Shown in pieces: positions 1 to 64,000 of a stretch of DNA of 64,000 bases (positions are counted from its first letter, which is position 1; every line of letters begins with the position of its first letter). This DNA is from Edaphobacter bradus (GTDB lineage Bacteria; Acidobacteriota; Terriglobia; Terriglobales; Acidobacteriaceae). A program made the position numbers and the translations under genes. The notes under the pieces were generated by a model. The model had not been told where the DNA came from and did no database searches. It saw only the letters and a program-made list of their open reading frames with translations. Location of the stretch: assembly GCF_025685645.1 (NCBI RefSeq), contig NZ_JAGSYF010000001.1:1116001-1180000 (forward strand), read 5' to 3'.

Positions 1-576
1 GACGAGACCACGCGCGCATGGCACCAGACCGAAGACGGAACGGTGCTTGCCGACGAGGCCGATCTGTACGCCGACAACCTGATTGCCATCGCCACCGCGC
101 AGCACCGCGCCAACTTCGACCTGTGGCACGAAGAGGACAAGGCGCGCGACCCCTCGGCGACCGACTCGCAGATCGCCGCCGTCAAACACCAGATCGACAA
201 GCTGAACCAGCAGCGCAACGACCTGGTGGAGAAGCTCGACACACTTCTGCTCTCGGGCCTCGAAGAGAACTCCAAGGCTCCGCTGAACTCGGAGACGCCG
301 GGGCTCATCATCGACCGCCTCTCGATCCTCGCGCTAAGAATCTTCCACACTCGCGAGGAGAGCCTGCGCGAGACGGCCACTGAGACCCACCGTATCCGCA
401 ACCGCGAACGGCTCGCACTGCTCGAGGAGCAGCGAAACGACCTGGCCGGCTGTCTCGATGCCCTGTGGACTGACATCCTCGAAGGACGACGCCAGTTCAA
501 GCTCTACCGCCAGATGAAGATGTATAACGACCCCGAACTGAATCCGGCGATCTACAGCCATAAGCATCAGCCGTAG
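1..576 (+). CDS. DUF4254 family protein, 5' end missing
   Basis: The reading frame is open from the first base to a TAG stop, giving 191 visible residues; the true start lies left of the window. The near-N-terminal WHQTEDG stretch, the NLIAIATAQHRANFDLWHEEDKARD segment and the largely helical, charged remainder match the DUF4254 family as I know it. That family has no established biochemical role and is often found near cell-surface polysaccharide genes. No signal peptide or membrane segment is visible in the part present, so it is probably cytoplasmic. A GTG at 43 could act as a start, but the upstream codons also encode family-like sequence, so I treat the gene as truncated by the window. 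Family assignment fairly sure; function unknown. Confidence 0.75.
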   Translation, partial: DETTRAWHQTEDGTVLADEADLYADNLIAIATAQHRANFDLWHEEDKARDPSATDSQIAAVKHQIDKLNQQRNDLVEKLDTLLLSGLEENSKAPLNSETPGLIIDRLSILALRIFHTREESLRETATETHRIRNRERLALLEEQRNDLAGCLDALWTDILEGRRQFKLYRQMKMYNDPELNPAIYSHKHQP

Positions 577-747
577 CAGCAGATCGTCGGCTTTCGTTGC
601 CCTTTCAGGGGCAGCAGAATCCCTCCCACAGAAGTCCAGTTGACCTCGTGGCCGGGTGTGCGTATAAAACCGAAACTGGACACAAAAGAAAATCGGTCGC
701 CACGAACGACCGGCGACCTCAGGAGCGCCTCAGGCGAAACAGGCATC

Positions 748-1311
748 ATGGCACAGACAAAGACCGCGACCGTATCCTCCCCCAAGCGTTCCCCACGTAC
801 TCTGGCCGGTAACGTACCGGCAACTGACGATCATGCTCGCAAACAGAGCCTCGCCCACTACGAGGCGGCGCTGCATCTCATGCAGGAGGGCAAGTACGAT
901 AAGGCAAAGGCAGCGTTCGAAAAGCTGCTCGATGGAGGGGCGGGCCAACTGGCCGACCGCATCCGCATGTACATCAACGCGTGCGTTCTGCAGATCTCAA
1001 AGGGCAAGACTTCGTTCACCAGCAGCGAAGAGCGCTACGACTACGCCATCTCCCTGCTCAATGACGGCCACTATGAAGACGCCCGTGAAGAGTTCCAGAC
1101 CATCCTGAAGGACAACGACAAGGCCGACTATGCGTTCTACGGCCTGGCCGTGCTGGCAAGTATGACGGGCGACGCGCAGACCTGCCTCGAGCACCTCACC
1201 GAGGCGATCCGGCAGAATCCGCGCAACCGCATCCAGGCCCGCTCGGACTCGGATTTTCAGGACATGGCCGACGATCCGCGTTTCACGGAACTACTCTACC
1301 CTGAGGTCTAG
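748..1311 (+). CDS. Tetratricopeptide-repeat protein
   Basis: A 187-residue protein starting at the ATG at 748, preceded by an AGGAG-containing stretch at 721-725. The same frame extends back to a TTG at 640, but that part looks non-coding. After a basic, low-complexity N-terminus (about residues 1-30) come at least three helix pairs with TPR spacing: HYEAALHLMQEGKYDKAKAAFEKLL, then YDYAISLLNDGHYEDAREEFQTIL, then YAFYGLAVLASMTGDAQTCLEHL. No signal peptide or membrane span is visible. TPR repeats mediate protein-protein contacts; the partner cannot be read from this sequence. It stands alone between the DUF4254 gene and the YvcK gene, both on the same strand, so co-transcription is possible. 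Fold assignment good, role unknown. Confidence 0.8.
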   Translation: MAQTKTATVSSPKRSPRTLAGNVPATDDHARKQSLAHYEAALHLMQEGKYDKAKAAFEKLLDGGAGQLADRIRMYINACVLQISKGKTSFTSSEERYDYAISLLNDGHYEDAREEFQTILKDNDKADYAFYGLAVLASMTGDAQTCLEHLTEAIRQNPRNRIQARSDSDFQDMADDPRFTELLYPEV

Positions 1312-1381
1312 CCACCTCAACCTTTCGACATTCCTTTGTATCCACTACCATGGATGCACCGTTTGAAAGGTGGAGTCTGTT

Positions 1382-2488
1382 TTGTTGAAGCCGAACGGAT
1401 CGAAGGAACAATCCCTCCGTGTAGTGGCCATCGGTGGAGGCACGGGTCTCTCTACGCTGCTGCGCGGCCTGAAACGCTACGTCCCGGTGCAGGATAGACG
1501 CAAGAGCAACCGTGCCTCGGGCTCGGCCATGCTGCATCCCACCTCGGCCGTAATGGCTCACACGGTGATCTGCGATCTTTCGGCGGTCGTCACCGTCACC
1601 GACGACGGCGGCTCCTCGGGCCGCCTGCGGGAAGACTTCAAAATGCTGCCTCCGGGGGACATCCGCAACTGTATGGTCGCGCTCTCCGAGGACGAGCACC
1701 TGCTCTCGCAGCTCTTTCGCTACCGCTTCGACCAGGGCGAGCTCGAGGGCCACAGCTTCGGCAACCTCTTTGTGGCCGCGCTCTCCAACATCACCGGCGA
1801 CTTCGCCCAGGCCGTGCAGATGTCCTCGCAGATCCTGCGGACGCGCGGACGCATCTTTCCGGCGACGAACGCCAACGTCAACCTCGCCGCCCAGATGGAC
1901 GACGGCTCCATCGTCCGTGGCGAGACCAGCATTACCAAGAGCAAGCAGAGCATCATCGAGCTGATGCTCGAGCCAGCCGAGGTCGATCCCCTGACCGAGA
2001 CGCTTGAGGCCATCGCAACCGCCGACCTCATCACCCTCGGCCCGGGCTCGCTCTACACCTCGCTCATCACCAACCTTCTGGTTCGCGGAATTCCCGAGGC
2101 ACTGGCGGCCTCGCGCGCCACCAAGGTCTACGTCTGCAATCTCATGACGCAGGCGAACGAGTCGCTTGGACTGTCAGCCTCCGAACACATCGAGAAGATT
2201 CTGAAGCATACAGGCGAAGCGCAGGCACCGATCTTCGACTACGCACTAATCAACACCGCTCCTATCTCGCCGGAGCTGCTGAAACGCTACGCCCGCGAAG
2301 GCCAGGAGCCGATTCGAGCCGATCTCGACCGCATCCGCGCGCTCGGGGTGGAACCAGTTACGGGCAACTTCGTCCACGAAGGAGATGTGCTGCGTCACGA
2401 CTACGATCGCGTGGCTGAGGCACTGCTCTCACTTGCGACGCCGCAGCAGGTAGCGAACAATACGACGAGTCAGTCCGCGCATGGATGA
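1382..2488 (+). CDS. yvcK: YvcK-type gluconeogenesis factor (CofD-like)
   Basis: This is a member of the YvcK/CofD-like family, cytoplasmic proteins that bind UDP-sugars and support growth on gluconeogenic carbon and cell-wall homeostasis in bacilli. The signature parts are visible: a nucleotide-binding N-terminus VVAIGGGTGLSTLLRGLK, the VTDDGGSSGRLR loop, PPGDIRNCMVALS, and GHSFGNLF. Between the first two is an insertion of about 30 residues, rich in charged and small residues, that I do not recall in the bacillar protein. The start is uncertain. A GTG at 1370 opens the frame, but GGAG at 1372-1375 sits six bases before a TTG at 1382, so I prefer the TTG; a second TTG follows directly. Family assignment is strong. 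Confidence 0.88.
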   Translation: MLKPNGSKEQSLRVVAIGGGTGLSTLLRGLKRYVPVQDRRKSNRASGSAMLHPTSAVMAHTVICDLSAVVTVTDDGGSSGRLREDFKMLPPGDIRNCMVALSEDEHLLSQLFRYRFDQGELEGHSFGNLFVAALSNITGDFAQAVQMSSQILRTRGRIFPATNANVNLAAQMDDGSIVRGETSITKSKQSIIELMLEPAEVDPLTETLEAIATADLITLGPGSLYTSLITNLLVRGIPEALAASRATKVYVCNLMTQANESLGLSASEHIEKILKHTGEAQAPIFDYALINTAPISPELLKRYAREGQEPIRADLDRIRALGVEPVTGNFVHEGDVLRHDYDRVAEALLSLATPQQVANNTTSQSAHG

Positions 2489-2505
2489 TGGAGGCACTGC
2501 GTGCC

Positions 2506-2931
2506 CTAGGCCTGGGCAGAGTGAACGTATCGTCGCGTCTGCGGCAGGATAAGCAAGAGAAGCCCGATCAGTGCAAGGAGCAGCGAGACGAGTCCGACGA
2601 GCAGACTGACTTCGCCGTGCCCGCCTGGCCAGCGATGCGATGACTGCCAGAGGAAGAAGCTTCCGACCGCTGCGACAAACAGCCCAACCGCCCATGAGGC
2701 ACTCCATGCCCAGCGCTGTCTTTTGAGGAACGCGGCGCTGGTGTAGAAGCACCCAGCCGCAGATGCCGCGAGGAGCACGGCAAGCCCGAAGGAGCCGAGA
2801 ACCCGAGTCAGCGCTGAATGGAGCAGGCCATAGAATCCGTAGACCAGTAACATCAGGCTATAGAAGCTGAAGAGGCAGCCAAGTGCCCGCTCGGACGCGA
2901 CGACAAAGCCCACGCTGAACGGAGGTCTCAT
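2506..2931 (-). CDS. Small four-helix membrane protein
   Basis: A 141-residue hydrophobic protein with four apparent transmembrane helices (roughly residues 17-37, 45-65, 77-95 and 106-128) and short polar loops. Its ATG overlaps the stop codon of the upstream rlmN gene in an ATGA arrangement, so the two are very likely co-transcribed and translationally coupled. I do not recognise a family, and no catalytic motif is apparent. Coupling to a 23S rRNA/tRNA methyltransferase gives no clear hint of function, because small membrane proteins often follow housekeeping genes in this way. Real gene judged by the overlap and sustained hydrophobic pattern; function unknown. Confidence 0.65.
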   Translation of the reverse strand: MRPPFSVGFVVASERALGCLFSFYSLMLLVYGFYGLLHSALTRVLGSFGLAVLLAASAAGCFYTSAAFLKRQRWAWSASWAVGLFVAAVGSFFLWQSSHRWPGGHGEVSLLVGLVSLLLALIGLLLLILPQTRRYVHSAQA

Positions 2932-4169
2932 CGGATCTCCACCAACTGCGGCTGCTCCTCGCTCACCGTTCGTTTGAGCTGCCCGCAGGCGGCGTAGATA
3001 TCGCGCCCCCGAGGACGCCGGATGTACGTTGGCATTCCGCCGTCGATCAGCATCTTCTGGAAGACGGCGACGTCCTCCGGCTTTGGCTGCGTATAGGCGA
3101 TTCCGGGCCCCGGGTTCCAGACGATTAAGTTGACCTTGGCCTTCATCCCTTTGAGCAGTTCCAGTACCTCGCGCGCGTGCTCGGGCTGGTCGTTCACGCC
3201 TCCCAGCAGAACGTACTCAAACGTGACCCACTCGCGCTTGCCCAGTGGAAGGGTCCTCACGGCGTCAAGCAGGTCGCCGATCTTCCACTTCCGCGTGATC
3301 GGCATGATCTGCTCCCGCACGACGTCGTTGGAGGCGTTCAGGCTGAGCGCGAGCTTCGGGCGCAGCGGCTCATGGGCGAACTTTCGGATCGACGGCTCGA
3401 TTCCGCTCGTCGAGACTGTCATCCTTGACTCGGGAATCCCGATGCTTCTGACGAGCAGGTGCACGCTGCGGATGAACTCGTCGTAGTTCAGGAAGGGTTC
3501 GCCCATCCCCATGAAGACGAGGTTGATCCGGTCCTTACCGATCTTGACGCCGTGACGGTTCAGCGCGGCCGCGACCTGCCCGGCGATCTCGCCTGCTGTG
3601 AGGTTCCGCTTGATGCCCAGCTTCGCCGTCAGGCAGAACTGGCAGTTCACCGCGCACCCTACCTGGCTCGAGATGCAGATGGTCGCGCGACTGTAACCGC
3701 TCTGCTCGAGCGCTCCCAGGTTTCGCAGGTCCCGCCTCTGTTCTCCAAACTCCGAGGCATTCCCTTCGAGTCCTTCGGCGACCTCCTCTTCGAGCGATGC
3801 CTCGCTTCCGTCTCCGCGCTCGCCGCCATCGCCATCGGGCATCCAGACCGTCTCGACAGTCTCGCCATCGGCCAGCCGGATGAGATAGCGCTCCGTCCCG
3901 TCCCCTGAGCGAGCCGTCTGGACGATCTCCGGCAGTCCCACCGAATACCCTGCAGCCTCTAGCTGGCCCCGGAGCGTGGCTGGGAGGGCCGTCATCCCGT
4001 CCAATCCTGTAACCCGCTGACGATAAAGGGCCTCAGCTATCTGGGTCGCGCGATACCCCTTCTGGCCCAGCTCAGCCATCAGCCCGCCCAGCTCGTCCGG
4101 GAGCATCCCGAAGAGGGCCTTGGACTCAGGGCCACATGATTTTTTAACATCCTTTATTTTCTGTGACAT
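2928..4169 (-). CDS. rlmN: Dual-specificity 23S rRNA (A2503)/tRNA (A37) methyltransferase RlmN
   Basis: A radical-SAM methyltransferase that places a C2 methyl group on adenine 2503 of 23S rRNA and adenine 37 of some tRNAs. The 413-residue protein carries the iron-sulfur/SAM motif CAVNCQFC at residues 172-179, the GMGEPFLNYDE segment, and a late cysteine in RDIYAACGQLK that corresponds to the methyl-carrying cysteine. Between about residues 112 and 157, just before the radical-SAM core, is an acidic Gly/Glu-rich insertion that makes the protein longer than the usual 350-390 residues. The downstream membrane-protein gene overlaps its stop by four bases. The start is an ATG at 4169 followed by a Lys-rich N-terminus. 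Assignment strong. Confidence 0.93.
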   Translation of the reverse strand: MSQKIKDVKKSCGPESKALFGMLPDELGGLMAELGQKGYRATQIAEALYRQRVTGLDGMTALPATLRGQLEAAGYSVGLPEIVQTARSGDGTERYLIRLADGETVETVWMPDGDGGERGDGSEASLEEEVAEGLEGNASEFGEQRRDLRNLGALEQSGYSRATICISSQVGCAVNCQFCLTAKLGIKRNLTAGEIAGQVAAALNRHGVKIGKDRINLVFMGMGEPFLNYDEFIRSVHLLVRSIGIPESRMTVSTSGIEPSIRKFAHEPLRPKLALSLNASNDVVREQIMPITRKWKIGDLLDAVRTLPLGKREWVTFEYVLLGGVNDQPEHAREVLELLKGMKAKVNLIVWNPGPGIAYTQPKPEDVAVFQKMLIDGGMPTYIRRPRGRDIYAACGQLKRTVSEEQPQLVEIR

Positions 4170-4279
4170 AAACCATAACTCTTCATGCTAAAGACTAGCT
4201 ATTTTGCGGCCGGATCTGATATAACCGCCTCACCCATTGTCCCACTCCCTTGTGAAACAATAAAAGGGTAAGGAGACGC

Positions 4280-5596
4280 ATGGCAGCAACCTTGATCGAA
4301 GAGACCGACCTCACCCGAGGCACATCTCGCAACATCCGTACGACTACCCTCCCCAACGGCCTCACGGTGTTGACCGAGAGTATGCCTCATCTCCGCAGTG
4401 TGTCCATGGGCGCATGGATCAACTCCGGCTCGCGCGATGAGTTCCCTGAGGTCAACGGGATCTCGCATTTCATCGAGCACATGGTCTTTAAGGGCACGAC
4501 CTCGCGCTCTTCCCAGCAGATTGCCCGCGAGGTGGATTCGATCGGCGGCAATCTCGACGCCTTCACCGGTAAGGAGACCGTCTGCTTCAACATCAAGGTC
4601 CTCGACGAAAACGTCGCCCCTGCCCTCGATATCCTCGCCGACCTTGTGTTGCATCCCACCTTCACGCCTGAGGAGCTGGTGCGCGAGCAGGGTGTCATCC
4701 TCGAAGAGATCAAGATGGACGAGGACAACCCCGACTACCTCGTCAACGAGATCTTCACGCAGAACTTCTGGAAGGGCGCTCCGCTCGGCCGCCCCATCCT
4801 CGGCACCAAGAAGACCGTCTCCAGCTTCAACCAACAGGTTCTCTTCGACTACTACGCGGGTCGCTTTACACCGGGGAATATTGTCTTCTCGGCCGCTGGC
4901 AATCTCGAGCACGACAGCTTCGTCGCGCAGGTGGAGGAGCAGTTCCGCTCGCTCTCGGCCCTGAGCTCCCAGGCTCCTCCGCGGTTCGAAACTCCTCGGG
5001 CCACGCCGCACATCACGCTGCGCCGGAAGAAGTCGCTTGAGCAGGTGCAGCTCTGCCTCGGCGTCACGGCTCCTCCGGTCAATGATTCCGAGCGCTACTC
5101 TGTTTATTTGCTCAACAGCATGTTGGGCGGCGGCATGAGCTCGCGCCTGTTCCAGACGATCCGCGAAGACCGCGGCCTGGCTTATTCGATCTTCTCCGAG
5201 ATGAATCCCTTCCGCGACACCGGGCTGCTCGCCATCTACGCGGGCATCGCCGCCGATAAGACCCGCCACGTGCTCGAGCTTACGCTCAACGAGTTGCGGC
5301 GTCTTAAGGAAGTGACTGTCAGCATGTCGGAGCTCAAGCGCGCCAAGGACCAGCTCAAGAGCAATATTGTCCTCGGCCTCGAGAGCTCCTCCAGCCGTAT
5401 GTCGAACCTCGCCCGGCAGCAGATGTACTTCGGCCGGTTCTTCGGCGTCGACGAGATCACTCGTGAGATCGACGCCGTCACGCCGGAGTCCGTGCAGTCG
5501 ATAGCGCAGAAGCTCTTCCGCCCCGAGGCCCTTGCGCTGACGCTGCTCGGGAACCTCGGCTCGCTGAAGATTGAGCGCGAAGACCTCGCCTGCTGA
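4280..5596 (+). CDS. M16-family zinc protease (insulinase/processing-peptidase type)
   Basis: A 438-residue zinc metallopeptidase of family M16. The inverted zinc motif HFIEH is at residues 63-67, followed about 75 residues later by the Glu-rich helix REQGVILEEIKMDEDNP that supplies the third ligand. The length matches the two-domain bacterial forms (PF00675 plus PF05193), and the C-terminal R/Y motif region RGLAYSIFSE is present. No signal peptide is visible, so it is probably cytoplasmic. The ATG at 4280 is well supported by AAGGAG about six bases upstream. It is divergent from rlmN and followed closely by a pilin-like gene. Related enzymes cleave small peptides or processing intermediates; the substrate here is unknown. 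Confidence 0.88.
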   Translation: MAATLIEETDLTRGTSRNIRTTTLPNGLTVLTESMPHLRSVSMGAWINSGSRDEFPEVNGISHFIEHMVFKGTTSRSSQQIAREVDSIGGNLDAFTGKETVCFNIKVLDENVAPALDILADLVLHPTFTPEELVREQGVILEEIKMDEDNPDYLVNEIFTQNFWKGAPLGRPILGTKKTVSSFNQQVLFDYYAGRFTPGNIVFSAAGNLEHDSFVAQVEEQFRSLSALSSQAPPRFETPRATPHITLRRKKSLEQVQLCLGVTAPPVNDSERYSVYLLNSMLGGGMSSRLFQTIREDRGLAYSIFSEMNPFRDTGLLAIYAGIAADKTRHVLELTLNELRRLKEVTVSMSELKRAKDQLKSNIVLGLESSSSRMSNLARQQMYFGRFFGVDEITREIDAVTPESVQSIAQKLFRPEALALTLLGNLGSLKIEREDLAC

Positions 5597-5635
5597 TAAA
5601 GTGTTGTGTTGTTGGGAGTAAGGACCACTGAGACC

Positions 5636-6163
5636 ATGATAAAGATGAACCGCCCTGCCGCGATCCGCCCTGAGATGAACCGCGAAGAAGGCTTTACCCT
5701 GATCGAGCTGCTCATTGTGATGTCGGTAATGCTCATCCTGATGACGCTCGCAGTGCCTCAGCTTCTGAAGCTGCGCAAGCAGGCCAATGAGACCTCGGCG
5801 GTGCAGTCGCTGCGGACGATTGGCCAGGCAGAGCTGCAGTACAACTCGGCGTACCCGGCCAACGGCTTCTCCTGCTCGCTGCAGCAGCTCGGCGGTGACC
5901 CGAAGTCCGGAGCTCCCTCGGCCCAGGCGGCGCAGCTCATTGAGCCCGCGCTTGCCACCGGCTTCAAGGCCGGCTACACCTTCGCGATCACCAACTGCAG
6001 CAAAGTGACCGTCAACAACCAGGACATGTATACCTCCTACCAGATCACGGCTGTTCCCAGTTCCGTCGGCAAGTCCGGTGATCGCGGCTTCTGCACCGAC
6101 GAGAATAACCACGTCACCTTCGATCCAGCGGGCGGCACCAACTGCACCCAGCCTATCCAGTAA
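5636..6163 (+). CDS. Type IV pilin/pseudopilin-like protein
   Basis: A 175-residue prepilin-like protein. Its leader ends in EEGFTLIELLIVMSV: cleavage would fall after Gly19, the new N-terminus is Phe, and Glu is at position +5, the canonical class III signal. A hydrophobic helix follows (about residues 20-42), then a polar globular domain with two cysteine pairs near the C-terminus. The start at 5636 lies after a GGAGTAAGG stretch; an ATG at 5645 is also possible and would shorten the leader. The stop codon shares one base with the start of the lolA-like gene (TAATG), suggesting coupling. Whether it belongs to a type IV pilus or a type II secretion pseudopilus cannot be decided here. It is unrelated to the Flp pilins at 24-25 kb. 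Confidence 0.85.
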   Translation: MIKMNRPAAIRPEMNREEGFTLIELLIVMSVMLILMTLAVPQLLKLRKQANETSAVQSLRTIGQAELQYNSAYPANGFSCSLQQLGGDPKSGAPSAQAAQLIEPALATGFKAGYTFAITNCSKVTVNNQDMYTSYQITAVPSSVGKSGDRGFCTDENNHVTFDPAGGTNCTQPIQ

Positions 6164-6822
6164 TGCGACCTGCATCGTTGCTGCTCGCAGTAGCCTTCGT
6201 CCTTCCCTGCTGCGCTCGACTCGTTCGTGCGCAGCAGGCGGACAAGGCCGATCCGGCCATCGTCCGCAAGGTTGACGATCACTACAACCACCTCACATCG
6301 CTTCGGGCCCGCTACACCGAGCACTACTCCGGCATGGGCCTCGACCGGACAGAGTCCGGCACGCTGCTGCTCAAGAAACCTGGCCGCATGCGCTGGAGCT
6401 ACGACCTACCGGCCGGCAAGCTCTTTGTGCTCGACGGCAAATATGCCTGGTTCTACACTCCCGGCGACGCTCAGGTGGAACGCACGCCGGCGAAACAACT
6501 CGACGATCTGCGCTCTCCGCTGCGCTTTCTTCTAGGTCACACGCAGCTCAAAAAAGAGCTGGATAATCTCGCGGTATCGCCTGATAACAATGGCTTTCTG
6601 ATCACCGGAGTTCCTAAGGGAATGGAGCAGAGAGTGCGGTTGCTGACCCTTTGGGTTTCGCCGGCTGGCACGATCAATCGGATGCGTCTTGAAGAGATCG
6701 ATGGCTCCGTTACGGAGTTCGCCTTCTCGGCCTACGAAGAGAACATCCCGACCAAAGACGCCGACTTCACCTTTCATCCGCCTGAAGGCCTGGCGGTGGT
6801 CGATGCGCTTCCACCGGTCTAA
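6163..6822 (+). CDS. lolA: LolA-like outer-membrane lipoprotein carrier
   Basis: A 219-residue exported protein with a signal peptide (about residues 1-24, ending near VRAQQ). The mature part has the LolA pattern: SLRARYTEHYSGMG, GTLLLKKPGRMRWSYDLP and KLFVLDGKYAWFYTPGD, a half-barrel of beta strands that shields lipoprotein acyl chains. LolA ferries lipoproteins across the periplasm from LolCDE to the outer membrane. Its ATG overlaps the stop of the preceding pilin-like gene by one base, implying co-translation. Convergent with the copper ATPase gene, with only about 40 bases between the two stops. Assignment good; a sequence search would settle LolA against the related LolA-like families. 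Confidence 0.85.
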   Translation: MRPASLLLAVAFVLPCCARLVRAQQADKADPAIVRKVDDHYNHLTSLRARYTEHYSGMGLDRTESGTLLLKKPGRMRWSYDLPAGKLFVLDGKYAWFYTPGDAQVERTPAKQLDDLRSPLRFLLGHTQLKKELDNLAVSPDNNGFLITGVPKGMEQRVRLLTLWVSPAGTINRMRLEEIDGSVTEFAFSAYEENIPTKDADFTFHPPEGLAVVDALPPV

Positions 6823-6861
6823 GAACCGGTCTGGCACCGGGTCCACGGTAGGAACTAGCCG

Positions 6862-9291
6862 TTACAACTTCACGCTTCGCAGCCTCAACGCATTTGCGAT
6901 CACCGAGACTGAGCTGAAGCTCATCGTAGCAGCCGCGATCATCGGGCTCAGCAGCAGGCCGGAGACCGGATAGAGCACTCCTGCCGCCAGCGGTACGCCG
7001 AGCGCATTGTAGATGAAGGCGAAGAAGAGGTTCTGCCGGATGTTCTTCATGACGCGCTGGCTCAGACGTCTTGCCCGGAGCAGTCCGCGAAGATCGCCGC
7101 TTACCAGCGTCATGCCTCCGGCCATCATTGCAACGTCAGTGCCGGTTCCCATGGCGATGCCTACCTGGGCTTGCGCGAGCGCGGGAGCGTCGTTCACGCC
7201 GTCCCCCACCATGGCGACCTTTCGGCCTTGCGACTGCAGCCGCTTGATCACCTCGGCCTTGCCCGCAGGCAGGACTTCAGCCTCAAACTCGATTCCGAGT
7301 TGAGCGGCGAGCGCGGAGGCAGTCGTGCGGTTGTCGCCGGTCACCATCACCATCTTCAGGCCATCCCGCTTCAGCGTCTCCACGACCTTTGCCGACGAAG
7401 GCTTGGCTGGATCGGCAACACCAAGCAGCCCTGCCACGCGCCCATCCACTGCCGCGAGCACAACTGTCTGCCCGTTTTGCCGCAGAGCCTCGGCGTCTTT
7501 CTCCAGATCGCCCGCGTCGAGTCCCTGATCTCGCAGGAGAGCCGCAGTCCCTACTGCGACACGCCTGCCCTCGACGACTCCCGTCACGCCCTTGCCGGTC
7601 ACTGAGACGAAGTTCGTTGCCTGTTGCGGCAGAATCATCCTGTGCTCGGCTCCCTTGACGATTGCCGCTGCGAGCGGATGCTCGCTGCCGCGCTCGAGGC
7701 TCGCCGCCAGACGCAGCAGGGTTGTCTCATCGAATCCCTCCGCAGGCGCAACGACGGTCAGGCGAGGCTTCCCTTCAGTCAGGGTTCCGGTTTTGTCGAG
7801 GACGATGGTGTCGACCTTCTCGAGGGACTCAAGCGCCTCGGCGTTTCGCACCAGCACTCCCTCGGTCGCGCCACGTCCCGTCCCGACCATGATCGACATC
7901 GGGGTGGCCAGGCCGAGGGCGCAGGGGCAGGCGATCATCAGCACGGCGACGGCGTTGATCAGCGCGTGAGCCAGCCGCGGCTCCGGCCCCCAGATCGCCC
8001 ACGCGGCAAATGCAATCGCCGCCACGGCGAGTACCGCGGGAACGAAGTATCCGGCGACATGGTCGGCCAGCCGCTGGATCGGCGCCCGTGAACGCTGCGC
8101 CTCGCCGACCATCTTCACGATCTGCGCCAGCAGCGTCTCCGACCCAACCCTTTCGGCGCGCATGACCAGGCTGCCGGTTCCGTTCACAGTGCCGCCCACG
8201 ACACGTTCGCCCTCGGTCTTTTCGACCGGCACGGATTCTCCCGTCACCATCGACTCGTCGACCGAGCTGTGCCCTTCGATTACGACGCCGTCCACGGGGA
8301 CCTTCTCGCCCGGTCTGACCCGCAGGCGGTCGCCGACCTGCACCTCGGCCAGGAGAACGTCACTCTCGGTCCCGTCCTGCGCAATCCTGCGCGCCGTCTT
8401 CGGAGCCAGCCCGAGCAGCGCGCGGATCGCAGCGCCAGTGCGTCCTCTGGCTTTGAGCTCCAGCACCTGCCCCATCAGCACGAGCACCGTAATGACCGCT
8501 GCGGACTCGAAGTAGAGTCCCAGATTCCCATTACTTTCACGGAATGAGGACGGGAATATCCCCGGCGCTGTGACGGCTACCACGCTGTACAGATAAGCCG
8601 CGCCAGTGCCAATCGCGATGAGCGTAAACATATTCAGGCTGCGATACACCACGGAGCCCCATCCGCGCTCAAAGAACGGCCAGCCGCACCAAAGCACCAC
8701 CGGAGTCGCCAGCGCCAGCTCTGCCCATCCGAGCCAGGGGCCTTGAAGCCAGCGGACGCCGCCCGCAAGCTCAAGCACCATCACGATCAGCAGTGGCAGC
8801 GTCAGCAGCGCGCCCACCCAGAGCCGCCGCGTCATATCCTCAAGCTCAGTATTTTCCTCTTCGCCGGTCGCTTCTTTCGGCTCCAGAGCCATTCCGCAGA
8901 TCGGGCAGCTTCCCGGCCCATCCCGCACGATCTCCGGGTGCATCGGGCAGGTGTACTCCACGCGGCTCGGGGCTATCGTCGCAGGCTCAAGCCCCATCCC
9001 GCACTTCGGGCAGGCTGCCATCTTCTCCGACTGCACCTCGGGGTGCATTGGACACGTGTACTGGGCTCCTGCAGGGGCAGATAGCGGTGCAATCGGCTTC
9101 GGCGCCGCCGACGCAATCGACACCAACCCCACCGCAGCTTTGGGCTGCGAGCCGTCGAACTGCCGCGGCTCCTTTTCAAATTTCTTCAGACATGACTGGC
9201 AACAGAAGAACCACCGCGTGCCCCCATGCTCGGTCGACCACTTCGCCTTCTCCTCATCAACCTGCATCCCGCAGACCGGATCTGTCGCCAT
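6862..9291 (-). CDS. copA: Copper-translocating P1B-type ATPase
   Basis: An 809-residue heavy-metal P-type ATPase expected to export Cu(I) from the cytoplasm. In order: an N-terminal YHS/TRASH-like zinc-binding unit (DPVCGM with a later CCQSC), two copies of the heavy-metal-binding YTCPMHPE...CPxCGM module, then the membrane core with TGES, the ion-binding [12 protein letters not shown] motif, the phosphorylation site DKTGTLTEG, the SEHPLA motif and [10 protein letters not shown]. No classical GMTCxxC ferredoxin-like HMA domain is seen. I chose the ATG at 9291: AAGGAGGGG lies just upstream, and the longer frame to 9312 would place that ribosome site inside the coding region. It stands alone; no copper regulator or chaperone gene adjoins it. 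Confidence 0.93.
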
Positions 9292-9380
9292 CCTGTTACC
9301 CCTCCTTACCATACTAAGGACGGGCGACCTCGGAATTCCTTACACCTGGGGCGAGTCTCTCGGCGCAAAATGCTGCGACG

Positions 9381-11135
9381 CTAAGTCGTTTGCGATTGCG
9401 CGTGCCTGTCTGCGTCGAAGTATCGCTCGATCTCCTCCAGCGTCTTGCCCTTGGTCTCCGGAAGAAAGAACGCAGCCGTAACGAAGTAGACGACCGTGCA
9501 CCCCGCCCAGAAGAGGAACATCGCGTAGTAGCCATGGTGCCCGACGACAGGCAGGAAGATCCCGGCGATCAGCGTCGAGACTCCCTGATTCAGAAGCAGC
9601 GCGATCCCCATGCCCGCCGAGCGGATTCGCGTCGGCATCAGTTCCGAGAGCGTAAGCCACACTACAACACCAGGTCCCACCGAATAGCTCGCAATAAACA
9701 GCGCGATGCCCACCGTGATGAGCCAGCCGGTCATCCCTGAAGGGACCGGGCCGCATGTTGCGCGTTCGATGATCAATGGGGCGGGCGTCTGCGACTGGGA
9801 CGATGTCTGCTTCGTCTCCGGTTCGATGCGCAGAACAGGATCTTTATCGTCGCTCAGCACCGAGGCGACTCGCTCTCCGTCGCCGTAGGAGTACAGCACG
9901 GTGAGCACGGAGGCGCGCGTTTGCTCGATCCCGCTCTCCGCGCGAACCTCGCTGATAGGAATCGTCAGCGCGTTGTCCTTCACGGCAGCCTGCATCTGTG
10001 CCTTCACGTCCGTGTGCTGCGACTCAACCCGGTGAAAGGAGAAGCCCACGAACGTGAGCGCGACGACGATGCCGGCGGTTCCCAGCGTGAGCAGAAACTT
10101 CCTCCCACGCCGGTCGATCAAGGCCACCGCGACGATGGTCATCACGCAGTTGAGTAGCTTTACGGCGAAGTCCCCCTGGGTCGAGTGCGCCGCGCTCATG
10201 CCTGCCTGTCTGAGGATCAGCACTAAGTAGGCGAGGATCGAGTTGATTCCCGTCGCCTGATTGCACGCCAGAATCACGCAGGCTAGCAGGAATGGGAAGA
10301 CGTACTTCCGCCGGAGCAGGGAGTCTGTTGCGCCAGGCACCGCAGCCTTCTCCTGGCTCTCAGCCGCAAGCTCCTCCATTTCGCGAAACTGCAGTTGTGC
10401 ATCTTCTTCCGAAGAGGAGCGGCGCAGCGCAGCGAGGGTCTCCTGCTTGCGCCCTTTGCGGAAGAGCCACCGCGGGCTCTCACTCAGGAAGAACGCCCCC
10501 AGGAAGAAGACGAAGCCGGGATAGATGACCGAGAGGAACATCCCTCTCCAGGCATGGTTCTCTGCTGCGTAAATCAGGACCTGATTTCCTGCCGCCGCTG
10601 CGATGGCCGCCTCGGCATGTGTCGTGTAGTAGAGACCGGTGAGCGCGGCGACGACAATCCCCACCGTCAGCATGAACTGGAAGATTGCAGAGCCCTGGCC
10701 GCGACTCTTGGCGCTGAGACACTCGGCCAGATAGAGCGGCACAACCACCGCAATCACGCCACCGCTCACTCCCTGTAATAGTCGCCCCAGCAGCAGAAGG
10801 ACAAAGCCGTGCGACGACACAATCATCCCCACGCTCACGACAAAAAGCAGCCCGCTGCCGATCATCATTCGCTTGCGGCCCAGCCAGTCGGCGAGAAAGC
10901 CGCCGATAAGCGATGAGATCGTGCTGCCGCCCAGCACCGCCGCGACGATCATCGAGGTCTGCGCGACGGTAAGGCTCACAGTCTTACCGAGATAGAGCAG
11001 CGCAGCGGCGATGATCCCTACATCGATTCCGTACAGCAGGCCACCCAGACCTGCGATCAAAATCAGAAAACGGCCATAGATCACCGGATTTGAACGCTTC
11101 GTCCCAACTGCCATCTGCGCTGCTGACAATGCCAT
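9381..11135 (-). CDS. Sugar-porter family MFS transporter with a large extramembrane insertion
   Basis: A 584-residue major facilitator protein of the sugar-porter type, predicted to have 12 transmembrane helices in the inner membrane and to move a sugar by proton symport or uniport. Signatures: a first-half DWLGRKRM motif, GRLLQGVSGGVIAVVVPLYLAE after TM4, SESPRWLFRKGR after TM6, a second-half DRRGRK, and the C-terminal PETKGKTLEEIE. Between about residues 365 and 455 lies a polar stretch of roughly 90 residues, with many Ser, Glu and Gln, where normal porters have only a short loop; it explains the length above the usual 450-500. The ATG is at 11135. The gene ends the core region to the left of the tRNA-Leu fragment. 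Substrate not readable. Confidence 0.9.
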   Translation of the reverse strand: MALSAAQMAVGTKRSNPVIYGRFLILIAGLGGLLYGIDVGIIAAALLYLGKTVSLTVAQTSMIVAAVLGGSTISSLIGGFLADWLGRKRMMIGSGLLFVVSVGMIVSSHGFVLLLLGRLLQGVSGGVIAVVVPLYLAECLSAKSRGQGSAIFQFMLTVGIVVAALTGLYYTTHAEAAIAAAAGNQVLIYAAENHAWRGMFLSVIYPGFVFFLGAFFLSESPRWLFRKGRKQETLAALRRSSSEEDAQLQFREMEELAAESQEKAAVPGATDSLLRRKYVFPFLLACVILACNQATGINSILAYLVLILRQAGMSAAHSTQGDFAVKLLNCVMTIVAVALIDRRGRKFLLTLGTAGIVVALTFVGFSFHRVESQHTDVKAQMQAAVKDNALTIPISEVRAESGIEQTRASVLTVLYSYGDGERVASVLSDDKDPVLRIEPETKQTSSQSQTPAPLIIERATCGPVPSGMTGWLITVGIALFIASYSVGPGVVVWLTLSELMPTRIRSAGMGIALLLNQGVSTLIAGIFLPVVGHHGYYAMFLFWAGCTVVYFVTAAFFLPETKGKTLEEIERYFDADRHAQSQTT

Positions 11136-11155
11136 GCCTGTGACGTCCTTATGCC

Positions 11156-11217
11156 TGGTGTCCGGAAGGGGGACTTGAACCCCCTCGGCCGGTTAAGGTC
11201 TGCGGATTTTTAAGTCC
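11156..11217 (-). pseudogene. Truncated tRNA-Leu(TAA) fragment (3' half)
   Basis: About 62 bases that align with the 3' half of the intact tRNA-Leu at 16911-16999: the encoded CCA, the acceptor 3' strand, the T arm, the variable arm and the anticodon arm including TAA. There is one extra A in the acceptor/T region and one extra T in the anticodon loop. Similarity stops shortly beyond the anticodon stem (from about 11211). The D arm and 5' acceptor strand are absent, so it cannot fold as a tRNA. This is the form expected of the far attachment site left by an element that integrated into the 3' end of tRNA-Leu. Confidence 0.8.
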
Positions 11218-11596
11218 CCTTCGGCACAATACCATTTTATTGAAATCCCAGTGTTCTTAGCGGCTTCGCTCGTTCGACCGGTTTGGTCGGTGAGGTTCGG
11301 TGACGGCCAATTCGGGGGCGGTTGGTCGCGGAATTGGTCACGCTCACTGTTTAATCTGAGACTGTCGGCATGGATTCCCCCCGGGAAATAACTGGCGATC
11401 TAGCAATTCAAGGCCTATTGCAGAAATGATGCCGTCCAACCCAAGGTCAATCATCGGGTACTCAACATTGCGGGGATATATCGGGCCTCTATTTCCTCCG
11501 ACCACTGTCAACAACATGGGCCATAGCGTTACGGCGTAGCTGATAATGAACCCGGGATCTTCGCGCAGCTGTTCTTGTTCTTCTCCTGGAGGAGCC
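11218..11596. other. Non-coding stretch at the island's left end
   Basis: About 380 bases between the tRNA-Leu fragment and the hydrolase gene. It holds short GGTCGGTGAGGTTCGGTGACGG-like imperfect repeats near 11286-11310 and the GAATTGGTCACG motif near 11333 that has a counterpart beside the intact tRNA. A minus-strand open frame (11344-11664) runs across it and into the hydrolase gene but has no ribosome-binding site or recognisable family. The promoter for the hydrolase must lie here, but no convincing -35/-10 pair stands out. Confidence 0.5.
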
Positions 11597-12985
11597 ATGA
11601 AAGGAATGCACGGCCAAAACGGCGAGTCAGATCGACTGTCTGCCGGAAGCCACGCAACAGTCAAAGAAACCTTTTGGGCGTTGACCCTATTCCTTTGTTG
11701 CGTCCCGGCGCTCTCCTGCCCCGCTCAGTCCACCCCTGCTCCTGCTGTGCCTTCCCAATCGCCAAAGTCTTTCGGGGAGGAGCTGCGTCATTCTGAGGGC
11801 AAGGAAATACACATCTTCTACATTCACGGGATTGGATCCGACGGCCCTAAGGATCGCGACTCGCGGGCGCTTAGAAAGAGCATCTGCGACTATCTGAAGG
11901 ACTGCACGACCCCTGAGGGCACCCCAATTGGCGAGTGGGACTACGCCGACCGGGATGAGTTTCGACCAGATGCGTCAGTTCCGGCGCTCGAGTACATGGA
12001 CGAGCCGGTTTGGAAGAGCCAGGAAGAATGGCATGCGGCAGCCCCTTATGCCGTTCACTTTCTACTCGCTCGCTCCACTGGCCCAGCCTTGTACGTGGAC
12101 GAGCTGAATTGGTGGCCACTGACCTTCTCGCTCAAATGCCGTCAGATCATCGCTGCTGACGCCTCCCTTGTCGCTCCAAGCAAAGCACGAATTGATACCT
12201 GCTCCACTCGTGAACCGAATGCCGGTGTTGCACAGCGATTCAAGTCGTACGACTGGATCTCCAAGGATGAGGCCACGCGTCTTCGCCAGCTCCCCGCGCG
12301 AGGTGCCAGGGCCAATCGACAGTTGAAGAGCGATTTGATGGACTGGGCATTCTCCGACGCCGTGATGGCGCTCGGCCCGCTTCGAGCTTATGTTCTCGAC
12401 GGGATCCGCCAATTGATTCTGAAATCGCTTGCGGACGCGCCCACTACCTCCCAAGCTGACGCAACCAGAGCCCGGGCCAATCAGGAATTCGTGATTGTCT
12501 CCCATAGCCTGGGAAGTTATCTGATCTTCTCGGCCCTCGATATGGATCAAACAACTGGGAAGACGGCTACTGCGGAAGAAACTCGAAGCGACCTTCAGGA
12601 GATATTGAAACGCACTTCCCTGGTGGTCTTCTTCGCGAATCAACTCCGATTGCTGGAATTAGTTGGTTTGGACGGACCTTCGGAAAGAAATATCGCGACG
12701 CATCTCCAGGATTGGGGAAAGGTTCGGTGCGAATATCTCAAGTCACTCCCCAGCGCTCCGCAGGAGTGCAAGCCTCCACGAATCGTTGCATTGAATGATC
12801 CGAGCGACTTGCTTACCTGGACAGTTCCCGCACTGGATGACATTCACGTCGAAAACTACAACGTCAGAAACTCAACTCACTGGCTATGGTTGTTTGAGAA
12901 TCCGACCTCGGCCCATGGCAACTACGCAACAGACAAGCGCGCAATCAAAGAGATGCTCACGTCGAGCTCTGATGAGAAGAAATGA
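11597..12985 (+). CDS. Exported alpha/beta-hydrolase-like protein (SxSxG lipase-type)
   Basis: A 462-residue protein with a hydrophobic export signal at about residues 24-44. The mature domain opens with IHIFYIHGIGSDG (residues 71-83), resembling the oxyanion-hole HG motif of lipase-like alpha/beta hydrolases. It carries EFVIVSHSLGSYLIF, where Ser304 would be the nucleophile in an SxSxG variant of GxSxG. Asp401/Asp404 (ALNDPSD) and His440 (SAHGNY) or His428 are candidates for the rest of the triad. The ATG at 11597 follows GGAGGAG; a GTG at 11546 is in frame but less well placed. No close family recognised, and the substrate is unknown. It lies inside the tRNA-Leu island, and its 3' end is partly repeated 523 bases downstream. 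Confidence 0.7.
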   Translation: MKGMHGQNGESDRLSAGSHATVKETFWALTLFLCCVPALSCPAQSTPAPAVPSQSPKSFGEELRHSEGKEIHIFYIHGIGSDGPKDRDSRALRKSICDYLKDCTTPEGTPIGEWDYADRDEFRPDASVPALEYMDEPVWKSQEEWHAAAPYAVHFLLARSTGPALYVDELNWWPLTFSLKCRQIIAADASLVAPSKARIDTCSTREPNAGVAQRFKSYDWISKDEATRLRQLPARGARANRQLKSDLMDWAFSDAVMALGPLRAYVLDGIRQLILKSLADAPTTSQADATRARANQEFVIVSHSLGSYLIFSALDMDQTTGKTATAEETRSDLQEILKRTSLVVFFANQLRLLELVGLDGPSERNIATHLQDWGKVRCEYLKSLPSAPQECKPPRIVALNDPSDLLTWTVPALDDIHVENYNVRNSTHWLWLFENPTSAHGNYATDKRAIKEMLTSSSDEKK

Positions 12986-12996
12986 ACCCAGTGGAC
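12950..12996 (+). repeat. Imperfect 47-bp direct repeat, copy A
   Basis: The last codons and stop of the hydrolase gene plus a few bases beyond. It matches 13473-13519 in 40 of 47 positions by hand alignment, including GAGATGCTCACGTCG and GAAATGAAC. Both copies read in the same frame as a C-terminal EMLTS...SD...K-stop. Confidence 0.75.
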
Positions 12997-13057
12997 TGTA
13001 ACTGAGAGCCATATGAAATCATGACGCTGGCCACGTCTCGATTGGCCACGTATCCCG

Positions 13058-13456
13058 TCAACTCCCAGACTGATCCGCTGCCTGTTCCTTGCGGGCAAAG
13101 TGGCGATACGCCCAGACGTTGAGGAAATTGATCAACACGCCGATCGTGTTCCATACAACCACCGGCCGCGACAGAATCAGAAGCCCGTAGTAGATCCAAA
13201 GGATCTGAAAGACGCCGATGATCGCGGCCATTCTCGGATTCATGCCCGCGCTTGACCGGCGCCTGAACATTGCGATCATGTCCGGCACAGCGGCGAAGGT
13301 CGTCCCAAAACCCGCCACAAGACCAAATATCTCCGACCGGCGCAGGCTGGGAATCAGCAGGCTCGACGTGTCGCGTGGAATAAGCTCCTTACAGCCATCG
13401 AGGAGGATCACGCTCAGGAGCAGAACCGGGAGAATGACTGGATGGAATCGGCGCAT
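13058..13456 (-). CDS. SemiSWEET/PQ-loop-like small transporter
   Basis: A 132-residue membrane protein. Residues about 52-125 show the single three-helix SemiSWEET/MtN3-type unit: FGLVAGFGTTFAAVPDMIAMFRRRSSAG (helix 1 with the PQ-loop-like proline, here PD rather than PQ), then IIGVFQILWIYYGLLIL, then VVWNTIGVLINFLNVWAY with the pore-type Asn. SemiSWEETs form homodimeric sugar channels in the inner membrane. An extra N-terminal hydrophobic segment (residues 7-21, LPVLLLSVILLDGC) precedes the unit and is not part of the minimal family. I chose the ATG at 13456 because GGAG lies about seven bases upstream; ATG 13471 and GTG 13483 are alternatives. The gene lies between two copies of a 47-bp direct repeat. 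Confidence 0.7.
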   Translation of the reverse strand: MRRFHPVILPVLLLSVILLDGCKELIPRDTSSLLIPSLRRSEIFGLVAGFGTTFAAVPDMIAMFRRRSSAGMNPRMAAIIGVFQILWIYYGLLILSRPVVVWNTIGVLINFLNVWAYRHFARKEQAADQSGS

Positions 13457-13472
13457 ACACTGTCTCCACATT

Positions 13473-13519
13473 GAGATGCTCACGTCGGGTTCTGATACGA
13501 CGAAATGAACAAAGTGGAC
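13473..13519 (+). repeat. Imperfect 47-bp direct repeat, copy B
   Basis: The second copy of the hydrolase 3'-end sequence at 12950-12996 (40/47 matching). It encodes a similar C-terminal tail and stop in frame, but no hydrolase-like sequence precedes it; the SemiSWEET-like gene lies there on the opposite strand. Likely the remnant of a lost paralogous gene. Confidence 0.7.
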
Positions 13520-13537
13520 ATACGGATCTCGATATCT

Positions 13538-14761
13538 TCAGAACACGATCTTGACGAGCCGAATGATGAGTTCTTCCGGAGAGAAGGTCGTTAACAGGAG
13601 TGGTGCGAGGGGAGCAGCGGTCGCCGCGGCTAAGCGGGAGATGTCATCAAGTCCGAACGGAACGGCGCGCATACCGCGAACAATGTCATAGCTGTTGTTC
13701 AAATCAGCGAGAGACTGAATGTCGCCAGATCCCAGGACCTCTTCCGACGGCGGTGTATTAAGAACCCATTTCTCTTCAAATCTGTCGACGTAACCCTGCG
13801 CGACCTGGGCGTAATCGGCCAGTCCCTTTCGTTTTGCGGCTGCCATCCTGGGGGTAAACATCAGGAGCGGCCCCAGAATCGCCAGGACGAAAAAGGCGAC
13901 AAAGCCTCCCATCTGCAGCTTGAACGACAACAGGCTCTCCCCTCTGTATAGGACACGGCTCGCCACCAGGCCCGCCAGCATAGCGCCCTGAGCAAAGAGA
14001 ATTGGACCAAAGGCGTATGCGCTCTTACCCAGGAAAGCGAGCCCTGCGCTGTGATCGGGATGGATGGGAACCAGATGCAGGTTCAGTTTCGACACCCGCC
14101 AGAGAAAGCGATACCAGATGAAGAACCTTAAATACCAGCGCAGAAGCACAAACTGTAAGATCGGGATGCTGACAAACACGTACCACCAACCGGCGGGGGT
14201 CAGATGCCAACGGCCGCCTGGGTTCGCATACCAGGTTGGAGACTCGATGCCGAATCGGCTGTTCCAGAGCCACAGTCCAAGCGTGTAAACCGAGATAAGA
14301 AGCGCCAGTTCGACAGGGATGGAATTTCGCAGCCTGACTGCCGACTCGATCGCCGCCTCAAAACGCGGCAGGTCTTCTCCCCTGACAATTCGCCGCTCCG
14401 CGAATCGCTGCACAGCAGGGCGTAGGCGCGAATGAGCAATCAACTCGGCCATAATCAGCACTGGAAGGGCAACCAGAAAACGGGCCTGGACCTCAACATC
14501 ATGAAAAAAGGTAAGCCGGCCCGGGATACCAGGTCGAGAAGCAACAAGGTCGAGGACCAGCATCGGCAGCCACGCGATTGAGATGATCGTAAGTAGACGC
14601 CGGTGCAGAAGCTCCAGGTGATCTCCCGTGAGATGTGCCTTCCGAAACAATTGGAAGATCGGACCACCCATAACCAGAGAGAAGTCGGTCACCTTCTCTT
14701 GAAGAGCTGCCTTCGTCATCGTAGGCGAGCCCTGCTTCACATCGTTCGGTATGGGGATCAT
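13538..14761 (-). CDS. Multi-pass membrane protein of unknown function
   Basis: A 407-residue protein starting at an ATG at 14761. About six to seven hydrophobic segments are visible (near residues 59-75, 95-110, 152-170, 190-215, 258-275 and 285-305), with long polar stretches between them, including the conserved-looking LNLHLVPIHPDHSAGLAFLG around 230-250. The C-terminal third is soluble and ends with another hydrophobic stretch. The HPDHSAGL phrase suggests a defined family, but I cannot name one. The gene sits in the tRNA-Leu island, downstream of and co-oriented with the frameshifted transporter gene, and ends just after repeat copy B. Gene real, function unknown. Confidence 0.65.
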   Translation of the reverse strand: MIPIPNDVKQGSPTMTKAALQEKVTDFSLVMGGPIFQLFRKAHLTGDHLELLHRRLLTIISIAWLPMLVLDLVASRPGIPGRLTFFHDVEVQARFLVALPVLIMAELIAHSRLRPAVQRFAERRIVRGEDLPRFEAAIESAVRLRNSIPVELALLISVYTLGLWLWNSRFGIESPTWYANPGGRWHLTPAGWWYVFVSIPILQFVLLRWYLRFFIWYRFLWRVSKLNLHLVPIHPDHSAGLAFLGKSAYAFGPILFAQGAMLAGLVASRVLYRGESLLSFKLQMGGFVAFFVLAILGPLLMFTPRMAAAKRKGLADYAQVAQGYVDRFEEKWVLNTPPSEEVLGSGDIQSLADLNNSYDIVRGMRAVPFGLDDISRLAAATAAPLAPLLLTTFSPEELIIRLVKIVF

Positions 14762-14944
14762 AGACGGCGGCCTCCTGCCTCAATGTCCATGCCAATTTGT
14801 CCGATCTGCCAATGCCGGACACGAATTATAACGTCGCTCCCACGACCTATCAACCGATCATTCGCCAAAGTCGCCAAACAAGGCTTCTTGTTCAGGGTCA
14901 ATGAGTGGCTTGGTCTGTTAGAGCCAGTTGCGAGAACAATTCTT

Positions 14945-15862
14945 TTATCTGTAGTCCTTTCCCCAGGTGTAGTCATACTTCACAGTGAAGCCGGTGAGGG
15001 ATGGGCCGTTTTTGTGGATGGCTGCTTTGGCGAATTCGAAGGTGAATGAGTTTCGGGAGTTTGGGGAGACGACAAGCTCGCTGCCTAAGATGAAATTTCG
15101 CTGCGGATTGTCCTGATTGACGCCCCGCTGACAGTGGTGTCGCCTCGAAAGGAGTACCGGGTATCGAGAGAGGCCCATATGGTGTTGTTGAAGGTGTAAC
15201 TGAGGTGTCCCTCGAGGCCGAGGAGCGCTCGCTGTCGCAAGACTTCTGCGCCACGATACGAGGTGTTGTCTGTGTAGAGATAGGTGTTGGCGTAGGCGTC
15301 GAATACCCAACGCTGCTCGGGCCCGAATGGCTTGGAGATGGCAAGTTCGGGCTTGAACGACCATCGATCGGAACCGAGGTTGAGAAGCTTGTTGGGATCG
15401 TATTGGCCGGTGGGTGCGGTGATGGAGAGGCTCAGGCCGATGGAAGTGGTGGTCTGGGCGTTTGCGAATTGCTCCGGGCTGAGCGCCGGGCCTCCTTTGA
15501 GGAGTATGGCTGCGGTGTAGCCGGAGTCGCCGGTGCCGGTGGTTGATCCAGTGATGTCGGTGCCAGTGATGGAGCCGCTGAGGTTGGCGATGGGGACGCT
15601 GGCTTCAACCCAGGCCATGCGATGAAGAAATGCGAAATAGCGCGTATAGTCGATGAGACCCTGGTTGAGATTGAATTTTTGCTCCTGAGACCATGAAGGA
15701 AGTATCGATCGAAGTATTGGAGCGAACATAGGCGTAGGCCAGCTCGAGCTGATTGATCCCCACAGGTGTGTTCTGGTACGTTCGCGGGTCGGTGAACTGG
15801 GCGTAGGCGTGGGTGTGCAGGACGGCTAGAGCAAGGCAGATAACGACCGGCCGTTTATCCAT
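14945..15862 (-). pseudogene. MetA-like outer-membrane transporter gene with two frameshifts
   Basis: Three overlapping minus-strand frames together give one protein of about 300 residues. Frame one (from 15862) has a signal peptide and GINQLELAYAYVRSNTSIDTSF. Frame two continues with KFNLNQGLIDYTRYFAFLHR, VEASVPIANLSGS, LNLGSDRWSFKPELA and SLDTRYSFRGD. Frame three ends NFILGSELVVSPNSRNSF...KYDYTWGK. This pattern is that of the transporter family linked to the MetA pathway of phenol degradation (PF13557, a beta-barrel). The first shift lies at a run of five T at 15676-15680 (one base too many) and the second at CGCCCCG, 15121-15127 (one base short). Both fall in homopolymers, so they could be sequencing errors; otherwise the gene is dead. 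Confidence 0.75.
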
Positions 15863-15945
15863 GATGGTTATTGGGGAAACCCCTCATCAGATCAGAAGCA
15901 CCGGAGTTGCGACTTTCTAGCATTCTCGCTGTCGGGGGTGTTGAT

Positions 15946-16713
15946 ATGCGTTGCCGGAACCATCGTCTCCTTACGATCGTCGGTTGCGCGTTTGGGTTAA
16001 CAGCCGCGAGCGGAGCGCAGGAGCATGCGAGTCCTGAACATACATGGGATTATGGTGCGTCGCGAGGGCCTAGTCATTGGGGTGAGCTTAAGCCGGAGTT
16101 TGCTCCGTGCAAGAATGGGCATCGCCAGTCACCTATTGATATCCACAATCCGCAAAAGGCCAACCTTCCGGCCATCCAGTTCGATTACAAGCCCTCGACG
16201 TTGAATATCGTCGATAACGGCCACACGATCATGATTATTTACAGCCCCGGGAGTTTCATCACAGTGGGTGGTAATCGATACGAGCTCAAGCAATTCCACT
16301 TCCACAGGCCAAGCGAGGAAAAGATCAACGGCAAGGGCTATGAGATGACGGTACATCTGGTGCACGCCGACGAGAAAGGCAATGCGGCGGTAGTGGCAGT
16401 TCTTCTGGAGAAGGGAGAAGACAACGCTATGGTCCGCACAATATGGAAGGCCCTGCCCAAGGAAAAGGAAAAAATAGAATCTGAGAAGGATGTCCAGATC
16501 GACGCAGATGGGTTGCTTCCCTCAGATCACAGCTACTACACCTTTTTGGGTTCCCTCACTACTCCTCCTTGCAGTGAAAACGTGACGTGGTTCGTACTTA
16601 AACATCCTGTGTCCGTTTCGGCTGCGGAGATCGAGCAGTTCTCGAAACTGTACAGGAACGACGCGCGTCCGACGCAGCCGCTCTATGGCCGTGTCGTTTT
16701 GGAAAGCAAGTGA
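15946..16713 (+). CDS. Alpha-type carbonic anhydrase, exported
   Basis: A 255-residue alpha-carbonic anhydrase catalysing CO2 hydration, expected in the periplasm. A signal peptide covers about residues 1-24 (VGCAFGLTAASGAQ). The catalytic domain begins HTWDYGASRGPSHWGELKPEF and shows GHRQSPIDI, the zinc ligands in LKQFHFHRPSEE and EMTVHLVHAD, and YYTFLGSLTTPPCSENVTWFV; the cysteines in FAPCKNG and PPCSEN can form the usual disulfide. The ATG at 15946 begins the signal peptide; the frame runs open to an ATG at 15871 but would add an unlikely N-terminus. It is the last gene of the tRNA-Leu island and divergent from the frameshifted transporter gene. Assignment strong. Confidence 0.93.
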   Translation: MRCRNHRLLTIVGCAFGLTAASGAQEHASPEHTWDYGASRGPSHWGELKPEFAPCKNGHRQSPIDIHNPQKANLPAIQFDYKPSTLNIVDNGHTIMIIYSPGSFITVGGNRYELKQFHFHRPSEEKINGKGYEMTVHLVHADEKGNAAVVAVLLEKGEDNAMVRTIWKALPKEKEKIESEKDVQIDADGLLPSDHSYYTFLGSLTTPPCSENVTWFVLKHPVSVSAAEIEQFSKLYRNDARPTQPLYGRVVLESK

Positions 16714-16910
16714 GAGCCTGAAGATTGATTTTGCTTGACTTAGTTTGGACGCACTTGACTTGCGCCCAGCACCGACGCGTTTACCACCCATGCAAGCATT
16801 TTGATTTCCGTTTGAACCAGCAGGAATCACAGGTAAGTCACGAAATTGGTCACGTTCACCATGCTGACCAAATTGACGCTACGCCCCAAATCGTCGATTA
16901 GTAGCATTTA

Positions 16911-16999
16911 TGGTGCCCGGAGGGGGACTTGAACCCCCACGACCGGTTAGGGTCTGCGGATTTTAAGTCCGCTGTGTCTGCCGATTTCACCATCCGGGC
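16911..16999 (-). tRNA. tRNA-Leu (anticodon TAA)
   Basis: On the minus strand the sequence begins GCCCGGATGGTG and ends TCCGGGCA plus an encoded CCA. The acceptor strands GCCCGGA/TCCGGGC pair fully, the anticodon loop reads TTAAAAT with anticodon TAA, the T arm is GGGGGTTCAAGTCCCCC, and a long class II variable arm is present. The gene is intact, and a 3'-half copy lies 5.7 kb away at 11156. Confidence 0.95.
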
Positions 17000-17124
17000 T
17001 AGAGAACGGAATCTCTGCTAACCCATGCTAACGTATCGGGCACCCCGCCCTGCTCAAGGAACCTCCGGGCACGCTGCTCCGTATATAGAGGTCAGATTCC
17101 AAATCTTCTCCATCGGCCCGGTCT

Positions 17125-18381
17125 ATGCCTATTCGCGAGATCTTCAAGCAGACACTCTCCGCCCTATGGGAGAGCAAACTTCGCAGCTTTCTCACGATGT
17201 TCGGCATCGTCTGGGGGATCACCTCGGTCATTCTGCTGGTAGGGCTGGGGATCGGCTTCAACGAGGACCAGAAGGAGCATCTGCGCTCCATCGGCACCGA
17301 TATCGCCATCCTCTTCGGCGGCAAGACGGGCATGCAGGCGGGAGGATACGCCGCAGGCCGCTACGTCCGGCTCTCAATCGACGACGCCATTGCCATCCAG
17401 CAGCAAGCCTCGCTGGTGAAGACCGTGAGCCCCGAGCTGCGGCGCAGCGTCGCCGAGGTCAGCCAGTGGAACGCCGCCAACCGGCCTATCCGTGGCGTGT
17501 GGCCGGAGTATCAGCGCTTCCGCTCGCTCAAGGTCGAGCAGGGCCGGCTGATGAGCGAGCAGGACGAGATCGAGGGCGCGCGCGTCATCCTTCTCGGTGC
17601 CGACGCCAACCGGCAGCTCTTCCCCGGCAAGCCAGTCATCGGCGAGCCCCTGATGGTCAACGGCTACCGGTACATCGTCATCGGCGTGCTCGCCAAGAAG
17701 AAGCAGAACGGCAGCTACGGCAGCGGGCCGGACAACACACAGCTCTTTACGACCTACTCGGCGATGGCCCGCGACTTTCCGCCACCTGAGCGGCCGGGCG
17801 TAATACGAGGCTACGTCAACAATATCGTCGTCGAACCCGTCTCTCCCGATCTGCACGAGAAGGCGCTCGACCAGGTCACCCGCATCATCGCTGAGCGCCA
17901 TCACTACGACCCTAACGACAAAGAGGCCCTGTGGATATGGGACACTCTCCAAGGCTCGAAGTTTACCGAGCGCATCTTCGGGGTGATGACCCTGTTCTTC
18001 GGTGCGGTCGCTCTGCTTACGCTCGCTCTCGGCGGCATCGGTGTGATGAACATCATGCTGGTCGCCGTCACCGAACGCACGCGAGAGATCGGCATTCGCA
18101 AGGCCATCGGCGCGACGGCCACAGATATCCGGCGGCAGTTTCTGGTGGAGTCGGCGATCATCACCGTCGTGAGCGGCATCACCGGACTGGCGCTCGGCGT
18201 CGGCGTCTGCCTTCTGCTGCGGCTGGTTCCACTGCCCGACTTTGTTCCCCATCCCGTCATCTCACTGGCCGCCATCGTCTCCTCGCTCGTGACGCTGACG
18301 GCGATCACGCTCTTTTCGGGGACCTATCCTGCGCTACGCGCCGCCAACCTCAGCCCCATGGAATGCCTCAGGACGGAGTAG
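17125..18381 (+). CDS. MacB/FtsX-type ABC transporter permease (first of pair)
   Basis: A 418-residue permease of the MacB type. An N-terminal membrane helix follows ALWESKLRSFLTMFGIVWGI (about residues 12-40), then a periplasmic core domain (about 45-270), then the FtsX domain with three helices: VMTLFFGAVALLTLALGGIGVMNIMLVAV, the loop TERTREIGIRKAIGA, and two C-terminal helices. Such permeases act with a separate ATPase in lipoprotein release, macrolide or peptide export, or mechanotransmission. No ATPase gene adjoins. A paralogous permease starts three bases after this stop, so the two likely form one transcript and a heterodimer. The start at 17125 is an ATG about 125 bases from tRNA-Leu. 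Confidence 0.88.
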   Translation: MPIREIFKQTLSALWESKLRSFLTMFGIVWGITSVILLVGLGIGFNEDQKEHLRSIGTDIAILFGGKTGMQAGGYAAGRYVRLSIDDAIAIQQQASLVKTVSPELRRSVAEVSQWNAANRPIRGVWPEYQRFRSLKVEQGRLMSEQDEIEGARVILLGADANRQLFPGKPVIGEPLMVNGYRYIVIGVLAKKKQNGSYGSGPDNTQLFTTYSAMARDFPPPERPGVIRGYVNNIVVEPVSPDLHEKALDQVTRIIAERHHYDPNDKEALWIWDTLQGSKFTERIFGVMTLFFGAVALLTLALGGIGVMNIMLVAVTERTREIGIRKAIGATATDIRRQFLVESAIITVVSGITGLALGVGVCLLLRLVPLPDFVPHPVISLAAIVSSLVTLTAITLFSGTYPALRAANLSPMECLRTE

Positions 18382-18384
18382 CAA

Positions 18385-19641
18385 ATGAACGTACGCGAGA
18401 TTATCAGCCAATGCATCGCCTCCCTGCTCAGAAACCGTCTGCGCTCCGGCCTGACGATGCTCGGCATCATCTGGGGACTCGTGACCGTCGTCCTTCTGCT
18501 CAGTTATGGCAGGAGCCTCGGCGAGGAGGTCCTCAACGGCTTCATGGGCCTCGGCGACAACGTCATCATGATGTGGGGCGGCCAGACGAGCATGCAGGCC
18601 GGCGGGGAGCGCTCCGGCAAGAAGGTCAAGTTCCTCGACGGCGATACTGAGGCCGTTCGCGACACAGTTCCTTTCCTCACCGCTGTCAGTTCCGAGACTG
18701 ACGACGGCTTCAGCTTCAAGTACGGGCCCAAGGTCGTGAATATCTCGACTAAGGCCATCGAATATCCCTATGGCGGAATGCGCAGGCTCAACATCGAGGA
18801 GGGACGCTACTTTGAGCCGGCAGACTTTACGGAACATCGCCAGGTCGTCATCTTCGGGCCGCATGCCGCGCAGAAGCTCTTCAACGGCTATCCACCTGTA
18901 GGCGAAACGGTCGAGATCGAGGGTCACGTCTTTCAGGTCATTGGTGTTCTGCGGAACAAGATTCAGGACTCGTCAAACAACGGGCCTGACAATGAAAATG
19001 CCTTCATCCCCTTCGGCATGATGCGTCTGTTGGCCGACCAGCGCGATCCCGGCAGCATCGTCTTCCAGCCCAGCTCACCCGATCTGCATATCAAGGCGAT
19101 ACAGGCGGTCCGCGCCGTCCTCGCAAGCCGCCACCACTTCGACCCTAAGGACGACAAGGCCGCTCCTACGTGGGACACGGTCGAGGACTCACAGGAAATC
19201 ATGCAGTTCAGCACTGCGCTCGAGCTTCTGCTGGGAATCATCGGAGCCATGACACTCGGCGTTGGAGGCGTTGGCGTCATGAACATCATGCTTGTTTCGG
19301 TGACGGAGAGGACGCGTGAGATCGGCTTACTGAAGGCCCTCGGTGCGAAGAGAAGAGATATTCTCTCGCAGTTTCTTCTCGAAAGCCTCACGCTTACCTT
19401 CATCGCGGGAGCAATCGGTATGGTTGTAGCGATCGTGGTGGGGTATCTGGTTCCGCCGATGCCGCTCTACTCGGACATCTACAAGACGGCCAACCACGAG
19501 GGCGATATCGTGCTGAGGGCTTCTCCGAGCGTGATGCTGATCTCCTTCGGCATTCTGGCCGCAGTCGGAATCGTCTCCGGCCTGCTGCCTGCCGTGCGCG
19601 CGTCACGGATGGATCCTGTCGAAGCCCTTCGCCACGAGTAG
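18385..19641 (+). CDS. MacB/FtsX-type ABC transporter permease (second of pair)
   Basis: Also 418 residues and clearly paralogous to the preceding gene: LLRNRLRSGLTMLGIIWGLVTVVLLL at the N-terminus, a periplasmic domain including MMWGGQTSMQAGGERSG, and the FtsX part GGVGVMNIMLVSVTERTREIGLLKALGAKR followed by two further helices. Three bases separate it from the first gene's stop. As with the first, the ATPase partner is not in this window. The pair may serve one exporter as a heterodimer, or be two independent MacB-like subunits recruited by an ATPase encoded elsewhere. The substrate is unknown. Family assignment is strong, the specific role is not. Confidence 0.87.
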   Translation: MNVREIISQCIASLLRNRLRSGLTMLGIIWGLVTVVLLLSYGRSLGEEVLNGFMGLGDNVIMMWGGQTSMQAGGERSGKKVKFLDGDTEAVRDTVPFLTAVSSETDDGFSFKYGPKVVNISTKAIEYPYGGMRRLNIEEGRYFEPADFTEHRQVVIFGPHAAQKLFNGYPPVGETVEIEGHVFQVIGVLRNKIQDSSNNGPDNENAFIPFGMMRLLADQRDPGSIVFQPSSPDLHIKAIQAVRAVLASRHHFDPKDDKAAPTWDTVEDSQEIMQFSTALELLLGIIGAMTLGVGGVGVMNIMLVSVTERTREIGLLKALGAKRRDILSQFLLESLTLTFIAGAIGMVVAIVVGYLVPPMPLYSDIYKTANHEGDIVLRASPSVMLISFGILAAVGIVSGLLPAVRASRMDPVEALRHE

Positions 19642-19650
19642 CGTCGAATG

Positions 19651-19914
19651 CTAATTCGTCGGGCGATAGCGGATGTGACCTTCTTCGAGGAAGTACTCTG
19701 CCGAACAGTTCTCAGAACCGCAGATCATCGACTCTAACCCCGCGCATTGCTGCCTGGTAATCAGCCCCAGCGACCCACAAGAGGGACACGCGAGCACAGC
19801 CCAATAGGGGTTTTCTGCCTTCCCCAACTCACCGGCCTGCTCCAGCACGAAAAGCGTACCCGGCTGCATCTGCTCCGGTATCCATACTTCAAGGAAATTG
19901 AGCTCCGCTACCAT
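19651..19914 (-). CDS. Small zinc-ribbon protein
   Basis: An 87-residue protein with two metal-binding knuckles: CPSCG at about residues 43-47 and, after a third Cys (QQCAG), CGSENC near 65-70. The fold is probably a single rubredoxin-like zinc ribbon. No membrane segment or signal is visible. I do not recognise the family; the length and pattern suggest a nucleic-acid or protein adaptor. It is convergent with the second ABC permease, with nine bases between stops. The start is an ATG at 19914. Confidence 0.6.
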   Translation of the reverse strand: MVAELNFLEVWIPEQMQPGTLFVLEQAGELGKAENPYWAVLACPSCGSLGLITRQQCAGLESMICGSENCSAEYFLEEGHIRYRPTN

Positions 19915-20133
19915 ATCCTGCCTCGTTATCTAAGGTTGTCAGGGTTTGCGATGCACGCTTGCGGCGTGCCTGCATGAGCGATGATTCAGGGCTGCTGAGA
20001 GTCCTCCCGGCTCGATGGCGTTGCACCACTTATGGTGCATAAGATAACGGATTCCCCACCGCTGTCAATGACTCATTTCGGTGAGCGATTCAGAGTTGAT
20101 TCCTTTACGGCGAGCCTGTTGGCTTTGGTACGG

Positions 20134-22539
20134 CTAATGCCCTGAGTACAAAGCGCGGTACATCTGCCGATTGCGCACAATGGCCTGCACGTACTCCCGG
20201 GTCTCGGTGTATGGAATCGACTCGACGAACTCGGCGATGTCTTTGTAGTTGCCCTCTGAGGTCCACTGGCGCACGGGAACGTCCCCGGCGTTGTAGGCTG
20301 CCAGGGCGTACTCGGTTTGGCCGCCGAAGCGATTGAGCACCTGTTTCAGGTTCTCCGTGCCCAGTTGCAGGTTGGTCGCGGGATTCAGGAGCTGCGGTGT
20401 CTTGAAGCCCTTGATTCCCTGCTTCCGCGCCAGCGATTTCCCAACCGATGGAAGAAGCTGCATCAAGCCGTAGGCATTGGCGCGACTCACCGCTCCCGGG
20501 TTGAACTCCGACTCCTGCCGGATGAGCGATGCCACCAGAAAAGGATCGAGCCCATTACGCTCGGAGTTCGACGCCAGATCCGGCCAGTAGGGCCTGGGGA
20601 ACAGCAACTGCCAGTAGATCGACGGCACCTGATCGATGGAAAGTGAGAAGAACGAGATTCCGCTGCGCTTCAACGACTGGAGGGCACGCGTGTTCTCTCC
20701 ATACGAAGCGAAGATCTCGGCCTGAGCCAGTGCTCCCCACTCGTCTGAGGTGGGGCTGGCCTGAATCTCCGGGCCGATGTACTCATTCAGCGCAGCATTG
20801 GCGAGCAGCCGGGCCTTGATCAGGTGCGGCTCGTTCTCCGGCAGGTCCGCGCTTAACGGCGGCACGGACGGCGGGTGGACGGCGCTCAGAGCAGCAGTGG
20901 GTGACACCGTTGGCTGCGTGCCTAATACGCGCAGGCGTTTCTTCGCCAGCTCGGCGTAATACGAGTTGACGTAGGCCGAGAGCAGCGCGCGGTAGTAGTT
21001 CACCGCCTGACCGAGGTTGCGCTCCTCGTCTTCATAGATGCGACCGCGCCAGTAGATCGCGGCCGGAACCTCGATGCCTCCTGCGTAGCGCTGAATCTGT
21101 TCATCCATCAGCCGCGCCGCCTCGGAGTAGTTCCGTAGCCGGTAGTTCATCCACGCCGAGCGCCAGTGGGCCGAAGGCGCATAGGTGCTGTTGGGGAACA
21201 TCTGCACCAGAGTGGAGTAGTGATAGGTCGCCTGCTGCGAGTCATGCTTAAGCAGATACATATTTCCGCCTGAGTAAAGTGCCTCCTCCAGCCATCGGCT
21301 GGACGGAAAGCGCTTGATCATCTCGGCGATGATGGCGTCATGACCGCTGCGGTCGCCGTCGCTGCGCGAGAGCTCTGCCAGCATGTAGAGCTTCAGCGCG
21401 GCGCTGTCGTCGTTGGTATTGGGCAGGCGCATCACCTCGCGCCGGCTGATGTGCTTGAGCTTCATGTCGCACACAGCGGCATAGATGGCGAGCGCATCGC
21501 GATCGGCCTGACTGAGGCTGGCATCCTTTTTGGAGATCGCGTGGTACTCTGCACCCGCCTCTGCATAACGTTTAGCGTTGAAGAGCTGATCCGCGTGAAC
21601 CTTCCGCTCGGCAGCGGTCAGCCCTGCACCCATTGCCTGAAGCTGCGTCTGCGCCTGGCTGGCCTCGACGCTCAAAGGCATCTTTGCATAGATGCTGCGG
21701 AAGATAGGCACGGCACGAGCGCCGTCGCCAGCTACTTGGTAGGCGCGGCCGAGGGTATAGCGGAAGTCGCTATGCCCTGCCTGTGGGCTGCTCGCCAAAG
21801 GCTCAAGGGCTTTGAGCGCGCCCTGGGGATTGTTCTGCTGGAGGTAGGCATTCGCCAACAGCATAGGTGCGTTGGCGACAAAGATACTGTCGGGGTGTCG
21901 CTCCGGGAAGCGATCAAGGAGAGCGTAGGCATCGGCGCCATGACCGGCCTGCAGCGCGGCCTGCGCGCCGAGGTAATCCGCGTAGTCGTCTAGTGCATCG
22001 CCGGCGGTCGCCGCCTGACGAAACATCGTGGCGGCGTCAGAATAGCGGCGATCCAGCATGTACGCGTGACCGAGGGCAAGATACGCGGTCGCCGCCGCGT
22101 CACCCGAATGCGACCGCGCGTACGAAATGACTCCGCTGTAAGCCTGGGCCGAGCGAGATACCGCCAGCTGCTGGGCCATCGGCCGCAGTTGCTCCGTGGC
22201 ATGGAAGGCACTCGTCAAGCGGATGCTCTCCGCAGTGGGCCGGGATGCGCGTCCCTTCCTCGCTGCCGTGGCTGAGTTCTTCCTGCTCGAAGATCTGGGG
22301 GAGGACTTCGTGTGGCCTGTTGACTTGCCGGCACTCGAGCTAGTCGAGTGGCTCGAGTGCTTCGCCGCAGCGGAGGACTTGCTCTTTCCCTGCCTCACCT
22401 GGGACGCAGGGGGGTCAGAGGCCTCCTGCGACGTTTTCCGGCCAGCGGCTGACGCCGCCCCGGTGATCAGCAAAACAACCAGGAGAACTGCGATTTGAAA
22501 CCTATTCCGGCCCTTCAAACTTCCCTCTCGATACAACAA
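20134..22539 (-). CDS. Soluble lytic murein transglycosylase (Slt type) with TPR superhelix
   Basis: An 801-residue periplasmic enzyme that cleaves the MurNAc-GlcNAc bond of peptidoglycan. In order: a signal segment (about residues 13-32, FQIAVLLVVLLITGAASAAG), a low-complexity Ser/Lys/Ala linker (35-100), a long alpha-superhelical region with TPR-like repeats (about 110-560), and the C-terminal SLT domain. There ASLIRQESEFNPGAVSRANAYGLMQLLPSVG carries the catalytic Glu in RQESEF, followed by ALAAYNAGDVPVRQW. The Ser/Lys-rich linker is not part of E. coli Slt70. The frame opens with a TTG at 22539; another TTG at 22518 follows a GAGGGAAG stretch, so the exact start is uncertain. Divergent from the sigma factor gene. 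Confidence 0.9.
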   Translation of the reverse strand: MLYREGSLKGRNRFQIAVLLVVLLITGAASAAGRKTSQEASDPPASQVRQGKSKSSAAAKHSSHSTSSSAGKSTGHTKSSPRSSSRKNSATAARKGRASRPTAESIRLTSAFHATEQLRPMAQQLAVSRSAQAYSGVISYARSHSGDAAATAYLALGHAYMLDRRYSDAATMFRQAATAGDALDDYADYLGAQAALQAGHGADAYALLDRFPERHPDSIFVANAPMLLANAYLQQNNPQGALKALEPLASSPQAGHSDFRYTLGRAYQVAGDGARAVPIFRSIYAKMPLSVEASQAQTQLQAMGAGLTAAERKVHADQLFNAKRYAEAGAEYHAISKKDASLSQADRDALAIYAAVCDMKLKHISRREVMRLPNTNDDSAALKLYMLAELSRSDGDRSGHDAIIAEMIKRFPSSRWLEEALYSGGNMYLLKHDSQQATYHYSTLVQMFPNSTYAPSAHWRSAWMNYRLRNYSEAARLMDEQIQRYAGGIEVPAAIYWRGRIYEDEERNLGQAVNYYRALLSAYVNSYYAELAKKRLRVLGTQPTVSPTAALSAVHPPSVPPLSADLPENEPHLIKARLLANAALNEYIGPEIQASPTSDEWGALAQAEIFASYGENTRALQSLKRSGISFFSLSIDQVPSIYWQLLFPRPYWPDLASNSERNGLDPFLVASLIRQESEFNPGAVSRANAYGLMQLLPSVGKSLARKQGIKGFKTPQLLNPATNLQLGTENLKQVLNRFGGQTEYALAAYNAGDVPVRQWTSEGNYKDIAEFVESIPYTETREYVQAIVRNRQMYRALYSGH

Positions 22540-22748
22540 GCCTACCTCTCCACTCTAAGCTGCTCTCGCTCCCTGCTGATGTGGACTCCTTTCCTGCGGA
22601 ATCACATCAGATACATGGACGGCCTTTCTGAGCAAACGCTCGTTCATGGAAGTGGCGCTGCTGCCCACTGCCATTTACTATGGAGGAGTGGCACCGCCGT
22701 AGGGTTGAGCGTTGCCCACTCATCACAGATTTACGCACCTTTTTTCTC

Positions 22749-23375
22749 ATGCCAGCCATCCAATCCCCAGGAACGGAAGAAGTTCACCCAGACGTAGCGC
22801 TGGTTGCGCGCGCCAAGGAGGGGGATGAAGCCGCGTTTGAGCAGCTCGTCCGCCAGTACGAACGCCAGATCTTCCGGGTAGCGCAACATATTACTCAGAA
22901 CCGTGAAGACGCCGAAGACATCACGCAGGATACGTTTCTCAAGGCCTACGAGAAGCTGGACCAGTTTCAGGGAAACTCCAAGTTTTCCACATGGCTCGTC
23001 CGCATCGCGGTCAATGAGAGCCTCATGCGGCTGCGCAAGCGCAAGACCAGCAAGACAGTTTCCATGGATGAGGACGTCCAGACCGAAGAGGGCTCTATCC
23101 CACGGGACTTCGCAGAGTGGCGCCCTAACCCCGAGCAGATTTACGACCAGAACGAACTGGGCGATATCCTGCGCAAGACAATCCAGGGGCTTCCTCCGGG
23201 GTTCCGGACCGTCTTCACGCTCCGCGACGTTGAAAATCTCTCTACAGAAGAGACTGCGGAGGCTCTCGGATTGAGCATTCCTGCCGTAAAATCGAGGCTG
23301 TTACGGGCACGCCTGCAATTGCGTGAGCGGCTCAGCCGTTACTTCCGTCAGAAAAAGGAAGGCTTTCCCGCATGA
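22749..23375 (+). CDS. ECF sigma factor, sigma-E type
   Basis: A 208-residue extracytoplasmic-function sigma factor. Region 2 is PDVALVARAKEGDEAAFEQLVRQYERQIFRVAQHITQNREDAEDITQDTFLKAYEKL, and region 4 is LPPGFRTVFTLRDVENLSTEETAEALGLSIPAVKSRLLRARLQLRERL. The insertion SKTVSMDEDVQTEEGSIPRDFAEWRPNPEQIYDQ links the two. The ATG at 22749 starts a family-like N-terminus; the frame also opens at an ATG at 22680, and neither has a strong ribosome site. The next gene, a zf-HC2 protein, overlaps the stop by four bases and is its probable anti-sigma factor. Its position just upstream of the Tad pilus genes makes pilus control possible, but that is inference. Confidence 0.92.
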   Translation: MPAIQSPGTEEVHPDVALVARAKEGDEAAFEQLVRQYERQIFRVAQHITQNREDAEDITQDTFLKAYEKLDQFQGNSKFSTWLVRIAVNESLMRLRKRKTSKTVSMDEDVQTEEGSIPRDFAEWRPNPEQIYDQNELGDILRKTIQGLPPGFRTVFTLRDVENLSTEETAEALGLSIPAVKSRLLRARLQLRERLSRYFRQKKEGFPA

Positions 23376-23617
23376 ATTGCACCGACTTTCTCAGCCAGCT
23401 AACCGATTACTTCGACGGCCAGATCAGTCCTGAACTGCTCGAAGAGGTGCGCGCACACCTGGCAGGCTGCAGCCATTGCGAGGTCGTGCTCAACACGACA
23501 CGTCAGACCATCGAGGTTTATCGTGGCAACGACATCTACGAGATCTCGACCGAACTCCGTGAGCGTCTGCACTCCGCCATCATGGCAAAGTGCAGGGCAA
23601 AGAAGAAGACTGCGTAA
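23372..23617 (+). CDS. zf-HC2 anti-sigma factor
   Basis: An 81-residue cytoplasmic protein with the anti-sigma zinc-finger pattern: an early Cys (MNCTDFLSQLTDYFDGQ), then HLAGCSHCEVVLN, where His and two Cys complete the site. No membrane segment follows, unlike many RsiW/RseA types, so it would be a soluble, ZAS-type regulator that binds region 2/4 of the partner sigma factor. The ATG overlaps the sigma gene's stop (ATGA), implying coupled translation and roughly equal amounts. The signal it senses cannot be deduced; zinc anti-sigma factors often respond to redox stress. Confidence 0.88.
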   Translation: MNCTDFLSQLTDYFDGQISPELLEEVRAHLAGCSHCEVVLNTTRQTIEVYRGNDIYEISTELRERLHSAIMAKCRAKKKTA

Positions 23618-24118
23618 GGACACTGGGCTGACCCAAGTCTCCTCGCCAAGTGGCGAAGAATCATTAGGATAGTAGCAGCACCTCGCGTGCGATCATGGGC
23701 ATTTGTGTCAGGCTTGATTCAGCGCGGGGCCCTGCTGAACCCTTGAGAAAATATTTTCCTACAAAGTGACATAGAATGCATGGTCACTTTTCCGTCACTG
23801 TCGAAACGCTCCCTGACTCCCTTGTCGAGGTCGATTCCATCTAAATCGACCTATATGAGATAGTTAGATTCGCATCTATATAACGTCTCTCGACTGAGCA
23901 ATCCGTTTCCACTTCCTCGCAATTTCTTGGCACTCAGCGTGCTGTTACGGTATTGGTGACCTTGGCTGACATCCTGTCTCGCTAGGTTCTCCTGTGCCTA
24001 CGAGCGCCTTTCCGAGTCGTCTCGGAAGTGGGTAAACTGTGTAGCTAATTGAGCGTTCGATGCATGGAGGAGTGTGGGCCCACCGTCACAATATTGCACT
24101 CGGACAAGGAGAACAAAC
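23618..24118. promoter_or_regulatory. Long AT-richer intergenic region upstream of the first Flp pilin
   Basis: About 500 bases with no convincing gene. It contains a dyad AAAGTGAC...GTCACTTT at 23763-23770 and 23783-23790 (8-bp arms, 12-base spacer), a further partly symmetrical AT-rich stretch around 23850-23885, and a small hairpin TTCCGAG-TCGT-CTCGGAA at 24010-24027. The first pilin gene is preceded by AAGGAG at 24106-24111. The dyad is a plausible operator for a pilus regulator; no promoter elements could be fixed with certainty. Confidence 0.45.
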
Positions 24119-24304
24119 ATGATGAATCGCTTCCGCTCTATCGCCTTGAGCCTACATCGCAATGAGTCTGGTCAGGACTTGATCGAATATGCTCTTGTTA
24201 CTGCCCTGATTGCCTTTGGTGCTGTCGCCGGCATGGGAACGGTCGCCAGTGCAATCAACAATGCCTTCAGCACAATCAGCTCGGAGCTTAGTTCCGCTCT
24301 CTAA
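24119..24304 (+). CDS. flp: Flp/Fap-type pilin, copy 1
   Basis: A 61-residue Flp prepilin, the structural subunit of a Tad pilus. The leader ends ESG, followed by QDLIEYALVTALIAFGAVAGMG; cleavage after Gly18 by the CpaA peptidase leaves Glu at +5 next to Tyr, the Flp signature. A hydrophobic helix and a short Ser-rich tail (STISSELSSAL) complete it. AAGGAG lies seven bases upstream of the ATG at 24119; a second ATG follows directly. A near-identical pilin is 570 bases downstream (54 of 61 residues the same), and a long hairpin lies just after the stop. Confidence 0.93.
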   Translation: MMNRFRSIALSLHRNESGQDLIEYALVTALIAFGAVAGMGTVASAINNAFSTISSELSSAL

Positions 24305-24330
24305 CCGCTTTGTCCTTGTGACCGGGAAAC

Positions 24331-24378
24331 GGCAAAGTCTCGTAGCCTATCGCAAGCGATAGGCTACGAGACTTTGCC
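24331..24378. terminator. Very long perfect hairpin after the first Flp pilin
   Basis: Two perfectly complementary 23-base arms (24331-24353 and 24356-24378) separated by only AA, centred 50 bases after the pilin stop. The stem contains GGCAAAGTCTCGTAGCC at its outer end. There is no downstream T-run, so it is not a classical rho-independent terminator. It may act as an RNA stabiliser or processing site that sets pilin mRNA abundance, or as a bidirectional terminator. The hairpin is read directly; the role is inference. Confidence 0.6.
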
Positions 24379-24871
24379 ATGTTCGCGAAGGTCTCAACAT
24401 GGCAACCCTATATCCATGAGCGGGATAGTACAGTGTGCTTTCGTGTCTGCTCTTTATCTTTGCTCTTTGCCGGCTCTCGGCCGATTGACCCAGCAAAGCA
24501 ATTAAATTAATTTTGCCGCCGAAGAAGAAAAGGCGTTATCCTCCGTGTGAAAAAACTTGCTCAGTCAAACCGGGCTATCGTTCGGGGTAAGAGACCAAAG
24601 AATGATGCCAGGTAGATATGTAAATTACCGCAGGCGAGTAGTTGCATAACAATTGCTCGTGGAATTTCAGTTTATGGAAATGTCAGTTCTGCACTTTTGG
24701 CAACTCACGTGCTTCTTTAGTGGTATCGTTGCTTTGCGTCAGCACAAGCTACTTTAAGAGTCTCTTTGATGAGGCTTTTTCCGGAGTCGGCTCCGGTGTC
24801 TCACTGAGAGAGATAACTATCGTATCTCGTGTGGCCTCAAAGCCATACTTAATCTAGTTAGGAGACAAGAA
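24379..24871. other. Intergenic region between the two Flp pilins
   Basis: Nearly 500 AT-richer bases. An open frame at 24642-24857 shows no family features and no ribosome site and is not called. A small hairpin CCGGAG-TCG-CTCCGG lies near 24780-24796. The region must hold regulatory signals for the second pilin if that gene has its own promoter; GGAGAC ahead of its ATG at 24872 is the ribosome site. Confidence 0.4.
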
Positions 24872-25057
24872 ATGATTAATCGTTTTCGGTCTGCCCTCTT
24901 ATCCCTTCACAACGATCAGTCTGGTCAAGATCTGATCGAATACGCTCTCGTAACCGCACTCATCGCTTTTGGCGCTGTGGCAGGTATGGGAACAGTCGCC
25001 AGCGCGATCAACAATGCTTTCAGCACTATCAGCAGCAAACTCAGCTCTGCACTCTAA
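24872..25057 (+). CDS. flp: Flp/Fap-type pilin, copy 2
   Basis: A 61-residue Flp prepilin differing from copy 1 at only seven residues, mostly in the leader (RSALLSLHNDQSG for RSIALSLHRNESG) and at residue 56 (Lys for Glu). The mature helix, residues 17-55, is identical. At the DNA level many third-codon positions differ between the copies, so the identity reflects protein-level selection rather than a recent copy. TTAGGAGACAAGAA precedes the ATG at 24872. The Glu-to-Lys change near the C-terminus alters surface charge in the pilus. The cpaA gene follows after about 140 bases. Confidence 0.93.
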   Translation: MINRFRSALLSLHNDQSGQDLIEYALVTALIAFGAVAGMGTVASAINNAFSTISSKLSSAL

Positions 25058-25200
25058 GTTCTGAGAAACAACGCGGCCGAAATAGGCTGGCATGCTGGGG
25101 ACAACCCGCTTCAGGATGCCAGCTTATAGCCCTTTTATGCTAGGCCGTACCAGTGGCTTTCGCACGTCTTTCAAGAAGCACACTAGACGGAGAGGCTCGC

Positions 25201-25731
25201 ATGACGCAGTCGGGATTCCTGGCGGGAGCAGCTATAGTTGCCCTTTGTGGTGCCCTCTTCGATATTCGAAGCGCCCGTATACCTAATTTCCTGACATACT
25301 CAGCCATGGCCTCGGCCCTGGTCTGTCGCTTCGCATTTCTTGGATGGCGCGGGCTGGTGGATGGAACCGCGGGCTTGCTGATCGCAGGAGGAGTCTTCTT
25401 TCTCCTGTTTGTCATTCGCGCTATGGGCGGAGGCGACGTGAAGCTGATGGCCGCAGTGGGAGCCTGGGTAGGTCTTCCAAATGTTGGCCGCGCTCTTATT
25501 GCTTCAGCGCTGTGCGGTGGCCTGATGGCAGTCGGCTACATGATCTTCCTGAAGCGGTTCCGTTCTACTCTCAGTAACGTTGTTTCGCTAATCCGCTTTC
25601 ATGCCGTAATGGGAGCGGAGCCTCACCCCGAGATTAACCTCGCCAATCCTTCGGCGGTCCGAATGCCATACGGGGTCGCCATTGCGTTAGGCTCCCTCTC
25701 GCTGCTACTTCCTGGAATCTGGAAAGGTTGA
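25201..25731 (+). CDS. cpaA: Prepilin peptidase CpaA/TadV (A24 family)
   Basis: A 176-residue membrane aspartyl protease that removes the leader from Flp prepilins. Both catalytic aspartates are visible: Asp in ALFDIRSARIPN (about residue 21) and Asp in MGGGDVKLMAA (about residue 80), the GxGD signature of family A24. Five to six hydrophobic helices span the rest. It lacks the cytoplasmic methyltransferase domain of PilD, as expected for the Tad type. I start at the ATG at 25201; a 16-residue upstream extension of the frame to 25153 lacks features. It begins the block of assembly genes after the two pilins, and cpaB follows with six bases between. Confidence 0.9.
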   Translation: MTQSGFLAGAAIVALCGALFDIRSARIPNFLTYSAMASALVCRFAFLGWRGLVDGTAGLLIAGGVFFLLFVIRAMGGGDVKLMAAVGAWVGLPNVGRALIASALCGGLMAVGYMIFLKRFRSTLSNVVSLIRFHAVMGAEPHPEINLANPSAVRMPYGVAIALGSLSLLLPGIWKG

Positions 25732-25736
25732 CTCCC

Positions 25737-26561
25737 ATGGAACTTCGCCGTGTCATATTCGCGTTGTTCGTAGCTTTGCTGTTATCGGTCGGGGCTACAT
25801 ATTTTCTCTATTCTCGAATCCGCAGGATGAATACGGGCACGCCGAGTACCACTCGTATCGTGGTTGCGTCTCGCGCCCTTAGTGCCGGCACGCCTCTGAC
25901 CAGTGACGCCGTCGTCCTCGCAGAGTGGCCCGTCAGCGCGTCGATCCAGGGCGCGATCACAAAGCCTGAGACGGTAATCGGAAGATCTTTGATCTATCCG
26001 GTGAGTGCGAATCAGCCCATCGTAGACTCTGGTCTCGCGGCGGCTGGGTCAGGAATAGGCCTGTCCGTCAAGATCCCGGACGGCATGCGAGCGATCTCCG
26101 TTCGGTCCAATGATGTCGTAGGAGTGGCAGGTTTTCTGTATCCCGGATCACACGTTGACGTTGTGCTGACCTATCGCCCGGAAAATTCCCCCAACCCGGT
26201 TACAACCACGATTCTGCAGGATGTGACCGTGCTGACCGCCGGACAGACACTTGAGCCTGATCCAAAGGGCAAGGCGGAGAACGTGAGCGTCGTTACGCTC
26301 CTGCTGAGTCCCGAGGACTCACAAAAGATGGTCATGGCAGCCCAGCAAGGGACAGTGCAGTTTGTCTTGCGGAATGGAGCAGATCAAAAGAAGGCCGACA
26401 CTCACCCGCTGCTGCTTTCAGAGATGTCCGGCGGAAAACCCGTACAGAGCACACCTAGTTCGAGCGGACGTGCAGTGAGAACGGTAAAACTCGCCAAGCT
26501 TCCCGATTTTTACACCGTCGAGACGATCGCCGGAGAAAAGCATTCGGTTGACAAATTCTAA
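25737..26561 (+). CDS. cpaB: Flp pilus assembly protein CpaB/RcpC
   Basis: A 274-residue periplasmic assembly factor anchored by one N-terminal helix (about residues 4-24, VIFALFVALLLSVGATYFLY). The SAF-type domain follows: VVASRALSAGTPLTSDAVVLAEWPVS, then VIGRSLIYPVSANQPIVDSGLA, and MRAISVRSNDVVGVAGFLYPGSHVDVVLTY, typical of the family. CpaB is thought to link the secretin to the periplasmic part of the machine. The ATG at 25737 is chosen over a TTG at 25728 that overlaps the cpaA stop, because GGAAAGG lies about nine bases before the ATG. Confidence 0.92.
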   Translation: MELRRVIFALFVALLLSVGATYFLYSRIRRMNTGTPSTTRIVVASRALSAGTPLTSDAVVLAEWPVSASIQGAITKPETVIGRSLIYPVSANQPIVDSGLAAAGSGIGLSVKIPDGMRAISVRSNDVVGVAGFLYPGSHVDVVLTYRPENSPNPVTTTILQDVTVLTAGQTLEPDPKGKAENVSVVTLLLSPEDSQKMVMAAQQGTVQFVLRNGADQKKADTHPLLLSEMSGGKPVQSTPSSSGRAVRTVKLAKLPDFYTVETIAGEKHSVDKF

Positions 26562-26587
26562 CCCCGGTTTGACGAAAGACAACCAAC

Positions 26588-27994
26588 ATGAAAGCAAAAC
26601 TTTTCTTGATTTTCTTGTTTACGGTCTTTGCGTTGGCGTTTCTTAACCTTGCCTCGGTAGCTCAAACCACGAACTCTTCCCCCCAGGCCCCTCCTGCGAG
26701 CCCGGGTGTGCCATCCGCGCCGGAGAGTGAAACGGTTCATGTCCTCGTGGGCCGTTCTATCGTGGTCAACATGCAGGTTCGACTGCGCCGGATCTATGTA
26801 AGCAATCCGGCAGTTGTGGAGACTTCAACGACCACTCCTAACCAAGTTGTCGTCACGGCGAAGGCACCCGGCGCCAGCAACGTTGTCTTCTGGGACGAGT
26901 TTGGTAATTCTAAGCTTTTGGAACTCTATGCCGACATCGACGTTACGGGCCTGCGCGATGCTGTTCAAGATGAGTTCCCGGGGCAGGCGATTCAGGTGAG
27001 AGCTGAGCAGGGACGAATCATCTTGTCTGGAACGGCGAGGGACAAGGAGACCATGGACAGCATTACCAAGATGGCTCAGACGTATTCCAAAGATGTCGTA
27101 GATGCAATGCTTTTGAGCGAACCGCCACATGCAAGGCAGATCATGCTGAAGGTCCGTTTTGCGGAGGTCGACCGTACCAAGCTGCAGAATTTTGGCATCA
27201 ACATTTTCAGCACAGGAGCCGCAAATACAATCGGCACGATCACGACGCAACAGTTTGGTTCCACTACGCTCAATACTCCCCCTACAGGGACTATCGGTGG
27301 TTCTGCCGCAGGAACCTCAACGGCGTTCTCCCTAGGCAATCTGCTTAATATCTTTCTGTTTCGTCCGGACCTGAACCTTGGTGCGACGATTTCAGACCTT
27401 CAACAGCACAACATTCTGCAACTTCTCGCGGAGCCTAACCTGCTCGCAATGAGCGGATCGCCTGCTCACTTTCTCGCTGGCGGCGAGTTCCCCTACCCCG
27501 TAGTGCAGGGAGGCGGCGCAGGAGGTTTTACAGCGGTTACGATCCAGTTCCGTCCTTTTGGCGTCAGACTGGACTTCACTGGAATCATTCAGCCTGACGG
27601 CAGTGTCCGAATGAAGGTCGCTCCCGAAGTGAGCTCTCTCGACTACGCCAATTCAGTCACTATCTCTGGCTTTACCGTCCCGGCAATTTCGACGCGCAGA
27701 GCTGAAACTGAGATTCAACTCAAAGACGGCCAGAGCTTCGGCATCGCTGGGCTGATGAATTCGACGACGACCGCCCAGATGAGCAAGATCCCAGGTATCG
27801 CCGACGTTCCGATTCTGGGTCAGCTATTCCATTCGAAGTCGGACAATAATGCACATTCTGAACTTATGGTCATCGTGACTCCGACAGTTGTTGACCCATT
27901 ACAAGGCAATCCCCCCCCGCCGACTGATCCCAAGCTAGCTGAGAAGCTCTTGGATTCGAAACAGTTCGACAAAGAGGCCCACAGGCGGTGGTAA
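26588..27994 (+). CDS. cpaC: Tad secretin CpaC/RcpA
   Basis: A 468-residue outer-membrane secretin through which the Flp pilus exits. An export signal (residues 1-25) and a short Pro/Ser-rich linker precede a domain starting HVLVGRSIVVNMQVRLRRIYVSNPAV. Then come a BON-like segment (GRIILSGTARDKETMDSITKMA) and the secretin core HILQLLAEPNLLAMSGSPAHFLAGGEFPYPV with the C-terminal ETEIQLKDGQSFGIAGLMNSTT and PILGQLF. This is the usual Tad architecture. No separate CpaD pilotin gene is seen in the window. The ATG at 26588 lies 26 bases after cpaB. Confidence 0.92.
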   Translation: MKAKLFLIFLFTVFALAFLNLASVAQTTNSSPQAPPASPGVPSAPESETVHVLVGRSIVVNMQVRLRRIYVSNPAVVETSTTTPNQVVVTAKAPGASNVVFWDEFGNSKLLELYADIDVTGLRDAVQDEFPGQAIQVRAEQGRIILSGTARDKETMDSITKMAQTYSKDVVDAMLLSEPPHARQIMLKVRFAEVDRTKLQNFGINIFSTGAANTIGTITTQQFGSTTLNTPPTGTIGGSAAGTSTAFSLGNLLNIFLFRPDLNLGATISDLQQHNILQLLAEPNLLAMSGSPAHFLAGGEFPYPVVQGGGAGGFTAVTIQFRPFGVRLDFTGIIQPDGSVRMKVAPEVSSLDYANSVTISGFTVPAISTRRAETEIQLKDGQSFGIAGLMNSTTTAQMSKIPGIADVPILGQLFHSKSDNNAHSELMVIVTPTVVDPLQGNPPPPTDPKLAEKLLDSKQFDKEAHRRW

Positions 27995-28044
27995 GTCTGC
28001 GGCTTCGAATACTGATCGACCAGCAGATTACGTAGGAGCATTAA

Positions 28045-29289
28045 GTGAGGGAACAGCAAACAGTAACGACTGGCCAGCCGATGCAGGTGATCTGCATCCA
28101 TCTGGACGACGCCAGCGAAGGCGTTCTCAGACGCTCTATGAGCGGCCTGAAGGAGTTTGATCTGGCTGCAACCTTTCATCAGTATTTTGGAGAGAAAGAC
28201 GCGACTCTTGTACGCTTCATTCGAGATCACCGCCCGGATGTCTGCGTCATTGATCTTGATCGCGAACGAGAGATGTCGATGGAGACAGTGGAATATTTCA
28301 GGCGTACTACGCCGGCTTCCATGGCAATCTTTGCGGTCTCATCGAGCGTCGACTCCGAATCAATCATCGCTGCCATGCGGTGCGGCTGCACCGAATACCT
28401 GACCAAACCCCTGCAGGAAGAGCGCGTCAAAGATGCATTAGTCCAACTCGTCAAGAAGCGCAAGCAGACTGAAACACCTGCCGCCCAAGGGAAGCTCATA
28501 GCGTTCAAGGGCGTAAAGGGCGGTGTTGGCACGACGACGCTCGCGATTCAACTTGCCCATAGCCTCGCCAAGAGAGAGCATCGCACCCTCCTCATCGACG
28601 CCCACACCGACTTAGGAGACGCAACTCTTCATCTGGGTCTGGAACACCATAACTACGGCTTTTACGAACTCGTCCACAACCTTCAGCGGCTGGATGCCGA
28701 GCTACTGCAAGGTTTTGTTCTGAAGCATAGCAGTGGTCTGGACCTGCTGCCCTCGCCCGAGATGCTTGGCTCAAGTTCACGAGTAACAGGCGATTCGGTG
28801 CTACTCACCCTCAAGGCCCTCACAAGAATGTATGACTATGTCTTTGTGGATTGCATGCCAGGAATGGGAGATCTGACGCTCGCCGTATTGGAAGCCTCCG
28901 ATGAGCTCAATCTGGTCTCGAGTGCCGACTTACCGTCCGCAAGAAACCTTGCGCGTTACTCCGAGTACCTGACACGGCTTGACTATCCTTCATCAAAGAC
29001 CCGTGTCCTGATTAATCGCCGCTCGAAGAATAGCTCAATTTCTGTCGACCAGATCGAGAAGGTTCTCGGCCGCAAGGTCAGCGCAGTCGTACCTCATTGT
29101 GAAGGTGAGCTTACGGAGGCAATTAGCACCGGCATCCCAATCCCTGTACGATCGCGATCCGATCTGATGCAGATCATATCGAAGCTCGCTGACTCCATCG
29201 ATGGAGGGAACGAAAAGAAGTCGTCGCAGCCTGATTCCAGCGTGGTTCCTTCTAAGTCACGATTCGGACTGCTTCGCATAACAAGCTAG
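28045..29289 (+). CDS. cpaE: Pilus assembly ATPase-like CpaE/TadZ
   Basis: A 414-residue protein with two domains. The N-terminal receiver-like part (about 10-130) includes RPDVCVIDLDRE, where an Asp sits at the expected phosphoacceptor position. The C-terminal MinD/ParA-type domain (about 150-395) carries the deviant Walker A FKGVKGGVGTTTLAIQLA and the Walker B-like YVFVDCMPG. TadZ/CpaE localises the pilus machine to a cell pole or site. I use the GTG at 28045, since TAGGAG is six bases upstream; an ATG at 28081 is the alternative. Fifty bases separate it from cpaC. Confidence 0.92.
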   Translation: MREQQTVTTGQPMQVICIHLDDASEGVLRRSMSGLKEFDLAATFHQYFGEKDATLVRFIRDHRPDVCVIDLDREREMSMETVEYFRRTTPASMAIFAVSSSVDSESIIAAMRCGCTEYLTKPLQEERVKDALVQLVKKRKQTETPAAQGKLIAFKGVKGGVGTTTLAIQLAHSLAKREHRTLLIDAHTDLGDATLHLGLEHHNYGFYELVHNLQRLDAELLQGFVLKHSSGLDLLPSPEMLGSSSRVTGDSVLLTLKALTRMYDYVFVDCMPGMGDLTLAVLEASDELNLVSSADLPSARNLARYSEYLTRLDYPSSKTRVLINRRSKNSSISVDQIEKVLGRKVSAVVPHCEGELTEAISTGIPIPVRSRSDLMQIISKLADSIDGGNEKKSSQPDSSVVPSKSRFGLLRITS

Positions 29290-29350
29290 AAGACATATCT
29301 CTAAGGTGTTAGCTGCTGCTAGGGAGACAGAACGTAACGCGGGGTGATTT

Positions 29351-30712
29351 ATGAGCGTAGGCACAAATCAATTGCAGTCTCAGGCTGGTCCAACTCTGTT
29401 CGCGCAGAATCGCCCGGAACCGCACAGCGGCGGAATGTCCGTCAAGGCTTACCAGGAGATCAAGTCAAACATCCATCGCAACATGCTGGCGAAGGTTGAC
29501 CTTGAGAAGCTTAGCTCTCTTCAGGACATGCGTGCGCGTCAGCAGATTCTTGGAGTGATCCAGGATCTCGCATCCTCGCTGGATACGCCACTGAGCATGC
29601 TCGAAAAAGATCGCCTCTGCCGAGAGGTGCTCGATGAAGTGTTCGGCCTGGGTCCGCTTGAGCCATTGTTGCAAGACCCGACAATCAACGACATTCTCGT
29701 AAACACGCATCGTTCCGTTTATGTAGAGCGAGCAGGCATTCTCGAGAAGACGAATGTGGTCTTTAAAGATGAATTGCACCTGATGCACATCATCGACAAG
29801 ATTGTCTCAGCCGTCGGGCGCCGCGTTGATGAGTCGTCTCCTATGGTCGACGCACGCCTTAGCGATGGATCGCGTGTCAATGTCATCATCCCCCCACTTG
29901 CGGTTGACGGGGCCATTCTTTCCGTACGCAGGTTTGGGCATGTGCCCCTTGAAGCCGAGGATTTGCTCTCAAACAAAGCGATGACTTTGCAGATGCTTGA
30001 ACTTCTCAAAGGTGCGATCAAGGCGCGCCTGAACATTGTTATCTCAGGTGGAACCGGAGCGGGTAAAACGACGCTTCTTAACGTCCTCTCAACTTTTATT
30101 CCCGAAGAGGAGCGGATCGTAACAATCGAGGACTCCGCGGAACTTCAACTTAAGCAGGCGCACGTCGTTCGACTGGAGTGCCGCCCTGCCAACGTTGAAG
30201 GCAGAGGTGGAGTGCGGCAACGTGAACTTCTTGTCAACTCGTTGCGTATGCGCCCGGATCGCATCATTGTCGGCGAGGTCCGTTCGGAAGAGGCGTTGGA
30301 TATGCTGCAGGCGATGAACACCGGACACGATGGGTCACTAACAACAGTCCACGCCAATAGTCCTCGCGACGCGATAGCTCGCATGGAAACAATGGCGCTT
30401 ATGGCCAACTTGAATCTCCCTGAAAAGGCCATCCGGCAGCAGATCGCTTCTGCAATTGCGGTGATTATTCAGATCTCGAGAATGAGCGATGGAAGCAGGA
30501 GGATAACTCACTTCACTGAGGTCACAGGCATGACAGAGGACATTGTGAGCCTTCAGGATATCTATGTCTTTGAGAAGCGCGGTATTGGAGACAACCGCAA
30601 AGTGCTGGGCCGCTTCCGCTCGACCGGTGTCGTTCCCAAGTTCATTGAGAAGCTGAAGGCGTCGGGAATTGACCTTCCCCTGAACCTGTTCGACGTGTGC
30701 ATGGATGTTTAG
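29351..30712 (+). CDS. cpaF: Tad secretion ATPase CpaF/TadA
   Basis: A 453-residue hexameric secretion ATPase of the VirB11/PilT superfamily that powers Flp pilus assembly. The N-terminal half includes [23 protein letters not shown], a family hallmark. The ATPase domain has Walker [17 protein letters not shown], the Asp box [12 protein letters not shown], Walker [20 protein letters not shown] and the His box [12 protein letters not shown]. All catalytic motifs are intact. The ATG at 29351 is preceded by GGGGTGA. The tadB gene follows after 18 bases. Confidence 0.95.
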
Positions 30713-30730
30713 CCCAGACAAGAGGTTCCG

Positions 30731-31690
30731 ATGATCTTAGTGATATCGTTTCTCGTTCTCTTTGTCGCCGGTTTCGCCGTCGTTGCGCTGCTGACGAGAC
30801 CCAGCCGGAGCGAGGCGCTCGTCCAATCGCGTCTGCAGGCGATTGGACGTCCCATCGGGCAGCGTCAAGTTGAGGCGGTTGACATCCTTAAGAAGGACAC
30901 CCTCAGCGATCTAGGGTGGTTCAATGACATCCTGTCGCGTTTTGGGCCCGCTGTGCAGCTCAGGCGACTCATCAGCGAGGCAGACCAGCCTTGGACCGTG
31001 GGACGCCTGATTTCAGGATCATTGCTGGCAGGCGTGGTTGTTCTCTGGTTTGGCCGTTTCGTATTGCGAAACCACGCCCTGCTCTTTCTTGTCGCCGTAG
31101 TGGCAATGTTCTTGCCTTTCGCGTACCTCTATATAGCGAGGACTGTGCGGTTCAGGAAGTGCAATGAGCAGCTTCCTGCGGCTGTGGATCTCCTTGCTCG
31201 TGCACTCAAGGCAGGCCACTCCCTCTCAGCGGCGATCGAGATGGTCTCTCAAGAGAATCCGCCACCGCTGGGGCCGGAGTTTCGCCGGGTCTTTGAAGAG
31301 CAGAGTTTCGGTCTTCCCTTCCGCGACGCGCTCTTCAACCTGACGGCGCGGCTTCCTCTTGATGATCTTCGATTCATCGTCACGGCGATGCTTATCCAAC
31401 GAGAGACCGGAGGCAACCTGGTCGAGGTGCTGGAGAAGACGAGTTCTGTTCTTAGGGATCGAATTCGACTGAAAGGACAGCTTCGCGTTCACACAGCGCA
31501 AGGCCGGCTAACAGGATGGATACTTTGTCTGCTTCCCTTCGTCTCGTTTCTCGCGCTTTCCGTCATTAATCCGACGTACACAGATCTGCTGCTCAATGAC
31601 CCCTTGGGACGGCACCTCGTCTGGGCTGGTCTTGCTCTCATGGGGCTAGGAATTTTTGTAATCCGAAAAATTATCGACATTAAGGTCTAG
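30731..31690 (+). CDS. tadB: Tad inner-membrane platform protein TadB
   Basis: A 319-residue GspF-domain membrane protein. One helix is at the extreme N-terminus, a pair near residues 97-135, then the cytoplasmic T2SSF domain CNEQLPAAVDLLARALKAGHSLSAAIEMVSQE...ETGGNLVEVLEKTS, and two C-terminal helices. TadB pairs with TadC as the assembly platform that the CpaF motor acts on. Eighteen bases separate it from cpaF and six from tadC, so the three are one transcript. Assignment clear from architecture and position. Confidence 0.92.
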   Translation: MILVISFLVLFVAGFAVVALLTRPSRSEALVQSRLQAIGRPIGQRQVEAVDILKKDTLSDLGWFNDILSRFGPAVQLRRLISEADQPWTVGRLISGSLLAGVVVLWFGRFVLRNHALLFLVAVVAMFLPFAYLYIARTVRFRKCNEQLPAAVDLLARALKAGHSLSAAIEMVSQENPPPLGPEFRRVFEEQSFGLPFRDALFNLTARLPLDDLRFIVTAMLIQRETGGNLVEVLEKTSSVLRDRIRLKGQLRVHTAQGRLTGWILCLLPFVSFLALSVINPTYTDLLLNDPLGRHLVWAGLALMGLGIFVIRKIIDIKV

Positions 31691-31696
31691 ACCAAT

Positions 31697-32596
31697 ATGA
31701 CGCTAGCATTCATTCTCCTGGCTCTCACGCTCTTCCTTGGAATAACTGCGATCACCCTGCTTCTTCAGGCAAGATCTTCTGCAGAAGTGCGCCTTTCCAG
31801 GGCACTGGCAGGAGATCGAGTTCAAACGGATGAGACAGAGCAGCCGCAGGGGGTTTTCAGCAAATTCGCTCAGTCTGTCACTGCCTTGGTTGGCCGCACC
31901 GGCGTTGCCAACGCACCTGAATTTGAGCGTCAACTCGGGCTGGCGGGATACAGAAAGCCTGCCCATCTACAGTATTTCCTAACAGCCAAACTACTCCTCC
32001 CCATCGTTGCAGCCGTGTCCGCAAGCTTCCTGGTCAGCCAGAATGTTGTCTTCTGGGTTTTGGTCTGCGGAGTGGTTGGATATTTTCTGCCTGACCTCTG
32101 GTTATCCAGCGCAATCACACGTCACCGCGAAGCGGTAAGGTTGGCAATGCCCGATGCTCTTGATCTCCTCATCATCTGCATGGAGGCAGGACTCGGTATC
32201 GACCAGGCGTTGATTCGTGTAGGGACAGAGCTGAGTCTCAATCATCCGCAACTTAGTGATGAATTTCGCATAATCAACCTGGAGCAGCGTGCAGGAACTC
32301 CACGTATTGAAGCCTGGAGGCATATGGCCGAAAGAACCAAGCTTGAGGTGGTCGCATCCTTTGTCAGCATGCTTGTCCAGACAGATCGATTTGGCACTCC
32401 GATCTCAAAGTCGCTGGGCACATTTTCTGAATCCCTGAGAACGGAACGGCGACAAAAGGCTGAGGAGTTAGCCGCAAAGACAACAATCAAGATGGTTTTT
32501 CCCTTGGTACTTTTCATTTTTCCGAGTATGTTTATCGTGTTGTTGGCACCAGCTATCATCAGCATCAAGCACAGCATGGGAAATGCGTTTCAGTAG
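31697..32596 (+). CDS. tadC: Tad inner-membrane platform protein TadC
   Basis: A 299-residue partner of TadB with the same helix-pair/T2SSF/helix-pair plan: N-terminal helix 1-22, a helix pair around 95-135, the soluble segment MPDALDLLIICMEAGLGIDQALIRVGTEL, FVSMLVQTDRFGTPISKSLGTFSESLRTERRQKAEELAAK, and a C-terminal helix MVFPLVLFIFPSMFIVLLAPAI. It ends the classical Tad gene block; a 30-residue membrane peptide gene follows after about 40 bases. Assignment firm. Confidence 0.92.
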   Translation: MTLAFILLALTLFLGITAITLLLQARSSAEVRLSRALAGDRVQTDETEQPQGVFSKFAQSVTALVGRTGVANAPEFERQLGLAGYRKPAHLQYFLTAKLLLPIVAAVSASFLVSQNVVFWVLVCGVVGYFLPDLWLSSAITRHREAVRLAMPDALDLLIICMEAGLGIDQALIRVGTELSLNHPQLSDEFRIINLEQRAGTPRIEAWRHMAERTKLEVVASFVSMLVQTDRFGTPISKSLGTFSESLRTERRQKAEELAAKTTIKMVFPLVLFIFPSMFIVLLAPAIISIKHSMGNAFQ

Positions 32597-32637
32597 GCTG
32601 CAGTACAACATCTTCTTAGACATACTAGGAGCCAGAC

Positions 32638-32730
32638 ATGGATAGTGTTGTTATGATACGGGTTGTTGCGGGCATCTTGTTTGTTATCGTGCTTTTCGTT
32701 CTCATCCAGCGGCGTAAGAAGAAGATCTGA
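32638..32730 (+). CDS. 30-residue single-helix membrane peptide
   Basis: A very short frame of 30 codons plus stop, preceded by CTAGGAGCC with good spacing to its ATG. The peptide is one strongly hydrophobic helix (MIRVVAGILFVIVLFVLI) followed by QRRKKKI, so it would insert with its basic C-terminus in the cytoplasm. It lies 41 bases after tadC and five bases before the DUF192 gene, in the same orientation, as if the third member of the run. Small one-helix proteins often modulate a larger membrane complex, here possibly the Tad platform. Real gene judged by ribosome site, helix and context; homologues were not searched. Confidence 0.55.
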   Translation: MDSVVMIRVVAGILFVIVLFVLIQRRKKKI

Positions 32731-32734
32731 ACCA

Positions 32735-33118
32735 GTGCCGGGTGCCCCAAACGACCTCGTCGTCACAAATCTGACGCGCAACGTCACTTTAGGCGACCAC
32801 ATTCGCATCGCGGACACAGTCACGTCCCGGTTTCTGGGACTTCTGACGCGGCGCGAGCTTCTTCCCTCGGAAGGATTGCTGATTGAGCCATCGAGCGGTG
32901 TGCATACCCTCGGAATGCGGTTCGCTATCGATGTCCTCTTACTCAACCGAGAGCGGGAGGTAATAGCAGTCTATGACTCTATGCCCCCGTTCCGCATGAC
33001 GCGGCTTTTCTGGAAGGCCGCGAGCGCTTTGGAACTCCCTTCCGGCGTCCGGCTCAGCACGGGGACGATGGTAGGAGATCGGCTTTCGATAGCTCCGAAT
33101 CTTCCCGAACACCTCTAG
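32735..33118 (+). CDS. DUF192 family protein
   Basis: A 127-residue protein of the DUF192 type (PF02643), a small beta-barrel fold of unknown activity. The matching features are TVTSRFLGLLTRRELLPSEGLLI, the VHTLGMRFAIDVLLLNREREVIAVYDSM core, and ALELPSGVRLSTGTMVGDRL. No signal peptide is seen, although many family members are exported. I use the GTG at 32735, five bases after the preceding stop, which suggests coupled translation; the longer frame to 32663 overlaps the 30-residue gene in another phase. In other genomes I recall DUF192 genes next to tad genes, in line with a pilus-related role. Confidence 0.8.
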   Translation: MPGAPNDLVVTNLTRNVTLGDHIRIADTVTSRFLGLLTRRELLPSEGLLIEPSSGVHTLGMRFAIDVLLLNREREVIAVYDSMPPFRMTRLFWKAASALELPSGVRLSTGTMVGDRLSIAPNLPEHL

Positions 33119-33150
33119 CCTTACAAAGGCACCGGTCCCCGGGGCCCGCG

Positions 33151-34062
33151 TCAGCGCCTGACCAAGTGGGTTGTATTCTGCGATACGCTTCTCGTCCGTG
33201 CAGACAACTCCGCCATACGAGCCTCTGCTCGTTGTTGATACTCACCCGGCTTCGCGGCGAGTTTGCTATATTCCAGCCTCTCGACTCGAGCAAGGTCTTC
33301 GCCGCTCTTCAGCGTCCGCAGATGCTCCGCCAGCGTCCAATCCAACTCGTCTGCGCGTGCATCCGCCCCAGAGTAATGCCGGTAGGAGTCAACTGAATCG
33401 ACCGCAAGCGACATAAGGGAAGGATTATCAATCGTCCCCAGAAACCCTTTGAGTAACAGATAGCCCTGCTCCCTGTTGCTGACTTTGGGAGGAGCGACCT
33501 CGGATGGATGAACATATCCGCTCACACCGCGAGAGCGTACCTGTATCCAGTCTTTTCCGTTGCCAGCCAATTTGAAGCCAGTGATCTCGAGCTGCCCCTG
33601 CCGTGGGACGACACCTGACGGTGGACCAGTCATGTCCGTTCCCTGGTAGACATTCATGCCCTGCACAGCATAAGTCGACCCAATGCTAGCTGGCGGCAGG
33701 CGCTTGCCTTCATCTCTGAAGATGTACGCCGCTGTAGCGACGCTACCAAAGACCACCGAACAAACGATCAATCTCTTCAGGCTCTGCTGCTCGCGATGCT
33801 GTGGGACGAGTACGGGTAGGGTTTCTGTTGAAGGAGCAGGAAGAGATCCAAATCTGTGCGCGCAGTACGGGCACGATGGATGCTTTGCCGCGACGAGACG
33901 ACTACATTGTCCACACTTCCGGAGAGCCGACGTCGATAACCCGCAAGAGCTGCAGATGGAGACTTCTACCGGGTAGGTGATGTGACAGTTCATGCAGGTA
34001 GCAAAAGGGCTACCGTCGAACTGTTGTGCGTCGTGATTCTCCGTCTTCACTTCCACTTCCAC
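33151..34062 (-). CDS. Zinc-ribbon protein with one membrane helix and SH3-like domain
   Basis: A roughly 303-residue protein with four CxxC knuckles in the first 75 residues (CMNCH, CSSCG, CGQCS, CPYCA), forming two zinc ribbons. One transmembrane helix follows near residues 100-115 (LIVCSVVFGSVATAAYIF), then an SH3-like segment (GMNVYQGTDMTGPPSGVVPRQGQLEITG...IQVRSRGVSGYVHPSEV) and a helical C-terminus. The plan, cytoplasmic zinc ribbon plus extracytoplasmic SH3, suggests a sensor or scaffold at the inner membrane. AGGTG lies six bases before the GTG at 34062; the frame also opens at a TTG at 34080. No named family recognised. It sits inside the Tad locus on the opposite strand. Confidence 0.65.
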   Translation of the reverse strand: MEVEVKTENHDAQQFDGSPFATCMNCHITYPVEVSICSSCGLSTSALRKCGQCSRLVAAKHPSCPYCAHRFGSLPAPSTETLPVLVPQHREQQSLKRLIVCSVVFGSVATAAYIFRDEGKRLPPASIGSTYAVQGMNVYQGTDMTGPPSGVVPRQGQLEITGFKLAGNGKDWIQVRSRGVSGYVHPSEVAPPKVSNREQGYLLLKGFLGTIDNPSLMSLAVDSVDSYRHYSGADARADELDWTLAEHLRTLKSGEDLARVERLEYSKLAAKPGEYQQRAEARMAELSARTRSVSQNTTHLVRR

Positions 34063-34096
34063 CGTTACACCTCGATACAAACCCTTAGAGTCCCGA

Positions 34097-34537
34097 TCAC
34101 TTCTTCAGGGCCGGGAGATATGCGTCTATCTTGCTGCCGGCAGTCATAACCGTCCTCGGGATCCACCCGAAGTCGAGCTCATAGTGCTTTTTCCAATTGA
34201 GCGGATCGTTCCACGCGACACCCAACTGCTTCCACAAGACATGTTCCAGATCTGTCTGCTGGGCGGGGGTGAGATGGGTGTTGTGCAGGACGCACTCCGG
34301 CGGCTGAGATTCTGGCAGCGGTTGTCCATAGTCAAAACGCACCAAAGCCGCGCGCGCATTCTGCCAGTACTGCCCTGAAAGCGATTGGGCATCCGGATAC
34401 TTCCGGGGCGCGGCGGCGAGAAACCAGGAAGGAGGATCAGACCTCAGCTCGTAGTGCGGAACAAGAGATCGCACAACCAGCACCATAGACAGTAGAAGCA
34501 GCATTACCAGCCAGCGTGCGCTTCGCCCGTAGATCAT
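34097..34537 (-). CDS. Hypothetical exported protein
   Basis: A 146-residue protein with an N-terminal hydrophobic segment (residues 7-25, ARWLVMLLLLSMVLVVRSLV), probably a signal anchor. The soluble part includes PPSWFLAAAPRKYPDAQSLSGQYWQNARAALVRFDYGQPLPES and DLEHVLWKQLGVAWNDPLNWKKHYELDFGWIPR. No family recognised. It follows the large membrane protein gene (34567-36096) after 29 bases on the same strand, so both are likely one transcript of unknown function set within the Tad locus. Confidence 0.55.
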   Translation of the reverse strand: MIYGRSARWLVMLLLLSMVLVVRSLVPHYELRSDPPSWFLAAAPRKYPDAQSLSGQYWQNARAALVRFDYGQPLPESQPPECVLHNTHLTPAQQTDLEHVLWKQLGVAWNDPLNWKKHYELDFGWIPRTVMTAGSKIDAYLPALKK

Positions 34538-34566
34538 GAAGCCCTCTTATGTGCAGATGCACAACT

Positions 34567-36096
34567 TCATTTCCTCGGATTGGCCTTGTCTCGCTCGAAG
34601 ATGCAACTGATCTCATCCTCATAGGCCACATGCCATCCCGAGGTGTGACGCAACAGATAGATATTCGCGTCCTTTGCCGGGAAAAAGACATAGTCCGCCT
34701 TATATTTATCCATTATTTCCAGAGACCCCTTCATACCAAGCATGTCCAGGTAATCAGCTAAGACGCCTTTGTACTCAAAGATATCGGTCCGGCTATCGAT
34801 AAAGGTTGGAATTGCGGGGTCGGCCCAGATCATGTACCCACCCCAACTATAGTGATTGAGGGTTCGCATACCAGGATGGCTTTGCAGGAACTTAATTGCT
34901 CCAAACGGAACTTTCTTCCCTATATCTTCCGAGAGCTTCTTTTCCGAAGGAAAGCGGTAGACCATGATGCTTAGAAGGGCAACGACGATCGCTGCATTCA
35001 ACCATGGTTTATCGATCTCCCTCTTATAAGGGGGCAGGAAGTTGAAGCGGCGTGCAATGATCGGCGTCAGCACAATCGCCGCCAGAAACAGGAATCGAAT
35101 ATAGGTGAGCGAGGCGTACAGGGCGAAGGCAGTGAGCCCTACTTCCGCGAGACTCCACCGTTTCTTCGCGGTGAGCGCAAGCAGCAAAATCAAGATGATA
35201 AGGCCGTAGACAACCTTGCCGCGCGGCTCATGGAAGTCTACGGAAGCCCACTCCTCAACATGCGAGACGTTCAACTTCTGCCGGAACGCCAAATCGAACG
35301 GATAGCTCACCAACTTGTAGCCGTATGGATTCACAAAGAGAGCGCCAACCGTACACAGACCTGTCCAGAGAAGCCGCCGCGCCTGAGCGCTACTCCATCG
35401 TGTGGTCTCGATATTTCCCCAGCTCCAATTGATTGTCCTGGAGAGCACGACAATCCCGCAGACCACCATCCCAACGAGCCAGGACCCATGCAGATTCGCC
35501 CATAAGCAGAACACGACAGGCAGAACCCAGAGAGGCGCTTCCCTGTCGTCCAACAACCTCCATAAAACCAGCATGACGATAATCATGCAGGCCCAACCAA
35601 ACAGGATGGTACGGGGACCGAAGTTGACAACGGCCAGGAGCACGGCAGGGATGCTCACCAGCGTTGCTGACTTGATCGAGCCGCTCACCTTGTAGGCAAG
35701 GTAGAGCACTCCGATCATCACTGACTCCGCCATGAACAGATACAGGGCAAAGATCCCTCTCAGGCCACCCACTTTCCAGGCGGCAAAGTAGATAAGCTCT
35801 GAGAGCCATTCGGAATCGACCCAGGGTGTTCCCTTTATCGTGTAGGAATAGGTATCGAAGCGTATCCAGTGATGCTCCCTTATCAGAACCTGGGCGTTCT
35901 TCAGATGCCACCAGATGTCGGGGTCCGCCACGGACTGGCCACAGAAGAGGTAGACCATGATCGCCAGTGCAGCCGCCAGCGCCACATGGAACGGGCACCA
36001 GACACGCGTCGTCTGAGGGTCCCTGGTCAAAGGAAGAACATCCGATGCACTCATACCGTCGGTCACCATCTTCTGCCTTCGAAGGCCGAACGTCAT
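34567..36096 (-). CDS. Polytopic membrane protein, possibly a GT-C-type glycosyltransferase
   Basis: A 509-residue inner-membrane protein with about 10-11 hydrophobic helices. Early in the chain, just after the first helix, is SVADPDIWWHLKNAQVLI, resembling the acidic loop of GT-C lipid-linked-sugar transferases. It is followed by SYTIKGTPWVDSEWLSELIYF. The C-terminal 110 residues are soluble (GGYMIWADPAIPTFIDSRTDIFE...DYVFFPAKDANIYLLRHTSGW), as in many oligosaccharyl-transfer enzymes. GT-C identity is tentative. In-frame ATGs at 36069 and 36054 could be the start instead. On the strand opposite to the Tad genes; it might modify pilins, but that is only a suggestion from position. Confidence 0.6.
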   Translation of the reverse strand: MTFGLRRQKMVTDGMSASDVLPLTRDPQTTRVWCPFHVALAAALAIMVYLFCGQSVADPDIWWHLKNAQVLIREHHWIRFDTYSYTIKGTPWVDSEWLSELIYFAAWKVGGLRGIFALYLFMAESVMIGVLYLAYKVSGSIKSATLVSIPAVLLAVVNFGPRTILFGWACMIIVMLVLWRLLDDREAPLWVLPVVFCLWANLHGSWLVGMVVCGIVVLSRTINWSWGNIETTRWSSAQARRLLWTGLCTVGALFVNPYGYKLVSYPFDLAFRQKLNVSHVEEWASVDFHEPRGKVVYGLIILILLLALTAKKRWSLAEVGLTAFALYASLTYIRFLFLAAIVLTPIIARRFNFLPPYKREIDKPWLNAAIVVALLSIMVYRFPSEKKLSEDIGKKVPFGAIKFLQSHPGMRTLNHYSWGGYMIWADPAIPTFIDSRTDIFEYKGVLADYLDMLGMKGSLEIMDKYKADYVFFPAKDANIYLLRHTSGWHVAYEDEISCIFERDKANPRK

Positions 36097-36308
36097 AGAA
36101 AGCTCGGGGAGAGCACCAGAGTACCTTCTTCCCGGGCACGTCGCCGCAAAAAAAATAGTGGCTATAAGCTTCCTGGCAAAGCGGCTACGACCAAGCCAAG
36201 TGTTAGTGAGTCCATATACTTACTCATACTTATGCAATTCTGTGCATACTCTCTTTTGCGTCCCATCGTACGGAGCTTCAAAAATCACGGGTATTGCACC
36301 TTTTGGTG

Positions 36309-36336
36309 TTGACAGCGAAAAACGGAGTCCTACACT
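36309..36336 (+). promoter_or_regulatory. Possible sigma-70 promoter upstream of the TadG-like gene
   Basis: A perfect TTGACA at 36309-36314, a 16-base spacer, then TACACT at 36331-36336 (four of six matches to TATAAT). It would start transcription near 36343, about 240 bases before the TadG-like gene, and lies in a gene-free stretch (36097-36579). Two-box match only; not tested. Confidence 0.4.
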
Positions 36337-36579
36337 ATCTCAATAATCATTACTGGGTTTCGCGAGGCAACCTCTGATGCTGCGCCCTTTGCGAAATAGC
36401 GGTCAGCCGAAGCCGGGACAGCCTATCGCGACCGGGCCTGCAACAACGCCCCTTTGTCTTGCAAACGATACCAGCAACTTTCCTTCCATCTTTGGTATCG
36501 CACTTGCTCTTCTTTACAGAATCGCAGCCGGCGACGTTGACGGGCCTGGTCGAGTCGCCCGAGCCTTTGGAGACTCTCT
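36337..36579. other. Leader region upstream of the TadG-like gene
   Basis: About 240 bases between the possible promoter and the TadG-like ATG. An open frame at 36377-36583 ends by overlapping that ATG in an ATGA arrangement but has no family features; I do not call it. GGAG at 36567-36570 is the likely ribosome site of the TadG-like gene. Confidence 0.35.
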
Positions 36580-37821
36580 ATGAAAACGCGTATGCATGAG
36601 AGCGGGCAGGCCACGATCATGGTGCTGTTGAGCATGCTCGGTCTGCTGGGTTTTGTGGGTTTGGGGACGGACGTTGGCCTCCTCTTCCACGCCAAGAGAA
36701 ACCTGCAAATCGTGGCAGATGCCGCCGCGATCGCCGGAGCATCCGAATACCCATATACAGGCTCATCTGGCGCTAACACTGCCGGCCAGGCTGCGGCCAC
36801 GGCAAACGGCGTGACCAACGGAACCGGAGGAGCTTCTGTCGTGGTGAACAGTCCGCCGCTAAGCGGGGCGCACACGAGCACCACCGGCCCCAATGGCTAC
36901 GTCGAAGCGGTCGTTTCCCAGCCGCAATCGACTGTTTTCATGGGCCTTTTCGGCTGGAACTCCGTGCCGGTCTCGGCCAGGGCTGTTGCGTATAAGGGAG
37001 CCAAGTCAACTGACTGCGTTTATGTCATGTCTCAAAATGCATCACCAGCGATGGCCTTGACAGGTAGGTTCGATGTGTCAGTACCGGGTTGTGGTATCGT
37101 GGTGGACTCGAACGCCTCCAATGCTCTCAATTTCACAGGAGCCTCTGGAACGCTCAGCGCCGGGTCAGTCGGCGTCGTGGGAGGTGCTACCGGCCATACC
37201 AGCGATAGCACGCCGACTCCGATCAGCGGGACTGCCCCGGTATCCGATCCACTGATTGGCATTGCCACCCCGCCTCCCTACTCCGGATGCACTGCAGCTC
37301 CGGGCGGTACTCTGACTGGCCCCGTCAATAATGCGGGCACTGTTTGTTACAGCGGGAGCGTCAATATCAACAACGCGAATCTGGCTGCCGGAACCTATGT
37401 GTTTACGGGAGACGTCACTCTGAGCGGAACCGTGACTGGAACGGGTGTCACCTTCTACTTGCTGGGCAATCTCAGTGCCCTCACAAACAGTAGGCTAAAC
37501 CTAACCGCTCCAAGCAGCGCCACCAACTACCCAGCCACTAGCTCCAACTACGGCATCCTTTTCTACGGCGCTTCAACCGACACCGGTACGCTTGCCTTCA
37601 ACGTGGGCAATGCGAGTGGAACGCTCCAGGGAATCATCTACGCCCCAACCATGAACTTCACTTTACAGGACAACGGTGGCCACACCACCGGCGGGCTGCA
37701 ACTGGTAACAGACCTGATTGTAAACACCTTATCGGATACGGCGTCGATGCTCTCCCTCACAAGTTACACACAAAGCTGTGGATGCAACTCCCCACTTACG
37801 AAGGTGGCCTTAGTTGAGTAA
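36580..37821 (+). CDS. tadG: TadG-like pilus assembly protein
   Basis: A 413-residue protein whose N-terminus SGQATIMVLLSMLGLLGFVGLGTDVGLLFHAKRNLQIVADAAAIAGA is the TadG/TadE-type helix (putative Flp-assembly TadG N-terminal domain). Here the prepilin-like segment anchors a long exported domain. That domain is rich in Thr, Ser, Gly, Asn and Ala with repeated beta-type stretches (for example NNANLAAGTYVFTGDVTLSGTVTGTGVTFYLLG), resembling a beta-helix, and carries three or four cysteines. It begins the second half of the locus. Canonical TadG has a von Willebrand A domain; none is visible here, so this is a variant minor component, perhaps at the pilus tip. Confidence 0.8.
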   Translation: MKTRMHESGQATIMVLLSMLGLLGFVGLGTDVGLLFHAKRNLQIVADAAAIAGASEYPYTGSSGANTAGQAAATANGVTNGTGGASVVVNSPPLSGAHTSTTGPNGYVEAVVSQPQSTVFMGLFGWNSVPVSARAVAYKGAKSTDCVYVMSQNASPAMALTGRFDVSVPGCGIVVDSNASNALNFTGASGTLSAGSVGVVGGATGHTSDSTPTPISGTAPVSDPLIGIATPPPYSGCTAAPGGTLTGPVNNAGTVCYSGSVNINNANLAAGTYVFTGDVTLSGTVTGTGVTFYLLGNLSALTNSRLNLTAPSSATNYPATSSNYGILFYGASTDTGTLAFNVGNASGTLQGIIYAPTMNFTLQDNGGHTTGGLQLVTDLIVNTLSDTASMLSLTSYTQSCGCNSPLTKVALVE

Positions 37822-37845
37822 CGTTAGCGGGATATGGAGGACGCA

Positions 37846-38352
37846 ATGAAGAGATTACGGCAGGCAAAGCCGAGCGGGGCTGGCACGTCTGGCCGCCGCA
37901 TGGCGCTGTGCAACGACCATGGATCTTCTCTCGTCGAGCTCGCCCTTTGCATGCCGTTCTTGCTCCTGCTTCTTGTCGGCATCGCCGACTTCGGTTGGAT
38001 AGCCTACAGCTACATCGAACTGGGAAATGCTACGAATGCCGGCGCCCAGTACGCGGCACAATCCACTACCTATGCGGCGCCGAACAACCAACCAGCAATT
38101 TCAGCGGCAGTGAACAATGACGCGGCAAACCTCTCGGGCATAACCACGACGGTAACTAACACCTGCACATGCTCCGACGGGTCAGCGGTCTCGTCGTGCC
38201 TCAACGCCGCCACGACGTGCACCGGCACCGCACGCATTATCACGAACGTTACAGTGACCACTTCCATGCCGATCAGTCCGTTCATCAGTTGGACCGGGAT
38301 TCCGACTTCAATTACGCTGCACGGCCAGGCGACGATGAGGGTTGAAGAATAG
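37846..38352 (+). CDS. tadE: TadE-like minor pilin, first
   Basis: A 168-residue TadE-type pseudopilin. The N-terminal region NDHGSSLVELALCMPFLLLLLVGIADFGWIAYSYIELGNATNAGAQYAAQ has Glu at the +5-like position after GSSLVE, followed by the hydrophobic helix. The exported part contains a cluster of cysteines (TNTCTCSDGSAVSSCLNAATTC), which may form disulfides. GGAGG lies five bases before the ATG at 37846; an ATG at 37834 also opens the frame. TadE proteins act with TadF/TadG as minor structural or tip components of the Flp pilus. Confidence 0.82.
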   Translation: MKRLRQAKPSGAGTSGRRMALCNDHGSSLVELALCMPFLLLLLVGIADFGWIAYSYIELGNATNAGAQYAAQSTTYAAPNNQPAISAAVNNDAANLSGITTTVTNTCTCSDGSAVSSCLNAATTCTGTARIITNVTVTTSMPISPFISWTGIPTSITLHGQATMRVEE

Positions 38353-38393
38353 TGAAACCCGGCGGCATAACACGGTGGGAGACCGACACGGCT

Positions 38394-38894
38394 ATGAAAC
38401 AACTTCAACGCCTTATGCAGAACCTCAGGCTCCGGCGGGCATTCGGAACGCGAGTTCTGAGCGATGCTGATCGCAATCCGCGGCGAAGCGAAGCCGGAGT
38501 GTCTACGGTGGAGTTCGCCATGACACTTAGCATCCTCCTTACCATGCTGTTCGGGCTGATGGAGTTGGCACTTGCCCTTTATAGCTATAACTTCATCTCG
38601 GAGGCCGCCCGGGAGGCGACTCGCTACGCTATCGTTCGCGGCTCTTCCTGTTCCGGTTTCGGCAGTGCGTGCCCGGCTGCAGCCTCAGATGTCCAGAACT
38701 ACGTGGTGGGCCTCGGCTATCCAGGGCTTGATTCGAGCTTGCTGACAGTGAGCACAACCTGGCCAGCAGGCGATAACAATCCAGGCCATACGGTGCAGGT
38801 GAAGGTCAGCTATCAATTCCCTCTTACGATCCCTTTCATTCCGAACAGAACAATCAACATGAGCAGCACTTCTCAGATGACTATCCAGCAGTAA
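38394..38894 (+). CDS. tadE: TadE-like minor pilin, second
   Basis: A 166-residue TadE-family protein. SEAGVSTVEFAMTLSILLTMLFGLMELALALYSYNFISEAAREATRYAIVRG gives the prepilin-like helix with Glu after STV and the typical E-A-A-R-x-A-x-R-Y motif. The exported remainder has two cysteines near GSSCSGFGSACPA and a beta-rich end. The ATG at 38394 follows GGTGGGAGA; alternatively a GTG at 38352 overlaps the preceding stop (TAGTG), which would couple it to the first TadE-like gene. Like its neighbour it probably belongs to the pilus tip or base. Confidence 0.85.
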   Translation: MKQLQRLMQNLRLRRAFGTRVLSDADRNPRRSEAGVSTVEFAMTLSILLTMLFGLMELALALYSYNFISEAAREATRYAIVRGSSCSGFGSACPAAASDVQNYVVGLGYPGLDSSLLTVSTTWPAGDNNPGHTVQVKVSYQFPLTIPFIPNRTINMSSTSQMTIQQ

Positions 38895-38903
38895 AGGCTC
38901 CCT

Positions 38904-40637
38904 ATGCCACGCGCTCAGGATTGGATGCCCATATCACCTCCCACCCTGGCGCGGATGACAGGGTTTCCCGGACGCTGGTTCGTCTACTCGATGATGCTTC
39001 ACTGCACGTTGCTCGGCGTAGTGGCGCTGTTGAGGGCCACCCCGGCGCTCGCTCCCGCAGACCCCGAAGAAGCTCACCTGGTTCAACGCCTCGACAACAT
39101 CACTCCCCTGCCCGAGTTGGTCAAGGCCGGGGCAGAAGGACAGAGCGGTCCCCAGCACCGCGCGCCGGAGAAGACGAACTCCTCCGCCGACAGCCATAAC
39201 GGCACTAAGACCTACTATGGCGTCCAGCACATCGTCTCGGCTCCGACTACCCCCGATAACTCGACGCAGACCGTGCTGCAGCCTGACCTGCTGTCGCCCC
39301 CCAAGCTGCCGCGCCCTGTTCCTCTGCCCAATATGGTCAAACTGGCCATGCCGCGGTCTCTCGTATTGCCCAATCTGCCGCAGGTGAAGGTCACCCGTGC
39401 GGCTCCACCGATCCCGACGGCCGCTTCGATACAGAATGGGACGCCGATCGATCTGACGCAGCCCGACCAGACAGCACTGATCAGCAAATCTCCTGTCCCG
39501 CCGCTTCCAACGAGGGAGCACCCTAGACTTCCAGTTCCAGTGAGTTCAACACCTGCGCTCGAGGCCGTGATCGCAAGGGTGCAGCAGCCCGCCGCGCCGG
39601 CACCCACCTCGCGGCATGTCGAACCGACCGCAAGCACAGCTGCTCCAGCATCTTCCCAGACAGCTCATCCACAATCAGGCACTGACGATCGAAACCTGCT
39701 GGTGATCAACGCCGTCAGCCCAGCGGATGCCACGGCCCATGGCGATCCTCCGCCAGGAGAGTTACACGGGGCCTTCGAAGTTGTTCCGTCCCTGCTGCCG
39801 CAAGGCTCGTCGTCCGCTCCGGGGTCTTCCTCGTCTTCCTCGCAGACGCCCGGCAACACAGGCAGAGCATCGGCCACCAACGTCGCAGGGGGCGGGACAG
39901 GCGCGGGCAAGTCCGGCGGCGATGACAAGAGTTCATCAGGTGGCGGCCACTCCAACAGCTCCGACGGCCACGGCGCGGCCGCCGCCGCGATCACGGCTGG
40001 CGCAGGATCGGGCGTAAAAGGCCCCGCCTCCGGCGCTGGCGGAAGCACAGGCTCGCAATCCGGCCCCTTCGCCAACGTCACGGTCGTAGCCCGCAATAAG
40101 ATAACGGACGCGACACCGCCCCCAAGTCCGGCCCCGCCAGCAAAGCAGATCCCGCACAGCGAGGGATACGGCATGACCATCATCTCAAGTGGCTCCAGCG
40201 GCGGCGGACTGCGTGATTACGGCGTGTTTCGCGATGGCGGTCCGACCTACACGATCTACCTCGACGTCACAAACATCGGAATCCACAGCTCACGATGGAG
40301 CCTGCAGTACGGCGTGTCTCAGGAGATCCGGAAGGCACATCTCGGCGTTCCACTCGCGCCGCCGTACGCGGTCAAAGAAGCTTTGCCACTGTTTCCCGCC
40401 TCTATTGTCGCAGCAAATGTCGGTCGCATGATGGTCGTGCAGGCTGAGTTGAGCGCGGAGGGCAAACTCGAAGCGTTCCACGTTCTTCAGTCGCCCGATC
40501 CGAAGCTGAGCGTTCTGCTTGAAGAGTGTCTGATGCACTGGGCGTTTCAGGCGGCATCGTTTGGCGAGGAACCTGTACCCATCAAAGTCCTGCTCGGCAT
40601 TCCAATCGCCGCAGTGATGGCGTCCAGCGCTCCGTGA
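38904..40637 (+). CDS. TonB-like protein with long Pro/Ser/Gly linker
   Basis: A 577-residue protein with one N-terminal transmembrane helix (about residues 27-45, FVYSMMLHCTLLGVVALLRA). A Pro-rich periplasmic stretch follows (about 120-260, with KLPRPVPLPNMVKL and TKSPVPPLPTREHP-like runs), then a Ser/Gly/Ala-rich linker (about 300-390). The C-terminal domain (about 480-575) has MMVVQAELSAEGKLEAFHVLQSPDPKLSVLLEECLMHWAFQAASFGEEPVPIKVL. That is the pattern of a TonB C-terminal domain, which transmits inner-membrane proton-motive force to outer-membrane receptors. No ExbB/ExbD genes adjoin. It follows the TadE-like genes after nine bases, implying a pilus-related function not part of classical Tad. 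Confidence 0.75.
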   Translation: MPRAQDWMPISPPTLARMTGFPGRWFVYSMMLHCTLLGVVALLRATPALAPADPEEAHLVQRLDNITPLPELVKAGAEGQSGPQHRAPEKTNSSADSHNGTKTYYGVQHIVSAPTTPDNSTQTVLQPDLLSPPKLPRPVPLPNMVKLAMPRSLVLPNLPQVKVTRAAPPIPTAASIQNGTPIDLTQPDQTALISKSPVPPLPTREHPRLPVPVSSTPALEAVIARVQQPAAPAPTSRHVEPTASTAAPASSQTAHPQSGTDDRNLLVINAVSPADATAHGDPPPGELHGAFEVVPSLLPQGSSSAPGSSSSSSQTPGNTGRASATNVAGGGTGAGKSGGDDKSSSGGGHSNSSDGHGAAAAAITAGAGSGVKGPASGAGGSTGSQSGPFANVTVVARNKITDATPPPSPAPPAKQIPHSEGYGMTIISSGSSGGGLRDYGVFRDGGPTYTIYLDVTNIGIHSSRWSLQYGVSQEIRKAHLGVPLAPPYAVKEALPLFPASIVAANVGRMMVVQAELSAEGKLEAFHVLQSPDPKLSVLLEECLMHWAFQAASFGEEPVPIKVLLGIPIAAVMASSAP

Positions 40638-40802
40638 ATCCAACGGGCTCAGTGGCTACAGACTGGTAGTGTGGGTGTTCGAACGTTCGTCCGACGCTAG
40701 TAATTTCTGCGCGCAATTGTCCTTAGACATTCCTAGTCAATTGGCGGATGCGCCCCACGTGGTAAACGTGTCACGATAACTCCGAAGTAAGGGGGCAATG
40801 TC

Positions 40803-41717
40803 GTGGCAAACCGAATGGAAAAGTCGTTATGGACTCAACTGTCGAGTTCCTTCGCGGACACGATCGCGGCGCTTGAGAACAGCATCGTCGCGATTGACAG
40901 CGGTGGAAGGTCGACCTCGAGCGGAGTGGTGTGGCGGCCGGGCGTGATCGTAACAACGCATCACAGCCTTCGCCTTCGCGAGGGCATCAAGATCATTCTT
41001 GCCGGAGAACCGCTCAACGCACGTCTGATCGGGAGCGATGTAACGACCGATCTCGCCGTGCTTGGCATTGACTCGGTTAAGTTGACGCCGGCGTCAAGCG
41101 CGGACGGTGTGGTCACCCGAGCCGGAGATGTTGTGCTGTCAGTAGGGCGTTCCCGGTTGGGAGATATCTCCGCAAGTTGCGGAATCATCGCCCGTACCGG
41201 CAGCGCATGGCGAACCTGGCGCGGAGGAGCGATCGACAGTTTGATCCGTCCAGATATTCGGCTCTATGTGGGTCAGTCGGGCAGCGCATTGGTCACTGAA
41301 CAGCGACAGGTGCTGGGCATCAATAGTCCGGCATTGGCTCGCCAGGCGGTTATCACCATTCCAGCGCAGACCATCCGCCGGGTTGTCGAAGACATCCTTG
41401 AACTCGGCCATGTGCCTCGTCCATTTCTTGGCCTCGCCATGCAGCCGATTCCCATCCCTGAGCCAGCACGGGAGCTGTTTCCTGGCGGGGCAGATGGGGC
41501 ACTCCTGGTAACGCACGTTGAACCGAAGGCGCCTGCCGCGCTGGCGGGTGTGATGGTGGGAGACCTGATTGTCTCATTCAATAGGGAGCCTGTTGCTGGT
41601 GTGCGCGAGATTCTGCATCGACTCCTTGCTTCGCGCATCGGAGACACTATCTCCCTGGCCGTCTTCCGCGGAGGTGTAAAAGTGGACCTGACCATGAGCG
41701 TCGCAGATCGTGGCTGA
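40803..41717 (+). CDS. HtrA/DegP-like serine protease with PDZ domain, no signal peptide
   Basis: A 304-residue trypsin-like protease of the HtrA type. The triad reads His54 in VTTHHSL, Asp83 in TTDLAVL and Ser159 in GQSGSAL; the usual GNSGG is changed but the Ser is kept. A single PDZ domain covers about residues 205-300 (PFLGLAMQPIPIPE...LLVTHVEPKAPAALAGVMVGDLIVSFN). There is no signal peptide or membrane anchor, unlike most HtrA proteins, so it should be cytoplasmic. The start is a GTG at 40803 after a GGGGGC site. It sits between the TonB-like gene and a LuxR-type regulator and may act in quality control of this system or as a regulated activator. Confidence 0.85.
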   Translation: MANRMEKSLWTQLSSSFADTIAALENSIVAIDSGGRSTSSGVVWRPGVIVTTHHSLRLREGIKIILAGEPLNARLIGSDVTTDLAVLGIDSVKLTPASSADGVVTRAGDVVLSVGRSRLGDISASCGIIARTGSAWRTWRGGAIDSLIRPDIRLYVGQSGSALVTEQRQVLGINSPALARQAVITIPAQTIRRVVEDILELGHVPRPFLGLAMQPIPIPEPARELFPGGADGALLVTHVEPKAPAALAGVMVGDLIVSFNREPVAGVREILHRLLASRIGDTISLAVFRGGVKVDLTMSVADRG

Positions 41718-41771
41718 ACTCGTGCCGCTGATTCCTTCGATCGTGGCAGAAAGCGGGGAGCAGAGGTAGGC

Positions 41772-42437
41772 GTGACCACCCGGCCCAAACCCTTGCGAGT
41801 GTTGCCCTGCGTCGACTCAAGTGTGCGGACGCAGTCTATGTTTTTTCCTCGATCTATGGTGGAGGTGGACCTGCTCTCCGTTGCATCGCCCTCCACTCTG
41901 GTCTATCGCGCCCAGAACGATGATCCGGATGCAATCGTTATCGCGACGGAAGAATTAGGAGCCGTTGCATGGCAGAACGACGGCGAGTTGACAGCCCTGC
42001 TTTCCTCGACGCCGACTGTTCTGTTGGCCAGCCAAATCCATGCCCTTCTCCGGAAGCGAGCTGCAGCCTTTCATATCCACTCTATCCTTCCTCTGGATGT
42101 GACATCCGATCAATTGCTCGCTGCAATTAGGGCCACTGTAGCGGGCCTGGCGGTCACATTGGAGCGGTTCTGGCAGACAGAAGTTAAGCACGCCGCTTGG
42201 AACACGGCAGACGGGATCGAGGCAACTGAGAGAGTTGTCGAGCATCTGACGGCAAGAGAGACAGTGGTCTTGCGCCTGATGGCGCTCGGTCTTGGGAATA
42301 AAGAGATAGCCTCGCGGCTTGATATCTCCGAACACACAGCGAAGTTTCACGTCAGTTCAATTCTGGCGAAACTCGATGCGGCGAGCCGGACGGAAGCCGT
42401 CACCGTCGGCATGATGCGTGGTTTAGTGGCAATTTAG
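41772..42437 (+). CDS. LuxR-family regulator with degenerate receiver domain
   Basis: A 221-residue regulator. The C-terminal helix-turn-helix (about residues 155-215), LTARETVVLRLMALGLGNKEIASRLDISEHTAKFHVSSILAKLDAASRTEAV, is a typical GerE/LuxR DNA-binding domain. The N-terminal 130 residues resemble a response-regulator receiver in strand/helix order. However, the position of the phosphoacceptor Asp is DPDAIVIATEEL, with Ala/Thr instead of Asp, so it is probably not phosphorylated in the usual way. The GTG at 41772 follows AGAGGTAGG. It closes the extended Tad locus and is its most likely local regulator. Confidence 0.88.
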   Translation: MTTRPKPLRVLPCVDSSVRTQSMFFPRSMVEVDLLSVASPSTLVYRAQNDDPDAIVIATEELGAVAWQNDGELTALLSSTPTVLLASQIHALLRKRAAAFHIHSILPLDVTSDQLLAAIRATVAGLAVTLERFWQTEVKHAAWNTADGIEATERVVEHLTARETVVLRLMALGLGNKEIASRLDISEHTAKFHVSSILAKLDAASRTEAVTVGMMRGLVAI

Positions 42438-42559
42438 ATGTAGCAGCGCCGGAGAACTGTTAGGTCCGGAAAGGATTCGATACGGCACTAGTGATTTCCC
42501 TGTGCAACGAAGTGGGGGATGGTACGGGACGGCAGATGGGTGTATCCGTCCTGAGTTGC

Positions 42560-44170
42560 TTAGGGTCGTATCAGATTATTGAAAGTGGACTTGTCCACCA
42601 CCGCGAAACGACCGTCGGGAAGCCGGATGAGTGTCGGGGCGTAGGCGCCAAGGAACTGGCGATGCCACCACTCGCCTTCGATATGTTTCTGTTCCAGAGT
42701 GCTGAACCAATATTGCCAAAGCACGGCACGAACCAGACGTGGCGGTGCGTCGGGGAAGGGATTGCCGGCGAAGAGCTCAAGTACGGCGTGATCGTTTTCG
42801 AGAAGAAGCTCTTCGGTTTGCGGAACGATCAGATTCTGCTGCCAAGAGCCAAGCGAGGCGAACCAAAGGTTCCAGTCGAACCGAGGTTGATAGGGCGCAT
42901 AGATGCGTGGACGCTCATTCAGCGTCTGCGGCTTGTAACGGAAGGGATAAGCAACCCAATGCTCTCCGTCGTTCGATCCCTGAAACTCGATCTCATAACG
43001 GTGCGGTGTCATGACGGCAAACAGGCCATACTCATTCGCAATGCGGAAGGGTTCAAGTACGGCTACCGGCTTTGCGGGAAACGGAGCATCACGCCAGAAC
43101 ATCTTCACGAGGGGGACGATGGTCGCGTAGAAGATCCACGTGAGCACAACAGCGAATATGGCGGAGCGAAGAGACGCTGGCAGATTTGATTTCGTTCGAG
43201 TCTTCCCTTCCTCGACAGTGAGGGTTGGCTCTTCTCTGGCGACACGCGCATTGTGATTGAGACCAGTCCGCCGGCACCACAAGAAGAATCGTTGTAGAAA
43301 TGCATCATCCAGCAACAGGACTGCGAGTGCAAGGACAAGGTAGTTAAGAAAGGCGTAGTTCGCGGTGGCGATGACACCGACCTGCCACGCCGTAACGATG
43401 AAGAAACAGACGATTCTCCAGGGGCGTGGAAGAAAGGCCAACCAGACGAGGACGAGTTCCATCACAAGCGTGGCAGCGGCGGTGGCGATGTGAAACCAGT
43501 GCGGCAGATGCTGCAGGTACCATCCGATCCAGGTAGGCAGCGGACCATTCTGGTAGTACTCGTACATCGCCGTCAGATTGCGCCATGTGGGGTCTCCACT
43601 CTTGAGTTTGACAACGCCCGATTCAAAGTAGATTCGAAACCACTCCCACAGCAGCAGAAGTATAGGAGCTCGTGCGGAAGGCTGCTCTGTGCCCAAACCG
43701 GGGAAGGTGCCAGAGGGCGCGAGAAACAGCGAAATAAAACCCGCCTCCAACAGCATGCCGTCCGATTGGTAGCCGGAGAAGTCCTGCGCCGCGCTGACGA
43801 ACGAGAGAAAGCTGGCGAAGCAGACGAGCAGCATGACGCGAGGCAAGACGTTGGCAACAAGGATGAGAGAGGCGATGAGACCGGTCCAGCAGAGGACCAT
43901 CAGCGTATGGTCGCTGCTTGAGAACCAGAGAAGCGTAGGGGCATACCAGAAGCGTAGACCGCCCAAGGTACCTACCGCCTGCAAGTAGTCGGCGGCTGGA
44001 AGAATGCCTTGCGGTCCGATTAGACCGCGTACTTGAAAGAGCAGCGCGAAAAAAGCTGAAAAGTAGATAACACCGAGCGCACGCAGAAAGAGCCAGCGCG
44101 CGATGAAGTGATTCACGGAACCAGATTCCGAATCGAACAGATAGCGGTAGATGCTTTCGATCCTGTTCAT
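42560..44170 (-). CDS. Lipase maturation factor-like membrane protein
   Basis: A 536-residue protein similar to the LMF1 family. Multiple hydrophobic helices fill residues about 15-320, with the family-type WEWFRIYFESGVVKLKSGDPTWRNLTAMYEYYQNGPLPTWIGWYLQHLPHW in the middle. A C-terminal soluble part includes YEIEFQGSNDGEHWVAYPFRYKP and ENPFPDAPPRLVRAVLWQYWFST-like segments. In animals LMF1 folds dimeric lipases in the ER; the role of bacterial versions is not established. I start at the ATG at 44170 (MNRIESIYRYLF); 14 residues further upstream the frame also opens at 44212. Stands alone between the LuxR-type gene and a long gene-free stretch. Confidence 0.8.
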   Translation of the reverse strand: MNRIESIYRYLFDSESGSVNHFIARWLFLRALGVIYFSAFFALLFQVRGLIGPQGILPAADYLQAVGTLGGLRFWYAPTLLWFSSSDHTLMVLCWTGLIASLILVANVLPRVMLLVCFASFLSFVSAAQDFSGYQSDGMLLEAGFISLFLAPSGTFPGLGTEQPSARAPILLLLWEWFRIYFESGVVKLKSGDPTWRNLTAMYEYYQNGPLPTWIGWYLQHLPHWFHIATAAATLVMELVLVWLAFLPRPWRIVCFFIVTAWQVGVIATANYAFLNYLVLALAVLLLDDAFLQRFFLWCRRTGLNHNARVAREEPTLTVEEGKTRTKSNLPASLRSAIFAVVLTWIFYATIVPLVKMFWRDAPFPAKPVAVLEPFRIANEYGLFAVMTPHRYEIEFQGSNDGEHWVAYPFRYKPQTLNERPRIYAPYQPRFDWNLWFASLGSWQQNLIVPQTEELLLENDHAVLELFAGNPFPDAPPRLVRAVLWQYWFSTLEQKHIEGEWWHRQFLGAYAPTLIRLPDGRFAVVDKSTFNNLIRP

Positions 44171-44212
44171 TGCATACCATCTGAGAATTTGGATGCTGTA
44201 GGCACCGGTCAA

Positions 44213-44848
44213 AGCGCCTCGTCGGCAAATGTTTCAGCATTAATCCGGTATCTAGGTCACTGAGCCATAACTCTTCCCGTCCCAAAGAGGATCTGAGTCC
44301 GCGCCGCCTCCCTCGCGCTTACGAGATCGCGTTAGATTTGCGAGACGGCCCAGAATGACCCGGAATTCGAAAGCTGTACTGGGATACAGCGAGGGGTCGG
44401 ACGGCCCAGGTTGCGGGGAAGAAGAAGGTTTTGGATATAAGTTCGGGAAGACCTAATCCCCATCGATGTCTCAAGATTGTCAGAAGACCACTCATATCCT
44501 CGTCGTTCTCTCCTTGCATCTGGATGAATAGCTCGAGGACAGACAAACGGGCTTGCTCGTAGCCTCGGCATCCCTGTCCTCGCACAATGATGTCGGCTTC
44601 ACGGCCTCGTTTCTCGACCTATCTGAGTGGGCCCCGGACAAGTGGCACCTCTAACGGACGCCCGGCGGCTCTAACTGCCCCTGCTCGACTATGCCGATCG
44701 AGACAAGGAGGAATACTCCACACAACCATCTCTGTAGCTCGAGAGTATAGCTAGAGGATGGAGCGGGCTTCCCGGCTCAATTTCACGCGTCGTGAGCTCG
44801 GCCCAAAACGCGTTTTCCTCCGCGCCAAGAGTTAAGATCACTTAGGAC
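44213..44848. other. Gene-free stretch upstream of tex
   Basis: About 640 bases. Two minus-strand open frames (44319-44585 and 44332-44571) overlap each other in different phases and show no family features or ribosome sites, so I do not call them. I see no tRNA, no strong hairpin and no clear repeat. It may hold decayed coding sequence and the promoter of tex. Confidence 0.4.
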
Positions 44849-47140
44849 ATGAACGAAGCAAAGCAACTCTCCCCCGACATTCTTCTGCACGTCGCCCAAA
44901 CTCTGGACATCCCCCTCGCTTCCCTGGTCGCCACCATCTCGCTCCTCGACGAAGGCGGGACGGTCCCCTTTATCGCGCGCTATCGCAAAGAGGCCACCGG
45001 GGCTCTCGACGAAGTCAAGATCCGCGAGATCGAAGAGAAACTTGCTTACTTTCGCGACCTTGTCAGCCGCCGCGAGACCATCCTCTCCTCCATCTCCGAA
45101 CAGGGAAAGCTCACCGACGATCTGCGGCAGAAGATCGAGACCACACTCGACCGCGGCGAGCTCGAGGACCTCTATCTTCCCTACCGCCCCAAACGCCGCA
45201 CCAAGGCCACGATCGCTCGCGAGAAGGGGTTGGAGCCCCTCGCGGACTACATCTGGGCACAGCAGCCGGCGGCGCACCCCCTCCTCGAACTCGCTTCAAC
45301 CTTCGTGGACGAAGCCAAGGGCGTCGCCAACATCACCGAGGCCCTCGAGGGTGCACGCCACATCGTCGCGGAGCGCATCTCCGAGCACGCCGACCTCCGC
45401 AAAGCCCTCCGCCAGCTCCTCCACGATGAGGGCGTCATTGTTAGCCGCAAGTCCCTGGACGCTCTAGACGCCCAGGAAAAGTTCAAGATGTACTACGACT
45501 ACCGCGAGCCCGTAAAAACAATCCCTTCCCACCGCATGCTCGCCATCCGCCGCGGTGAAGCCGAATCCGTCTTGTACTTCCTCATCGAGCTCGACCCGGC
45601 CCGGGCAACCGGTGTTATCCGCCGCTACATCCTCGGGCACACGGGCGACTGGACCACCCAACTCGATCTCGCCATCGAAGACTCCTGGGCCCGGCTCCTG
45701 AACTCCAGCATCCAGGGCGAACTTCGCCTCGATCTCAAGAAGCGCTCCGACATCGACGCCATCCAGGTCTTCCGCGACAACCTCGCCAACCTCCTGCTCG
45801 CCGCCCCTGCCGGCCCAATCTCGGCCCTCGGAATTGACCCGGGCCACCGTACGGGCTGCAAAATCGCCATCGTCGACGAAACCGGTAAGTTCCTCGCCCA
45901 CGACGTCATCTACCCTCACACTGGCCAGACCGCCAAGGCCAGCCAGACCCTTGCCACCCTGATCCGTCAGCACAACGTCCGTGCCATCGCCATCGGCAAC
46001 GGCACCGCCTCCCGGGAGACTGACGCGTTCGTGCGCGACCTCCTCGCCGAACACAGCATGACGGGCATCTTCAAAGTTATGGTAAGCGAGGCGGGGGCCA
46101 GCGTTTATTCGGCCTCCGACGTAGCTCGCCAGGAGTTCCCTGACCTCGACCTCACCGTCCGCGGCGCCATCTCTATCGCACGTCGGCTTCAGGATCCTCT
46201 CTCCGAACTAGTCAAGGTCGATCCTAAGTCCATCGGGGTCGGCCAGTACCAGCACGACGTCGATCAGCGACAGCTTCAGCAATCGCTCGAGGCCACCATC
46301 GAGAGCTGCGTCAACAAGGTTGGCGTCGACCTTAACACCTCTTCCTGGACGCTCCTTCGTTATGTGTCCGGAGTCACCGAGCGCACCGCGCTCAACATCG
46401 TTCAGTTCCGCGACGAGAACGGCCGTTTCACCAACCGCGCCCAGCTCAAGAAAGTCCCCGGCGTAGGAGCCAAGACCTTTGAGCAGGCGGCCGGCTTCCT
46501 TCGCATCCGTGGCGGCTCGCAGCCCCTCGACTCCACGGCCGTCCATCCAGAGAGCTATGCCCTGGTGGAGCAGATTGCCGCCTCACTGAACGCTCCCATC
46601 GACCAGATCATCGCCACCCCTACTCTCCTCGACGGCATCGACCGATCCAGCTTCGCCGCCGGCACCTTCACCCTCACCGACATCCTCGAAGAGCTCCGCA
46701 AGCCCGGCCGTGACCCGCGCGACAAGTTCGTTGCACCCATCTTCCACGAAGGAGTCCGGGAGATCGCCGACGTACAGCCGGACATGGTCCTCGAAGGTGT
46801 CGTCACCAACGTCACGAAGTTCGGCGCCTTCGTCGACATCGGCGTCCATCAGGACGGTCTGGTTCATATCTCTGAGCTTTCCAACCGCTACATCAAGGAT
46901 CCCAACGAGGCGGTCAAAGCCGGCCAGATTGTCAAGGTGAAGGTCCTCAGCGCAGACGCGGCCACTAAGCGCATCGCCCTCTCCATGAAGGCCCTGATGG
47001 CTCCGTCCGGCGCCGCAGCACGCCCTAACCCAAGATCAAATACCCGACCTGTACCGAAGCCTCACAAGCAAACCATCTCACAACATCAGACCATGGAGGA
47101 CAAACTGGCTGCCCTCTCCACCCGTTGGAAGGTTCGTTAA
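44849..47140 (+). CDS. tex: Tex-family RNA-binding transcription accessory protein
   Basis: A 763-residue Tex protein. In order: an N-terminal helical part (VPFIARYRKEATGALDEVKIREIEEKL), a YqgF/RNase-H-like domain (ALGIDPGHRTGCKIAIVDETGKFLAHDVIYPHT), a helix-hairpin-helix domain (NIVQFRDENGRFTNRAQLKKVPGVGAKTFEQAAGFLRI) and a C-terminal S1 RNA-binding domain (GVVTNVTKFGAFVDIGVHQDGLVHISELS). Tex binds nucleic acid and influences transcription and ribosome-linked processes; its mechanism is incompletely known. A Lys/Arg/Pro-rich tail follows S1. The ATG is at 44849, with no strong ribosome site. Assignment strong. Confidence 0.94.
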   Translation: MNEAKQLSPDILLHVAQTLDIPLASLVATISLLDEGGTVPFIARYRKEATGALDEVKIREIEEKLAYFRDLVSRRETILSSISEQGKLTDDLRQKIETTLDRGELEDLYLPYRPKRRTKATIAREKGLEPLADYIWAQQPAAHPLLELASTFVDEAKGVANITEALEGARHIVAERISEHADLRKALRQLLHDEGVIVSRKSLDALDAQEKFKMYYDYREPVKTIPSHRMLAIRRGEAESVLYFLIELDPARATGVIRRYILGHTGDWTTQLDLAIEDSWARLLNSSIQGELRLDLKKRSDIDAIQVFRDNLANLLLAAPAGPISALGIDPGHRTGCKIAIVDETGKFLAHDVIYPHTGQTAKASQTLATLIRQHNVRAIAIGNGTASRETDAFVRDLLAEHSMTGIFKVMVSEAGASVYSASDVARQEFPDLDLTVRGAISIARRLQDPLSELVKVDPKSIGVGQYQHDVDQRQLQQSLEATIESCVNKVGVDLNTSSWTLLRYVSGVTERTALNIVQFRDENGRFTNRAQLKKVPGVGAKTFEQAAGFLRIRGGSQPLDSTAVHPESYALVEQIAASLNAPIDQIIATPTLLDGIDRSSFAAGTFTLTDILEELRKPGRDPRDKFVAPIFHEGVREIADVQPDMVLEGVVTNVTKFGAFVDIGVHQDGLVHISELSNRYIKDPNEAVKAGQIVKVKVLSADAATKRIALSMKALMAPSGAAARPNPRSNTRPVPKPHKQTISQHQTMEDKLAALSTRWKVR

Positions 47141-47198
47141 TCCCGCGTTCGCGCGAGGTCCGTTTTCTTCACCCTCCGCAATCGGATCAATCAGGTGT

Positions 47199-48962
47199 TC
47201 ACAAATCGATGACGACATCGTGAATCGGTTGTGAGCAACAAACAAGAACGTTGCCTTCTGTAGGCTTATCGAGCGGCTCCGGTCCGTAGACGACCGCCCC
47301 CGAAACCAAACCGCTCTCACAGTTGTGACAAACACCGGTCCGGCACGACCAGCGGACCGGGACGTCGCACGCCTCGGCCAGCTCCAAAATGCTCTGGTAG
47401 GTCGACGCCTTCCAGTGTGCGGCGATCCCACTGCGCGCGAACGATACCAGCGGACCTGTGTTGGCGTCGTCAATGGGCAAATGCGGAATTCGCCTCGCTG
47501 CGCCGACAACACCAGGAGTCATCGACTCGCTGCCGTTGAAGAGTTCGACGTGAATCCGCTCCGGCGCCACGCCCGAGGTAGCGAGCGCCTCTTTCATGTC
47601 CGCCATGAAGCGAGTCGGCCCGCAGAGATAGACCTCCGCCTCTCGTGGGATGCCGACCTCGTCGAAGACTGATCGCGACAGGTGTCCGGTAGCATCGAAA
47701 TTCCCGCTCATCTTGTCGCTCGAGCCCGGCCTGCTGTAACAAACATAGCTGCGCCGGTTCGTTAGTGTGAGCATGAGGTGGCAGACTTCGGCGGCGAATG
47801 GATGATGCTGCCGATCGCGAGCCGCGTGCAGCCACCAGACCTGCCGTGTGGAGCGGACCGCCGCCAGCGCGTGCAGCATCGCCAGAACAGGCGTCGCCCC
47901 GATTCCCGCGCTGAGCAGCACCACCGGCCCCTCTCCGGACTGAAGAATAAAGCTTCCGCGCGGCGCGCTGACGTCAAGTGCATCGCCCACTCGGACATGC
48001 TCCCGCAGGTAGGTTCCAGCCACTCCATTCGGCTCGATTTTCACGCTGATTCGATAGCGCTCCGTCGAGGGGGGACCCGAGAGCGAGTAGCTGCGAAAAA
48101 GCGGCGTGCCTTCTGTGGGCCACGGAAGACGCAAGACCACGTACTGCCCGGGCAGAGCGGTTGGCAGCGGCTGACCGTCCGGGCTTCGCATCGTCAGCGA
48201 GAGGACGTCCGCGGACTCCTGATCGATCGCAGTCACCGCGAGCGGCCGAAATCCTGGTGCAGCCGGATGCGCAGCCGATGCCGGCGCGAGCCCCGCGTTA
48301 CCACTCCCCGGAGCAGTCGTCTGGCTCTGCAGTAACGCCTCAAACGAAGAACGCCATCCGGGCGAAAGCGCCTCGATCCGCAAAGCGCGCTCCATCCGGT
48401 CGCGTGGATGATTGGGAGAATAGAGGAGCGCGTTGATCTCTGCGACAGTCATTCGCTCTTCCGCTTCTCCTACCTTCACGATTTCGTCGCCGGCACATAC
48501 CACGCCTTCCTGCAAGACGCGGAAGTAGAACCCCGGCCGTCCGCTGGATGTCAGCAATGCCGGCATCCTTGGCTCGTTCATCCGTATGCCGACGCGATAA
48601 CAGGTAACGCGCGGCTGAGTAACCTCGAACAGTGCGTTGCCGATCTGATAACGGTCGCCGATGCACACGGCATCGTCGGGCAATCCTTCGATCGTGAAGT
48701 TCTCGCCGAACTGTCCGTGGACGACGCCGGTCTTCTTCAGGTGCTCCTGCCAAAATCGATAGGATTCGATCTGGTAGACGAAGACGGCGCGCTGCTCACC
48801 GCCATGTCCGGCCAGGTCGCCTTGACCGTCTCCCTCTAAATTCAACCGGCCCACCCGACAGCGGCCACGCACTGGATCCTTCCAGATCGCGGTGTGCACA
48901 GTGCGCCCCTTCCACTCGATGTCGCGCGGAAGTCCGACATTCACTGATAGTAGTCGAGCCAT
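47199..48962 (-). CDS. MOSC domain - flavoreductase - 2Fe-2S ferredoxin fusion
   Basis: A 587-residue three-part redox protein. Residues about 1-215 form a MOSC/3-alpha domain (GDLAGHGGEQRAVFVYQIESYRFWQEHL, QFGENFTIEGL, and the molybdenum-binding-type Cys in VTQPRVTCYRVGIRM). Residues about 245-490 are a ferredoxin-NADP reductase unit, with FAD motif RSYSLSG and nucleotide motif LLSAGIGATPVLAMLHAL. Residues about 500-587 carry a plant-type 2Fe-2S cluster, CRTGVCHNC plus a distal Cys in LVCCSQP. Electrons would flow from NAD(P)H through flavin and iron-sulfur to the MOSC site, as in YiiM-like N-hydroxylated-base reduction. No molybdopterin genes adjoin. The ATG is at 48962. Confidence 0.88.
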   Translation of the reverse strand: MARLLSVNVGLPRDIEWKGRTVHTAIWKDPVRGRCRVGRLNLEGDGQGDLAGHGGEQRAVFVYQIESYRFWQEHLKKTGVVHGQFGENFTIEGLPDDAVCIGDRYQIGNALFEVTQPRVTCYRVGIRMNEPRMPALLTSSGRPGFYFRVLQEGVVCAGDEIVKVGEAEERMTVAEINALLYSPNHPRDRMERALRIEALSPGWRSSFEALLQSQTTAPGSGNAGLAPASAAHPAAPGFRPLAVTAIDQESADVLSLTMRSPDGQPLPTALPGQYVVLRLPWPTEGTPLFRSYSLSGPPSTERYRISVKIEPNGVAGTYLREHVRVGDALDVSAPRGSFILQSGEGPVVLLSAGIGATPVLAMLHALAAVRSTRQVWWLHAARDRQHHPFAAEVCHLMLTLTNRRSYVCYSRPGSSDKMSGNFDATGHLSRSVFDEVGIPREAEVYLCGPTRFMADMKEALATSGVAPERIHVELFNGSESMTPGVVGAARRIPHLPIDDANTGPLVSFARSGIAAHWKASTYQSILELAEACDVPVRWSCRTGVCHNCESGLVSGAVVYGPEPLDKPTEGNVLVCCSQPIHDVVIDL

Positions 48963-48995
48963 GTCCCTCCACTCTGGTGAGGACCGGAACCCCGC

Positions 48996-49442
48996 TTAAC
49001 CGCCCGCAGCCGCTTCGGGCGCGCCGCCGGGTGCTCGCTCAAGGCCACTTCCAGGGCGGAGCACTTCGTCGACGGTGAGGTCGCGATCGGGGCCATGCGG
49101 AATCACCGTCTGACCCGGCTCAAGATGGAGCTGCGTGCCGTCGAGATGTACCGAGATGATGTCCGGCTCGAACGACACCAGGTTAGTAATGCGGCCGACC
49201 CCAGGATAGGCGTCAGGATACGACCATGCTGCCAGACGCACGTCACCGATGTTGTACAGGATCTGCCTGCCTGTTGTCACATGGTTGTCGCCTCCGAGGT
49301 TGTCACGGACGGCGCGAAAATCGTCAACACTCACATGTATGAACCGCGGACTTCCGGCAACTTCGCCAGCGGTCCGCACAAAGCAAGGTTTTGAGGATGA
49401 TGGTTCTGAATCTGGGTGAAACGAAGGATGCAACACACCCAC
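48996..49442 (-). CDS. Hypothetical protein, possibly DUF427-like
   Basis: A 148-residue frame starting at a GTG at 49442. The middle, DNHVTTGRQILYNIGDVRLAAWSYPDAYPGVGRITNLVSFEPDIISVHLDG, recalls the end of DUF427 proteins (AWxYPxP...I...VxF). The DUF427 N-terminal part is missing, and the remaining C-terminus is a Pro/Gly/Ala tail. It may be a truncated family member. The gene follows the MOSC-fusion gene upstream on the same strand, with 33 bases between. Start and family both uncertain. Confidence 0.45.
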   Translation of the reverse strand: MGVLHPSFHPDSEPSSSKPCFVRTAGEVAGSPRFIHVSVDDFRAVRDNLGGDNHVTTGRQILYNIGDVRLAAWSYPDAYPGVGRITNLVSFEPDIISVHLDGTQLHLEPGQTVIPHGPDRDLTVDEVLRPGSGLERAPGGAPEAAAGG

Positions 49443-49536
49443 AAATCGGCGGATAGGGTGCTATTGCACCCGTATCAAACCCACGACCTCTGTCTTTTCT
49501 GGGGTCACCCATGATCTAAGGTATTTAGGATCATGG

Positions 49537-49611
<75 letters not shown>

Positions 49612-49801
49612 AAAGAGGTAATCTCTTGGATGTTGCCTGCGAGGTTCACCTCACACGCAACACTTTTGAGTGTATCGACTCCGCGCCGTACGGTCAAATC
49701 AAACGCCATCCTAATGCGGCATCTTGCTCCAAACGAACAGCCTGCATTGCATCTCGCTCTCTGGTCTCATACACTGAACATGGTTCTTGAGCGCAGCGAT
49801 G

Positions 49802-49878
49802 GGGCGGTTAGCTCAGTTGGTTAGAGCGCCTGCCTTACAAGCAGGATGCCGGGGGTTCGAGTCCCTCACCGCCCACCA
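49802..49878 (+). tRNA. tRNA-Val (anticodon TAC)
   Basis: Acceptor GGGCGGT pairs with ACCGCCC, the D arm is TAGCTCAGTTGGTTAGAGC, the anticodon stem is CTGC/GCAG with loop CTTACAA (anticodon TAC), and the T arm is CGGGGGTTCGAGTCCCTC. The CCA end is encoded at 49876-49878. Divergent from tRNA-Asp with about 190 bases between. Confidence 0.96.
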
Positions 49879-49929
49879 CTTCGCTCTTTCAGCCTGAGCA
49901 GTCGTCTTATCCCATCACACCTCACCCTC

Positions 49930-50823
49930 ATGTCCTGCCGCCTCATCATTAATGCGGACGACTTCGGCCTAACCTCCGGAATCAATCGCGCCATCGAGCA
50001 GCTACACCGCGCCGGCGTTCTCACCTCGACAACCCTCATGGCCACCGGCCCCGCCTTCGACGAGGCCGTCGCCATTGCCCGTGCCAATCCATCTCTCGGC
50101 GTCGGCTGCCATGTCGTCCTGACCGACGGCGTCCCCGTCTCGCTCCCCGAGACCATCCCGACTCTTCTCGGCCCCGACGGAAGAACCTTCCGCCCCTCCC
50201 TCATCGACTTCGTTCAGGCCCTTCTCCGAGGCAAAGTTCGTGAGGAAGAGATCGAGCGCGAGGCCCTCGCCCAGATTCAGAAGCTTCAGCGCGCCGGCAT
50301 CGACGTTACCCACGTCGACACCCACAAACACACTCACCTCTTCCCTGCCGTGGCGCGCCCGCTTCTCCGCGTCCTCGAACACACCTCCATCCCGGCCATC
50401 CGCAATCCGTTCGAGCCAGAGTTCACACAGAGACTCGCTCACGCAGGCTTCAAGCGCCGCCTGCAACTCTCGCTTCTCAACCGGCTGAGCCCGGCCTTCG
50501 AACGTCACAACCAGCTCCGCCACGCCCATATCCTCACCACCGATGGGACCCTGGGAGTCTCGGCCACCGGCAACGTCAACCCCGCCACGCTGTCGCAGCT
50601 CCTCGCGAACCTTCCCGGCTCCGGAATCTTCGAACTGGTCTGTCATCCCGGCTACAACGACGCCGACCTCGACCGCATTAACACCCGCCTTCGCACGCAC
50701 CGCGAGATCGAGATGCAGGCGCTCATGTCCGCTATTCCTTCACGACTTGCGCAACCAAACCCGCCGGGGCTCATCAATTACGGTAACCTCGGAGCGCTGC
50801 CGCAGATCGAAAAGCATCTCTAA
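49930..50823 (+). CDS. YdjC/ChbG-family deacetylase (HpnK-like)
   Basis: A 297-residue carbohydrate deacetylase of the YdjC/ChbG fold. The metal-site motifs are clear: LIINADDFGLTSGINRAIEQLHRAG at the N-terminus with the Asp pair, then IDVTHVDTHKHTHLFP with the clustered His residues, and ELVCHPGY near the end. ChbG removes one acetyl group from chitobiose; HpnK relatives are found in hopanoid clusters. The ATG at 49930 starts the conserved N-terminus. It ends 22 bases before bshA on the same strand, so a link to bacillithiol synthesis, where a GlcNAc group must be deacetylated, is possible but unproven. No signal peptide. Confidence 0.85.
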   Translation: MSCRLIINADDFGLTSGINRAIEQLHRAGVLTSTTLMATGPAFDEAVAIARANPSLGVGCHVVLTDGVPVSLPETIPTLLGPDGRTFRPSLIDFVQALLRGKVREEEIEREALAQIQKLQRAGIDVTHVDTHKHTHLFPAVARPLLRVLEHTSIPAIRNPFEPEFTQRLAHAGFKRRLQLSLLNRLSPAFERHNQLRHAHILTTDGTLGVSATGNVNPATLSQLLANLPGSGIFELVCHPGYNDADLDRINTRLRTHREIEMQALMSAIPSRLAQPNPPGLINYGNLGALPQIEKHL

Positions 50824-50845
50824 CCGCAGAGCCGTCAGGAGCCTT

Positions 50846-51982
50846 ATGAAGATCGGCATTACCTGCTATCCCACCTACGGCGGCAGCGGAGTGGTCGCCA
50901 CCGAGCTCGGCATCGAACTCGCCGCACGCGGCCATCAGATCCACTTCATCACCTACTCTCAGCCCTTTCGCCTCACCGGCCGCGAGGCCAACATCTTCTT
51001 CCACGAAGTCACCGTCACTAACTACCCTCTCTTCGAGCACCCGCCCTACGACCTCGCTCTCGCGACTCGCATGGCCGAGGTCGCCGAGTTCTACTCGCTC
51101 GACCTGCTGCACGTCCATTACGCGATCCCTCACTCTGTCAGCGCGCTGCTGGCCAAACAGATGCTTGCCGACCGCAACCGCACCCTCCCCATCATCACTA
51201 CGCTGCACGGCACCGACATCACGCTCGTCGGCCTCGACCGCTCATACCTTCCCATCACGCGCTTCGGGATCATCCGCTCCGACGGCGTCACCAGCATCTC
51301 CGAATACCTGTGCGATCGCACCCGGGAGGCCTTCAACGTCACCTCGGAGATCGCGGTCATCCGCAACTTCGTCAACTGCGACGTCTACGTCCGCAAGCCC
51401 GAGCTTGTCGCCGCCATGCGCCCCCGATTCGCGCAACCCAATGAGCGGCTTCTCGTCCACCTCTCCAACTTCCGCCCCGTCAAGCGCGTGCTTGACGTCA
51501 TTGAAGTCTTCGCCCGTGTCTCCCGTGCTCTTCCTGCGCGCCTCATGCTCATCGGCGACGGCCCCGACCGCAGCCTCGCCGAGCATCTTGCCCTGCATCA
51601 CGGAATACAGGATCGCGTCCACTTCCTCGGCAAGCAAGACAACGTCAACGAGCTTCTCCCGCTTGCCGACCTCATGCTCATGCCTAGCGAGATGGAGTCC
51701 TTCGGCCTCGCCGCCCTCGAAGCCATGGCCTGCAGCGTCCCGGCCATCGCCACCCGCGTCGGCGGAGTCCCGGAGCTCATCGATGACCAGATAAACGGCC
51801 TGCTCTTCGAAGTGGGCGACGTAGACTCCATGGCCGATGCAGCCGTCAGACTACTCCTCGACCAAACCCGCCTGAACGAGCTAGCAACCGCCGCGCGCAA
51901 GACAGCACAGGACCGCTTCTGCGCCTCACGTATCATCCCTCTCTACGAGGACTACTACCGACGCGTCATCGATCGCACGTAG
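50846..51982 (+). CDS. bshA: BshA, N-acetylglucosaminyl-malate synthase (bacillithiol)
   Basis: A 378-residue GT4-type glycosyltransferase forming GlcNAc-malate from UDP-GlcNAc and L-malate, the first step of bacillithiol synthesis. The BshA hallmarks are present: MKIGITCYPTYGGSGVVATELGIELA, HVHYAIPHS, TTLHGTDITLVGLD, and the GT4 loop ESFGLAALEAMACSVPAIATRVGGVPELI. The ATG at 50846 follows AGGAGCC; the open frame runs much further upstream, but that part overlaps the preceding gene. The neighbouring YdjC-type deacetylase is separated by 22 bases. The presence of bshA suggests that the organism uses bacillithiol; bshB/bshC are not in the window. Confidence 0.93.
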   Translation: MKIGITCYPTYGGSGVVATELGIELAARGHQIHFITYSQPFRLTGREANIFFHEVTVTNYPLFEHPPYDLALATRMAEVAEFYSLDLLHVHYAIPHSVSALLAKQMLADRNRTLPIITTLHGTDITLVGLDRSYLPITRFGIIRSDGVTSISEYLCDRTREAFNVTSEIAVIRNFVNCDVYVRKPELVAAMRPRFAQPNERLLVHLSNFRPVKRVLDVIEVFARVSRALPARLMLIGDGPDRSLAEHLALHHGIQDRVHFLGKQDNVNELLPLADLMLMPSEMESFGLAALEAMACSVPAIATRVGGVPELIDDQINGLLFEVGDVDSMADAAVRLLLDQTRLNELATAARKTAQDRFCASRIIPLYEDYYRRVIDRT

Positions 51983-52010
51983 CCCACCACGCCACCCGCC
52001 CCGTAATCCT

Positions 52011-53429
52011 CTACGATCCCCAGCCTGAACCAACGCCGCCAGCGACCCTCCGGACAACACTCCCCATCGCGTTCGTCGCCGCCTCAATCACCTGCCCGCC
52101 GTGCGGCCAGCTTTCAGCCGCATGCAGAATCGGCATCCGCAGCGTGACCTTCGTTCCGCGCCCTGGTCTGCTGTTCACCTCTACAGTTGCCAGATCGCCA
52201 TACTGCACCTGCATGCGTTCGCGTACGTTCTTCATGCCGATGCCGGTCCCCGAAGGCGTCTCTCCGCTCACTCTCGGAATCGGAGGCCGATCAGGCTGTA
52301 TCCCTACGCCGTCGTCTTCCACCTCAATCATCAGCATGCCGTCATTCATAATCCTGCTGCGAAGCGTGACCGTTCCTCCGCTGATCCTCGGCTCCAATCC
52401 ATGCTTGATGCTGTTCTCAATCAGCGGCTGAAGCAACATTCCCGGCACCACCACATCCAGCGTCTCCGGAGCAATCTCCTTCACCACCTTCAGCTTCTCG
52501 CCAAACCGCACCACCTCGATGTCCAGATAATCATCAGTGAAGGCCAACTCCTCGTGAAACGGGACAAACGCATCGCGGTCCTTCAGAAGCACGCGCAGGA
52601 TATTCGCGAGCTTCACAATCATCTCGCGCGCCAGCTCCGGCCGCGACCGCACCAGCGACGTAATCGAGTTCAACGTATTGAACAGAAAGTGCGGGTTGAT
52701 CTGCCGTTGCAGCGCATCCAGCCTCGCCTCCAAAAGCAGCCTCTCCTGCTCCTCCAGCTTCCGCTCGACCCGGATTGCATTCCATATCTTCAGTGGAATC
52801 CCCACCACAATGGGAGCGGTCGCGCAAATCAGCAGCTCCACCCACCACTCGTCCGAGTGCAGAGTGAAGTACCTCTTCGGGTAGAACCGCGCCAGCATGC
52901 TCGTGCACAACTGCATGCCCGCAATCAGCACAAGCAGCAATACCTGCCTGTCCAGGTGTGGACGCTGCAGATTTCGCGTCACCCACCGGTAGATGCTCAG
53001 GTCGATCATCGGCGAGAACGACCACACATCCTCCGGGTCGGCAAACCTGCCAAAGGTCCCTGCCACCGCAGCCACCGCAAGATTCACCGGCAGGGTCCAG
53101 TACTCATGGTGAAGCAAGGCCGGAAGCGCCAGCGCCGCCCCGCCCGCCATTGCCGACAGTGGCCCCACCAGGACTCCCAGCAGAATCGTCGTCTCGAACG
53201 AGAGATCTGCCGCCAGGAAGTTCGACACCGTCGTCCGAATCAACACTCCGAGCGTCAGCGGAACGCAGATCATCGCCACCAGCGCCACTGTCCGTTTCGG
53301 AGATCGCCGCGGCTCCAGCATCAGGTTCTTGAAGGTGTTCGACCGCACCAGCGAGCTCGACACCGCCGCCGCTACGCCCAGCTTCACCAGCAGCGTAACC
53401 AGGATCAGAGATTGCGGGATATTGGCCAC
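52011..53429 (-). CDS. LytS-type sensor histidine kinase
   Basis: A 472-residue membrane histidine kinase of the LytS/YehU type. The N-terminal half contains the 5TM-5TMR_LYT pattern (LGVLIRTTVSNFLAADLSFETTILLGVLVGPLSAMAGGAALALPALL), with about five to six helices through residue 215. The kinase region has LQRQINPHFLFNTLNSITSLV, where the phosphorylated His of the His_kinase family lies, and the ATP-binding N and G boxes LIENSIKHGLEP and GTGIGMKNVRERM. Such kinases respond to cell-wall or extracellular metabolite signals and pair with LytTR regulators. No response regulator gene is adjacent. Start ATG at 53429. Confidence 0.9.
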   Translation of the reverse strand: MANIPQSLILVTLLVKLGVAAAVSSSLVRSNTFKNLMLEPRRSPKRTVALVAMICVPLTLGVLIRTTVSNFLAADLSFETTILLGVLVGPLSAMAGGAALALPALLHHEYWTLPVNLAVAAVAGTFGRFADPEDVWSFSPMIDLSIYRWVTRNLQRPHLDRQVLLLVLIAGMQLCTSMLARFYPKRYFTLHSDEWWVELLICATAPIVVGIPLKIWNAIRVERKLEEQERLLLEARLDALQRQINPHFLFNTLNSITSLVRSRPELAREMIVKLANILRVLLKDRDAFVPFHEELAFTDDYLDIEVVRFGEKLKVVKEIAPETLDVVVPGMLLQPLIENSIKHGLEPRISGGTVTLRSRIMNDGMLMIEVEDDGVGIQPDRPPIPRVSGETPSGTGIGMKNVRERMQVQYGDLATVEVNSRPGRGTKVTLRMPILHAAESWPHGGQVIEAATNAMGSVVRRVAGGVGSGWGS

Positions 53430-53531
53430 ACCACTACTTTACGCCTGCTCCTCTACCCGCTTGCATCCAACCTGTGCCTGTTGAATCTAATGCTTGTGAG
53501 CCCTTCTACCGTAGAAACGTATAATCGCCCC

Positions 53532-54170
53532 ATGCCTTTCTCGTCCGTCCGCAAGGTAGCCGACGCTGACTTTCCCACCCGCTGGGGACACTTCCGCATC
53601 CTCGGCTTCGAGGGCGTAAGCGACAACCCGGAGTCCTGCAACGACAACGTGCCCGCCCCTACCAGCCGTATCGAAGGGGTCGTCGCGCTCGTCATGGGCG
53701 ACATTCACTCTGCGCCCCCCATCGTCCGGATTCACTCCCAGTGCCTCACCGGCGATGTCCTTCACTCCCTGCGCTGCGACTGCCGCCAGCAGCTCGAGCT
53801 TGCCCTTGCCACCATCACCGAAGCTGGCTCCGGCATCCTTCTCTACGAGCAGCAGGAAGGCCGCGGCATCGGCATCATGGCTAAGCTCCGCGCCTACGAA
53901 CTCCAGGACCAGGGTCTCGACACCATCGAAGCCAACCTCGAGCTCGGCTACAAGGCCGATTGCCGCCAGTTCGAGCTCCCCGCCGAGATCCTCAAGCAGC
54001 TTGGTGTCGAAGCTGTTCGCCTCATCACGAACAACCCCGCCAAGGTCGAGGCCCTCGAGCTCGCCGGAATCAAGGTTGCAGAGCGCATCTCCGCCATCGT
54101 CCCCACCGAGCCTACCAACGAGCGCTACCTCCAGACCAAGCGCGACAAGATGGGCCACCTCGTCGGCTAA
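53532..54170 (+). CDS. ribA: GTP cyclohydrolase II RibA
   Basis: A 212-residue RibA, converting GTP to 2,5-diamino-6-ribosylamino-4-pyrimidinone phosphate, the first step of riboflavin synthesis. The zinc site lies in CLTGDVLHSLRCDCRQQLELAL (three Cys), followed by EQQEGRGIGIMAKLRAYELQDQGLDTIEAN and RLITNNPAKV. The start ATG at 53532 begins MPFSSVRKVADADFPTRWG; the open frame runs far upstream, but that part is antisense to the histidine kinase gene. It is the stand-alone form, not fused to RibB. No FMN riboswitch is evident in the roughly 100 bases upstream. Confidence 0.93.
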   Translation: MPFSSVRKVADADFPTRWGHFRILGFEGVSDNPESCNDNVPAPTSRIEGVVALVMGDIHSAPPIVRIHSQCLTGDVLHSLRCDCRQQLELALATITEAGSGILLYEQQEGRGIGIMAKLRAYELQDQGLDTIEANLELGYKADCRQFELPAEILKQLGVEAVRLITNNPAKVEALELAGIKVAERISAIVPTEPTNERYLQTKRDKMGHLVG

Positions 54171-54336
54171 TCGGCAAAACCACTTCCAGCGATGTCCGAA
54201 TCTAGACTCTCCTCAAGTCACGTATCCGCTTGAGGTGTATCTGTTTATCTCTCTCAATTGAATAGGGAGTAAACTCCAGGTCTGTCAGCTTCATCAGACC
54301 AGATATCTTCGGTTTGCACGAATGAGAGGCTCCCGC

Positions 54337-56538
54337 ATGGCACTTCCCCGTCGCACCCTCCTGATCGGCCTCGGCAGCATCCTCGCACTCATCCTCCTCG
54401 CCATTCTCTCCATCCCGCTCTTTCTCAACGCCGACAGCTTCCGCACCCGGATTGAATCGGCTCTGACCGCCTCCCTCGGGCGCAAAGCGACGCTCGGCAA
54501 GCTCGATCTCTCCGTCATGTCCGGCAGTCTTGTCGCCCAGAACACCACTCTCGCCGACGACCCCGCGTTCAGTACGCAGCCCTTTCTGCAGGTGTCCCGC
54601 CTCAAAATCGGCATCGAGATGATCCCGCTTATCTTCAGCCGCGAAATCCACATCACCGGCTTCGTTCTTGACTCGCCGAAGATCATCCTTCTCCGAGCCG
54701 CCGGCAAATGGAACTACTCCACTATCGGCAGCGCGCAGCAGAACACCTCAGCCAACAAAGAAGCCGGCACCATGGTCCCCAACCTCACCGTCGGCCGCGT
54801 CACCATCACCAACGGACAGATAACCGTAGGCGTCACGCCGGCTCCCGGCGCGGCCGCCACGCCTCGACGGACCTACGACCAGCTCAACCTCGACGCCAAA
54901 GACTTCTCCTTCGACAAATCCTTTCCCTTCACCGCCTCCGCGCACCTACCCGCTGATGGAACCGTCTCTCTTAGCGGCAATGCAGGTCCCATCAACCCAA
55001 AGGACGCCTCCCTTACCCCCTTCACCGCACATCTCGAGGTCAAGCACCTCGATCCTCTCGCCGCAGGCTTCGTCGACTCAACCGCCGGAGTCACCGGAAT
55101 CATCAACTCCATCGACGTCCGGGCCAACTGGAACGGCCAGAAGCTCCACGTCGCCAATCTCCTCGTCGACTCTCCCAAGCTCACCCTTGTCCGCTCGAAC
55201 ACCCCCACGGCAGCCACGCCGCCGCCCGCCCCAAACAGCAACGACATGTTCAGCACTCTCACGGCCGACCATCTCCAGATCAAGGACGGCACCCTCACCA
55301 TCACAACTACCGGCCAGGCCACTCCAGCCGTCTACCAGCGGCTCAACGCCGAAGTCAGCAACATCTCCCCCACCGCCCCCTCGCCCTTCAAGCTCAGCGC
55401 ACAAATCCCCGGCGGGGGCTCCCTCACCGCGGACGGCACCGCGGGCCCCATCAATCAGGCCAACGCCTCAGCCACGCCGCTCAACGCCCACGCCGTCCTC
55501 AATCACCTCGATCTCACTTCCAGCGGAGTGGTCGCTCCTGACGCCGGCATCAGCGGCCTCGCCAACATCGATCTCAAAGCTCTCTCTGATGGCAAGACAC
55601 TCAACGCCAACGTCTCTGCAAACGTGCAGGGTCTTCGTCTGGCGAAGAACGGCTCACCCTCACCCAAACCCGTCGATGTGCAGCTCAGCGTCGCGCAGAA
55701 TGTCCAGGCCCTGACTGGTCAGATCCAAAGGGCCGTCATTACGATCGGTAAGGCTCTTATCAACACTACCGGCACCTACCAGACAAGCGGGCCGACCACA
55801 GCTCTTAATCTCCGGGTCAGCGCTCAATCCGTCCCTATCGACGAGCTTGAAGCCTTTCTTCCCTCGGTTGGCGTCCATCTACCGAGCGGCTCGCGGCTTC
55901 AGGGGGGAACCCTCACCACCAACCTCAACGTAACCGGCTCTTCCGCCGCCCCCATCATCAACGGCCCGGTCCGGCTCGATAACACCAACCTCGCCGGCTT
56001 CGACCTCGGCTCCAAACTGTCCGCTGTCACTGCACTCACCGGGGCCAAAACCGGCTCAGTCACAGCCATTCAATCCCTCAGCACCAATCTTCACATCGAG
56101 AACGGCAACGTCCGCACCGACAACGTCTCCCTCGTCGTTCCTGCTCTGGGTTCGGCGACAGGAGCTGGGACCATCTCCGCTGCCGGAGCGCTCAACTATA
56201 ACGTCATCCTCAAGCCCACCATCCTCTCTGGAGGAGGCCGCGGAGGCGCCACCAGTTCCGCCGGTGCAGGAGGCGTCGCCGGCCAGCTCCTGGGAATGAT
56301 TCCAGGAGGTGCGGCCACCGGTGCTGCCGGCAACATCACCGGAGCAGCCCTCAAGAACGGAATCCCCGTTCAAATCGGTGGCACCACCTCCAACCCCACC
56401 TTCGCCCCGAACATGGCCGGACTGGCCAGCAGCGCCGCCAGCAGCTACCTCGAAGGAAAATCCAGTTCAGGCAAATCCAACAGCACGACCGACTCCCTCA
56501 CCAACGCACTCGGCGGCCTGCTCGGCAAGCACAAATGA
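54337..56538 (+). CDS. AsmA-family protein
   Basis: A 733-residue protein with an N-terminal membrane helix (about residues 9-30, LIGLGSILALILLAILSIPLFL), the AsmA start NADSFRTRIESALTASLGRKATLGKLDLSVMSGSLVAQNTTL, and long repeated beta-type stretches of Ser/Thr/Ala-rich sequence. A C-terminal part (about 600-733) resembles the AsmA_2 segment (TNLHIENGNVRTDNVSLVVPALGSATGAGTISAAGALNY). AsmA proteins are inner-membrane-anchored and implicated in lipid transport to the outer membrane. GAGAGG is seven bases before the ATG at 54337; an ATG at 54322 is in the same frame. Confidence 0.85.
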   Translation: MALPRRTLLIGLGSILALILLAILSIPLFLNADSFRTRIESALTASLGRKATLGKLDLSVMSGSLVAQNTTLADDPAFSTQPFLQVSRLKIGIEMIPLIFSREIHITGFVLDSPKIILLRAAGKWNYSTIGSAQQNTSANKEAGTMVPNLTVGRVTITNGQITVGVTPAPGAAATPRRTYDQLNLDAKDFSFDKSFPFTASAHLPADGTVSLSGNAGPINPKDASLTPFTAHLEVKHLDPLAAGFVDSTAGVTGIINSIDVRANWNGQKLHVANLLVDSPKLTLVRSNTPTAATPPPAPNSNDMFSTLTADHLQIKDGTLTITTTGQATPAVYQRLNAEVSNISPTAPSPFKLSAQIPGGGSLTADGTAGPINQANASATPLNAHAVLNHLDLTSSGVVAPDAGISGLANIDLKALSDGKTLNANVSANVQGLRLAKNGSPSPKPVDVQLSVAQNVQALTGQIQRAVITIGKALINTTGTYQTSGPTTALNLRVSAQSVPIDELEAFLPSVGVHLPSGSRLQGGTLTTNLNVTGSSAAPIINGPVRLDNTNLAGFDLGSKLSAVTALTGAKTGSVTAIQSLSTNLHIENGNVRTDNVSLVVPALGSATGAGTISAAGALNYNVILKPTILSGGGRGGATSSAGAGGVAGQLLGMIPGGAATGAAGNITGAALKNGIPVQIGGTTSNPTFAPNMAGLASSAASSYLEGKSSSGKSNSTTDSLTNALGGLLGKHK

Positions 56539-56601
56539 CACACACGTCTTCATAAACCAGCCAATCACAAGTGATACTCTTTCGGCCTGGAAAGAGCCGC
56601 T

Positions 56602-58050
56602 ATGATGCTTCGTCTTCTCACTCGGTTTGTCTTTGCAAGCTTTGCCGCGCTCCTGCTCCTGACATCCTCAGCCCCGGCTCAGACCGCTGACGCTCTTAAC
56701 CAAATCAAAAAGATTTACGTCGACTCCTTTACTGGAAAACTTGGCGGCCCCGAACTAAGGGAGGCAATCATCAATGACCTGCGCAAGAACCCCGCACTCG
56801 AAATCGTTCCCGATCCGGCCCACGCCGACGCCGTGCTCAGAGGAACAGGAGAGATCTGGGTCCGTGCCTACGTCTCTGTGAGCCCGCGCGCAACCAATCA
56901 ATACCCGGTCTACGGAGGCTACCTCTCAGCACAAATCACCGGCAAGGACAGTGAGACGCTTTGGTCGTATCTCGTAACCCCAAGCAAATCCTCCTCCAGC
57001 ATCCGGCAGGACCTCGCTAACCAGGTCGCCAAAAGAATGCTTGCCGCTCTTCACGACAGCACAATACAGCCATCCCCCGATCAACCAGCTCAACACTTAG
57101 GTCTTACCCTCAAGGTCGCCGGAGCTACCTTCCCCGCGCCTCTCTATCAGGCGTGGTTCGTCTCCTTCCAGCAGCGCCATCCCCGCCTCGTCATCACCTA
57201 CGACGCCATCGGCTCGGAGGCAGGAATCCAGCAACTCCGCGACGGCAAACTCACCTTCGCCGCATCCGATGTTCCACTCTCGCCTGCCAGAATGGCGCAG
57301 ATGCCCACCGCAATCCTCCAATTCGCGACTGTTCTCGGTGCGGTGGTTCCCGTCTACAACCTTTCCAACGTCGGCCGAGATCTCCGTTTCACCCCAGACG
57401 TACTCGCCGGCATTTACATGGGCAAGATCCGCCGCTGGAACGACCCCAGAATCACCGCCATCAATCATCACGTCACACTGCCCGACCACGAGATCGTCGT
57501 CGTCCATCGCTCCGATGGCGGCGGCACAACCTTCGCCTGGACCGACTTTCTCAGCAAGACCAGCCCCGAGTGGAAAGCCTCCGTCGGCAGCGGGACCACA
57601 GTCAATTGGCCCGTGGGCAAAGAAGCTCGAGGTAACGATGAAGTAGCAACAGCAGTCGCCAGCACACCCGACTCCATCGGTTACACAGAACTCAGCTTCG
57701 CTATCCAGCGCGAGCTGAGCTACGGAACCGTCCGCAACGCCGCTGGCAACTTTGTTCAGGCAAACCTGCTTACTCTCGCTGCCGCAGCTAACATCTCCCG
57801 CAACGAAAGCAGCATCTACTCCCCTCTCACCAACGCCTCTGGGAAGGACGCCTACCCCATCACCAGCCTTACCTGGCTGCTCATCCCCGAGTCCATGCCC
57901 GATCCTGCCACAAAATCAGTCGTCGCCGAGTTCCTCGAATGGATGCTCACCGCGGGCCAGAAAGAATGCTCCGCTCTCGCCTACAACCCCCTCCCCAAAG
58001 AGATCGTCAATAGCGAGCTGCAACTCCTGGCAACCTTCAAATCGAAGTAG
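56602..58050 (+). CDS. PstS-like phosphate-binding protein with extra N-terminal domain
   Basis: A 482-residue exported protein with a signal peptide (about 1-26). A domain of about 125 residues (28-155) follows that I cannot assign (KKIYVDSFTGKLGGPELREAIINDLRKNPALEIV...SSIRQDLANQVAKRMLAAL). The C-terminal 320 residues form a PstS phosphate-binding domain: KVAGATFPAPLYQAWFVSFQQRHP, YDAIGSEAGIQQL, ASDVPLS, GKIRRWNDP, VVHRSDGGGTTFAWTDFLSK. Normal PstS is about 330 residues. It is not followed by pstCAB; instead the convergent DinB gene overlaps its end by 14 bases. It may sense or capture phosphate in a role apart from a Pst importer. Confidence 0.85.
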   Translation: MMLRLLTRFVFASFAALLLLTSSAPAQTADALNQIKKIYVDSFTGKLGGPELREAIINDLRKNPALEIVPDPAHADAVLRGTGEIWVRAYVSVSPRATNQYPVYGGYLSAQITGKDSETLWSYLVTPSKSSSSIRQDLANQVAKRMLAALHDSTIQPSPDQPAQHLGLTLKVAGATFPAPLYQAWFVSFQQRHPRLVITYDAIGSEAGIQQLRDGKLTFAASDVPLSPARMAQMPTAILQFATVLGAVVPVYNLSNVGRDLRFTPDVLAGIYMGKIRRWNDPRITAINHHVTLPDHEIVVVHRSDGGGTTFAWTDFLSKTSPEWKASVGSGTTVNWPVGKEARGNDEVATAVASTPDSIGYTELSFAIQRELSYGTVRNAAGNFVQANLLTLAAAANISRNESSIYSPLTNASGKDAYPITSLTWLLIPESMPDPATKSVVAEFLEWMLTAGQKECSALAYNPLPKEIVNSELQLLATFKSK

Positions 58051-58561
58051 TCTTCTGCACGACTCCCCTCAAGGCCTTCACTGTCGTCACAACCTGCCCC
58101 ACATGCCGCTGCGTGTGGTCCGCGCAGTGCACCAGCAGCCCTCCAACCGTCGTCGGCAGCATCTTCTTCCCTACTCCACGTGCCTCTTCAAAACTGCCCG
58201 GCATGATCTTCAATACCCGCGTGACAGCAACCTCAATCGCCTCAGCAAACTCCATCAGCGCAGCTTCACGACCGGCTCCGGGTTCCATCTCCGACCTCAG
58301 CGCCTTCAACTGCCGCTCGCTCAACTGTTGCCCCTCTGCATACGTCAGTAGCCGGTCAAGCGACCGCGCAATATGCCGCAGATGAAACCCCACCGAAGTC
58401 AGCCCCATTGGCCGAGCCTCGATCTCTTCGTCACTCAGCCCCTCAGACCACCGCGTCATATCCTCAGCCGCCAGCTCCAGCGCATGGATCACCCCGCGCC
58501 TCATCGCGTCTACCTCCGTCCGCGTCCCTCGCAGCCACGGCTCAATCTTCCGCTCCTCCAT
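58037..58561 (-). CDS. DinB-family protein
   Basis: A 174-residue four-helix-bundle protein of the DinB/YfiT type, with AAEDMTRWSEGLSDEEIEARPMGLTSVGFHLRHIARSLDRLLTYAEGQQL and HCADHTQRHVGQVVTTVKAL. The His residues in HLRHI and ADHTQRHVGQ fit the family metal site. Such proteins act in thiol transfer or detoxification; the substrate here is unknown. I take the ATG at 58561 because the open frame upstream (to 58660) overlaps the next gene. The overlap with the DUF1203 gene is 20 bases and with the PstS-like gene 14 bases. Confidence 0.82.
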   Translation of the reverse strand: MEERKIEPWLRGTRTEVDAMRRGVIHALELAAEDMTRWSEGLSDEEIEARPMGLTSVGFHLRHIARSLDRLLTYAEGQQLSERQLKALRSEMEPGAGREAALMEFAEAIEVAVTRVLKIMPGSFEEARGVGKKMLPTTVGGLLVHCADHTQRHVGQVVTTVKALRGVVQKTTSI

Positions 58562-59039
58562 CAACCAACACCTCCATCCTCTCCACTCGAAAGTCGAAGC
58601 ACCCCGCCTCGAGGTCGCGCACCAGAACATACCGCACAGCCGCGTCCTCGAATATCTCACGCAACACCATCTCGTGATTGCCTCCGGCCGCCGTGCGCTG
58701 TATCAGCAGTCGCTGCTCGAAGTCATATCCATCCATTACCGCAGGATATTGCAGCAACTGTCTCGGATACCCCGCCATCTCGTCATACCGCTCGCACCCC
58801 TCCGTATGGATGAAAACCGGCCCCGGAGCAGGCACCGGCGCGACCATATAAAACGGGTTGCACGTAAACAGCGTCCGCATCTCCTCGCCCACGCGAAACG
58901 GCCGCAGGCAATGCCGGCAAGGCCCATACCCGTTCGCCAGTTCGGTAAACGCCGGGTGCCCATATCCCGGCGACCGCTTCGTCTTCAGCACTTTCTTCAC
59001 CGTATCCGTCGATAACGCAATCACTCGAATCTCAGTCAT
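58542..59039 (-). CDS. DUF1203 family protein
   Basis: A 165-residue protein matching DUF1203: GYGPCRHCLRPFRVGEEMRTLFTCNPFYMVAPVPAPGPVFIHTEGCERY at about residues 38-85, with Cys and His residues that may bind metal, and NHEMVLREIFEDAAVRYVLVRDLEAGCFDFRV at the C-terminus. The function is unknown. Its 3' end overlaps the start of the DinB gene by 20 bases, so the two are co-transcribed. Start ATG at 59039. Confidence 0.85.
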   Translation of the reverse strand: MTEIRVIALSTDTVKKVLKTKRSPGYGHPAFTELANGYGPCRHCLRPFRVGEEMRTLFTCNPFYMVAPVPAPGPVFIHTEGCERYDEMAGYPRQLLQYPAVMDGYDFEQRLLIQRTAAGGNHEMVLREIFEDAAVRYVLVRDLEAGCFDFRVERMEVLVDGGAED

Positions 59040-59127
59040 CGCTCACCTCCGCGGCCATCACCTCCAGCCGCTGAAGCAAGTCTCGCGGAACCCCGCCAAA
59101 CCGACACTCCGCAAAGTTCCCCCAAAC

Positions 59128-60072
59128 TCAAAGCCCTTTGCTCCTGCGAAACTCCTGCACAATCTCACCCACATCTCTGTGCTGCCCATCCACCGCATCA
59201 TTCATCGCTCGCACCTCATCCGTCGAAACCCTCCCCGCAAGTCGATCCATCGCCACCTGAATCCCCGGATGCTGCCGCAACGAATCCTCTCTCACCAACG
59301 GCACGGCCTCATACGGGGGAAAGTAGTGCTTGTCGTCTTCCAGCATCACCAACCCCAGCACCCGTATCGGCCCATCCGTCGAGTTCCCTGCCACCAAATC
59401 CACCTGTCCCGAAGTCAGCGCCCGATATAGCAGCCCAAGATCCATCACCCGCGGAGCCCCGGCAAACCTCAACCCATAAGCCGCCTCCAACCCGCGCAAC
59501 CCATCCGGTCTCTGCTCAAACTCATACCCCACCCCAAGCCGCATCGCGCCGGCATGCGGCGCCGCATCCGAGATCGTCCTCAGTCCCCACCGCCTCGCAT
59601 CCTCGCCGCGCACCACCATCGCAAACGTATCCTCAAACCCCAACCCCGGCTCCACCCGCACCCCATACCGCTCCGCATACAACTGCTTCACCGTCACAAA
59701 CACCCGCGCCGCGTCGCGCTGCCCAACCGGAGGCAGCGGCTGCTTCAAAATCGCCGTCAGCGCAGTCCCCGTGTACTCCACATACCCATCGATCCTGCCG
59801 CTCACCAAAGCCTGCTGGCACAGATAGCTCCCCGCCAGATAAAATCTCCGCTCCACTGACTGCCCGGTGACCGCCTCAATCTCCTGCGCCAGCAGCTCCC
59901 CCAGCACCACCTGCTCAGTAAAATTCTTCGCACCAATCACCACCCGCGAAGACCGAGGAGGAGCACAAGCCACACAGAGCAGCAACCCAAGAATCCCAAC
60001 CTTGTGAAAAATTCCGCGTCGTCCCCGAGCCGCTGACTCGCTAACTTGCTGACTCGCCGTCTCGCTCTTCAT
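59128..60072 (-). CDS. Osmoprotectant ABC transporter substrate-binding protein (OpuBC-like)
   Basis: A 314-residue substrate-binding protein of the quaternary-amine type. A signal/lipobox-like sequence (GILGLLLCVACAPP) precedes VVIGAKNFTEQVVLGELLAQEIEAVTGQSVERRFYLAGSYLCQQALVSGRIDGYVEYTGTALTAIL, the family hallmark (PF04069), and later VDLVAGNSTDGPI. It should deliver glycine betaine, choline or a related compound. The ATG at 60072 overlaps the stop of the permease gene (ATGA). An upstream ATG at 60105 would add residues inside the permease gene. Confidence 0.88.
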   Translation of the reverse strand: MKSETASQQVSESAARGRRGIFHKVGILGLLLCVACAPPRSSRVVIGAKNFTEQVVLGELLAQEIEAVTGQSVERRFYLAGSYLCQQALVSGRIDGYVEYTGTALTAILKQPLPPVGQRDAARVFVTVKQLYAERYGVRVEPGLGFEDTFAMVVRGEDARRWGLRTISDAAPHAGAMRLGVGYEFEQRPDGLRGLEAAYGLRFAGAPRVMDLGLLYRALTSGQVDLVAGNSTDGPIRVLGLVMLEDDKHYFPPYEAVPLVREDSLRQHPGIQVAMDRLAGRVSTDEVRAMNDAVDGQHRDVGEIVQEFRRSKGL

Positions 60073-60701
60073 GCCCGCCGCACCGTCACGCGCCGCTCCA
60101 CCCATCCCAGCCCAGCATCCGCCACCAACGCCAGCAGGGCAGCGGGAATCGCCCCCGCCAGCACAAGCCGGTTATCCACGCTGGCCACCCCACGAAAGAT
60201 AAGCTCCCCCAGCCCACCTGCCCCGATCGCCGCCGCAATCGTGGCGATTCCCACGCAAGTCACGGTAGCCGTCCGCACCCCAGCCAGAATCACGCTCGCC
60301 GCTATCGGCAGCTCCACCTTCACCAGCCGCTGCCACCCCGTCATCCCCATCGCATTCGCGACATCCACCAGAGCCGCATCCACACTCCCGATTCCCGCAT
60401 ACGTATTCCGCAGAATCGGCAGCAGCGCATATCCCGTGAGCGCCACAATCGCCAGCCTGGCTGCATTCTCCCCCAGCCACGGCACCGGCAGCAGCAGCCC
60501 GAACAGCGCCAGACTAGGCACCGTCTGCACCACATTCGCAAACCCGATTACTGGCCCCGCCAGCCTCTGCCTCCGCGTCAGCAGAATTCCCAGCGGCAGC
60601 CCGATCCCCACCGCAAAGAGCATCGCGCTTAGTGTCAACCAAAGATGCTCAAAGGTCAGCCGCCCGACCTCCCATCCATGCAACTGGATGAAGTCCATCA
60701 C
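60069..60701 (-). CDS. Osmoprotectant ABC transporter permease (OpuBB-like)
   Basis: A 210-residue inner-membrane permease with five to six helices and the ABC-permease EAA-type loop VDAALVDVANAMGMTGWQRLVKVELPIAASVILAGVRTATV. It has the small single-domain form of OpuBB/OpuBD/ProW relatives. The start overlaps the ATPase gene's stop by four bases, and its own stop overlaps the binding-protein gene's start by four bases, so the three are translationally coupled. Only one permease is present, so it should work as a homodimer. Confidence 0.9.
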   Translation of the reverse strand: MMDFIQLHGWEVGRLTFEHLWLTLSAMLFAVGIGLPLGILLTRRQRLAGPVIGFANVVQTVPSLALFGLLLPVPWLGENAARLAIVALTGYALLPILRNTYAGIGSVDAALVDVANAMGMTGWQRLVKVELPIAASVILAGVRTATVTCVGIATIAAAIGAGGLGELIFRGVASVDNRLVLAGAIPAALLALVADAGLGWVERRVTVRRA

Positions 60702-61450
60702 GCTGTCACTCCGCGATGTACCGCGGAAACATAATCTTTTACATGAGGATTCTCGGACTCCAGAACCTCCCCCGCGGGCAGGTCGGCAACCACCTGTCCA
60801 CCCTCCAGAAAAATCACCCTCTCCGACAGATAAAGCGCCTCGTTCAGATCGTGCGTCACCAGCACAACCGTCTTCCCCACCCGCTCCAGCAGGCTCTTCA
60901 GCATCGTCTGCATCTCCGCCCGGGTCAGCGGATCCAGCGCCCCAAACGGCTCATCCATCAGAAGCACCGCCGGATCGTTCGCCAGCGCCCGGGCCAGCCC
61001 CACCCGCTGCCTCTGCCCTCCTGAGAGCTGCCACGGAAACCTCCCGCGGTACTCCGCAAAGTCCAGCCCCACCAGCCCCAGCACCTCTGCCACCCGAGCC
61101 GCAATCTCCCCGTTAGTGCGACCCGCCGCCAGCGCTAGCGCCAGCCCGGCGTTCTGCTCCACGGTCATGTGGGGGAACAGCCCCGTCTCCTGGATCACAT
61201 ACCCGATCCCGCGCCGCAGCTCCACCGCATCAGACGTCGCGACGTCCCGGCCCCCAACCTTCACCTGACCCGAGGTCGGCCTCACCAGCCCATTTACCAT
61301 CCGCAGCAGAGTCGTCTTGCCCGACCCGCTCCGCCCCAGCACGGCCGTCGTCGTTCCGGCAGCCAGCTCCAGCGAGACATCGCGCAGCAAAAAACGCCCA
61401 TCGGCCAACGTGTAGCTCACCTTCGCGAACTCAACGCCGGCCATGGGCAT
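60698..61450 (-). CDS. Osmoprotectant ABC transporter ATPase (OpuBA-like)
   Basis: A 250-residue ABC ATPase. Walker A is LGRSGSGKTTLLRMVNGL, the signature WQLSGGQRQRVGLARALAN, and Walker B AVLLMDEPFGALDPLTR, with a His-loop VTHDLNEAL. No C-terminal CBS pair is visible, unlike OpuAA/ProV. It is the first gene of the three-gene operon (ATPase, permease, binding protein). Its ATG is at 61450 or 61444. The order and the binding-protein family support osmoprotectant import. Confidence 0.92.
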   Translation of the reverse strand: MPMAGVEFAKVSYTLADGRFLLRDVSLELAAGTTTAVLGRSGSGKTTLLRMVNGLVRPTSGQVKVGGRDVATSDAVELRRGIGYVIQETGLFPHMTVEQNAGLALALAAGRTNGEIAARVAEVLGLVGLDFAEYRGRFPWQLSGGQRQRVGLARALANDPAVLLMDEPFGALDPLTRAEMQTMLKSLLERVGKTVVLVTHDLNEALYLSERVIFLEGGQVVADLPAGEVLESENPHVKDYVSAVHRGVTA

Positions 61451-61477
61451 CTTCCCTGCTCGATAGATTGATTGTCG

Positions 61478-62302
61478 CTACTCGACCACGCCCGAAGGAG
61501 TCTCCGCCGTAACCGGAGCAGCAGGCTCCGTCCCCGGCTGACCCTTCACCCTCACCACCGTGATCTTCTCAAACCCTTCCTTGAAGGTAGGAGGCTTCAG
61601 CCGCTCCGCCATCTTCTGCATCACCTCGTCGGTCACGGCGCGGTCGCGCTTGCGGTTCCGCTCCATGCACACGGCCAGCGGCACATCGAAGAAGACAGCC
61701 TGCACCTCGTACCCGAAGCTCTTGGCCATCTTGATCCACTGCCTGCGCTCATGCGGCGAAAGGTTCGTGGCGTCCACGTAGTTCCACGGCATCTTGGCAA
61801 TCAGCCTCGCGCGCAGCAAACTCCGCAGCGTCGAAAACACCAGCCCCTGATACCGCTGTTCTGTGATGTCGTCAAACAAGATCGACCGCAGCATATCGCT
61901 CGACAGCGGAGTCACTCCGCGCCGCTTATACCAAGTCGTCTTCCCCGATCCCGGCAGTCCAATCGCCAGCACCACGTATCCCTTCGGCGACTTCACCGCC
62001 GTCGGCTCTGCCGGAGGAGTCCCCAGCGACTCAGGCTGCGTCTCCACCACCATCTTCGGCTCCTGGGCCGGCTCAGGGGCTGGCACCGCAACCGCGACGG
62101 GCTCCTTCTTGGCTTCAACCACCGGTGGCAACTCAGGCTCCGCGGCACGTGCCGGCGGTGCATCAGGATAGGCCGGTCTCAACGGAGCCGGCTGGTTCGC
62201 CGGGAGCTCCTGTCCGCTCTTCCCCGTGGACTCCGAATCGTTCGGCCCACGTCTAGGACGTCGTCTCATCTTTTCGCGCATCCATTCGCGCAGTTCGCGC
62301 AT
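61478..62302 (-). CDS. P-loop kinase (AAA_33/zeta-toxin-like) with disordered N-terminus
   Basis: A 274-residue protein. Residues 1-105 are charged then Pro/Ala/Glu-rich and likely disordered. The kinase domain (about 107-250) starts YVVLAIGLPGSGKTTWYKRRG with the Walker A Lys-Thr, then LSSDMLRSILFDDITEQRYQGLVFSTL, NYVDATNLSPHERRQWI and an Arg-rich lid (CMERNRKRDRAVTDEVMQKMAERL). Such kinases phosphorylate polynucleotide ends or small metabolites. The frame stays open upstream to 62752, but that part overlaps gapA antisense; the ATG at 62302 is my choice. Divergent from gapA, 205 bases apart. Confidence 0.75.
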   Translation of the reverse strand: MRELREWMREKMRRRPRRGPNDSESTGKSGQELPANQPAPLRPAYPDAPPARAAEPELPPVVEAKKEPVAVAVPAPEPAQEPKMVVETQPESLGTPPAEPTAVKSPKGYVVLAIGLPGSGKTTWYKRRGVTPLSSDMLRSILFDDITEQRYQGLVFSTLRSLLRARLIAKMPWNYVDATNLSPHERRQWIKMAKSFGYEVQAVFFDVPLAVCMERNRKRDRAVTDEVMQKMAERLKPPTFKEGFEKITVVRVKGQPGTEPAAPVTAETPSGVVE

Positions 62303-62450
62303 ATGTCGCTTGTAACACAGCGTATAAGCCTGTCGCAAATCTGAGGCACTTCCGCCGCCGCGAGATTCTTCCCTCCTGGGCGCCAAACACTGATGTGATA
62401 GATTCCCCTTGGCAGATGTGCAGCCTGCCCACCCGCGTTCTAAAATTGAA

Positions 62451-62486
62451 TCAACGCACTCAAATAATTGGTTCAACGCACTCAAA
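62451..62486 (+). promoter_or_regulatory. Two 14-bp direct repeats 22 bp apart upstream of gapA
   Basis: Exact direct repeats TCAACGCACTCAAA at 62451-62464 and 62473-62486, 22 bases from start to start (about two helical turns), immediately upstream of the gapA ribosome site CAGGAG. The spacing places both on the same face of the helix, as expected for a pair of sites for a dimeric regulator of central carbon metabolism. No regulator could be named. Confidence 0.5.
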
Positions 62487-62507
62487 CAGACAGGAGCAAC
62501 CGTAATC

Positions 62508-63512
62508 ATGGCTGTAAAGGTAGGTATCAACGGCTTTGGCCGTATCGGACGTAACGTCTTCCGCAGCGCCCTCGGCAACCCCGAAATCGAATTCGTAGCC
62601 GTAAACGACCTCACCACCCCGGCCACGCTCGCCCACCTTCTTAAGTACGACTCCATTCTCGGCAACCTTCCTAACAAAATCACCCACGGCGCCGACTGCA
62701 TCAACGTCGACGGCAAGCAGATCAAGGTCTTCGCTGAGAAAGACCCGTCCAAGCTCGACTGGGCCAGCGTAGGCGCTCAGGTCGTCGTCGAGTCCACCGG
62801 CTTCTTCACCGACGCCGAAAAGGCCAAGGCTCACCTCGGCTCGACCGTCAAGAAGGTCATCATCTCCGCCCCTGCCACCAACGAGGACATCACCATCGTC
62901 CTCGGCGTCAACGAGGGCAAGTACGACGCGTCCAAGCACAACGTCATCTCCAACGCCTCCTGCACGACGAACTGCCTCGCGCCCGTCGTCAAGGTCCTGC
63001 ACAACGCCTTCGGGATCCAGTCCGGCATCATGACCACGATCCACAGCTACACCAACGATCAGGTCATCCTCGACACGCCACACAAGGACCTCCGCCGCGC
63101 CCGTGCCGCCGCGCTCTCGATGATCCCCTCGAGCACCGGCGCCGCTAAGGCCCTCAAACTCGTCATTCCCGAGATGGACGGCAAGCTCGACGGCTTCGCA
63201 ATCCGCGTCCCCACCCCCAACGTCTCGGTCGTCGACCTCACCTTCGTCACCGAGAAGCCAATCGACGTCAAGACCGTCAACGCCGCCCTCAAGGCCGCAG
63301 CAGACGGCGAGCTCAAGAGCTACCTCGGCTATACCGACGAAGAGCTCGTAAGCTCCGACTTCAAGGGCAACGCACTCTCCTCCATCGTCGACTCCAAGCT
63401 GACCAAGGTCATCGGCAACACCGGCAAGGTCGTCAGCTGGTACGACAACGAATGGGGCTACTCCAACCGCGTCAAAGACCTCATCCTCTTCCTCGTAAAG
63501 AAGGGCCTCTAA
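62508..63512 (+). CDS. gapA: Glyceraldehyde-3-phosphate dehydrogenase
   Basis: A 334-residue NAD-dependent GAPDH, converting glyceraldehyde-3-phosphate to 1,3-bisphosphoglycerate in glycolysis. It begins [20 protein letters not shown], with the Rossmann GxGxxG, and has the active-site loop [12 protein letters not shown] with catalytic Cys, then [38 protein letters not shown] and [11 protein letters not shown]. All conserved parts are present. The ATG at 62508 follows CAGGAGCAAC; the earlier open frame to 62409 is not conserved. A pair of direct repeats lies just upstream. Assignment firm. Confidence 0.96.
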
Positions 63513-63533
63513 GCAAGTCAGATTCTCCCTAAA

Positions 63534-63571
63534 CGCTCGTCATTCTGAGCGAAGCGAAGAACCCCCGCATT
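63534..63571. repeat. REP-like repeat downstream of gapA
   Basis: CGTCATTCTGAGCGAAGCGAAGAACCCCC at about 63538-63566, with a small stem CGCTC/GAGCG. From memory, similar sequences are scattered between genes in acidobacterial and some other bacterial genomes. It lies about 25 bases after the gapA stop. Confidence 0.5.
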
Positions 63572-63654
63572 TTGCTCGAAGCGGCAAGGTTTTTCGCTTC
63601 GCCACTTAAACTCCAGTCTCCAATCCTGCGCTTGTAAAATAGAGAAGGGGTTCC

Positions 63655-63927
63655 ATGTGCGACGAGGTCGATAAAGACACAGGAACCAAGGAAGAACGGC
63701 TCGCCAGCATTCGCTACTGGCAAAACCGAACTGCTGCAGAGCGCTTTGAAGAAACATGGAGGCTCAGCGTCGAGGCTTATGGAATGCCACAGGGCAGCCT
63801 ACGCGATGGACCATTTCGCATCATTCGTCGAACGAAGGGCGGCAAGGAGGAAGTGGTCCGAGAATGGAGCGGGCCGAATCCTTTGCGCCATGCTTCGGAA
63901 CAAACTCCAGATTCAGAACGACGATGA
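63655..63927 (+). CDS. Small hypothetical protein, possible antitoxin-like
   Basis: A 90-residue charged protein starting at an ATG preceded by AGAGAAGGGG. The segment RLASIRYWQNRTAAERFEETWRLSVEAYG recalls short helix-rich proteins found beside nucleotidyltransferase-type toxins (RxxYWRxxxxxxRLE...AYG). No membrane segment is seen. The gene cut by the window edge starts 25 bases further on the same strand and could be its partner, but it is too short to identify. Unassigned; the antitoxin idea is weak. Confidence 0.5.
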   Translation: MCDEVDKDTGTKEERLASIRYWQNRTAAERFEETWRLSVEAYGMPQGSLRDGPFRIIRRTKGGKEEVVREWSGPNPLRHASEQTPDSERR

Positions 63928-63951
63928 AACCGTGCTCATGCGGAGGAACAA

Positions 63952-64000
63952 ATGAAAACTGCCGTTGGTGCTCGGGTTCAGGCCAAGTCCCCGATCAGCA
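63952..64000 (+). CDS. Start of an unidentified gene, cut by the window end
   Basis: An ATG at 63952 preceded by CGGAGGAACA, an excellent ribosome site, opens a frame of 16 codons to the last base (MKTAVGARVQAKSPIS). The product cannot be assigned from so little sequence. Confidence 0.4.
   Translation, partial: MKTAVGARVQAKSPIS

Follow-up and report, generated by a model that had tools for sequence, protein, structure and literature searches.

A perfect inverted repeat of 23 bp (hairpin 1, 24331..24378, + strand) lies just past the stop codon of the first of two Flp pilin genes in the window, the 64,000-nucleotide stretch of the Edaphobacter bradus genome that we analyzed, and most likely it functions as RNA, forming a hairpin at the 3' end of the pilin mRNA. 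Such 3' pilin hairpins recur in related bacteria; this one, ordinary in kind, is a strong and unusually perfect example. The reading that we favor, and consider probable, is that hairpin 1 delimits a short, abundant pilin mRNA and protects it, whether or not it also terminates transcription.

An unusually perfect hairpin follows the first pilin gene of a Tad locus

Predicted gene content identifies a Tad/Flp pilus operon at this locus, with two Flp pilin genes followed by a prepilin peptidase and the Tad machinery. The pilin genes (pilin 1, 24119..24304; pilin 2, 24872..25057; both on the + strand) each encode 61 aa and match PF04964 in Pfam, bearing out an earlier sequence-only reading that had taken the genes flanking the hairpin to be Flp pilins (Flp/Fap). 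The peptidase gene (Peptidase_A24; TadV/CpaA; 25201..25731, +) is followed by genes for RcpC/CpaB, the secretin RcpA/CpaC, a TadZ/CpaE-like ATPase and a TadA/CpaF-type ATPase (25728..30712, +). Directly upstream of the pilins, an ECF sigma factor gene and, after it, a zinc-finger (zf-HC2) anti-sigma-like gene occupy 22680-23617. The two pilins had been described as near-identical, which holds for the proteins (89% identity) but not for the DNA, which is 75% identical and differs at 20 of 29 fourfold sites; the pilins are therefore old paralogues.

Hairpin 1 has the sequence GGCAAAGTCTCGTAGCCTATCGC-AA-GCGATAGGCTACGAGACTTTGCC, and its arms (24331-24353 and 24356-24378) show 100% complementarity and are separated only by AA, exactly as first noted. 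The stop codon of pilin 1 is at 24302-24304 and 26 bases separate it from the stem; the placement shortly past the stop thus stands, and the 27 bases given originally are the offset rather than the gap. As RNA, the innermost C-G pair beside the AA opens, leaving a GCAA tetraloop that caps 22 pairs. The 120-nt region containing the hairpin has a minimum free energy of -55.9 kcal/mol, compared to a mean of -28.8 (sd 3.5) for shuffled sequences (z -7.8), with 0 of 200 shuffles folding equally well. An Rfam search with hairpin 1 returned nothing above the gathering score, only sub-threshold matches to microRNA precursors.

To place these values we used a genome background of 644 kb, window included. 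Hairpin 1 is the longest perfect short-range inverted repeat of the window, and in the 580 kb of the remaining genome that we sampled, perfect stems reach at most 18 bp. Within 100 nt past the stop, the best stem score among 514 sampled genes, a set that includes the genes of the window but does not count the pilins, is 33, and that of hairpin 1 is 39. A scan of the 4.75-Mb genome tolerating up to 3 mismatches turned up no further copy of the 23-nt arm, and BLAST found no other copy of the hairpin there. Because its sequence occurs once, we rejected a dispersed repeat of the REP/MITE type; the many identical copies that would have spoken against a local structure were sought genome-wide and are absent, in agreement with the original view of the hairpin.

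Each pilin has its own hairpin and its own promoter-like site

A second hairpin (hairpin 2, 25082..25127, +) begins 24 nt past the stop codon of pilin 2, about as far as hairpin 1 lies from the stop of pilin 1, and forms 18 pairs (12 bp, one mismatch, 6 bp); the peptidase gene is the first machinery gene beyond it. We found no convincing sequence homology between the two hairpins. Both pilins are also preceded by sigma-54-like -24/-12 sites, putative promoters on the + strand, located at 23927..23943 (TTGGCACTCAGCGTGCT), ~192 nt before the pilin 1 start, and at 24697..24713 (TTGGCAACTCACGTGCT), ~175 nt before the pilin 2 start. The proposal that hairpin 1 causes the two pilins to be made at different levels is therefore unsupported, since the presence of hairpin 2 removes the main reason to think that hairpin 1 sets the pilins apart. 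Because each pilin has its own hairpin and its own sigma-54-like site, two similar units in tandem are a better fit.

Strong hairpins recur past the pilin genes of relatives

For comparison, we assembled a set of 96 distinct Flp pilin genes, most of them from the same genus (62 genomes searched) and a few others from its order and class. For each gene we took the best-scoring stem within 100 nt past the stop codon and called a hairpin strong at a score of at least 25. Strong hairpins follow 22 of the 96 pilins but only 8 of 514 genes of the Edaphobacter bradus genome itself (Fisher p 5e-13), and 4 of the 188 own-genome genes after which no other gene is called for at least 100 nt (p 3e-8 versus pilins); non-independence among paralogues and relatives makes both p-values optimistic. 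The same score is reached after 7 of 463 non-pilin genes in the relatives' loci. More robust than the Fisher p-values is the range of unrelated stems at one position: the strong pilin stems start 2 to 53 nt past the stop and represent several sequence families with no relation to one another, and outside the genus stems scoring at least 20 follow 7 of 34 pilins, starting 5-27 nt past the stop. Hairpin 1 itself has no convincing sequence homology to the relatives' hairpins. Roughly three quarters of the pilins, including some within the same tandem arrays, lack a strong hairpin by the score of at least 25, so the hairpin is not essential.

Some relatives (L070, L072, L134 and L138) carry arrays of 2-4 tandem Flp pilins, some or all of which have long 3' hairpins belonging to one homologous family. 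The strongest post-stop hairpin in any of the loci is a 30-pair stem that follows a non-pilin ORF of a relative (L151:1636-2100, - strand).

Stem-loops between flp genes were not described in the literature that we searched, which included few subscription papers. Hairpins of this kind are themselves known; it is the recurrence after Flp pilin genes that we did not find described there.

Compensatory changes in relatives' hairpins point to selection on the sense RNA

One family of the relatives' hairpins (GCTTATGTGAGCG...) can be aligned, comprising nine sequences from six loci in five genomes. In this short alignment, 97.4% of cells pair, a value biased toward pairing by the choice of sequences that fold. 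Two-sided changes occur at 7 of 13 pairs, a level matched by 0 of 500 shuffles, with some rows being paralogues from one genome and the events accordingly fewer than the cells. Pairing collapses when the partner is slid by 1-3 columns. Across the pilin stems, which were found by a rule treating both kinds of pair alike, the non-Watson-Crick pairs comprise 13 G-U and 4 A-C (one-sided binomial p 0.025), and an excess of G-U over A-C in imperfect stems is the direction expected of a structure in the sense RNA. Together, the compensatory changes in the relatives' family and the G-U bias point to selection on the sense RNA. For hairpin 1, which has no alignable homologue in which to look for covariation, the argument for an RNA role is one of position and kind.

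A proposed role at the 3' end of an abundant mRNA

Flp pilin is needed in excess: Tad/Flp pili require many copies of a 60-residue subunit and few of the neighboring machinery proteins. Hairpin 1, a stable stem right past the stop of such a gene, has the placement of an mRNA-protecting hairpin. We propose that it acts as RNA within the 3' untranslated region of pilin 1, where the GCAA-capped 22-bp stem would mark the 3' boundary of a short pilin mRNA and shield that mRNA from 3'-to-5' exonucleases. The boundary may arise by termination or by processing of a longer transcript, through RNase III cutting or exonuclease trimming. Hairpin 2 would be the equivalent for pilin 2, with only part of the transcription, or of the transcript, continuing past it to the Tad machinery genes, and each pilin would be started from its own sigma-54 promoter. 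The predicted outcome is that pilin mRNA far exceeds machinery mRNA. The original suggestion that the hairpin stabilizes the pilin mRNA or blocks read-through thus remains the best class of explanation, given the position of the hairpin, the enrichment past pilin genes and the compensatory change in relatives, even though its corollary of unequal pilin levels does not.

If correct, a recurring 3' pilin hairpin offers a simple answer to the problem of the pilin-to-machinery ratio in these little-studied bacteria, and 3' hairpins may mark the major pilins within tandem arrays. A broader version of the idea, which we put forward as a speculation that we doubt more than we believe, is that Flp pilins across the Acidobacteriota have repeatedly gained sequence-unrelated 3' hairpins shortly past the stop codon. 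These would be a convergent device at the RNA level, in many cases with no U-tract, setting pilin-to-machinery ratios and making tandem pilins self-contained promoter-gene-hairpin cassettes.

Hairpin 1 could instead be mainly a transcription terminator that needs little or no U-tract and acts as an insulator between pilin 1 and the predicted sigma-54 promoter of pilin 2, a possibility that we take seriously but judge somewhat unlikely. It shares with Rho-independent terminators a strong, GC-rich stem-loop after the gene (22-bp stem, z -7.8), this long and stable stem stands ~320 nt before the next promoter-like site, and the T content past pilin hairpins is mildly raised, at 2.8 of 9 versus a background of 2.0. 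The U-tract, however, is missing past hairpin 1: its tail (ATGTTCGCGAAG / ATGTTCGCG) has no T-run, as had been noted at the outset, and a consensus terminator scan makes no call there. Classical intrinsic termination is doubtful for that reason, and U-tract-independent terminators are themselves a matter of dispute.

An RNase III processing site that splits pilin 1 off a longer transcript is an improbable explanation. Hairpin 1 is long and perfect, and a perfect duplex of 22 bp, about two helical turns, has the size cut by RNase III, but the relatives' hairpins vary in length and often contain mismatches, indicating that length is under no tight constraint. That hairpin 1 is a DNA element, either a palindromic binding site, perfectly symmetric as would suit a protein that binds DNA as a dimer, or the remnant of a mobile inverted repeat, is very unlikely given that it has no second copy in the genome, that relatives have unrelated sequences at the same position and that imperfect stems prefer G-U over A-C.

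The protective role that we favor has parallels in several known systems. The hairpins of puf and malE-malF represent a class of intercistronic hairpins through which 3' protection leads to unequal gene levels. As in that class, a stable hairpin lies right past a gene needed in excess and before the other genes of the locus; here, by contrast, the gene is an Flp pilin, the next gene has a promoter-like site of its own and the protection is predicted. Protective intercistronic hairpins, with menB/menC as an example, and the stabilized papA pilin mRNA are described precedents (PMC5927463). In papBA of E. coli, RNA structures selectively preserve the pilin mRNA, as we propose here, but there the intercistronic hairpin precedes papA on the 5' side and the 3' end carries a terminator structure, whereas our hairpin is 3' of the pilin (PMC5927463). 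In the cip-cel operon of Ruminiclostridium cellulolyticum, stem-loops between the genes adjust the stoichiometry of an assembly at the cell surface (PMC10311766), a role like the one proposed here; the cip-cel stem-loops differ in being demonstrated cleavage signals within one long operon.

Sigma-54-like sites upstream of Flp pilins

The two predicted sites upstream of the pilins both keep GG-N10-GC (TGGCAC-N5-TTGCW-like), and the genome encodes the sigma-54 gene rpoN. Relative to shuffles that kept base composition only, the sites before pilins 1 and 2 (scores of 18 and 17 out of 19.5) have p-values of 0.01 and 0.03, and sites with a shuffle p of at most 0.05 precede 19 of 93 pilins, with ~5 expected. 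The pattern TTGGCA-N6-GTGCT, composed after both sites had been seen, matches twice in the window, at these two sites, with 0.03 matches expected. Genome-wide there is no enrichment of the sigma-54 motif (5 matches versus 8 for the reversed pattern), and the support for the sites is thus positional. Such a site accompanies only 7 of the 22 hairpin-bearing pilins, so the hairpin and the sigma-54 site are not tightly linked. A three-way alignment of the upstream regions with the closest relative was weakly alignable and uninformative.

Tandem flp genes under sigma-factor control have a precedent in flp1/flp2 of Bdellovibrio, which are controlled by FliA (PMC5430801); the text of that paper mentions neither 'hairpin' nor 'terminator'. 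Among the relatives, a distinct Flp subgroup (L061, L137, L141, L064, L068, L055, L071 and L124) has near-consensus sigma-54 sites (e.g. GTGGCACGACGCTTGCAT) located 40-81 nt before the pilin starts. Finally, a perfect 9-bp inverted repeat (AGGTCGATT-N7-AATCGACCT) at 23828-23852, the sole exact copy in the genome, lies ~110 nt before the predicted transcription start of pilin 1, where a sigma-54 activator would bind.
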